IMG/VR virus record: IMGVR_UViG_3300010883_000240
Coordinates: 1-31,548 of that record
Length of the DNA: 31,548 nt
DNA from: a virus
Reading direction: 5' to 3' (one strand)
In this document: piece by piece, positions 1 through 31,548 of the stretch
Position numbering within the stretch: position 1 is the first letter of the stretch
How the letters are laid out: every line of letters starts with the position of its first letter
Notes under the pieces: model-generated
Seen by the model: the letters and a program-made list of their open reading frames with translations, nothing else
The model's database searches: none
Told to the model about the DNA's origin: nothing
Position numbers and translations under genes: made by a program

Positions 1-495
1 AGACGGCGGTTGGTTACCAATTGACGTAAACAATGGCCCCTTTGCTTTCGTAGCAACCATATGTTCTTTCATATCTTTGATATCGCGGAGATGTCCCCAA
101 TGTTGTATCGCATTATTACGATACCCATGGTCACGAGTAAATGATGCACCAGAACCAGTAATACGATGACACATATACACATAAAACCAGGTATATGTAT
201 GCCATGATTGCGTGTCATATGTCTCAATAATACGTCGTCGGCTTTCATCGTGATGATGGCTCTTCGGCGTGTCTTTCATATATTTGAGATCTTGTAATAC
301 GTTAGAAAATCCTGCTGCATTTCTTGTATAGCAGTCATAGATATCAATTGATTGCATCAAAGGATCATTAATTTTATTAGTAGCTACTTCACCAACGTAC
401 GGCACTTCCCCCCAGTTGCAATTATCTTGAAGCCATTTTGCTCTTGGATAATAATAATTAACTAAAACATCAATCGCTTCTTCATTTAACCACAT
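1..495 (-). CDS. Partial protein, possibly of the amino-acid:DNA transferase / thymine-hypermodification group
   Basis: An open frame of 165 codons starts at ATG (493-495) and runs off the left edge, so the C-terminus is missing. It overlaps the stop of the PLP-enzyme gene by 14 bases, which implies translational coupling. The visible part is rich in Trp, Tyr and His and probably mostly helical. A Gly-Ser-Gly-Ala-Ser-Phe stretch followed by His-Gly-Tyr-Arg-Asn lies at about residues 114-127. From memory this resembles the helical proteins (AADT / aGPT-PPlase group) that act on pyrophosphorylated hydroxymethyl bases in hypermodified phage DNA. That family call is inference. Its place in one unit with a PLP enzyme and downstream of a hydroxymethylase cassette fits. 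It could equally be an unrelated conserved phage protein. Confidence 0.55.
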   Translation of the reverse strand, partial: MWLNEEAIDVLVNYYYPRAKWLQDNCNWGEVPYVGEVATNKINDPLMQSIDIYDCYTRNAAGFSNVLQDLKYMKDTPKSHHHDESRRRIIETYDTQSWHTYTWFYVYMCHRITGSGASFTRDHGYRNNAIQHWGHLRDIKDMKEHMVATKAKGPLFTSIGNQPPS

Positions 496-1375
496 TCTTA
501 TTCCAATCTCTATATGAATCTATTTTATCGTAAATTGTTTCATCAAGTAGCTCAGGCTCTTTACCTACATTCCAGAACAGAATATCCCTACCACTGTTTT
601 TGGGTATGTACTTCCACACCTTACCATCATAAGTAGCGATATTAGGAAATGGTGGTAGGTTTTCTGTTTTCTCTTGGGCCATAAATGCAAGTGGTTCTGA
701 GATGGGAGTTGCAATCCCAAGCTCCCCGGCTTTCATATTACGTGATACGCAAACAGAAGTAAATTTAGCATTTGGCCATGCGATCTGAAGCGACCGTGTA
801 AGTACGCCCGTGGACGTGGCAACATACACTTCTTCAGGTTCTGGAATTGAAGATGCGGTTTTTATCATACCAGCTGTCACTCGTTCATGTTTTAATCCAA
901 GAGGAACAAAGAATGCATTCGGTCTTTCATCTGCCCACTTTTTTGCAAGTAGATTTAAATTAGGCATCGCTGCAATTCTATGAAAAGAATAGTCACACCC
1001 TTGTTCAATACAACATGCTTGATGCGCAGATATTTTTTTAGACGATGGCATAAACAGCATAACCTTTTTGTTATATTGCTTTGCTACGTCAAGAAGAGAT
1101 ACCCCAGCCAAACCAGTACGAGGTTGAACGTAAACAATGGTATCAATATGACTAGGCAACGAGGAAATGAGACAGTCACCTCCACGAACTTTAGAGCCAA
1201 CCAAGTAATCATCACGGACAACCCTAATACCGTCATGAGTGGTAATACCAGGTGGACCATAAGGATCGGTCCAATCTCTAGCAAGATTAAAGTAATAATC
1301 TCTTGCATCATCTGTGGTGTAGAGGGGTCCGATATCTTTATTAATTCTGTCAATAACATGATTATTATGCGCCAA
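482..1375 (-). CDS. Fold-type II PLP-dependent enzyme (ACC deaminase / tryptophan synthase beta-like)
   Basis: 297 residues. The N-terminal part has the RDD...GSKVRG pattern typical of fold-type II enzymes, with the Lys as the expected Schiff-base residue. A Gly-rich segment with an alternating hydrophobic pattern (TGLAGVSLLDVAKQ...MLFMP) and a late ATSTG loop match the substrate- and phosphate-binding regions of ACC deaminase and threonine synthase relatives. The length is a little short for the family (about 300-340). The start is TTG (1373-1375), because no ATG precedes the conserved region in frame; a GGGGAG sequence lies about 10 bases upstream. It overlaps the preceding gene's stop. The substrate is unknown. 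PLP enzymes of other types modify the side chains of hypermodified phage bases, so a DNA-modification role is a plausible inference only. Confidence 0.72.
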   Translation of the reverse strand: MAHNNHVIDRINKDIGPLYTTDDARDYYFNLARDWTDPYGPPGITTHDGIRVVRDDYLVGSKVRGGDCLISSLPSHIDTIVYVQPRTGLAGVSLLDVAKQYNKKVMLFMPSSKKISAHQACCIEQGCDYSFHRIAAMPNLNLLAKKWADERPNAFFVPLGLKHERVTAGMIKTASSIPEPEEVYVATSTGVLTRSLQIAWPNAKFTSVCVSRNMKAGELGIATPISEPLAFMAQEKTENLPPFPNIATYDGKVWKYIPKNSGRDILFWNVGKEPELLDETIYDKIDSYRDWNKNVVK

Positions 1376-2339
1376 GTGGTGAAGCTCCCCAATTATTTCT
1401 ATTATAATATGGCGGTGCTATGTGAAACGAACCGCCAAACTCCATAAATGTTTCAGCGTATTTTTGTGAATCCATTGTATACCAGTCAGTGGGTGGTCGG
1501 ATAGTCATACCATTTGCTTTATCTTCAAGTAAACCAATAAATCGTTTTGTCAATTCTACACGCTCCTGTTGAGTACCGTAAAACGGTGTTTTCTTATAAT
1601 ACCCAGTCTTAGGTATACGTCTTCCTTCATACTCTATAGGGACTGGATAGCAATAATGCACAGATACCCCGAACTCTAATCCTAATGCATTTCCTTGTTT
1701 AACGTATTCATTAATAAGTTTCTCTACGGCATTTATATCATGTCGAAGCAAATGATGCCTAATATCAATAGAGCCAAAGCAAAGATAAATGGCACTAGTA
1801 GGTTTATAACCTCGCAGAAGAGAGACCAAGCCGTTACTAAGAGCACCATGAAGAGTTTTACCATCATTACGAAAAACGCTATGGCCACTACCACTAAAAG
1901 CAATTGTGTGAGAATCTCCAAGAGTAACTCCTTCATTATTTAATTTTTCTTGTAACAACGGTGTCACAGTACTTAACCTTAAAGATAGTTGGTCACACCA
2001 TTCATTAGTAATGCCTTCGTACGTAGTTTTTGCTCCGATACGTTTTTTTAACATTGCACCGTAGTCAGGCATATCCCAATCGAGAGACACAATGTTTTTG
2101 CATGAAGCAACACGATTAATCCTATCATAAACTTCTTTGGTTGCACCACCAAACAAATTGAGCGTGCCACCAAAGTTTGCACCATGATCGATATAAACAG
2201 TATTTGCGTTTAGAATATTAGGAGTGCACTTATGGTCAATAGAAGCGTTCAGTTGCTCCTTCCATAATTTTGACCACCCAAGTGTGTGTGACTTTACATT
2301 AACAGGAATATTTGATATAGGGTTTGTAATTACGTTCAT
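1365..2339 (-). CDS. Unknown protein with SGNH/GDSL-hydrolase-like motifs
   Basis: 324 residues. GDSH at 141-144 resembles block I (catalytic Ser) of SGNH hydrolases. HGALSNG at about 164-170 and FGSIDIRHH at about 188-196 could be the following oxyanion-hole blocks. A C-terminal His lies in SFHIAPPYYN. The Asn usual in the third block is not evident (Ile-Asp occupies the place), so the assignment is tentative. No signal peptide or membrane segment is seen, so it probably acts in the cytoplasm. It follows a hairpin at 2364-2383 and its 3' end overlaps the PLP-enzyme gene by 11 bases, so the two are probably co-translated. Its ribosome site is weak (GAAG about 10 bases before ATG). Confidence 0.6.
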   Translation of the reverse strand: MNVITNPISNIPVNVKSHTLGWSKLWKEQLNASIDHKCTPNILNANTVYIDHGANFGGTLNLFGGATKEVYDRINRVASCKNIVSLDWDMPDYGAMLKKRIGAKTTYEGITNEWCDQLSLRLSTVTPLLQEKLNNEGVTLGDSHTIAFSGSGHSVFRNDGKTLHGALSNGLVSLLRGYKPTSAIYLCFGSIDIRHHLLRHDINAVEKLINEYVKQGNALGLEFGVSVHYCYPVPIEYEGRRIPKTGYYKKTPFYGTQQERVELTKRFIGLLEDKANGMTIRPPTDWYTMDSQKYAETFMEFGGSFHIAPPYYNRNNWGASPLGA

Positions 2340-2363
2340 AATATATACTTCACGAATTAAGAG

Positions 2364-2383
2364 AGCCGGAACAACGTCCGGCT
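2364..2383 (-). terminator. Hairpin between the 60-residue gene and the SGNH-like gene
   Basis: A perfect 7-bp stem (AGCCGGA/TCCGGCT) with a 6-base loop lies 14 bases past the stop of the upstream gene. The following bases read CTCTTAATT, a weak U-tract. It may be an inefficient terminator or a processing and stability hairpin separating the nucleotide cassette from the PLP/SGNH genes. Confidence 0.4.
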
Positions 2384-2397
2384 ATCGATTGAACTTT

Positions 2398-2580
2398 CTA
2401 GTTTAATATTTTTTCGCTCCATGCATGGTTGACTTCTAATTGTTTCACACGATCAGATAAGTATTTTATCTGCATCATTAAGTCCTCGATTGATGTTGGA
2501 TCGTCTTCGACCCTATTTCGGCCATCCCCTTCTTCAGTTATTTTTCTATTTAACGAACTCGAACTGTATACTAGTCTCAT
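2398..2580 (-). CDS. Small hypothetical protein with C-terminal coiled coil
   Basis: 60 residues. The first half is polar and Ser-rich. Residues 30-50 carry a heptad-like pattern (IEDLMMQIKYLSDRVKQLEV), suggesting a short coiled coil. The start is supported by AGGAGA six bases before the ATG, inside the end of the dCMP deaminase gene (35-base overlap). A promoter-like element lies inside the deaminase gene upstream of it. I do not recognise the family. Confidence 0.55.
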   Translation of the reverse strand: MRLVYSSSSLNRKITEEGDGRNRVEDDPTSIEDLMMQIKYLSDRVKQLEVNHAWSEKILN

Positions 2581-2992
2581 GAAACATCTCCTGAGTTTTA
2601 CGCCATGAGTCTTGCCAACTATCAGGTATCTCCATATCTCTCATTATAACACGTTTGATACCTACTTGTACAATACCTTTTGCGCATTCTGAACATACCG
2701 GTAATCCCGACACATATAAAGTTGCACCATCTAATGATACACCTGAATAAGTTGCATTATATATTACATTCATTTCAGCGTGGACTACCAGCTCATACTT
2801 CCTCGAGCGATTCGCGTATCTAACAGAAGAATCTAAAATCCCTCGAGGAAATCCGTTAAAGCCTTGGGCCAGAACCTGACCCTTAGCTCCTACCGCCACA
2901 GCACCAATTTGCCGTGATGGATCCTTTGACCAGCTTGCTACCTCTTCGGCAAGCTTTAAATATCTTTGATCCCACTTTTCACTTTCTAACAT
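2546..2992 (-). CDS. cd: dCMP deaminase (zinc-dependent)
   Basis: Converts dCMP to dUMP, feeding dTMP synthesis. 148 residues (T4 Cd is 193). VHAEMN gives the zinc His and the catalytic Glu, and PVCSECAKGIVQ gives the two zinc Cys residues of the cytidine/dCMP deaminase fold. The start overlaps the end of the serine hydroxymethyltransferase gene by 7 bases. Together with that gene and the hydroxymethylase it forms a tight three-gene deoxynucleotide unit, so dCMP can be channelled either to dUMP or to hydroxymethyl-dCMP. Confidence 0.93.
   Translation of the reverse strand: MLESEKWDQRYLKLAEEVASWSKDPSRQIGAVAVGAKGQVLAQGFNGFPRGILDSSVRYANRSRKYELVVHAEMNVIYNATYSGVSLDGATLYVSGLPVCSECAKGIVQVGIKRVIMRDMEIPDSWQDSWRKTQEMFHETSIQFEFVK
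2646..2675 (-). promoter_or_regulatory. Possible early-type promoter inside the dCMP deaminase gene
   Basis: On the minus strand TTGTAC is followed, with a 19-base spacer, by TATAAT preceded by GTGT. This is one base off the 18-base spacing shared by the six intergenic copies in the window. It could drive the 60-residue gene (start 2580). Because it lies in coding sequence it may be chance. Confidence 0.3.
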
Positions 2993-4125
2993 AAAATATT
3001 TGAGATCCGTTGGGCTAATTCCTTAAACCATTCGGCATCATGTCCTCGTGTTGTTTCTGCCGCAGTACCAATACGAATACCTGAAGTTTCAACAAAAGAC
3101 CTAGGATCGTTCGGAACACCGTTTTTGTTAACTGTAATGCCATGCTCTTCTAAAAGGTCTGCTGCTTGCCTACCTGAGTATTTACTTTTACTTAAATCAA
3201 GTAAAATAATATGAGAATCAGTGCCACCAGTTAAAACATTAAATCCATTATCCATTAATACACTAGCCATCGCTTTAGCATTTGAAATGACTGCTAATGC
3301 ATAATCCATAAATTCGATAGTATTTGCTTCTGTAAATGCCTGAGCTTTAGCAGCAATAATATTCATTAACGGCCCACCCTGAGTTCCTGGGAAGATGGCT
3401 GAATTGATTTTCTTTGTGTAGTCTTCATTATTCCAGAGGATGATCCCGCCACGCGGCCCACGAAGCGTCTTATGAGTAGTAGATGTTACAAAGTCTGCAT
3501 ATTGTACTGGGTTTGGATAAACTTTTCCTGCAACAAGGCCTGCATAATGTGCCATATCAACTAAGAGATACGCGCCACATTTATCAGCAATTTCCCTAAA
3601 TCTTTTGAAATCAATTCTTCTTGGATAAGCACTTGCCCCAGCGATAATCATTTTTGGAAGCATTAATACAGCTCTGTTTTCAATATCTTTATAATTGATC
3701 AATCCTTCACTATCGACACCATAACTAAAAGCATCGTAGATTTTACCAGAAATATTAACCGATGCGCCATGAGATAAATGACCACCACTTGCAAGATCCA
3801 TACCAAAGATTCTATCACCTGGTTTTAGAAATGCTTGATAGATTGCGGTGTTAGCATTAGCACCACAATGCGGTTGGACATTTGCAAACTTACAATTATA
3901 AATTTGCTTCAGTTGCTCAATGGCCATTTGCTCTATGCTATCCATATTTTCGCAACCGTTATAATAACGCTTACCTGGATATCCTTCGGCATACTTATTA
4001 GTAAATATGCTACCGCATAAATCCATCACGTCATCTGAAGCAAAATTTTCACTAGCAATCAATTCTATTGTAGAATCTTGTCTTTCACGTTCTTTATCTA
4101 AAATTGTAGAAATTCTGTTATCCAT
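2986..4125 (-). CDS. glyA: Serine hydroxymethyltransferase
   Basis: PLP enzyme that transfers the serine hydroxymethyl carbon to tetrahydrofolate, giving glycine and 5,10-methylene-THF. 379 residues (bacterial GlyA is about 415-420). Recognisable landmarks are IELIASENFAS near the N-terminus, KYAEGYPGKRYYNGCE, LVDMAHYAGLVA, and the PLP-binding Lys (K219) in TSTTHKTLRGPRGG. The start ATG overlaps the hydroxymethylase stop as TAATG. The natural role in this position is to supply methylene-THF to the hydroxymethylase encoded immediately upstream (inference from adjacency). Phage-encoded GlyA is uncommon. Confidence 0.95.
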   Translation of the reverse strand: MDNRISTILDKERERQDSTIELIASENFASDDVMDLCGSIFTNKYAEGYPGKRYYNGCENMDSIEQMAIEQLKQIYNCKFANVQPHCGANANTAIYQAFLKPGDRIFGMDLASGGHLSHGASVNISGKIYDAFSYGVDSEGLINYKDIENRAVLMLPKMIIAGASAYPRRIDFKRFREIADKCGAYLLVDMAHYAGLVAGKVYPNPVQYADFVTSTTHKTLRGPRGGIILWNNEDYTKKINSAIFPGTQGGPLMNIIAAKAQAFTEANTIEFMDYALAVISNAKAMASVLMDNGFNVLTGGTDSHIILLDLSKSKYSGRQAADLLEEHGITVNKNGVPNDPRSFVETSGIRIGTAAETTRGHDAEWFKELAQRISNILC

Positions 4126-4820
4126 TATTTCACCAAATCAAAATGTCGGCCATATACGTGTAGGTTTTGTACCTGCCATATAATATCACCTGCTTCATAG
4201 TTGACTTTACTGATACCAGACAGATCCTTAACTAATGAGTCAAGAATATATTTTTGCCATGCATAATCATTCTTGTATCCAAAGACAACGTCATTAGATC
4301 GCATTTGGACGACTGCATGGAGCTTATTATCTCGAACATAATAGGTGACTGAATTAGTGCAAATAAAGTCATTCTTACCATTCTCGTTATACTCTAACCA
4401 TATCGATGGCCGAGTGTAAATCATAGAAGCTCTTCGGCCGTCAGGATTATTTATCAATTCCTGGAGTACCATTTCATATTGTTCATGGTACATGTTACTA
4501 AAGATAAGATGACCATAATTCGAATTGATATTACCATATTCATCTGCAGTCATTTGCCAAGCATATGGCGGATCTTTTGGAGCATCCCCTTTACTATCCC
4601 ATCGATAGAGATCGTTAATATTAGTAGAACCGCTGAGATACCAATCAATCTCTGATTTTACGTAATCTTGGTTTACTGTACCAAATATCGCAGGTTCATC
4701 TGCAATAAAAGATGCACCCATAAGTTCAATAGTTTGTTGACCAGTTCTATCAGTAGTAAACTCTTCTGCTGCTAATTTATCAATAAAATCAGCACGGATA
4801 TCGTTAACTGTTAAGCGCAT
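4125..4820 (-). CDS. gp42: dCMP hydroxymethylase (T4 gp42-like, thymidylate synthase family)
   Basis: Makes 5-hydroxymethyl-dCMP from dCMP and methylene-THF. 231 residues (T4 gp42 is 246). Similarity to T4 gp42 as remembered is high: VDKTG/TDRTG, ASFVADEP, EINSNYG, RRxxMIYTRPS, DFxCTN and MRSNDVVFG..NDYAWQKY. Cys154 is the catalytic nucleophile (T4 C148). Asp185 in NDYAW corresponds to T4 Asp179, the residue that replaces the Asn of thymidylate synthases and gives preference for dCMP over dUMP. Thus the product should be hmdCMP rather than hmdUMP. It is the first gene of the hydroxymethylase-glyA-cd unit. The C-terminus is about 20 residues shorter than T4's. Confidence 0.93.
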   Translation of the reverse strand: MRLTVNDIRADFIDKLAAEEFTTDRTGQQTIELMGASFIADEPAIFGTVNQDYVKSEIDWYLSGSTNINDLYRWDSKGDAPKDPPYAWQMTADEYGNINSNYGHLIFSNMYHEQYEMVLQELINNPDGRRASMIYTRPSIWLEYNENGKNDFICTNSVTYYVRDNKLHAVVQMRSNDVVFGYKNDYAWQKYILDSLVKDLSGISKVNYEAGDIIWQVQNLHVYGRHFDLVK

Positions 4821-4834
4821 AGAAATTCCTCATG

Positions 4835-5155
4835 TTATAATTTAATATCGTTCTTTTTATAGCGATCATCACTCTCCGGATGCTCGAGCTGATGAATATG
4901 AAGGATAATCAGCTGCGTAATCGCATGAATTAAATGGCTTTTACCCGACTCAGGGTCAAGATCTTCACCTGACCAGAAAGAGTTGAGATGGCGCTGAATG
5001 GATGAATAGGTTCTACCAAAGTTAGTAGAACCACCATCATGCCGCCAATTATTTACGCCATACTTATCTGCACCAAAACCAAAGATCTCGGCAACTTCTA
5101 CCAAGGCTTCAGGTGGGATTAGATGCAAAGGGGCTTTGTCACTATCATACTTCAA
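4835..5155 (-). CDS. Probable dATP/dGTP diphosphohydrolase-like protein (DUF5664 type)
   Basis: 106 residues. Pattern: KxDxxKAPLHLIPPEALxExAEIFxFGAxKYGxxNW, then SGEDLDPESGKSHLIHAITQL. The Glu/Asp- and His-bearing helices match the all-alpha DUF5664 family, relatives of phage dATP/dGTP pyrophosphohydrolases (family knowledge from memory). It probably hydrolyses a deoxynucleoside triphosphate; in a hydroxymethyl-C phage a dCTPase-like role is conceivable. The start is TTG (5153-5155), with GGAG eight bases upstream and no in-frame ATG near. An early-type promoter ends about 27 bases upstream of the start. Confidence 0.65.
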   Translation of the reverse strand: MKYDSDKAPLHLIPPEALVEVAEIFGFGADKYGVNNWRHDGGSTNFGRTYSSIQRHLNSFWSGEDLDPESGKSHLIHAITQLIILHIHQLEHPESDDRYKKNDIKL

Positions 5156-5181
5156 TGTGTATCTCCATAGTTAATAGGTGT

Positions 5182-5211
5182 ATTATAGCATAGATCCATC
5201 TAGTTGTACAC
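5182..5211 (-). promoter_or_regulatory. Early-type promoter for the DUF5664-like gene
   Basis: Minus strand GTGTAC (5211-5206), 18-base spacer, TATAAT (5187-5182). Same architecture as the copies upstream of gp43, gp45, gp55, mazG and hsp20. It straddles the stop of the preceding gene. The expected transcript start is near 5175, giving a leader of about 20 bases. Confidence 0.7.
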
Positions 5212-5716
5212 AGTTATCTTCGTTTATTTTATCCATTAGATTTGTTGATAAAAGGCGAAAAGCTTTTGTAGTGGCATTAGATTTTTTTATACCATCTGTT
5301 ACACCTATCATTCCATCAAATTCAAATGTGAGTACATCACCCATTTTATAATCATGTTCTATGTTTTGGGTATATGATACAAAATGAGTTAGCTGTCCCA
5401 TCATTAATGATTCTGTAAACTTATTAATGCCACTAAGAGAAATATTACGAGACCCTTTAGGACGACGTTTAAGATCAAGTAGGTATTGTAAATTAAAAGC
5501 CCAGTCATGTCTCCATTGATAAGATTCGCCTTTAACCTTATCTAATACCTTTATCTTGCCAGCTTTCAACAATGTCAATTCAAGAGCAAGAGCGTCTACA
5601 TTCTTTCTCTCGGAGTATGATCCCTTTCTAAATTCTGTGTCTAAACGGTCTAACAACCATTGATCAACAACATACGTATGAGAGTTAATGGTTTCTGCTA
5701 TAATTTCTATACCCAT
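5183..5716 (-). CDS. Hypothetical protein
   Basis: 177 residues from ATG (5714-5716), preceded by TGGAAA at about nine bases. A longer TTG-initiated version beginning at 5749 would overlap the primase-like gene and has no better ribosome site. The protein is mixed polar with a basic central stretch (LKRRPKGSRN) and no membrane segment. No known motif is recognised. It lies between the primase-like gene and the DUF5664-like gene and may belong to the replication or nucleotide group by position only. Confidence 0.7.
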   Translation of the reverse strand: MGIEIIAETINSHTYVVDQWLLDRLDTEFRKGSYSERKNVDALALELTLLKAGKIKVLDKVKGESYQWRHDWAFNLQYLLDLKRRPKGSRNISLSGINKFTESLMMGQLTHFVSYTQNIEHDYKMGDVLTFEFDGMIGVTDGIKKSNATTKAFRLLSTNLMDKINEDNCVQLDGSML

Positions 5717-5729
5717 AATCGATTTTCCA

Positions 5730-6662
5730 TTACATATTCTTATATACAAACTCTAAAGCACGATCTGCTTCTTTATTTAATGGGCGGTTGGCATACCAGT
5801 TACCCGTTTCATTATCAAGTTGAGTACATAATTGAGATATCTCTGAAGATGAAATAGGGTATTTTTTTCTTATAGCGTTTGCTGCAATAGAAACCATAAT
5901 CCGATACATCGTGTGATACCAACCTGTACCAGTAATAGCTCGATACTCATTTTCAAGGTGTCGAGGGAAGAATGGACAATCATGATAAGAATTCCAATTG
6001 ATATCAGTATTATCTAATTTCGATTTGCGATGTTCTATAATTTGTTTTTGCACTTCCTCAGGTAGACGATCGAAAAAGTTATTACCATCACGCTTTTCAG
6101 CATAAGGGAATTCTTGCATTAAGGCATCAGTATCAATAGATTGTATACCACCACCAGTAAAAATAAAGTTGTTAGCGCCAATATATTGACCTGGGATATA
6201 ATACATTCTTGATAAGTCTTTAGTTTGAGTGTCTCCAATGTTTCCAAGTTTTGATTGAAGGGCAAACCAGAAAGCCTTGATGCTTTCCTTTCCAACTCTT
6301 TTTTGAAGTGGGAATACAAGCCTAAATTTCGGAGTATCGATTGTGCTACTTGCAGTAGAATAACACACGTAGTACCAATCACCAACCAACTCATCAAGCT
6401 CACTCTTTAAATCTCCGTTAAAAAGATGGTCATCTACATCAACTGCACACCAACCACCCCAGTCAATAACATTGGCATTAGCCCGCGTCTTGTCCAGTAA
6501 ATAAGTGGCTGGTGAGATGAGAGTAGCATCTTTTTTGTTTTTACGCTCAACTTTTGACAGATCAAATAATAAAGTCTCAAATTCTTGAAAAGACTTAAAG
6601 TCCATCCTTTTATGAGTTTTATTATCAAATATACTTTTAAATAACGTCAGCGAAAAACCCAT
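5730..6662 (-). CDS. Putative primase-like protein (archaeo-eukaryotic primase superfamily?)
   Basis: 310 residues from the ATG at 6660-6662, chosen because AAGGA lies four bases upstream; an in-frame ATG 12 bases earlier lacks a ribosome site. WCAVDVDDH at about 71-79 resembles the acidic metal-binding motif of AEP-type primases. FRLVFPL follows at about 113-119, and DLSRMYYIPGQY at about 149-160 resembles the Arg-Pro-Gly region of viral primase-polymerases. The C-terminal third is helical, with Trp-Tyr-Ala-Asn-Arg. A role in priming beside the DNA polymerase gene is plausible but rests on short motifs. The start overlaps the end of the MazG-like gene. Confidence 0.5.
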   Translation of the reverse strand: MGFSLTLFKSIFDNKTHKRMDFKSFQEFETLLFDLSKVERKNKKDATLISPATYLLDKTRANANVIDWGGWCAVDVDDHLFNGDLKSELDELVGDWYYVCYSTASSTIDTPKFRLVFPLQKRVGKESIKAFWFALQSKLGNIGDTQTKDLSRMYYIPGQYIGANNFIFTGGGIQSIDTDALMQEFPYAEKRDGNNFFDRLPEEVQKQIIEHRKSKLDNTDINWNSYHDCPFFPRHLENEYRAITGTGWYHTMYRIMVSIAANAIRKKYPISSSEISQLCTQLDNETGNWYANRPLNKEADRALEFVYKNM

Positions 6663-7056
6663 GGTTTCCTTCATGGCTTGGTGCCTTCCATCCTTCTGGT
6701 TTGATAAGATCAGGTAAACCCAATGGGTTTGGTCGCTCAGGTTTTACACCGACATTTTTTTCAAGGTTAGCACGGAGAACTTCATCCCACGCTTTTTGCG
6801 CATCTACATCAAAGGCATCAAGTGTACCAAGTGCAACAACAACAATATCAATAAGACCATCGACGATTTCTTCTGCGTCTTTGTCGTGTGTTGCTTTAAG
6901 TGTTTCAATAAATTCTTCTTGAATAAAATTTATTCTAAACTGTAGATACTCTCTAACATTTAAATCATTACGGTCAACAAGTTGTTTCTTCATCCAATCA
7001 TGCACTCCGTATTTTTTATGCATTTCATGAATATCTTTAATCATATCATTAGACAT
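6637..7056 (-). CDS. mazG: MazG-like nucleoside triphosphate pyrophosphohydrolase
   Basis: 139 residues from ATG (7054-7056), selected for GGAG seven bases upstream; an ATG 12 bases earlier is less well placed. The helical core QEEFIETLKATHDKDAEEIVDGLIDIVVVALG carries the EExxE...ExxD metal-binding pattern of the all-alpha NTP-PPase superfamily (MazG/HisE/dUTPase-dimeric). Substrate unknown: dCTP, dUTP or a regulatory nucleotide are possible. It has its own early-type promoter directly upstream, indicating expression at the onset of infection. Confidence 0.85.
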   Translation of the reverse strand: MSNDMIKDIHEMHKKYGVHDWMKKQLVDRNDLNVREYLQFRINFIQEEFIETLKATHDKDAEEIVDGLIDIVVVALGTLDAFDVDAQKAWDEVLRANLEKNVGVKPERPNPLGLPDLIKPEGWKAPSHEGNHGFFADVI

Positions 7057-7078
7057 TTTTTTCTCCATTAGATTAAGT

Positions 7079-7108
7079 ATTATACACTGTGTTCAATAGT
7101 TTGTACAC
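7079..7108 (-). promoter_or_regulatory. Early-type promoter for mazG
   Basis: Minus strand GTGTAC (7108-7103), 18-base spacer ending CAGTG, TATAAT (7084-7079). Sits between the gp43 stop and the mazG start, the only long gap there. Predicted transcript start near 7072. Confidence 0.75.
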
Positions 7109-7116
7109 AACTATTT

Positions 7117-9558
7117 TCATATAAAAAAGTCTTCGAGAGTTGCGCGTTTCTCAGATTCCCATCCAATTGCATTTAGAATAAAGAGTAGTGGTTCTAAGAA
7201 TGTTTTCTCGAATTGCTTATTATAGTCAATATATTTATGTAGCTGAAGGGCCGGCGGTAAATGGTCAGGAAATGCAATTACGTTTTCCTTGATATGGTTC
7301 GGAACTTTTAAATAACAAAACTTAACTTTATCACCAGCCCGAATGAGTTCAAATTTCTGTTGAAGGCCTTTATCTTTAATGCTGTGGTTATATAGCAAAG
7401 CACCTCGGACGTGTATTGGTGTACCCTTTACATAAACGGTTTTGCGATCATGCCACTTAGACAATTCCGATACACCTCGAGGAAATGATACTTGCTCTGG
7501 CGAAAGTGAATTAAATTTAGCTTTAAAGTTTGCGATTGATTGCTGTGTTTCTTCTTCGGAACCACGGATAATAACCTTAAACATTTCTTTTAATGCATCA
7601 CGACACACAGCCGGAGTTGATGACTTAATTGCCTCGATACCCATAATCTTAAGTTTTGGCTCTGCATATTGCACACCTTCAGAGTTATGCACATTAAGAA
7701 TATATCTTTTCTTTGCCGTCCATATACCACGATCAGCAATAACTTCACGTGACATTTCCATACGCTTTTTATAACAATTCATCTCATCAAATAAAACATC
7801 GTATGATTTCTTGAGAACCTTTTCAAAATGATTTTGAGATATTTCATTAAGGAATTTAACCGGGTCTTTAGGATCAAATTGTTTTACTAAGGAGCTCATA
7901 TTAACATAAAGCGAATCAGTATCAATTGCAATTACATAATCTTTTTTTGTCTTAAGAAGCTTATTCATCTCACTATTAATTGCGGTCTCGGCAACCTTAA
8001 TTACACGTTGGCCGGTTAGTGTGACACCTTCAGCAAGTCGTAAATCAAAGTACTTAAAATAAATATTGCCGAGGGCACCGTAAAGTGAATTGAGGAGAAT
8101 TTTGAGTGCCATTTGTCTGTTTTCAAGTTGGCTGATCTCTTTCTCAAGAGCATATGTATTTCCCTTTTCATATTCTTGCTGAGCTGCAAGCATCATCTTT
8201 TTAATGCTCGAGCGTTCTTCATAGTAGTCCACAATAATGTTTGGAATAACACCTTCTTTATCTTTACGATATGTGGATCCATTAGCTGCATGTGTAACAT
8301 CTGGCGATTGTTGAGTGGTTAATGTTTCGGTTGACATATTCCATTGAACGATAATGTTTGGATACAGAGAGTTTAAATCGAATGACACAACCCAATCATG
8401 TAACCCAACTTGTGGCTCTTTAACATAACCACCAGCAAATGATTGTTTTACAGCAGGTATTACCTCAAGTGGTGGCACTTTACGCAGAGATTGAAGCTTA
8501 CGATAGATGATTGATTCCCATATTGATGTAGTACCAAATGTATCATTGTAATTCACACCACCTTTATACGCCACAGTAATAGCAAGAGTAATCAAGCCCA
8601 TTTTGTCTTCGAGGCGTTCTACGAGCTGAACATCTTTCATGTTGTAATCAATATATTTCTGATAGTCATCTTTATAAAGATTACGCAATGATCCGGATTC
8701 TTCGAACGACAATTTCTTTTCACCAAGAACTACCGAAGCAATATGATCCAGCTTGTATGATTCCTGTGCACCATATGAATAACCGAACTTTTGAAAAAGT
8801 TCTAGATAATCTAATTGACTGATACCTTTGAGATCATATGTATCTTCGCTTCTCATACGCCTGGTAACTTGACGATAATCAACTAATCCCCATGGTGAGA
8901 ATTTGTTAACAGCTTCTGCGCCGACTATCTTTCCAGTACGATTGACAAGGTATGGAATATCAAAGAATCGAGTATTCCAACCAGTTACAACATCTGGACT
9001 ATGAACAGGGTTATTCCAATAATGAAGAAACTTTGTAAGCAGATCAAATTCTGATTCACACTTGATAAAATGCACAGGCTGAATCAAAGATTTTTCTGTA
9101 TCAAAGTCACCATACCCCCAGACGCGGTAATATTCATTCTTGCTAGATTTAACAGTAATTGCTAACACTTGTTGATCTGCTTTAGATGGATCAGGAAATC
9201 CATCTTCGTATGCAGTTTCAATATCAATCGTAAGAACATTAATCATATCACGATCAAAGGTAATATCACGTGGAAACTTTTCTGTGATATATTGGTGAAG
9301 ATAGTTCTTAGCACCATACAGCTTATATCCAGCAACATCGCGATACATTTCTATATGGGTTTTTGCCTCTTTCATTGAATCAAATTTGATAGCATCTACA
9401 TCAGTTCCATCAATAGATGTCCAGCCCGTGATTTCTCGAGCTTTTGTATATAATGTAGGTTTGAATTTTTCTTTTCTTTGGACACGTTCACCGCTGTCAG
9501 AATAACCACGGTAAAGAATTGAATTTGCATAACGACTTATAGACGTATAAAATGACAT
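7117..9558 (-). CDS. gp43: DNA polymerase, family B (gp43)
   Basis: Replicative polymerase with 3'-5' exonuclease, 813 residues (T4 gp43 is 898). Exo I is DIETA (Asp112/Glu114), Exo II is VTGWNTRFFDIPYL, and Exo III is YNMKDVQLVE. Polymerase motif A is SFDLNSLYPNI, motif B is KILLNSLYG, and motif C is AIDTDSLYVN. The C-terminal end LEDFFI is the expected clamp-binding tail that docks on gp45. All catalytic residues are present. GGAG precedes the ATG, and the gene has its own early-type promoter and upstream inverted repeat. It stands apart from the gp45-gp44-gp62-regA unit, with accessory genes between. Confidence 0.97.
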   Translation of the reverse strand: MSFYTSISRYANSILYRGYSDSGERVQRKEKFKPTLYTKAREITGWTSIDGTDVDAIKFDSMKEAKTHIEMYRDVAGYKLYGAKNYLHQYITEKFPRDITFDRDMINVLTIDIETAYEDGFPDPSKADQQVLAITVKSSKNEYYRVWGYGDFDTEKSLIQPVHFIKCESEFDLLTKFLHYWNNPVHSPDVVTGWNTRFFDIPYLVNRTGKIVGAEAVNKFSPWGLVDYRQVTRRMRSEDTYDLKGISQLDYLELFQKFGYSYGAQESYKLDHIASVVLGEKKLSFEESGSLRNLYKDDYQKYIDYNMKDVQLVERLEDKMGLITLAITVAYKGGVNYNDTFGTTSIWESIIYRKLQSLRKVPPLEVIPAVKQSFAGGYVKEPQVGLHDWVVSFDLNSLYPNIIVQWNMSTETLTTQQSPDVTHAANGSTYRKDKEGVIPNIIVDYYEERSSIKKMMLAAQQEYEKGNTYALEKEISQLENRQMALKILLNSLYGALGNIYFKYFDLRLAEGVTLTGQRVIKVAETAINSEMNKLLKTKKDYVIAIDTDSLYVNMSSLVKQFDPKDPVKFLNEISQNHFEKVLKKSYDVLFDEMNCYKKRMEMSREVIADRGIWTAKKRYILNVHNSEGVQYAEPKLKIMGIEAIKSSTPAVCRDALKEMFKVIIRGSEEETQQSIANFKAKFNSLSPEQVSFPRGVSELSKWHDRKTVYVKGTPIHVRGALLYNHSIKDKGLQQKFELIRAGDKVKFCYLKVPNHIKENVIAFPDHLPPALQLHKYIDYNKQFEKTFLEPLLFILNAIGWESEKRATLEDFFI

Positions 9559-9581
9559 AACTTCTCCATAACGAATAGACC

Positions 9582-9611
9582 ATTATACACTGTATTGGCA
9601 GAAAAGTATAC
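9582..9611 (-). promoter_or_regulatory. Early-type promoter for gp43
   Basis: Minus strand GTATAC (9611-9606), 18-base spacer ending CAGTG, TATAAT (9587-9582). Predicted transcript start near 9575, leader about 17 bases containing the GGAG ribosome site. Confidence 0.72.
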
Positions 9612-9618
9612 TATTATT

Positions 9619-9658
9619 TACACTTTTTTACATACAGTTTTATGTACATAAAAGTGTA
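9619..9658. repeat. Imperfect inverted repeat upstream of the gp43 promoter
   Basis: Arms ACACTTTTTTACATA and TATGTACATAAAAGTGT pair with a small bulge. The outer eight bases (ACACTTTT/AAAAGTGT) match exactly. A further ACACTTTT lies just beyond in the 43-residue gene's end. It may be a terminator for the accessory operon (A/T-rich stem, no clear U-tract) or a protein-binding operator next to the gp43 promoter. Confidence 0.5.
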
Positions 9659-9660
9659 GA

Positions 9661-9792
9661 TTACTTACACTTTTTGCAACAATCAGGTGTACCACATTTA
9701 TCATGCACCCGGGTAACGCCCCAAAACTCGTCTACAAAATCAGACCAAGTATAACCAGCTGAGTCAGTCTCGGGCACATATTTTTCAACCAT
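9661..9792 (-). CDS. Small Cys-rich protein (43 residues)
   Basis: ATG at 9790-9792 overlaps the peroxiredoxin stop by 8 bases. The protein is acidic and aromatic in its first 30 residues (YTWSDFVDEFWGV). It ends in a compact Cys cluster, CGTPDCCKKCK, containing all four Cys. The cluster could bind zinc or take part in disulfide exchange with the neighbouring peroxiredoxin; that is inference from position. The gene is short, but coupling and codon sense support it. Confidence 0.6.
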   Translation of the reverse strand: MVEKYVPETDSAGYTWSDFVDEFWGVTRVHDKCGTPDCCKKCK

Positions 9793-10345
9793 ATACTACA
9801 TCCGGTTTAATCATCTCTAAATAGTTTAGAACTGATTCCGGCGATGATTCTCCATACGGATCAGGATTTTTTCTTGTAGAGTTGGGTTCAATGAACATCT
9901 GTTCAATAACACCGTTTTCTACAATCATGGCATACCTACGTGATCTTTTACCAAAGCCTATTATAGACATATCCATAGCCATATTCATTTGATCAGTAAA
10001 TTCACAATTCCCATCTGGAAGGAAATCAATCTTACCAAATGCATTTTGCTCGATCATCCATTTTCTCATAACAAATGTATCGTTAACCGATAGTACATAG
10101 ATTTGATCTATTCCATGTGATTTAATAGCTTGGCTTTGTTCTACGAATCCAGGCACTTGATATGTGGAACAAGTAGGAGTAAATGCCCCTGGTAAAGAAA
10201 ACACTAAAACCCGATTGCCTAGAAAAATCTCTTTTGTTGTTAGGTCTATCCATTTGAATGGGTTATCCCCTCCAATAGATTCATCTCTCACTCTCTTCTT
10301 GAAAGTGACATTTGGCACAACAGGTGGTAGTAAATTGGCATTCAT
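9785..10345 (-). CDS. Peroxiredoxin (Prx5 type)
   Basis: 186 residues. Thiol peroxidase reducing hydrogen peroxide and alkyl hydroperoxides in the cytoplasm. The active-site motif PGAFTPTCS has the peroxidatic Cys at residue 59. WMIEQN and later segments fit the Prx5/AhpE-like thioredoxin fold, whose usual length is about 160-190. The start ATG overlaps the 48-residue gene's stop as ATGA. A possible role is to protect the infected cell from oxidative stress. Peroxiredoxin is an unusual phage gene, though reported in some marine myoviruses. Confidence 0.92.
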   Translation of the reverse strand: MNANLLPPVVPNVTFKKRVRDESIGGDNPFKWIDLTTKEIFLGNRVLVFSLPGAFTPTCSTYQVPGFVEQSQAIKSHGIDQIYVLSVNDTFVMRKWMIEQNAFGKIDFLPDGNCEFTDQMNMAMDMSIIGFGKRSRRYAMIVENGVIEQMFIEPNSTRKNPDPYGESSPESVLNYLEMIKPDVVYG

Positions 10346-10488
10346 TTTCCCTGGCCTCTATATGCTTTATAAGAACGTTTTTTGCTCTTGTTCATACTTG
10401 ATGTCTTGAGTATACCTCTACCAATCGATGTACCTTTACCGGTTGACTCAGGGCGCCACGAGACGCCGGTCATTGTTCTAGTTGCCAT
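10342..10488 (-). CDS. Small basic hypothetical protein (48 residues)
   Basis: ATG (10486-10488) overlaps the M15 peptidase stop as TAATG, and TGA overlaps the peroxiredoxin start as ATGA, so it bridges the two genes without a gap. The product is strongly basic and Ser/Thr/Gly-rich (MATRTMTGVSWRPES at the N-terminus, NKSKKRSYKAYRGQGK at the C-terminus), likely disordered and able to bind nucleic acid. No family recognised. Confidence 0.6.
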   Translation of the reverse strand: MATRTMTGVSWRPESTGKGTSIGRGILKTSSMNKSKKRSYKAYRGQGK

Positions 10489-10952
10489 TATGCATTAATT
10501 CCTTCACTATATTGTGTTTTGCCATCTATACGAGATGCTGTTAAAATTGATTTACGGTTTTCCCCATCAGGGTTATAAGAAACATGTACCCAGCCAGAAT
10601 CAGGAATGCCCGGAGTATAAAACTCAAGGATTAACTGATCGAAATCTAGATTATCACGAATCCACTCTGCTAGTTCTGCGTTCGGTGTTCCGGGCACTTC
10701 GATATCAGCTGCTTGACCTTTACAGTGCTGACTCGTACTAGAGCCGCCAACAGCAGAATTAAGCTCAGGGGAGCGATAACCACTATTAAGCACAGTAGGA
10801 CCAAACTCGTCTCGTACACGTTGTACAACATTCTCAAAAAGAGCGATCGCTGCATCTAGATGATCTCCTTCCGGGGTATTATCAATGCCTTTACGTTCTG
10901 CGGTCTGAGATTTTGTGAACTCAGCTAGTGAAAAATTGTTAGATAGTTTCAT
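10488..10952 (-). CDS. Peptidase M15-like cell-wall hydrolase (probable endolysin)
   Basis: 154 residues from ATG at 10950-10952, with GGAG six bases upstream; a longer frame would begin inside the terminator hairpin and is rejected. NSGYRSPELN, SQHCKGQAADI and GWVHVSY are the hallmarks of the M15_3 D-Ala-D-Ala peptidase family. His76, Asp83 and His123 are the zinc ligands. It should cleave peptide cross-links in peptidoglycan for lysis or entry. No signal peptide is visible, so export would need a holin or virion association. Confidence 0.88.
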   Translation of the reverse strand: MKLSNNFSLAEFTKSQTAERKGIDNTPEGDHLDAAIALFENVVQRVRDEFGPTVLNSGYRSPELNSAVGGSSTSQHCKGQAADIEVPGTPNAELAEWIRDNLDFDQLILEFYTPGIPDSGWVHVSYNPDGENRKSILTASRIDGKTQYSEGINA

Positions 10953-10965
10953 ATTTTCTCCAGTG

Positions 10966-10987
10966 AAAAGGGCGGCTCTCACCGCCC
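10966..10987 (-). terminator. Rho-independent terminator after the Hsp20-linked small gene
   Basis: GGGCGG/CCGCCC stem with 6-base loop followed by TTTT on the minus strand, five bases past the stop of the 79-residue gene and just before the M15 peptidase ribosome site. Confidence 0.75.
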
Positions 10988-10992
10988 CAGTT

Positions 10993-11232
10993 TTATTTGT
11001 CGTTTACTTTAAAGGGAGTAGTATTTGCTAGGATATCCTTGTAAATATCTACTACTGGCATATTCTTGTACTCAGCATGATATTGTAATATCTGTGCTGT
11101 TTCCATTGCCGCCTTTAAACGACGAGCTTCCACGAACGCCTCATAGAGGTGAACGAGAGTATTACTTACCGGTTGAAGCGCTTTCTTCAGTGAGAAAGTG
11201 GGTCTCCGGAACGCTATTGTTTGTGTTGTCAT
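10993..11232 (-). CDS. Small hypothetical basic/helical protein
   Basis: 79 residues from ATG 11230-11232, preceded by GAGGAG at seven bases; a frame ten residues longer lacks a ribosome site. It overlaps the end of the Hsp20 gene by 71 bases in another frame. The product starts MTTQTIAFRRPTFSLKKA and continues as a predicted long helix with Arg/Lys/Glu. It faintly recalls DUF1127-type small proteins, but this is not secure. Confidence 0.6.
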   Translation of the reverse strand: MTTQTIAFRRPTFSLKKALQPVSNTLVHLYEAFVEARRLKAAMETAQILQYHAEYKNMPVVDIYKDILANTTPFKVNDK

Positions 11233-11662
11233 TTGTGACTCCTCGTGATTTTGAAATACCAATTTTACGAGGACGCATTTCTTCTGGGACGACTACCTCT
11301 AAATTAATAGCAAGTACGCCGTCTATTAGATCTGCTCCGTTTACTTGAACATATTCCGACAGTCGGAATGAACGGAGAAACTTCTTGGCTGAGATGCCCT
11401 TATGGACGTATTCTCTGCCTCGATTCTCATGTTTCCCTGATACCGTCAGCGATCTATCTTTCACTTCAATGTCAAGCTCATCGCGAGCGAAACCAGCAAC
11501 AGCTAACTCAATTAAATAGCTAGTGTCATTAATTTTGACAATGTTATGTGGCGGATAGTTATCGTTTGCATGTTTTGCAACACGATCGAGTTCATCAAAT
11601 AAATGATCGAAACCCAAAAACGCTGATCGAGGGAAAAGAGTATGTACACCTTGTGCTGTCAT
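11162..11662 (-). CDS. hsp20: Small heat-shock protein, Hsp20/alpha-crystallin family
   Basis: 166 residues. ATP-independent holdase chaperone. N-terminal FPRSAFLGFDHLFDEL, then the crystallin core: YLIELAVAGFARDELDIEVKDRSL, SGKHE, and the C-terminal LAINLEVVVPEE strand. Closest in style to bacterial IbpA/IbpB and to Hsp20 genes common in marine T4-like phages. AGGAGG seven bases before ATG is a very strong ribosome site. The early-type promoter lies about 107 bases upstream of the start. Confidence 0.93.
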   Translation of the reverse strand: MTAQGVHTLFPRSAFLGFDHLFDELDRVAKHANDNYPPHNIVKINDTSYLIELAVAGFARDELDIEVKDRSLTVSGKHENRGREYVHKGISAKKFLRSFRLSEYVQVNGADLIDGVLAINLEVVVPEEMRPRKIGISKSRGVTNDNTNNSVPETHFLTEESASTGK

Positions 11663-11775
11663 GATTGACCTCCTAATAAAAGCAAGGTTATGCTAGGACC
11701 GAAACCATTTCGCATCCGTTATTATATATACGGTATTTCTACCGTATAATTAATTTTTTAATTGATAGTGGTACT

Positions 11776-11805
11776 ATTATAACACAATTTAATTAGAATG
11801 TACAC
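11776..11805 (-). promoter_or_regulatory. Early-type promoter for hsp20
   Basis: Minus strand GTGTAC (11805-11800), 18-base spacer, TATAAT (11781-11776) preceded by TTGTGT. It abuts the phoH stop. Predicted transcript start near 11769, leaving a leader of about 107 bases that also holds a TACGGTA...TACCGT inverted repeat around 11730-11747. Confidence 0.72.
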
Positions 11806-11807
11806 AT

Positions 11808-12569
11808 TTACATTCCCAAATCTAGTTTTGTGCAAATATAATCTTTGACAAGTTCACTTCGGACAATGTCTTGTCTATGGAACTCGATACTATCAAACGA
11901 TCTCATTTTACTGATAATTCTCATGAAGTCAACAATTCCTTGCTGTTCATCTTTCCATTTAAAATCAGTTTGAGTAAAATCACCACAAAATATGATTCTA
12001 CTATTATCACCAATACGGGTAATAACCGAATCTAATTCATGGAAAGTGAGGTTCTGAGCTTCATCGACTATGATAATAGCATCATCAAATGTTAACCCTC
12101 TAATAAAAGAAGTGGTTTCAAAATTCACTTTAGTTTTTTTCTTTAGTATTTCGTATGCATCTCCGCGACCATAAAGGTCTGCGAATATTGGTATATAAGG
12201 CGCTTCGTATGCTTTGGCCTTTTCAGCCAGACTACCAGGAAGGAATCCTACATCTCGGGTTGGTACTACAGAACGTATGATTTGCAGTTGGGTTTTGCCA
12301 TCAACCTTTTGCATGATATCTCTTATGGCAAGATACGCTGAGATAAAAGTTTTACCTGTTCCAGCACATCCGTGTAACATCAGGTTACAGCCTTGGTTAT
12401 ATGATTCAAATACCTGTCTCTGAGCATATGTCATAGGTGTTATATCATATAACGGCGGTAATCCGTCTTGTTCCCGTCTCCTTTGCTTTCGATCCTTTTT
12501 AACTTTTCTTTTTTGTGAGTAGTATTCAAATTCAGAAGGTTCATAATCTAGAGCAAACAATTGATCCAT
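11808..12569 (-). CDS. phoH: PhoH-like P-loop ATPase
   Basis: 253 residues. Walker A GCAGTGKT at 67-74, Walker B IIIVDEAQN at about 165-173, and VVPTRDVGFLPG, a signature of the PhoH family. The N-terminal region is Lys/Arg-rich. PhoH-type ATPases relate to superfamily-1 helicases and are frequent in marine phages; their role (RNA metabolism or phosphate response) is not settled. It is separated from regA by 68 bases with no clear promoter, so it is probably read through from the clamp-loader unit. Confidence 0.93.
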   Translation of the reverse strand: MDQLFALDYEPSEFEYYSQKRKVKKDRKQRRREQDGLPPLYDITPMTYAQRQVFESYNQGCNLMLHGCAGTGKTFISAYLAIRDIMQKVDGKTQLQIIRSVVPTRDVGFLPGSLAEKAKAYEAPYIPIFADLYGRGDAYEILKKKTKVNFETTSFIRGLTFDDAIIIVDEAQNLTFHELDSVITRIGDNSRIIFCGDFTQTDFKWKDEQQGIVDFMRIISKMRSFDSIEFHRQDIVRSELVKDYICTKLDLGM

Positions 12570-12637
12570 AAATAGCCCTATAGTAATTAATTAAAAAATC
12601 AGTCCGTTCTGTTGCTAGGTGGACCACACCCCAAATT

Positions 12638-13009
12638 CTACTTATTTCCTATATTATATTTTGGGCAAAGTTCCCATTGGTCTTTTTCTTTAAAGGATAT
12701 AATTTTGATTTGTCTTAAAGGAGCTAACGGTTGGCTTTCCTCTTTGTTTTCAATTGATACTAATCCCCAATCGCTCATAAGAGTAGCAATGGTGTTTCTA
12801 CGTGCTACATCATTTTCTTCTAAATTAGATTTCTTACCATCTAATAAAAAGAGTTCTTTAAAATGCACTATAAAATATCTACCTTGCTTGTGTAGTATAT
12901 GACAAGATTGAAATAGCTTTTTTTCTTTACGGGATGCTACTCCAATCCGTGTAAGCGTCTCTTTTACTTTTAAAAAATCGTCTGGTTCGTTAAGAATGAT
13001 CTCAAGCAT
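12638..13009 (-). CDS. regA: RegA translational repressor
   Basis: Binds early mRNA start regions and blocks translation. The 123-residue version starting at ATG 13007-13009 matches T4 RegA (122) in length and N-terminus (MLEIILNEPDDFLKVKETLTRIG against T4 MIEITLKKPEDFLKVKETLTRMG as remembered). QSCHILHKQGRYFIVHFKE and the ending CPKYNIGN are also nearly identical. A GTG 39 bases earlier (13046-13048), overlapping the gp62 stop with AAGG nine bases upstream, would give 136 residues and has the better ribosome site, so the true start is uncertain. As in T4, it follows gp62. Confidence 0.93.
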   Translation of the reverse strand: MLEIILNEPDDFLKVKETLTRIGVASRKEKKLFQSCHILHKQGRYFIVHFKELFLLDGKKSNLEENDVARRNTIATLMSDWGLVSIENKEESQPLAPLRQIKIISFKEKDQWELCPKYNIGNK

Positions 13010-13034
13010 TTTGCTTGGGTTCCACTCTACGAGT

Positions 13035-13412
13035 TTAGCTTCTTCCACCTTTTTTCACCTTTTTATATAGTTCATTGAGTTGGTCTGTGGATAGAATGCT
13101 AAGGGCCTGTAGGGCTTTTTCTTCGTTATAGCCATAATATTCTTTCACAACTTCCACGTCACTGTCGGTTTTCTTTTTATTCCATTTTGAAAAGCGTTTC
13201 CGCTTACGAATAATATTTATAAGAAAATCAAATTGTAGACGTTGGTCTATTTGATGGTGAATATTCATTTCATTTGCAGCTAACACCGTATCTGGAAAGT
13301 ACGATAGACTGCGATTAACCATAAAAGAATTATAAGATTTTTCTGTTAGATCATCGATCATGATATCTTTTTTAGAATAATTAATAGCATTTAGATAATC
13401 GAACGGATTCAT
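13035..13412 (-). CDS. gp62: Clamp loader small subunit (gp62)
   Basis: 125 residues; shorter than T4 gp62 (187) but the size known in marine T4-like phages. Conserved stretches are NPFDYLNAINYSKKDIMIDD, NRSLSYFPDTVLAANEMN, RKRKRFSKWNKK and VVKEYYGYNEEKA. It joins the gp44 tetramer to load the gp45 clamp. ATG overlaps the preceding gene's TGA as ATGA, with GGGAG upstream. Unusually, a cytidylyltransferase-like gene separates it from gp44. Confidence 0.9.
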   Translation of the reverse strand: MNPFDYLNAINYSKKDIMIDDLTEKSYNSFMVNRSLSYFPDTVLAANEMNIHHQIDQRLQFDFLINIIRKRKRFSKWNKKKTDSDVEVVKEYYGYNEEKALQALSILSTDQLNELYKKVKKGGRS

Positions 13413-13825
13413 TTACTTTCTCCCTTTGTAACACGTGCGCGCAATTCGCTAGTTGAAAACCGGTGATCTCTACTATTAAAGTATAAATCCGTATCCCGAG
13501 CTTTACATATATCTCTACCTGTGAAATCTCTTTCTCTGTATTCATCACCCAAGATTCTTACATCAATTTTCCTCATTTGTAAGATGTCTTCTAGGTCTTG
13601 TTCATACAGGTATGGAATAACTTCATCAACAAACCTAACAGATTCCAGTTGCGTATATCTTTCAACAACGCTTTGAATTGGCTTGTTCTTATTTTCTCTA
13701 TCAATACTTGGATCAATTTGAAGTGCGGCTATAAGATAATCACATTGAGTTTTTGCTTCTCGTAACATTTCGATATGTCCAGCATGAAGTAAATCAAATG
13801 TTGATGCTGTTAATCCTACTTTCAT
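13409..13825 (-). CDS. Cytidylyltransferase-like nucleotidyltransferase (TagD-like)
   Basis: 138 residues. GLTASTFDLLHAGHIEML contains the HxGH nucleotide-binding motif (HAGH). FSTSELRARV near the C-terminus corresponds to the (I)STSxLR signature of glycerol-3-phosphate cytidylyltransferase and ADP-heptose synthase relatives. These enzymes couple CTP or ATP to a phosphorylated acceptor. The acceptor here is unknown. Start and stop overlap gp44 and gp62 by ATGA, so it is embedded in the clamp-loader operon. RGLY-type motif residues are partly replaced by TGRDICKARD. Confidence 0.87.
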   Translation of the reverse strand: MKVGLTASTFDLLHAGHIEMLREAKTQCDYLIAALQIDPSIDRENKNKPIQSVVERYTQLESVRFVDEVIPYLYEQDLEDILQMRKIDVRILGDEYRERDFTGRDICKARDTDLYFNSRDHRFSTSELRARVTKGESK

Positions 13826-13995
13826 AGGAATTCAACATTAGCCATAATTTCAGTCATGCACGCAACTATATTGAGTTCATGATCTGCAACAAAAGCGTTT
13901 TTATATTGATAATCGGCCAAGATCAAAACGAGCTGAGGGATTGACTCGGGCCTGATCTTTTCTACCATACGATCATAGATTGCACGAAAGATAGC
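13822..13995 (-). pseudogene. gp44: C-terminal (collar-domain) segment of gp44 beyond an in-frame TAA
   Basis: Directly after the TAA at 13996-13998 the same frame stays open for 57 codons to TGA at 13822-13824. It begins AIFRAIYDRMVEKIRPESIPQ and continues LVLILADYQYKNAFVAD, then HELN and TEIMANVEFL. This matches the expected third domain of T4-type gp44 (T4: QSIIRMYEIVGENNQYHG, ELHLAYLFIQL). No ribosome site is seen for independent translation. Together with the 251-residue part it makes about 309 positions (T4 gp44: 319). Confidence 0.85.
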
Positions 13996-14751
13996 TTATG
14001 CATCGGCGTCAACATTTTGTGCTACCCATGAACGCATCTTTTTAAAGTCTTTACTTTTTAAGTGAGCAAAGAGGGAATCGTAGGAAATAGCGTCACCGCT
14101 AGTGCTAGTCCCAATATTGCCCACCATACTGTATCGCTGAAGTTCATTTAAAATCCTCCTCCAATCTGGAGCATGTTTCATAATTAAGTCAGCTACTGCT
14201 TTTTGCTCATAGCTAACGCCTTCTTCATCTAAGATGAATGTAGCTCGCTTCATAAATTGAGCAGCGAGTCCAGCGAGTTCTTTTTTAGTGGTGTTAAACT
14301 CGTACACACCGCAACGAGAATGTAACGGCTCGATGATCCGATTTTTAAAATTACAAGTTAGAATAAACCTGCAATTATTTGCGAATTCTTCAATGAAGCC
14401 ACGAAGGGCTGGTTGAGTAGATTGGGCATTTAGATAATCTGCCTCATCAAGAATAACTACTTTATATCCACCTTGCAGTGAAACAGTAGAAGCAAACTGT
14501 TTAATTTTTGTACGAAGCGTATCAATGTTACCAGACTCAGAAGCGTTAATTATGATCCAATCAAGATTTAATTGATTACATAAAGCTTTGGCCACTGTAG
14601 TCTTACCAAGACCAGCAGTGCCAGTAAATAACATATTAGGCATTTCACCGCCATCTACAATCTTTTGAAAAGTAGATTTAAGTGAATCTGGTAAAACAGA
14701 ATCACCAATAGTTTTTGGCCGATATTTTTCGACCCATAAAAAATCATTCAT
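13996..14751 (-). CDS. gp44: Clamp loader large subunit gp44, interrupted by in-frame stop
   Basis: AAA+ ATPase that opens and loads the gp45 clamp. The 251-residue frame contains Walker A GTAGLGKT (44-51), Walker B VILDEAD (98-104) and the SRC arginine-finger motif (145-147), plus the helical lid. It ends after VDADA at TAA, though the collar domain needed for oligomer assembly continues in the same frame. Other genes here end in TAA, so the code is not reassigned. A sequencing or assembly error, a real nonsense mutation, or stop readthrough can explain it. ATG with weak GAG ribosome site; a C-rich hairpin lies just upstream. Confidence 0.9.
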   Translation of the reverse strand: MNDFLWVEKYRPKTIGDSVLPDSLKSTFQKIVDGGEMPNMLFTGTAGLGKTTVAKALCNQLNLDWIIINASESGNIDTLRTKIKQFASTVSLQGGYKVVILDEADYLNAQSTQPALRGFIEEFANNCRFILTCNFKNRIIEPLHSRCGVYEFNTTKKELAGLAAQFMKRATFILDEEGVSYEQKAVADLIMKHAPDWRRILNELQRYSMVGNIGTSTSGDAISYDSLFAHLKSKDFKKMRSWVAQNVDADA

Positions 14752-14766
14752 AATATAATCTCAAGC

Positions 14767-14795
14767 AAAAAGGGGGGAAGGGGGACAGTGCCCCC
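14767..14795 (-). terminator. G/C hairpin before gp44
   Basis: Minus strand GGGGG-CACTGT-CCCCC stem followed by TTCCCCCCTTTTT, two to three bases past the stop of the 67-residue gene. It resembles a terminator with a displaced T-run. It could instead limit gp44 expression relative to the clamp. Confidence 0.55.
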
Positions 14796-14797
14796 GA

Positions 14798-15001
14798 TTA
14801 CTCATCTACATTAACAGCTTCTTCTTGCTGAATTGTTTCAACAAGAGAAATTGCTTGTACGCATTGATCACGCAATTGACCAATAGTAGAAAGCTCTTCG
14901 CCTTTAAATCCACCACGTTGGGTGATTGCATCCACTACAGCAATTGTACTGCGTGAAATTTTATTTGCCAAGTCAGCAAGGTTATTTGCATTATCTGTCA
15001 T
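14798..15001 (-). CDS. Small hypothetical protein between gp45 and gp44
   Basis: 67 residues with a strong AAGGAG ribosome site at seven bases from ATG. Acidic, Ala/Asn/Gln-rich and predicted helical; Thr-Gln-Arg-Gly-Gly-Phe-Lys-Gly in the middle, a tail of Gln/Glu. No recognised domain. Its position inside the clamp/clamp-loader unit suggests a replication accessory or simply a carried small gene. Confidence 0.75.
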   Translation of the reverse strand: MTDNANNLADLANKISRSTIAVVDAITQRGGFKGEELSTIGQLRDQCVQAISLVETIQQEEAVNVDE

Positions 15002-15010
15002 AAGGACTCC

Positions 15011-15685
15011 TTAATTTGTATATGTCGACGTTTTTTCAAGAGCAATCCAATAATTAATATTGAGCTCTTTATGTGCGAAGTTTGTAATAAGCTTCGACGA
15101 AATACTTACATCATAATCACCTGGTAGAATCTTAAGATTCGCAATGTTTAAGATAAAGTTAAATGTAGCACCACCAAAATCGCCATCGATATCGATCGAA
15201 TATGCATTTGACGTTGAGTTTTGGTTTTCAACCACAGAAAGCCTAAGTACACCATCTTTGCCAGTAATGGATACCTCACTATGCCCAAGAGCTGAAGCCG
15301 CACGCTTGAGTTTGCTCAATGTATTATTATCCAATACAAATTTAACATCAGCACTAGGCATAGTGATATCTTTCTGAGGAGTCGTTAAAGTTTCTTCTGG
15401 TGAGAAGAAGTATTTAACTTTTGACCGGCCGCTTGAATCACCTACGGTGACAAATTCGGGGTCAAATTTTAGACGCGGAGTGTCTACTAAGCCGAGCACT
15501 CCGATGAATTCGTTGAGATCATATATACCAAAATCTTGTGAGAACTCAGCATCAACTACGGCGGTAGCTAATACATTACGTGCTTCAGAAATAGTCTTAA
15601 TTGTATTTCCAGTCCGTATCATCAGGTTTTGGTTAATTGTAGAAAAGTTCTTGAGAACTTGCAAGGTATTTTCACTTAATTCCAT
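15011..15685 (-). CDS. gp45: Sliding clamp (gp45)
   Basis: DNA polymerase processivity factor, also the activator of late transcription with gp55 in T4. 224 residues from the ATG at 15683-15685 (T4 gp45 is 228). This start is chosen because GGAG lies six bases upstream; the ATGs 12 and 15 bases earlier overlap that ribosome site. MELSENTLQVLKNFSTINQN at the N-terminus, ARNVLATAVVDAEF and the ending NYWIALEKTSTYTN fit the T4 clamp family. An early-type promoter sits just upstream. Confidence 0.92.
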   Translation of the reverse strand: MELSENTLQVLKNFSTINQNLMIRTGNTIKTISEARNVLATAVVDAEFSQDFGIYDLNEFIGVLGLVDTPRLKFDPEFVTVGDSSGRSKVKYFFSPEETLTTPQKDITMPSADVKFVLDNNTLSKLKRAASALGHSEVSITGKDGVLRLSVVENQNSTSNAYSIDIDGDFGGATFNFILNIANLKILPGDYDVSISSKLITNFAHKELNINYWIALEKTSTYTN

Positions 15686-15713
15686 TCTATACTCCATCAT
15701 TTCTATAGTATAT

Positions 15714-15743
15714 ATTATAACACATAAACATTATTAAGTACAT
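15714..15743 (-). promoter_or_regulatory. Early-type promoter for gp45
   Basis: Minus strand ATGTAC (15743-15738), 18-base spacer ending TGTGT, TATAAT (15719-15714). Lies in the gap between the 65-residue gene and gp45. Predicted transcript start near 15707. Confidence 0.72.
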
Positions 15744-15745
15744 CG

Positions 15746-15943
15746 TTATTTTTCACAAATATGTAAATAGTAAACTTTAGTTCCATCTTTTTCAATTGTT
15801 GGTAAAGCAATTTCATTTGTTACTTCAGTACGGCCTACCCAATGCCATACACACCCCTTGTCTAAATATGCCTCTGCCATATCAAAGAATTTTTGTTCAC
15901 CAATTACGAATAAATTCGTCAATAATATAATACCAATACCCAT
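15746..15943 (-). CDS. Small hypothetical protein downstream of gp46
   Basis: 65 residues. Start overlaps the gp46 stop as TAATG. N-terminus is hydrophobic (MGIGIILLTNLFVIG), perhaps a weak membrane or buried helix. The rest has Trp-His-Trp-Val-Gly-Arg and a C-terminal TKVYYLHICEK. No family recognised. Confidence 0.65.
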   Translation of the reverse strand: MGIGIILLTNLFVIGEQKFFDMAEAYLDKGCVWHWVGRTEVTNEIALPTIEKDGTKVYYLHICEK

Positions 15944-17658
15944 TACGCCACCATTTTGCTAAAGTTTTTGTCTTTTATAAATTCGATTTTAGATCTAAAT
16001 TTGCCATCTAGTATATCACCTTTGTGCGATATAACAAATACGTTTGTATCATCTAGATGCGATAATATTTTCTGCAGATTTTCAACACCATCTACATCTA
16101 GTGAAGAGTCAAATGTCTCATCAAGAATCAATAGATTCGTAGAGATTGAGTTCTTCATTTTTGCGATATGCCTCCATGTAAATAATAGAGACAAATCGAT
16201 TCTCTGTTTTTCTCCTTCTGAAAATGAATCATACGTAAACTCGTCCCTGTGGCGAGAGCGTATAGTTTCTTGAAAAGACTCATTAAGGTCAAAATGTACA
16301 AAGAAATCTAAGATTTGTAAATATTGATTAACGAGCTTATTTATTACTGGAAGATACTGCTTAATAATCTTTGTTTTAATGCCGGTATCCTTTAACATTT
16401 CACTGATTACTTCATTATATGATCGTTGATCGCTTAATATAAGCCTTTGCTCAGTAAGATCATCTTTCTGCGTAGAAAGGTTTTCAAAGGCAGCTGTTGC
16501 TTCTGCTAAATCCCCTCCACCAGTTTCAATAGTCGATAGGTCTCCTCGCTTAGATGAGAGGTTATTTGATATCTGCTGCAGACGTTTGTTATTAGCTGAT
16601 AGCTGATGATGTTTACTACTTACCGTTGCTTGAACGTGAGTTGCAACACTAATGTCAGATTTAACTTGATTACTATCTTCTTCAATAACTTTGATCTTTG
16701 AATTAATTGACCTGGCCGAAGTAGATGCGTCATTAATCTTTGTGGTTCTAAGATCTTCTACAATATCTTGAGAACATGTTGGGCATATAGTATTTTGCTC
16801 AAAGAATTTTGTTTCCTTTACAAGTTTTTTAATTTCAGATTTTAATTCATGCTCTTGTTCTTTTAATGCACTTTGCTTATCTGATAACCTATTCAGTGTG
16901 GTTTGTACCTTTTCTGAATTGAGTTCAATAAAATTTGACAAGTCTAAATTCATTGACGTAAGGCCAGATTGTTCTTCCTCAAGTTCAGTAATTTCTTCTT
17001 TTATTTTATCAGCATACTCTTTATTAAGAGCTTTAACGTCACGGATATATTTCTTTTGTGTTTCAATTTTGTTTTTAATTAAGTCAAGTTGGTATATAAC
17101 CTCACTTGTTTTATCTTTGAGTGCTCCATTCTTTTCTCTTAGAATTTGATTCATTTTAGAGAACACATTAATATCAAGTAGATCTTCTATCACCTCACGC
17201 CGGTGGCCGCCCGGTAGTTGCATAAAAGGAATAAAGCTACTACTACCTAGGACGACCACCTGATGGAAAGATTTGTGATTAAGTTTAAGAATATTTTGCT
17301 CAAGCATTTTTTGGTATTCTTTATTATGAGAATCTTGATTAATCATATTCCCATCTTTCCAGATCTCAAAAAACCCAGGCTTGATACCCCGAACAATTTT
17401 AAAGTTAGAATTACCGGCATCAAATTCTACTTCAACAACGCATTGCTTTTGATTAACAGAGTTGACAAGCTGCGGTTTATTAATATTACGGTGAGGCTTA
17501 CCAAATAAGCCAAATGAGATTGCATCTAACATCGTGGATTTGCCAGAACCGTTTTGACCTACAACTAATGTCGACTGAGACCGATCTAATCTAATCTCAG
17601 TAAAACTATTACCGGTACTTAAGAAATTTTTGTACCGTACTGTTCTAAACGATATCAA
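15943..17658 (-). CDS. gp46: Recombination endonuclease subunit gp46 (Rad50/SbcC-like)
   Basis: 571 residues (T4 gp46 is 560). Walker A GQNGSGKS at 34-41. Long coiled-coil arms flank a zinc hook CPTC at 292-295. The C-terminal half carries the ABC signature FSEGEKQRIDLS and Walker B LLILDETFD. With gp47 it processes DNA ends for recombination-dependent replication and host DNA degradation. The start is TTG (17656-17658), inside the end of gp47 (overlap 14 bases), with AGAGG nine bases upstream; no in-frame ATG fits. Confidence 0.95.
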   Translation of the reverse strand: MISFRTVRYKNFLSTGNSFTEIRLDRSQSTLVVGQNGSGKSTMLDAISFGLFGKPHRNINKPQLVNSVNQKQCVVEVEFDAGNSNFKIVRGIKPGFFEIWKDGNMINQDSHNKEYQKMLEQNILKLNHKSFHQVVVLGSSSFIPFMQLPGGHRREVIEDLLDINVFSKMNQILREKNGALKDKTSEVIYQLDLIKNKIETQKKYIRDVKALNKEYADKIKEEITELEEEQSGLTSMNLDLSNFIELNSEKVQTTLNRLSDKQSALKEQEHELKSEIKKLVKETKFFEQNTICPTCSQDIVEDLRTTKINDASTSARSINSKIKVIEEDSNQVKSDISVATHVQATVSSKHHQLSANNKRLQQISNNLSSKRGDLSTIETGGGDLAEATAAFENLSTQKDDLTEQRLILSDQRSYNEVISEMLKDTGIKTKIIKQYLPVINKLVNQYLQILDFFVHFDLNESFQETIRSRHRDEFTYDSFSEGEKQRIDLSLLFTWRHIAKMKNSISTNLLILDETFDSSLDVDGVENLQKILSHLDDTNVFVISHKGDILDGKFRSKIEFIKDKNFSKMVA

Positions 17659-18706
17659 GTGCTTGTGCCTCTGTCATTAAATCTTTCATTTCACCTTTGA
17701 TCCTTTCTTTACTTAGATCGGTATCAACATTATCAATATAGGTATTAAGTAATTCAGACGTGTCTTCAACGTCGATACCTTTATCATCTACATTCTCACC
17801 AATAAACTCTTGAAAGTTTTCAGCAATTTTTAAATCATATATTTCTTGAGACTGAATTTTATCCAAGAATCTTTCAAAGACAAAATGATCAGTCTTTTTC
17901 TGTACTATAACTTTTACAAAACTATTACTGCAGTTTGGTATCTCTATAGTATTATAATCTATTTTCTCGTCATTGTACACAAGTTTTTTAAATAATGTAT
18001 TAGGATTTCTAACAGGTGTAAGTTCACGAGTTTTCGTATCTAATACATGAAAATATTTAGGATCATTAGCATCTGCCCATGTTAATTCCATTTGATTGCC
18101 AAGATAGTATATGTTATCACGCTGAGATTTTGTATGGAAGTGGCCAGACAGTACCATCTCAAATCGTTTAAAAAGAGCAGCATCCATTCCTGTTGTTGAT
18201 GTAACACCGCGCATCATATCAAATCCAGTTAATTCAAGGTGTGCACCAATAATGCTAGCTTTGGTATTCTGAAGCCAGTCTACCGTGCTATGATAATTTT
18301 GATTATTAATCCAAGGGACCAAGCCAATATCCAAGCCATCATATTCGTAAACAACAGGTTCCATGATAATAGAAATATTATTCATATAATGACCAAGTAA
18401 TTCTTTAAGAGTACAAAGGTCATTTGTGTTCTTATAATATACGTCATGGTTACCTGGAATGATATCCATTTGCATATTGTGATCACGTAGTGGGTCTAAA
18501 AATATTTTCCTGTTATGATGAATAGCTTTCACCGAAACTTGTTTACGGTTATCGTAATAATCTCCTAAATGAATAACATTTGTAATACCATGCTCTTGGC
18601 AATATGGGAAAAATGTATCAGTATAAAACCTTGTTTGGTTTTCTAAAAAAATATCAGCCGAGTTTCGAACATCGCAATGAGTATCATTAAGAACTGCTAT
18701 CAGCAT
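17645..18706 (-). CDS. gp47: Recombination endonuclease subunit gp47 (Mre11/SbcD-like)
   Basis: 353 residues (T4 gp47 is 339). Metallophosphoesterase motifs in order: NDTHCD (Asp8/His10), HLGDYYDN (Asp49), IPGNHD (Asn86/His87), and LSGHFHTKS near 190. These hold the two Mn ions of the nuclease. It works as a complex with gp46. The start overlaps the AbrB-like small gene by 20 bases. Confidence 0.95.
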   Translation of the reverse strand: MLIAVLNDTHCDVRNSADIFLENQTRFYTDTFFPYCQEHGITNVIHLGDYYDNRKQVSVKAIHHNRKIFLDPLRDHNMQMDIIPGNHDVYYKNTNDLCTLKELLGHYMNNISIIMEPVVYEYDGLDIGLVPWINNQNYHSTVDWLQNTKASIIGAHLELTGFDMMRGVTSTTGMDAALFKRFEMVLSGHFHTKSQRDNIYYLGNQMELTWADANDPKYFHVLDTKTRELTPVRNPNTLFKKLVYNDEKIDYNTIEIPNCSNSFVKVIVQKKTDHFVFERFLDKIQSQEIYDLKIAENFQEFIGENVDDKGIDVEDTSELLNTYIDNVDTDLSKERIKGEMKDLMTEAQALDIV

Positions 18707-18863
18707 TCCATGTCCTTAACGTCCAAGTGTTATCATCATTTTGAATCCACTCTATAACGGATCCATCTTCCCAATCCATTGCAGCTAATAGCTCATCCGG
18801 AAAGGTAAGTGTCAAATCGCCATCGGAATCTACTCCTACAGGCGCGATATATACATTGCTCAT
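18687..18863 (-). CDS. Small AbrB/MazE-like protein (58 residues)
   Basis: ATG at 18861-18863 overlaps the gp55 stop as ATGA and the 3' end overlaps gp47 by 20 bases, so it is tightly held in the operon. The pattern VDSDGDLTLTFPDELLAAMDWEDGSVIEW followed by a TWTLR strand matches the SpoVT-AbrB/MazE swapped-hairpin half-fold (G-x-[IL]-x-[IL]-P-x-[ED]-L...W.xGDxV). Such proteins bind DNA as dimers; acidic residues here make DNA binding uncertain. The position next to the late sigma factor is suggestive. Confidence 0.7.
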   Translation of the reverse strand: MSNVYIAPVGVDSDGDLTLTFPDELLAAMDWEDGSVIEWIQNDDNTWTLRTWNADSSS

Positions 18864-19459
18864 TCTAAAAACTCCGTTAGGTCTGAATCTGCGTGAATTG
18901 CACGTTTTTTCCGTTTCTTTTCTTCTTTAGCGAAGTCTTTAACTTCTTTGTCCTGGGTTTTAACTTTATCAATCCTCTCCTTAAGTTGATCGATATAGCT
19001 CATAATTTCATTTGCTCCTACATCAGTAGCATCAAATCCATCAACTAGGTCTTCAATTGTTGCTCTTGTTATGAATTTCATCTTGATGTCTTGCTGCTTC
19101 TTTTCTTTCGAAATCCGCCTTAAGAAAGCATACCATGTAATTTGAGTAAAATACGCAAATGCATTTGGCTTTCCGGTTCGTGTTGCAGTTTCAAGATTAT
19201 AATTATTAATAGCTTTTAAACAATTTTCTACTGCATCCATAACCATTTCTTCTCGGTACGTATAGCGAATAAAATTATGTTTATGTGATAAACCTTCGGC
19301 AATGCGCAAGAAACATTTCGCGATATACGTAGGTATCATTGGCGCTTCTATTTCTTGAATTTTTGCTTGGTTAGCTAAAGTAACGTAATCTACAACTGCT
19401 TGAGAAAATTCGGCATTATTCACATAATGAACGCTTTTCTTCTTTGCAATTTTGGTCAT
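18860..19459 (-). CDS. gp55: Late-transcription sigma factor gp55
   Basis: 199 residues from the ATG at 19457-19459, with GGAG six bases upstream (T4 gp55 is 185). A frame 19 residues longer would start within its own promoter and is rejected. YREEMVMDAVENCLKAINNY and PNAFAYFTQITWYAFLRRISKEKKQ are the region-2-like helices that recognise the -10 late element and core polymerase. The C-terminus is Lys-rich and ends SDLTEFLE, the acidic/hydrophobic tail expected to contact gp45. Late promoters of the matching TATAAATA type occur in this window. Confidence 0.93.
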   Translation of the reverse strand: MTKIAKKKSVHYVNNAEFSQAVVDYVTLANQAKIQEIEAPMIPTYIAKCFLRIAEGLSHKHNFIRYTYREEMVMDAVENCLKAINNYNLETATRTGKPNAFAYFTQITWYAFLRRISKEKKQQDIKMKFITRATIEDLVDGFDATDVGANEIMSYIDQLKERIDKVKTQDKEVKDFAKEEKKRKKRAIHADSDLTEFLE

Positions 19460-19486
19460 GGGGATCTCCATTTCATAATATATACC

Positions 19487-19516
19487 ATTATACACAGAAT
19501 TGAACAAAAAGTACAC
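19487..19516 (-). promoter_or_regulatory. Early-type promoter for gp55
   Basis: Minus strand GTGTAC (19516-19511), 18-base spacer ending TGTG, TATAAT (19492-19487). Predicted transcript start near 19480. It stands back to back with a plus-strand copy at 19550-19579. Confidence 0.75.
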
Positions 19517-19549
19517 AAATGATTTTTGCTTTGAAATTAAAAAATAATA

Positions 19550-19579
19550 TTGTACACGTCGCTAAAAACAGTGTATAAT
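19550..19579 (+). promoter_or_regulatory. Early-type promoter on the plus strand (antisense)
   Basis: Plus strand TTGTAC (19550-19555), 18-base spacer ending CAGTG, TATAAT (19574-19579). It has the same element, spacing and CAGTG context as the gp43 and mazG promoters, but it points rightward into the 3' end of the 139-residue gene. No plus-strand gene follows; the first ATGs give only a few codons. If active it makes RNA antisense to 19614 and beyond. Confidence 0.6.
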
Positions 19580-19613
19580 AAGTCTATGCCACCGGGGTGA
19601 AGGAGTATACTGG

Positions 19614-20033
19614 TTAATGTAAGATCGCTTTATGATCATCATCTAAACTATCCGACTCATCTTGATCATAATCTTCGAAGGCGTCTTTTATTTGTTGGTC
19701 GATTGCATCTAATGTATCAGACACTTCTTCTGCGACCAGATCTTTAATAACATCAACATAGTATTCCACTGCAACTTTGCATGGAATGGTTTCAGCTACA
19801 ATATGGTCTGCGTTAATGAGTACCAATGCATCCGGATCGGTATTCATTAGCACCCAGGGCTTATACGTATAATACTTCAAAGCTTGATAGTTACCATCTT
19901 CATCGAAATCATCGGTGCCAATTATTCTTAGAGCTTTTTTAACTACTATTTGATTATTTTCTTCGTCATCCCACTCTATAACATCACATATAATTTCTTC
20001 GTTATTGGTTAGCTTAAATTGTCTAAGTTCCAT
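19614..20033 (-). CDS. Conserved acidic phage protein, Sm-like N-terminus?
   Basis: 139 residues with GGAG five bases before ATG. The first 60 residues have short beta-strand patterns (RQFKLTNNEEIICDVIEW, NQIVVKKALRI) resembling Sm/Hfq-like small barrels seen in marine T4-like phage proteins; this is inference. The C-terminus is strongly acidic (EDYDQDESDSLDDDHK). It lies between uvsW and gp55 and probably belongs to the recombination/transcription unit. Function unknown. Confidence 0.75.
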   Translation of the reverse strand: MELRQFKLTNNEEIICDVIEWDDEENNQIVVKKALRIIGTDDFDEDGNYQALKYYTYKPWVLMNTDPDALVLINADHIVAETIPCKVAVEYYVDVIKDLVAEEVSDTLDAIDQQIKDAFEDYDQDESDSLDDDHKAILH

Positions 20034-20045
20034 TATATCTCCGGT

Positions 20046-21542
20046 TTATATGTTTATCTTATATGTCTTATATATGAAGTTCTCAGCTTTATACATTTTT
20101 AGTCTTTCATAGGAATGCAATAGAGCAAAATTTTGTTGCGTGGTTCCGTTGGAAAGGTCATCCGTGATATCATACAATTGTGTGATACGCCCGTCATCTG
20201 ATTTACGTAAACCTCTCCCGATGGATTGGAGGACCCTGATCTGAGATTTTGAAGGAGAAGCAAAGACAATGTTATGCAAATTCCTGATGTTAATACCAGT
20301 ACTAAAAGTACCCAAGCTCGCGACGATAATGGCATCAGCTTGCTTCTCCGTAATTTTTCGTATAGCTTCTCGGTCTGAAGTTTCTGTTGCCCCCGATACA
20401 AAGAATATTTTTCTTCCTTCACGTGCTTTATCCTCTATTAAGTCAAATAGTATTTTACCATGTTTTTCGACAAATTGAAACAATACTAAGGTATTACCTT
20501 TTTGATCGAGAGCAAGATTGCGAATAAACTGATTACGCTTCTCGTGTCTTACGATCCAATCAATTTCTTCTTGATATGATTTCTTTTGAAAATCTTTTAA
20601 ATCCTGGTAGTTAAGCACCAATCGCCTAATCTCAAGTTTTGCTAATGTATCGTTATCTTGTAAAGTTCTTGTTGTGGTAACTCTTGATACTCTTCCGAAT
20701 AAGCCTTGTAATACAAGCTCATGTGTCTGTGTTCCATCTAATGTTCCGGTTGTTCCAAACCTATATGCTGCTTCTGTGCACTTGTTCATGATTGATGTAA
20801 GCGATTTAGACTTAAACCCATGGCATTCGTCACCAATTACTATACCGAATTGTTCGAACCATGATCTTTCTAATTTATATATACTCTGCCAAGTGGATAC
20901 TATAATTGGTATATCAGTATTCTTTTCTTTACCAGAGTATATTTTGTGTACACCATCAGGCGTATAACCATAGTCAACAAAATCATTTGTCATTTGTTCT
21001 ACTAATGATGTAGTTGGAACAATTACCAATACTTTCTGGTATTCTTCGGCTAACCGTTCTAAGAAATACCTAACTAATATATAAATTATAAGGGACTTAC
21101 CAGAACCAGTAGGTGATAATAAAATGGCACGCTTTTTTTCAAGACCCTTACATACTGCATCAAATTGATAATCGCGTATCTCAAATGGAAGGTTAATGCT
21201 ATGAATGAAATCAATTATTTCCTTTGGATCTATCTTGTCGTTATTAGCGGAATTGTCCGGGTATCCATACTCGGTTTTTTCTGTGTGTATGGTATAGCCA
21301 CGCTGACCGGCAAATTTCTCAAGGTGATCGATGAGTCCAGCCGGTAATTCATTAGACCTTACATTGAATAGCCTAATCTTCCCGTCCCAAAGCTTATTGC
21401 GAAATGCAGGCATAAATTTATAGCCAGGAACAAAAAATGAAAAGAATTCATTTAGTTCTTGGGCCTGACCAAAGTCGCACTCAACTTGTAAAGTAGAATG
21501 GCTTAGCTTACGTACAATTACGGTATCAGCTTCCAGCTTCAA
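20046..21542 (-). CDS. uvsW: UvsW helicase
   Basis: 498 residues (T4 UvsW is 503). Superfamily-2 DNA/RNA helicase that unwinds R-loops and drives branch migration and fork regression. Walker A PTGSGKS (144-150), DECH box (238-241), STWQSIYK (motif Ib region) and motif VI QSIGRGLR are present, with the N-terminal domain of the family. Start TTG (21540-21542) lies in the end of uvsY, with GGAG six bases upstream. The uvsY-uvsW pair is conserved in T4-like phages. Confidence 0.95.
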   Translation of the reverse strand: MKLEADTVIVRKLSHSTLQVECDFGQAQELNEFFSFFVPGYKFMPAFRNKLWDGKIRLFNVRSNELPAGLIDHLEKFAGQRGYTIHTEKTEYGYPDNSANNDKIDPKEIIDFIHSINLPFEIRDYQFDAVCKGLEKKRAILLSPTGSGKSLIIYILVRYFLERLAEEYQKVLVIVPTTSLVEQMTNDFVDYGYTPDGVHKIYSGKEKNTDIPIIVSTWQSIYKLERSWFEQFGIVIGDECHGFKSKSLTSIMNKCTEAAYRFGTTGTLDGTQTHELVLQGLFGRVSRVTTTRTLQDNDTLAKLEIRRLVLNYQDLKDFQKKSYQEEIDWIVRHEKRNQFIRNLALDQKGNTLVLFQFVEKHGKILFDLIEDKAREGRKIFFVSGATETSDREAIRKITEKQADAIIVASLGTFSTGINIRNLHNIVFASPSKSQIRVLQSIGRGLRKSDDGRITQLYDITDDLSNGTTQQNFALLHSYERLKMYKAENFIYKTYKINI

Positions 21543-21972
21543 ATTGTCTCCACTTGATCATGTTGCCAATTGTTTGATGGCGCCATTTTATATTATCAAC
21601 TATATCTATTAGTGTATCTCGAGTAGTTTTCCAATACTCAATAAGCTCTTCGGATTTTTGGATTTCAGGGTCAGAATTATAATAATGTTCCATTTCACCT
21701 TTCAGAACTTTTAAGCCATTAAACGGGTCTGGGTCCCATTCTTTTTCTTCTAATTCATGTTGGGACATTTTGCCATTATAATATAGCCATTTATCCTTTA
21801 GCAAAATTTTCTGTTTAAATTCAGCTCTTTTAAATTGAAGTTTTGACTCAGATAAAAGCCTAAGATATTTTGCATGAAGATTAGGTGTCTCACGCGAAAC
21901 ATCATCTAACTTCATATTATTAATTTTGCAGTCTTGTTCCCACATAGTGAGAATATTATTCAATTCAAGCAT
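21526..21972 (-). CDS. uvsY: UvsY recombination mediator
   Basis: 148 residues (T4 UvsY is 137). Loads UvsX recombinase onto gp32-covered single-stranded DNA. The pattern KYLRLLSESKLQFKRAEFKQKILLKDKWLYYNGKMS parallels T4 YSKWLNKHSSIKKEMLRIEAQKKVALKARLDYYSGR as remembered. The C-terminal FEAGS matches T4 FEAGK. The ribosome site is AGGA. Overlaps uvsW by 17 bases. Confidence 0.88.
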   Translation of the reverse strand: MLELNNILTMWEQDCKINNMKLDDVSRETPNLHAKYLRLLSESKLQFKRAEFKQKILLKDKWLYYNGKMSQHELEEKEWDPDPFNGLKVLKGEMEHYYNSDPEIQKSEELIEYWKTTRDTLIDIVDNIKWRHQTIGNMIKWRQFEAGS

Positions 21973-21991
21973 AATATATCCTATAATAAAT

Positions 21992-22564
21992 TTACGCCGA
22001 TGTCGGACGTACGAGTCTTGTTCCTATAAAGTCGTCAGTTATCGCTCCAGTAGTAGTATCTATATTCTGTAATTCGAAGTATATAAACCTAAATGATACA
22101 GCAAATGATATAAAACTATCTCCGCTTGACGTAGATTCAAATTGTATATCACCTAAAGACGTTGGCACGCATTCTATATACTTAACTTGTTTGGTAGTAT
22201 TGTTATGGCTTGACAAAATATGAAGTGTTATATCCGCATAGTGTGGAACATCAAGATTTGATTTAGCCGTCTGATCAGGTGAATTCTTATCTACTATTCT
22301 TCTGATCCAGCTATACATTTCGCTATAGCCTTTCATATCTTCATCTAGAATAATATTTGCCGATAACTCATTAAAGGTTAATGTGTCACCTGCAAGTGGT
22401 ACACCACGAATCTTTCTGAAAGGAACCTCTACTGAGCTCAGTAGCATTCCTGGATGAGTTACAGTTTGACAAAAGAACTCTAGGTTCGGGTAATTGGTTC
22501 TATCAAGCACCAACTTAAAGCTGGTCGGTTGAAGGTAATTGAAGTTTTCTGTTAATTCTGCCAT
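21992..22564 (-). CDS. Second tail-tube-like virion protein (gp19 fold)
   Basis: 190 residues. It shares with gp19 (at 27871-28398) the order FxCxTxxxPG, VxVPFR, AGDxTF, D...M..W, and a C-terminal FxFxYFE stretch, so it is likely a tail-tube-fold paralogue. Candidate roles are tube initiator, tail terminator or an extra tube protein; T4 itself has no equivalent next to gp23. A late promoter element overlaps the region immediately before the ATG, and a strong terminator separates it from gp23, so it is transcribed independently. Confidence 0.7.
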   Translation of the reverse strand: MAELTENFNYLQPTSFKLVLDRTNYPNLEFFCQTVTHPGMLLSSVEVPFRKIRGVPLAGDTLTFNELSANIILDEDMKGYSEMYSWIRRIVDKNSPDQTAKSNLDVPHYADITLHILSSHNNTTKQVKYIECVPTSLGDIQFESTSSGDSFISFAVSFRFIYFELQNIDTTTGAITDDFIGTRLVRPTSA

Positions 22565-22569
22565 GTTTT

Positions 22570-22577
22570 TATTTATA
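22570..22577 (-). promoter_or_regulatory. Late promoter element TATAAATA at the start of the tube-like gene
   Basis: Exact T4-type late -10 element, five bases upstream of the ATG. With the usual start six bases past the element, the transcript would begin at the start codon itself, giving leaderless or nearly leaderless mRNA. AGG just before it would otherwise be a distant (13-base) ribosome site. Confidence 0.55.
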
Positions 22578-22578
22578 C

Positions 22579-22605
22579 CTAAAAGAAGGGGCTCCGAAGA
22601 GCCCC
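22579..22605 (-). terminator. Terminator after gp23
   Basis: GGGGCTC-TTCG-GAGCCCC followed by TTCTTTT on the minus strand. A 7-bp G/C-rich stem with a stable UUCG tetraloop and a U-tract, typical of strong T4-like terminators; it ends the major capsid transcript. Confidence 0.88.
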
Positions 22606-22647
22606 AAATAACTAAAGGAGAAACATAGTTATTATTATTTACTTATA

Positions 22648-23982
22648 TTAAGAAGCAGTCAGAATATTGTCAACTCTGAAGATTCTGTAGTATTGGTTAG
22701 TCTTAACAGTTGCAAGACCATCAGCCGCAGTTGACCCAACGAATGGGTTTGAAGCCATACCGTAACGAGTCTTAAAGCCGATCTTAGGCTGGAATGTATC
22801 TTCCCCAACCGCACGTACCATAGTTAATGGAACGTATGGGCAGTAGAATACGCCAGCGTCATATGGGTTAGTACCCTTATAACCAACGTTAACATAGTCT
22901 TGTGATGCATATGGATCAACATATACGCGAGTACGTCCGTTAAGAACACCAGCAAATGTGTTGCCAGTATCATCTACTTGCAAGGCAGTTGACATAGCAG
23001 GAGAATAATCCAGCATGCCAGAAGCAGCAAGTGCAGATGCTACATCAGAAGAAACGATGATGAAGTTACCTTTACCACGTCTTGTCTCTTTAGCAATTGT
23101 ATTAGCTTCACGCTCAATTTGAACGATCAGACCCTTGAACTTCTCAACTGACCAACGACCATCGGCATCAGAAGCTAGGTTGAAGATACCATCAATAGCT
23201 GTATTAGCTGTAGCGGCACCAGTCTTAGCTTGTGAGTTGATTGTACGAATTACTTCGCGGTTGATTTCAGCAAGAATCTCTGTAGACAGAATGTTTGCAA
23301 GCTCTGTCTCAGCGTCTAGACCATGAATCGCTTTCAAGTCTTGAGCCAATTCCAAAGAATACTCAGCTTTCAGCGCACGAGACTTAGCAGTAACAGTTGC
23401 TTTTTCGATTGTGAAGCCCATTTCCTGGAAATCAGAACCTGCACCAGATCCAATTGATTCAGCATCAGCAGTAGACATACCACCAGCTGCTAGACCTGTA
23501 CTACGATCATTATCGATACCAACCGGGTTTGATGATGAGTCATTCAGTCCTGAAGAACTAGCAGTTTGAGTAGTTCCTGAGTCACCAGAGAATCCAGTAA
23601 CTGCTTCATTAAACAACGCTTCGTCGCCTGATGTTGCACCAGCGGATGTTGACTTATAGCGTGACTTCATAGCGAAGATCAAGCCAGTTGGACCAGACAT
23701 TGGCTGCACACCACAGACGTCATATGCCATTAAGTTAGGCATTGCACGACGTACAAGTGCAATCAATACTGGGTTCCAGTTTGCAGTACCTGAGGTAGCG
23801 TTAGCAGGTGCGGCTTCACTAAGGAATGATCCTTGTGCAGCTTCATCAGCAAATGCTTTTTCTTGGTTTTCCAAAATAGCAGCTGTAACAGCTCTACGAT
23901 GGTTGTCTTGGATCTTACCAGCTGACTCATTGTCGAGTACTGGAGACCATTTTTCGATCAGACGATCATACGAATCCATCAT
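22648..23982 (-). CDS. gp23: Major capsid protein (gp23)
   Basis: 444 residues (T4 gp23 is 521 before cleavage). HK97-fold capsid subunit; N-terminal delta region with RRAVTAAILENQ, then NWNPVLIALVRRAMPNLMAYDVCGVQPMSGPTGLIF, typical of T4-like gp23. LSE at 54-56 followed by Ala-Ala-Pro fits a gp21 protease cleavage site ((L/I)-x-E), matching the position of T4's cut near residue 65. AAGGAG eight bases before the first of two ATGs. A terminator follows. Confidence 0.97.
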   Translation of the reverse strand: MMDSYDRLIEKWSPVLDNESAGKIQDNHRRAVTAAILENQEKAFADEAAQGSFLSEAAPANATSGTANWNPVLIALVRRAMPNLMAYDVCGVQPMSGPTGLIFAMKSRYKSTSAGATSGDEALFNEAVTGFSGDSGTTQTASSSGLNDSSSNPVGIDNDRSTGLAAGGMSTADAESIGSGAGSDFQEMGFTIEKATVTAKSRALKAEYSLELAQDLKAIHGLDAETELANILSTEILAEINREVIRTINSQAKTGAATANTAIDGIFNLASDADGRWSVEKFKGLIVQIEREANTIAKETRRGKGNFIIVSSDVASALAASGMLDYSPAMSTALQVDDTGNTFAGVLNGRTRVYVDPYASQDYVNVGYKGTNPYDAGVFYCPYVPLTMVRAVGEDTFQPKIGFKTRYGMASNPFVGSTAADGLATVKTNQYYRIFRVDNILTAS

Positions 23983-23994
23983 TGTGGATACTCC

Positions 23995-25053
23995 TTATTT
24001 ATGTGTTTTTTCGAGAGCTTTAAGATAGCTATCCATATAGCCTGAAACTTGAACGGGTGAATCACCCTCATCAGCTTCGACATATGCAGCTTCTGTAGAC
24101 TCTGTTACGGGTTTTGCGAAATATGATTCTTTAACTGTTGAAACTTTCCTAGAAAATGTTTCTTCGTCTTCAAAATCAATATCTTCAACTAGTGACTTAA
24201 GCTTTTCAACTTGAGTTTCAGCAAGATCACGTGAATGCTCACGGATAATTGCGTCACGCGCATAAGTTTCAAGGGCTTCTGCCATTTCGATAGCTTTACC
24301 AGTTGCGTCGTTAAGTTGCTCTTCGAGCTTCTCAACAGCATCTGCCAAATCATCAACGAGGTCGACTTTAGACTCAGGTACTTCGATATAAGACTGTTCA
24401 AACAAACCTTTCAGGCCTGTCATAAAGTCTTCGGCAATCTCAGATCTAAGACCGTTCTGGATAGCGACTTTGTTGTCTTCCATCCATTGTTCAACTACAT
24501 AGTTGAGGTATGAATCGACTTTTTCTACAAGCTCAGACTTAGTAGATGTTACAGCTTCGGAAAGCTCTTCATCATACTTAGCTTCAAGACGATCGATCTC
24601 TTCAGACAGCTTTGATTTAATTGCTGCTTCGAAGATTACTTCGGCTTTATCCTTAAACTCTTCTGATAAAGTAGCTTCATCAGAAATAAGTGCATTAAGG
24701 TCTTGTGAAAAATCAGCTTGGTACTGAATTTCTACCTGCTCTTCTGCGCCTTCTTCGACATCCAAATTTTCAGCCATCATCTTAGAAAGCATGACACTGA
24801 GGTCTTCTTTCTTAGCTTTTGACATCATTTGATAAGCGGCATTAATCATACCAGCTTTTGTCTTAGGCATCGGATCTTTTTTGGTGTTGTCACCTTTACG
24901 CTTTTTAGCGGTTCCAGTTGCTTCACCAGCTTTATCCACAGAATCTACAGATTGAGCTTCAGCATTCTTAGGATCATGAGCAGTTGCCATTTCCACGACT
25001 TCGTTCTCAACGGCATCATGGAGCTCTTGATCTTCAGTATATTGATCAGTCAT
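23995..25053 (-). CDS. gp22: Prohead scaffolding protein (gp22)
   Basis: 352 residues (T4 gp22 is 269). Highly charged, long helical/coiled-coil protein that forms the prohead core. An acidic N-terminus, a Lys-rich patch at 50-65 and an Ala/Glu/Leu-rich core are seen. Three L-S-E sites at about 129-131, 149-151 and 164-166 are likely gp21 cleavage points. AAAGGAGT precedes ATG. It lies between the protease and capsid genes as in T4. Confidence 0.9.
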   Translation of the reverse strand: MTDQYTEDQELHDAVENEVVEMATAHDPKNAEAQSVDSVDKAGEATGTAKKRKGDNTKKDPMPKTKAGMINAAYQMMSKAKKEDLSVMLSKMMAENLDVEEGAEEQVEIQYQADFSQDLNALISDEATLSEEFKDKAEVIFEAAIKSKLSEEIDRLEAKYDEELSEAVTSTKSELVEKVDSYLNYVVEQWMEDNKVAIQNGLRSEIAEDFMTGLKGLFEQSYIEVPESKVDLVDDLADAVEKLEEQLNDATGKAIEMAEALETYARDAIIREHSRDLAETQVEKLKSLVEDIDFEDEETFSRKVSTVKESYFAKPVTESTEAAYVEADEGDSPVQVSGYMDSYLKALEKTHK

Positions 25054-25065
25054 AATTGACTCCTT

Positions 25066-25722
25066 TTATTTTGATTTGAGTAACGAGAGGAAATTCTTAA
25101 ACTCACGAACTTGTACCTCATAGAGATTTTTTCGTGGAGCTTTCCTAATTTCGGTCTCCATTTGTTCAATATGTCTTGCTTCGACCATACCGTTATTCCA
25201 TACCCATTCTACACCTTCCATAACTCCATTAACAAAAGCATTTGGTGCAGATGGATCTTGGACGATATCTACAGCGTTGAGCATGAAGTCGTTACCAACC
25301 ATCATTGCACCACCGCCTCTCTGCAGACTTCCCATACCACGAGTTGAAACGCCAACCCGGACGCCACCATCGAGAAGACCTTCAACGATCTTACCCATAG
25401 GAGTGTTCAGTATTGTCGCCTTTCCTACAACATCATTTCCCTTCCAATGAAGAGATTCGATCTTGTGTGAAACTTTATCTAGGTTGATTGTTGGGCCCTC
25501 AGGATGATTGAGTTCTCCAACAGCTCTACCTTTTGAAACTTGTTCATCAACATACTTACCAACAGCTGATTCCATAACAGCCTTTGGATATATTCTACCA
25601 TTTCTATTTTTTTGTTCAGCTGAAGCAAAAACACCTTCGATAGCATATTTTTTACTGCCATCTTTATTTGCTTCTACAATCATTTCTAGATTTTGATCAG
25701 TATATTCAGCAATCAGTTTCAT
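25066..25722 (-). CDS. gp21: Prohead maturation protease (gp21)
   Basis: 218 residues (T4 gp21 is 212). Serine protease that cleaves the core and capsid proteins at (L/I)-x-E. GELNHPE carries the catalytic His73 and VGVSTRGMG the catalytic Ser126, the pattern of the herpesvirus-like phage protease fold. ATG overlaps the end of the 69-residue gene by four bases, with GGAAAA as ribosome site. Confidence 0.94.
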   Translation of the reverse strand: MKLIAEYTDQNLEMIVEANKDGSKKYAIEGVFASAEQKNRNGRIYPKAVMESAVGKYVDEQVSKGRAVGELNHPEGPTINLDKVSHKIESLHWKGNDVVGKATILNTPMGKIVEGLLDGGVRVGVSTRGMGSLQRGGGAMMVGNDFMLNAVDIVQDPSAPNAFVNGVMEGVEWVWNNGMVEARHIEQMETEIRKAPRKNLYEVQVREFKNFLSLLKSK

Positions 25723-25928
25723 TTCATTTTTCCAAATTCTTTCACAAATTGCGTAGCAGTTTTTTCTGCTTCTTTTTGTGAATTATAAGCATCAAGCTTA
25801 TCGCCATCTACGTAGGCTATAAACTTGCCCTTATCTTTATGAATCATTACTGAAATACGGCCCACTTTAAAATCAGAGATATGTTCTCCAGGCGGCATCT
25901 TTTTTCTTACTTCAGTAAATACTTTCAT
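25719..25928 (-). CDS. gp68: Prohead core protein, gp68-like
   Basis: 69 residues. Basic protein with short beta patterns (GRISVMIHKDKGKFIAYVDGD) and a C-terminal helix KLDAYNSQKEAEKTATQFVKEFGK. Position between the gp67-like gene and gp21 is that of T4 gp68 (141 residues); similarity is by position and the YVDGDKLD-type ending, so the name is tentative. Preceded by a late promoter about 20 bases upstream and a weak AGGA ribosome site. Confidence 0.6.
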   Translation of the reverse strand: MKVFTEVRKKMPPGEHISDFKVGRISVMIHKDKGKFIAYVDGDKLDAYNSQKEAEKTATQFVKEFGKMK

Positions 25929-25947
25929 ATTTCTATTTATTCCTAAT

Positions 25948-25955
25948 TATTTATA
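25948..25955 (-). promoter_or_regulatory. Late promoter element TATAAATA ahead of the gp68-like gene
   Basis: Exact TATAAATA on the minus strand, 19 bases upstream of the ATG; the predicted transcript starts near 25942, giving a 14-base leader whose AGGA ribosome site lies at its very 5' end. Likely drives the core-protease-scaffold-capsid run. Confidence 0.65.
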
Positions 25956-25960
25956 TAAAT

Positions 25961-26233
25961 TTAATTTTCCAGATCATCATCATCATTAAGGTCTTCATCG
26001 GTGACATCAGCCATGATATCATCAATGTCAACATCAGTATCGTCATCATCAATATCCTGTTGGTCATCGTCAGCAGCTGCTTGAACACCATTATAAACTG
26101 CATCTGCTATACCAATCTTTTCTTGGTCTAAAGCACTTGCCATTCTTTGACCAATTTGGTCATTAAAAATTTCTGTGGCAGCAGAAAAGTTTTTATCTGA
26201 TATAGCCTGAATTAAATTTTCAACTTCACTCAT
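25961..26233 (-). CDS. gp67: Prohead core protein, gp67-like
   Basis: 90 residues. N-terminal helix NLIQAISDKNFSAATEIFNDQIGQRM resembles T4 gp67 (IEAIKSNDLVAVRKEFESIM), and the C-terminal half is almost wholly Asp/Glu, as in T4 gp67 (80 residues). It should form part of the prohead core and be degraded by gp21. AAGGAA precedes ATG. Confidence 0.8.
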   Translation of the reverse strand: MSEVENLIQAISDKNFSAATEIFNDQIGQRMASALDQEKIGIADAVYNGVQAAADDDQQDIDDDDTDVDIDDIMADVTDEDLNDDDDLEN

Positions 26234-26264
26234 TGTTTATTTCCTTTTTAGATTAATAATTTAC

Positions 26265-27767
26265 TTATTGCTCTGTTTCATCTGGCTCTTTTGGGCCTTC
26301 ACTAGCAATCTCATCTCTCATTCTTTCAACCATATCATCGCTTAAATTTAAAACATTTTTTAAGACCCATTCTTTTGAGAAGTACTCACCTACGTAATTT
26401 TGTATCATGTCTAAAGTTTGCACTCTTTCACGTAAAATCTCTGCACTCTTTAATTCAGTAAAATGATTGTCCATTGTGAAATCCATAGTTAATGCGGATT
26501 TCCAATTATTCCAATCTTCTTCTGTAATAATTCCTTTTAGCAATAATTGCTTTTTAAGAATGCCATAAAACAAATGCGAGAATCTTCTACGTAATCTGTC
26601 AATAAACTTTTGAAATTTAAGTTCATCTCTTGTAATCTCTGAAGTTCTACCTAAGCTAAACGAAGCTTCTTGCTCTAACCGACCAACAGGTACGTTTAAA
26701 GATTTATACATTTTCTTTTGGAAATATACAATATCCTCAATTTCTCCAAGATTTTGCCCACCAGGTAGTGTTGATATCTCAGTACCACGACCACCTTCTC
26801 TACGTGGAAGCCAAAAATCTTCGAGTAATGACATGTGTTTCCGGTCATCACGTATTTGGCCAGTCTTAGCATCATACACAAGTTTATTACGGTAACGAGC
26901 CATAATATCTTTCATATACTGCTCAGCTTTACCCTTTGGCATATTACCCACGTCAATGTAAAACATTCTACGCTCAGGTGCACGTGCAAGCCTGTAAATA
27001 ACAACAGCATCTTCCATCATTCTTAGCTGATTAATTGCCTTTAATGATTTATGCAAATATGATACGATTTTTTTACGATCTTCGTTTAACATCCCGGAAG
27101 TAACATATGATACGGCATCTTCGGTCATTTTAACGCCAGCAGATGATTGTGCACCAGGTTTATCCTGATATACAAAATATTCGTCAACCTTCTCAATGAT
27201 CTTAGCACCAGTAGCCTGGTCAGTTTTGGTTTTAACTTGTTTGACTTTACGCATTTTAGATGCATCAATAGGACGAATTTCCTTGATGCCACCTTTTAAA
27301 TTACTTTCATCAACAACTAGATGGTGATATATTCTTCCATCTACATACCATCTACGAAAAATGTCATGGCCATATTCTCCAAAGTCTAACATTCCATAAA
27401 TTGTGTCGAATTCGTCTTTTACTTGTTTTTTAATAGAATCGGATATCTCTAAATTATCTAAATTAACATCAACAATTTTCTTTTCTTTATCAATAGTAAT
27501 TGCTTCATTAATAATTTCTTCAATAGCCATATCAACTTCTGGGTGCATTGCTACACCTCTGTACTGCATTACTAACTGGTAGTTGTCTTTTGAATCGTCA
27601 CCATCCATATTTAGATACTGACCATAATGACTACCTGATGCAGTTACATATCCGGCACCATCGTCGTCACGTGCTGGTACGATCGAAGCTTTTTTCTTCG
27701 GATCATCGTCTTTAGCTTTTTTGATTTCAAAGCCAAAAAGTTTTATACTTCTGTCTGATTCTGCCAT
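26265..27767 (-). CDS. gp20: Portal vertex protein (gp20)
   Basis: 500 residues (T4 gp20 is 524). Dodecameric DNA gateway and prohead initiator. Conserved stretches include YRGVAMHPEVDMAIEEIINEAI, RRWYVDGRIYHHLVVDE, RAPERRMFYIDVGNMPKGKAEQY and FWLPRREGGRGTEISTLPGG, diagnostic of T4-like portals and used as a gp20 environmental marker. Acidic C-terminus (EGPKEPDETEQ). The only nearby ribosome site is weak (GGGCAGAAAG). A terminator separates it from gp19. Confidence 0.97.
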   Translation of the reverse strand: MAESDRSIKLFGFEIKKAKDDDPKKKASIVPARDDDGAGYVTASGSHYGQYLNMDGDDSKDNYQLVMQYRGVAMHPEVDMAIEEIINEAITIDKEKKIVDVNLDNLEISDSIKKQVKDEFDTIYGMLDFGEYGHDIFRRWYVDGRIYHHLVVDESNLKGGIKEIRPIDASKMRKVKQVKTKTDQATGAKIIEKVDEYFVYQDKPGAQSSAGVKMTEDAVSYVTSGMLNEDRKKIVSYLHKSLKAINQLRMMEDAVVIYRLARAPERRMFYIDVGNMPKGKAEQYMKDIMARYRNKLVYDAKTGQIRDDRKHMSLLEDFWLPRREGGRGTEISTLPGGQNLGEIEDIVYFQKKMYKSLNVPVGRLEQEASFSLGRTSEITRDELKFQKFIDRLRRRFSHLFYGILKKQLLLKGIITEEDWNNWKSALTMDFTMDNHFTELKSAEILRERVQTLDMIQNYVGEYFSKEWVLKNVLNLSDDMVERMRDEIASEGPKEPDETEQ

Positions 27768-27817
27768 TCTTTCTGCCCAATTGTTAGCAATAGTCTCATT
27801 ACAATTTAAAATTCTTT

Positions 27818-27845
27818 AAAGAAATGGGACTAGAAGCCTAGTCCC
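27818..27845 (-). terminator. Terminator after gp19
   Basis: GGGACTAG-GCTT-CTAGTCCC on the minus strand followed by ATTTCTTT. An 8-bp stem with a tetraloop, 26 bases past the gp19 stop. Read-through or a separate promoter is required for gp20. Confidence 0.85.
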
Positions 27846-27870
27846 TATTCTCTTACACTACTATATATTA

Positions 27871-28398
27871 CTATGTTGTAGTATCGGTTTCGAAATACTG
27901 GAAAGCAAATGTTACTTGAAATCTTTCAATTTCATCTGCTGCTCCATAACTTACCTCAATTGGAGATAAGTCAGTAGGGAATGCACCTCTAAAGTCATAT
28001 TTCTTTACAGTGTTTCCCTCTCTATCGAGTTGTTCTACAAACAAATCTGTCTCATAAGTAATAGGACTTGCAAGACCGGTGTTTGCGGAATGAGCGTTAA
28101 TACCATTCATCCAGCGTTCCATTGAATTACGAACTGCAAAATCAGTGTCGTTAATAATGGTTACTGTCCAATCAGTAAATGTACGGTCACCAGCCATTTT
28201 TAACTGGCGACCTCTAAAAGGAACTATTACTGTCCCAAACGTTGACCCTGGAAGCTGAGCTGTTTCGCATAAAAACGATGTTAGTTCAGCATCTCCCTCG
28301 GCATAACCTGGGAAATTAATGGTTGCCTTAAATAGATTAGGACGGGCACCACCACCTCTCAGTTTTGATTTAAAGTCATCGACTCCTAAAACTGCCAT
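27871..28398 (-). CDS. gp19: Tail tube protein (gp19)
   Basis: 175 residues (T4 gp19 is 163). Forms the inner tube inside the contractile sheath. NLFKATINFPG, CETAQLPGSTFGTVIVPFRGR, KMAGDRTFTDWTVTIIND and the C-terminal VTFAFQYFE are conserved in this family. AAGGAG eight bases before ATG, 11 bases after the gp18 stop, so it is co-transcribed with the sheath. Confidence 0.94.
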   Translation of the reverse strand: MAVLGVDDFKSKLRGGGARPNLFKATINFPGYAEGDAELTSFLCETAQLPGSTFGTVIVPFRGRQLKMAGDRTFTDWTVTIINDTDFAVRNSMERWMNGINAHSANTGLASPITYETDLFVEQLDREGNTVKKYDFRGAFPTDLSPIEVSYGAADEIERFQVTFAFQYFETDTTT

Positions 28399-28409
28399 TT
28401 ATTTTCTCC

Positions 28410-30395
28410 TTACACCGTGCCTACGACTTCTTCAAAGTCAACACCAGTTCTCACAGCTACGAAATTTAGAGTAACGTAGTTGATTGACCGTGCCGGCTTA
28501 ATGAAGATATCAGCGATGAATTCATTTCTATCAATAACTTCAGCAGTGTTATTTGTAGCATCGGCTACAACACGGAAGTCAGTGATACCCCTTCGTCCTT
28601 TGATTTCTCTTAAGACTGGCTCAACAATATTAACGAATTCAGCTCTTGTGAACTCATCGTTGAACTCAAACAGTACATTTTGCGCTGCTCTACTAATTGC
28701 TCTTTCAAGAATCAAGAATAAACGTCTTACGTTAATTCTATCAAACGCTGATGGACGTGCAAGTGCAGTCTTATCACCAAAGAGAATTGTACCTTGACCA
28801 GGAATATTTGCAATTGGGTTAACACCGTTTTTATACAAAGTATCTCTTTGTGCTTTAGTAGGTGTATATGCCAATGAAGTAATTCCTAAATACTGGCCTC
28901 TTCTAGCACCAGCAGGTGAGAACCATGCTGCTCTATTGAGATCAGTTGCAGCCATAATACCAGCAGTTGAAGATGCTGCAGGGATTTGGATGTACTCGTC
29001 GTTATATTTATCATAGACTTTCAGATAGTTTCCGTCAACTATGAGGTAAGAACTTCTTGGGAAGGCATTTGCGCCTGTCATTTGCGTTTCGATACTAGTA
29101 ACGATAGCTGCAGCGCTTGTAACACCAACAACATCACTTCTAGCAGGCGAAGCAACAACAACACAATCCTTACGAAGGCTACTGGCAGTCGTATTCAGAT
29201 CAGCAACTACTGTTTTTTGATCTGCTTGTGAGCTTAAGCCAGGGGCAATTAGAAAATCAACTTCTACTTGATCTGCGTCTTCGAATAAATCAAATCCACT
29301 TAAGATTTCTGCTGTACCCAAGCTAGCTGAGTTAACTCCATTTGAGAAACTATGGTCTTTAACAGATTGGCTATCACCTAAGAATGTGCTAACACTTAAA
29401 GCGCTAATAGCATTTCCGGCACCTAAAACTCTATAGTCTGAGTCAAAGTTAGCTAACCATACATATTGTGAATTGTTATTAACTACGTCTTTAGCGTAAT
29501 TAGCAACCGCATCTGCAGAAAGGGCATTCGATCCGACCGAAACAAATGGGTATGTTTCAAGAACAGTTCCTTTAGTTCCAGTGAATAATCCGTCTTCGTC
29601 AACTACTGCTACGTGAATTTCGTCCTTTGAACAACCTCTATTACTAGCAAAAGTACTAGTTGAAGGTGCCGCGTCGAAATATGATTTATAATCCCATGCA
29701 CTAAACGCTGATGCAACAGGCGGACAAACTGAAACTTTAATGCTGTTTCCTAATTCACCTGGATATTTTGCAATAAACGTATGGTTACCAACATCTTGAG
29801 CATTTGAACTTGCAGAATCTACATCATAATAAAGTACACCAGCACCATCACTGTCGCCATTTACGGCTGAAAGTATAGCGGATGTAGTATCACTTAATGC
29901 TGCAGTTTGTGATTCAAAGTCATTTAGATTTTTGATAACAACGTTTTGGTTTTGATGCGTAGCTGTTGCTGCGTTTCTTCGCAGAGTTAATGCTTCTGAC
30001 GCAGTATGCAGTGGGTTAACTGCTAGTGTAGTTGCGTTTAAATTTGAACCAGTGCTATCTCCTTGAATAACCTCCGATCCAGTTATGAGCGAAGCTTTAG
30101 TGCTTGAATACGCGTTTTGCGCAGCACTTGTAACTTCTCGTACGACTTGCAAAGAGCTTGAATATCTTAAAAAATAAGAAGCGCTGTGAAAATCAATTGT
30201 GTTAGATGTGTCGGGCGAGGCAAAATTACTGACAAGCTGTGCTTCATTAGCAATAGCTTTTCTTTGTTCAACTGGGCCCCATCTAAAGTTTCCTACAATT
30301 GCGCCTGTAGTTGACTGAACATTTGGAACACCACCTGTTAAGTCAATTTCTTTGACTACAACCGCAGGAGATTCGGACGGTGTGAATAGTGCCAT
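28410..30395 (-). CDS. gp18: Tail sheath protein (gp18)
   Basis: 661 residues (T4 gp18 is 659). Contractile sheath subunit. N-terminal SPAVVVKEIDLTGGVPNVQST and the C-terminal GVNPIANIPGQGTILFGDKTA...FDRINVRRLFLILERAI, FNDEFTRAEFV and AEVIDRNEFIADIFIKPARSINYV match T4-like sheaths. A Ser/Ala-rich variable middle lies at about 130-400. AAGGAAG precedes ATG. A late promoter at 30469-30476 heads the sheath-tube unit. Confidence 0.97.
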   Translation of the reverse strand: MALFTPSESPAVVVKEIDLTGGVPNVQSTTGAIVGNFRWGPVEQRKAIANEAQLVSNFASPDTSNTIDFHSASYFLRYSSSLQVVREVTSAAQNAYSSTKASLITGSEVIQGDSTGSNLNATTLAVNPLHTASEALTLRRNAATATHQNQNVVIKNLNDFESQTAALSDTTSAILSAVNGDSDGAGVLYYDVDSASSNAQDVGNHTFIAKYPGELGNSIKVSVCPPVASAFSAWDYKSYFDAAPSTSTFASNRGCSKDEIHVAVVDEDGLFTGTKGTVLETYPFVSVGSNALSADAVANYAKDVVNNNSQYVWLANFDSDYRVLGAGNAISALSVSTFLGDSQSVKDHSFSNGVNSASLGTAEILSGFDLFEDADQVEVDFLIAPGLSSQADQKTVVADLNTTASSLRKDCVVVASPARSDVVGVTSAAAIVTSIETQMTGANAFPRSSYLIVDGNYLKVYDKYNDEYIQIPAASSTAGIMAATDLNRAAWFSPAGARRGQYLGITSLAYTPTKAQRDTLYKNGVNPIANIPGQGTILFGDKTALARPSAFDRINVRRLFLILERAISRAAQNVLFEFNDEFTRAEFVNIVEPVLREIKGRRGITDFRVVADATNNTAEVIDRNEFIADIFIKPARSINYVTLNFVAVRTGVDFEEVVGTV

Positions 30396-30468
30396 TTTTC
30401 TTCCTTTTCGGTTACTAATTATATGTTAACATTATACGGTTGTATCTCAATCAGCTATTATTTATATA

Positions 30469-30476
30469 ATTACAAA
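30469..30476 (-). promoter_or_regulatory. Late promoter element TATAAATA ahead of gp18
   Basis: Exact T4-type late element overlapping the terminase stop codon. Predicted start near 30463 gives a leader of about 68 bases before the sheath ATG. The conventional spacing makes this the clearest late promoter in the window. Confidence 0.78.
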
Positions 30477-31548
30477 TTTGGGTCGTATTCAACTGCCCAT
30501 GGCGAGAATTCACTTGATGATGGTAATTCATCTAAACCATCATCAATAATACCAAATGGAACAATATCGTCATCTATATCTTGCATTTTTTGCTCAAATA
30601 ACATTTGTTTAAGATTAATATCAGTCATGTCACCAAAGAACTGTGTTGATACAAAATACCCAAACATAACTAAATTCATCATTAAATCATCATGGTTTCC
30701 AGAAGCAGCTTCATACGATTGGCCCCTTGCTTCAAATGTAGATATTTCTAATATAGTTTTTTCGTCATGGATTATAAGCTTATTGTGTTCTAATATATCT
30801 TTGATCGAAGAGCATCCCAATCGCTTGCTTTTCCTAGTAATTTCAATACCAAGGCCTGATGCTTTTATCGCAGATGATACATGCATGTTCTCGTATTCGA
30901 ATTCATAATATAATCCATTACATACTACAGTCCCTTGGTCATTAGATTCAACTACTACATAAGCCTCATTGTAGACTTTTGCGTACTTATATATAATGTT
31001 AGGGAAGAGCAAGGGCGAGATAGTGTTATTGCGATACACGGCGACCTGTTCAAAGGGTCGAACCGAAATGTCGATCAATGTAAAAGTAGAATAGTCCTGA
31101 CCTCTTCCTTTACTTACATCAACTGTCATGATATATTCGTGGTTTTTAGTCGTCTCTTTATAGACGAGAAGGTCCCCCGCTTCAAGGGTACGAATAGGAT
31201 CATGGGCACGGAGACCCATCAGGGTCTCCGCGTTGATGAGTGTATCACCAGTTCCAAAAAAGGTATTACCAAATTCTTGGTCAAACTGCAGCTGAGACGT
31301 ATTTGCAATAGTCTGTGTCTTCCAATCGTGGTCGCGACCCGGAACGTCCCACCAATCTACTCTGAATGATTGAAACTCATTTATACCTTGCAGCGCACCT
31401 TCCCAAATTTTATGAAAGATATTACCAATACCATTTGCGGTTGAGGTAATAATAATTTTTGTTTCTTTACCTGACGATACTACTGGATAGGTTGAAGTAT
31501 AAAATTCCGCAGCTCTTTCAACAAATGCAAACTCATCAAGATACAATA
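30470..31548 (-). CDS. gp17: Terminase large subunit (gp17), C-terminal part
   Basis: Packaging motor ATPase-nuclease; 359 codons are visible and the N-terminal ATPase part lies beyond the right edge. The visible part opens within Walker B (YLDEFAFV), followed by the coupling motif ITSTANG. The RuvC-like nuclease shows VDVSKGRGQDYSTF, VVVESNDQG and the C-terminal SGNHDDLMMNLVMFGYF with its catalytic Asp. The apparent TTG start at 31546 is only the window edge. The C-terminus DLNLKQML...PWAVEYDPNL resembles T4-like gp17 tails. Confidence 0.96.
   Translation of the reverse strand, partial: LYLDEFAFVERAAEFYTSTYPVVSSGKETKIIITSTANGIGNIFHKIWEGALQGINEFQSFRVDWWDVPGRDHDWKTQTIANTSQLQFDQEFGNTFFGTGDTLINAETLMGLRAHDPIRTLEAGDLLVYKETTKNHEYIMTVDVSKGRGQDYSTFTLIDISVRPFEQVAVYRNNTISPLLFPNIIYKYAKVYNEAYVVVESNDQGTVVCNGLYYEFEYENMHVSSAIKASGLGIEITRKSKRLGCSSIKDILEHNKLIIHDEKTILEISTFEARGQSYEAASGNHDDLMMNLVMFGYFVSTQFFGDMTDINLKQMLFEQKMQDIDDDIVPFGIIDDGLDELPSSSEFSPWAVEYDPNL

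Follow-up and report, generated by a model that had tools for sequence, protein, structure and literature searches.

A conserved backward-facing promoter with a G-rich leader at the downstream end of the uvsW block in marine T4-like phages

What could a phage gain from an early-type promoter that points backwards into the 3' ends of two genes and has no gene of its own? The question arises in a 31.5-kb virus fragment (the window, meaning the whole stretch of 31,548 nucleotides analysed) with T4-like genes on the minus strand in the series tail tube, uvsY, uvsW, a 139-aa gene, gp55, a 58-aa gene, gp47 and onward. Among annotated phages C48C1 (Kyanoviridae) is nearest, with a gp55 that is 58.8 % identical, and cyanophages come next; contig L005 has a gp55 identical to that of the window. 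No phage record matched the region as a whole at the nucleotide level, and a tRNA search of the window found none.

A plus-strand early promoter without a gene

The first-pass annotation had placed on the plus strand an early-type promoter with the 18-base spacer and CAGTG-TATAAT context of the minus-strand early promoters (Table 1). Layout and sequence bear this out: the 12-mer ACAGTGTATAAT has exact copies in the minus-strand promoters at 7084 and 9587, and the GTAC-N18-TATAAT layout is common to the gp55 promoter and the minus-strand sites at 5187, 11781 and 15719. The pattern GTGTATAAT has three minus-strand occurrences in the window and a single plus-strand one, and none when read backwards. 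With -35 and -10 hexamers at 16-18 nt spacing, the site is of the sigma-70 type, like the other early promoters of the phage, and has a consensus -35 instead of that expected of a MotA-type middle promoter.

Generic promoter-like matches in 10 kb of the region numbered 44 with 36 expected by chance, so a consensus match alone proves little. The plus-strand promoter rises above chance because of the early-promoter context it has in common with the others and, above all, because of its conservation in relatives. It is very likely an active promoter. Its coordinates confirm that it faces the 3' ends of the 139-residue gene and uvsW, and it was also rightly described as lacking its own gene: the plus strand past about 19586 contains just ATG-CCA-CCG-GGG-TGA, a 6-codon GTG frame and ATG-TAA, and the first plus-strand ORF after that to reach 30 aa is a 31-codon frame with a TTG start at 19777.

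The early promoters on the minus strand of the window (5187, 7084, 9587, 11781, 15719 and 19492) have a GTGTAC-like -35 placed 18 nt from TATAAT, and those of relatives have TTTACA or TTGACA. This difference suggests lineage-specific promoter recognition.

Table 1. Features of the element and its surroundings in the window
Feature	Position	Strand	Basis or remark
A/T-rich stretch AAAAATAATA, UP-element-like	19540-19549	+	sequence; abuts the -35 upstream; UP function putative
-35-like element TTGTAC of the antisense promoter	19550-19555	+	sequence; TTTACA, TTGACA or GTGTAC at the equivalent place in relatives
Spacer, 18 nt, ending ACAGTG	19556-19573	+	sequence
-10 element TATAAT, ACAGTG context	19574-19579	+	sequence
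Predicted transcription start (A)	19586	+	placed by distance from the -10
G-clustered purine leader GGGGTGAAGGAG	19594-19605	+	purine/G conservation, G-run statistics, hybrid energy
GTATACT (RTATAC) motif, end of conserved part	19605-19611	+	alignment of 54 elements; followed by reverse complement of the 139-aa gene stop codon
Intrinsic-terminator-like site, possible 3' end (weak)	21257-21274	+	only plus-strand one found downstream; about 1.7 kb from the promoter, inside uvsW
gp55 late sigma factor (PHROG 234)	18860-19462	-	
Divergent gp55 early promoter, GTGTAC (19516-19511)-N18-TATAAT (19492-19487)	19487-19516	-	separable from the element in relatives
139-aa gene (PHROG 527/471)	19614-20033	-	first gene the antisense RNA would cross
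uvsW-like helicase (PHROG 16)	20046-21542	-	second gene it would cross, antisense

Conservation and placement of the element

The region upstream of gp55 was extracted from 80 gp55 loci of viral contigs plus C48C1, and redundancy was removed. A reverse-strand sigma-70 promoter scoring at least 10/12 is present in 54 of the 56 non-redundant intergenic regions, compared with a mean of 9.4 and a maximum of 18 in dinucleotide shuffles, the relatives sharing ancestry so that these counts are not fully independent. Reverse promoters scoring 12/12 number 22, with 0.1 in the shuffles; L073-type loci score only 8 and have a degenerate -10. Most relatives also have A/T tracts directly upstream of the -35. 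Six annotated cyanophages have the promoter at the equivalent place in the same orientation, and in each of the 37 non-redundant cyanophage-type loci it reads TTGACA-N17/18-TANNNT, with AACNNTGTNAGGGTT or a close variant after it. The first-pass annotation had asked whether otherwise conserved relatives lose the element, and neither these loci nor the 56 regions point to a loss. This deep conservation is the new fact about the backward-facing promoter; our search of the literature found no report of the element.

When 54 elements are aligned, the -10 is followed in conserved order by a purine/G tract, RTATAC and the stop codon of the upstream gene, where conservation ends whichever gene that is, including uvsW itself in L077. 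A profile of the full element finds its best match at the reverse site upstream of gp55 in C48C1, in the window and in three further genomes (G001, G002 and G003), with weaker near-full-length matches at G001 140225 and G003 25259; the full element is almost unique within each non-cyanophage genome searched. What is conserved also takes in a G-rich leader that was absent from the first-pass annotation. We take the promoter to be a genuine sequence feature that is under selection jointly with its leader.

The window promoter stands back-to-back with the gp55 promoter, as annotated, and it might be no more than a by-product, if the gp55 promoter is symmetric and fires both ways, or might serve gp55 as an occlusion switch. 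Bacteria often have bidirectional promoters (PMC12825309), the window site is near-symmetric (the opposite strand reads TATACA-N17-TACAAT), and the divergent -35 elements overlap in many cyanophages. The element can do without its pairing with gp55, however. Five loci had been left out of the 56-region count as a different gene lies directly before gp55, and in each the element was found further upstream: at least one gene separates it from gp55 in L051, L062, L065 and L066, where it stays with the uvsW block, and a 50-codon frame does so in L077. The gene preceding the element is the 139-aa gene in the window, a further gene of about 212 aa in others and uvsW directly in L077. Because the element keeps to the end of the uvsW block even where gp55 lies one or more genes away, the gp55 promoter does not account for it as a by-product. 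The by-product reading, largely refuted by the four loci with intervening genes, also leaves the conserved leader unexplained and has to span a median of 81 bp between the two divergent -10s in the window group; we consider it very improbable. Bacterial bidirectional promoters are alike in transcribing divergently from one region; the marine reverse promoter differs in having a complete -35/-10 and a conserved leader of its own and in being separable from the forward promoter.

In the cyanophage gp55 upstream regions (L143-L222) the gp55 promoter and its divergent antisense counterpart often share TTGACA...TGTCAA as an overlap, which would let RNA polymerase occupy only one of them at a time.

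Instead, the sense (late) mRNA could be the target: the element would serve it as a C-rich 3' UTR, as a terminator or as a stabiliser of its 3' end, and the reverse promoter match would be secondary. Two things agree with this: the element lies directly behind the stop codon of the block's last gene, whatever that gene is, and an inverted repeat follows the C tract in about one third of the relatives. Such a role would not need the complete -35/-10 pairs at 16-18 nt seen in nearly all loci; the stems have 4-6 weak pairs and no T tract, and marine picocyanobacteria are not known to have Rho. The next sense gene in L065 starts at 4478, just past the reverse -35, which leaves no room for a promoter of its own. 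Sense transcription must therefore cross the element there, which disfavours a sense terminator, and we consider action on the sense mRNA improbable.

The G-rich leader and the comparison with T4 oriF

The G-clustered purine leader keeps a fixed distance from the promoter: aligned on the -10, the 54 relatives have mostly G or A at positions 16-26 after it, with about 4 % C. GGGG is found in the leader of 30 of the 54 elements (56 %), compared with none of 53 gp55 leaders at the same loci and none of 120 other forward leaders; other reverse sites have it once in 61. The hybrid-minus-duplex energy over the first 30 nt, estimated with nearest-neighbour values, is -4.25 kcal/mol for the element compared with -1.86 and -0.51 kcal/mol for the controls (p = 5e-7 and 7e-15), and the window RNA reaches -5.95 kcal/mol. 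In this estimate the leader favours an RNA:DNA hybrid over the duplex, which may make the transcript prone to R-loops.

The G tract was also considered as an ordinary Shine-Dalgarno sequence, which is unlikely: none of 173 sense leaders has GGGG, and SD-like 5-mers occur in 41 % compared with 74 % at gp55. The resemblance is real in one copy. On the reverse strand of G003 (24830-25260; L137:4830-5260), a second, weaker copy of the element drives an ordinary HExxH-containing gene of 121 aa, with GGGAAGG-TATACT ahead of the ATG. There GGGAAGG serves as the ribosome site; the G/purine signal could thus be inherited in part from an mRNA leader, and the antisense element itself may descend from a gene start of this kind.

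Promoter and leader also occur together in sense orientation, once or twice per genome, in five of the seven cyanophage genomes examined (Syn9, S-SM1, P-RSM1, G005 and G007), located in an early small-gene region and in S-SM1 also upstream of CP12; the leader is therefore not exclusive to antisense use. The antisense element has its near-palindromic first transcribed sequence AACNNTGTNAGGGTT in common with Syn9 52764, S-SM1 14275 and 49015, P-RSM1 11068 (record position), G005 53358 and G007 41954, and the promoters that share it are possibly a co-regulated class or carry an operator.

An inverted repeat beginning 1-2 nt after the -10 is present in 16 of the 54 relatives and in 13 of 36 cyanophage loci (maximum of 5 in shuffles in either case) and is absent from gp55 and other forward promoters. 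In the relatives its symmetry centre lies 7.5-8 nt after the -10, at about the predicted start position, and pelagiphage HTVC008M has the promoter and the palindromic start without the G tract. The start-site palindrome may be an operator. The window itself does not have the repeat and, though it is statistically real in relatives, we therefore keep it out of the main claim.

A predicted hybrid-prone RNA beside uvsW recalls the T4 origin oriF. In T4 (NC_000866) uvsW lies at 112677-114440 (+), and the annotation puts oriF at 115321 and its primer RNA on the minus strand; oriF thus lies downstream of uvsW with the primer RNA running toward the uvsW 3' end, the same relative geometry as the marine element, which makes an RNA-primed origin the leading mechanistic alternative. 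T4 oriF acts by a promoter-driven R-loop that UvsW later unwinds (PMC3016281), and the G-clusters of the leader fit the preference of R-loop initiation for G-clusters on the non-template strand (PMC4489302). As a counterpart of oriF(uvsY), the reverse transcript would form an R-loop just after its start, RNase H would trim it to a primer, leading-strand synthesis would proceed toward uvsW, and UvsW would later remove the R-loop. The near-uniqueness of the full element in the non-cyanophage genomes is in keeping with an origin, and so is a T4-type RNase H in G001 and G002.

Several observations weigh against an origin. T4-type RNase H was not found in five of the seven genomes searched, and cyanophages also carry the sense-orientation copies. 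In 12 genomes the GC skew had no local step at the element, although the test is a weak one, some T4 origins having no such shift either. No classical A+T-rich unwinding region turned up (AT 0.65 downstream), and the T4 uvsY leader is not hybrid-prone (+0.09 kcal/mol) and has no sequence in common with the marine element. The two systems are alike in a promoter downstream of uvsW, an RNA toward the uvsW 3' end and a short promoter-plus-leader control site. T4 oriF, or ori(uvsY), however, has a MotA middle promoter, a primer RNA that doubles as uvsY mRNA and an R-loop in an A+T-rich element; the marine element combines a consensus -35/-10 with a G-rich leader, has no gene of its own and is found away from uvsY.

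G-rich primer RNAs near a promoter are also found in ColE1 RNA II and mitochondrial CSB II, where they stay hybridised and prime DNA synthesis. The marine element resembles them in its G-rich RNA near a promoter and has no sequence relation to them, and priming by it is only putative. Our literature search found no replication origin reported for T4-like cyanophages and relatives. On balance a counterpart of oriF is unlikely. A little less likely still is the broader claim that the element is a conserved replication origin of marine T4-like phages, or one of a few, at which an early promoter and a G-rich RNA hybrid at the end of the uvsW block prime DNA synthesis in an oriF-like relation to uvsW without sequence similarity.

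The transcript and its possible action

An opposite-strand promoter aimed into a gene, with no gene of its own, defines a cis-antisense arrangement, and the transcript is probably, with good confidence, a noncoding RNA. An encoded peptide was rejected: the longest frames range from 0 to 97 codons across loci, none is conserved, and the window has a start-stop ATG-TAA. The gene before the element frequently closes with a His codon (CAT/CAC; 19614-19619 in the window, and in relatives), which the antisense RNA reads as ATG or GTG, often with a stop at once.

The annotation had proposed an antisense or small regulatory RNA. Antisense direction and noncoding nature hold up as conserved, but a discrete structured small RNA finds no support. 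A trans-acting or discrete RNA of about 30-150 nt would suit the conserved first 30 nt or so and the lack of an ORF, but sequence conservation of the transcript ends there, no stable fold was found (z = +1.45), and an Rfam covariance-model search of the window gave no match. No terminator lies within 1.5 kb downstream in 52 of the 54 loci (two have one), and the terminator-like sites downstream show no conservation in relatives. Beyond the cyanophages it is the composition of the leader, more than its exact sequence, that is conserved, which is ill-suited to a seed. We consider such an RNA improbable. The one precedent found in our literature search for a conserved antisense RNA in T4-like cyanophages and relatives is CfrI of cyanophage S-PM2, which is alike as an antisense RNA of a T4-like marine phage but differs in locus, being cited in PMC5931967 as an RNA of the psbA region linked to psbA and a homing endonuclease.

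Since promoter and G-rich RNA start are kept in nearly every related ocean phage checked, the promoter probably makes a working non-coding RNA. The best-supported reading is an early, cis-acting, hybrid-prone antisense transcript, to which we assign a probability of about 0.5. The analysis shows the site, how it is conserved and oriented, what the leader is made of and that its placement does not depend on gp55; RNA synthesis, hybrid formation and any effect are inferred. Early in infection, host RNA polymerase would start near 19586 and run backwards through the 139-aa gene into uvsW, yielding a noncoding antisense RNA. Because its first 25 nt or so are G-clustered and purine-rich, unusually good pairing of the nascent RNA with its template would be expected. 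Transcription, together with this RNA:DNA hybrid, would then work in cis at the block end and counter sense transcription of uvsW for as long as the early promoters stay on, and the hybrid might also supply a primer for DNA synthesis. That the effect is exerted in cis, through antisense transcription or the hybrid, stands at slightly less than even odds, and a delay of uvsW by the antisense RNA is possible. Against the antisense reading, a plain antisense promoter would need no conserved leader.

On this reading the plus-strand segment 19550-19611 is the copy, in one marine T4-like phage, of a noncoding element that is conserved where the uvsW block ends downstream. The ocean is rich in T4-like cyanophages and their relatives, and an unannotated element sits at one fixed place in nearly every genome examined; its RNA perhaps helps to start DNA copying or holds late genes back. 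The element bears on the choice between an origin and antisense control, and on how general the link between uvsW and an origin transcript in T4 may be.
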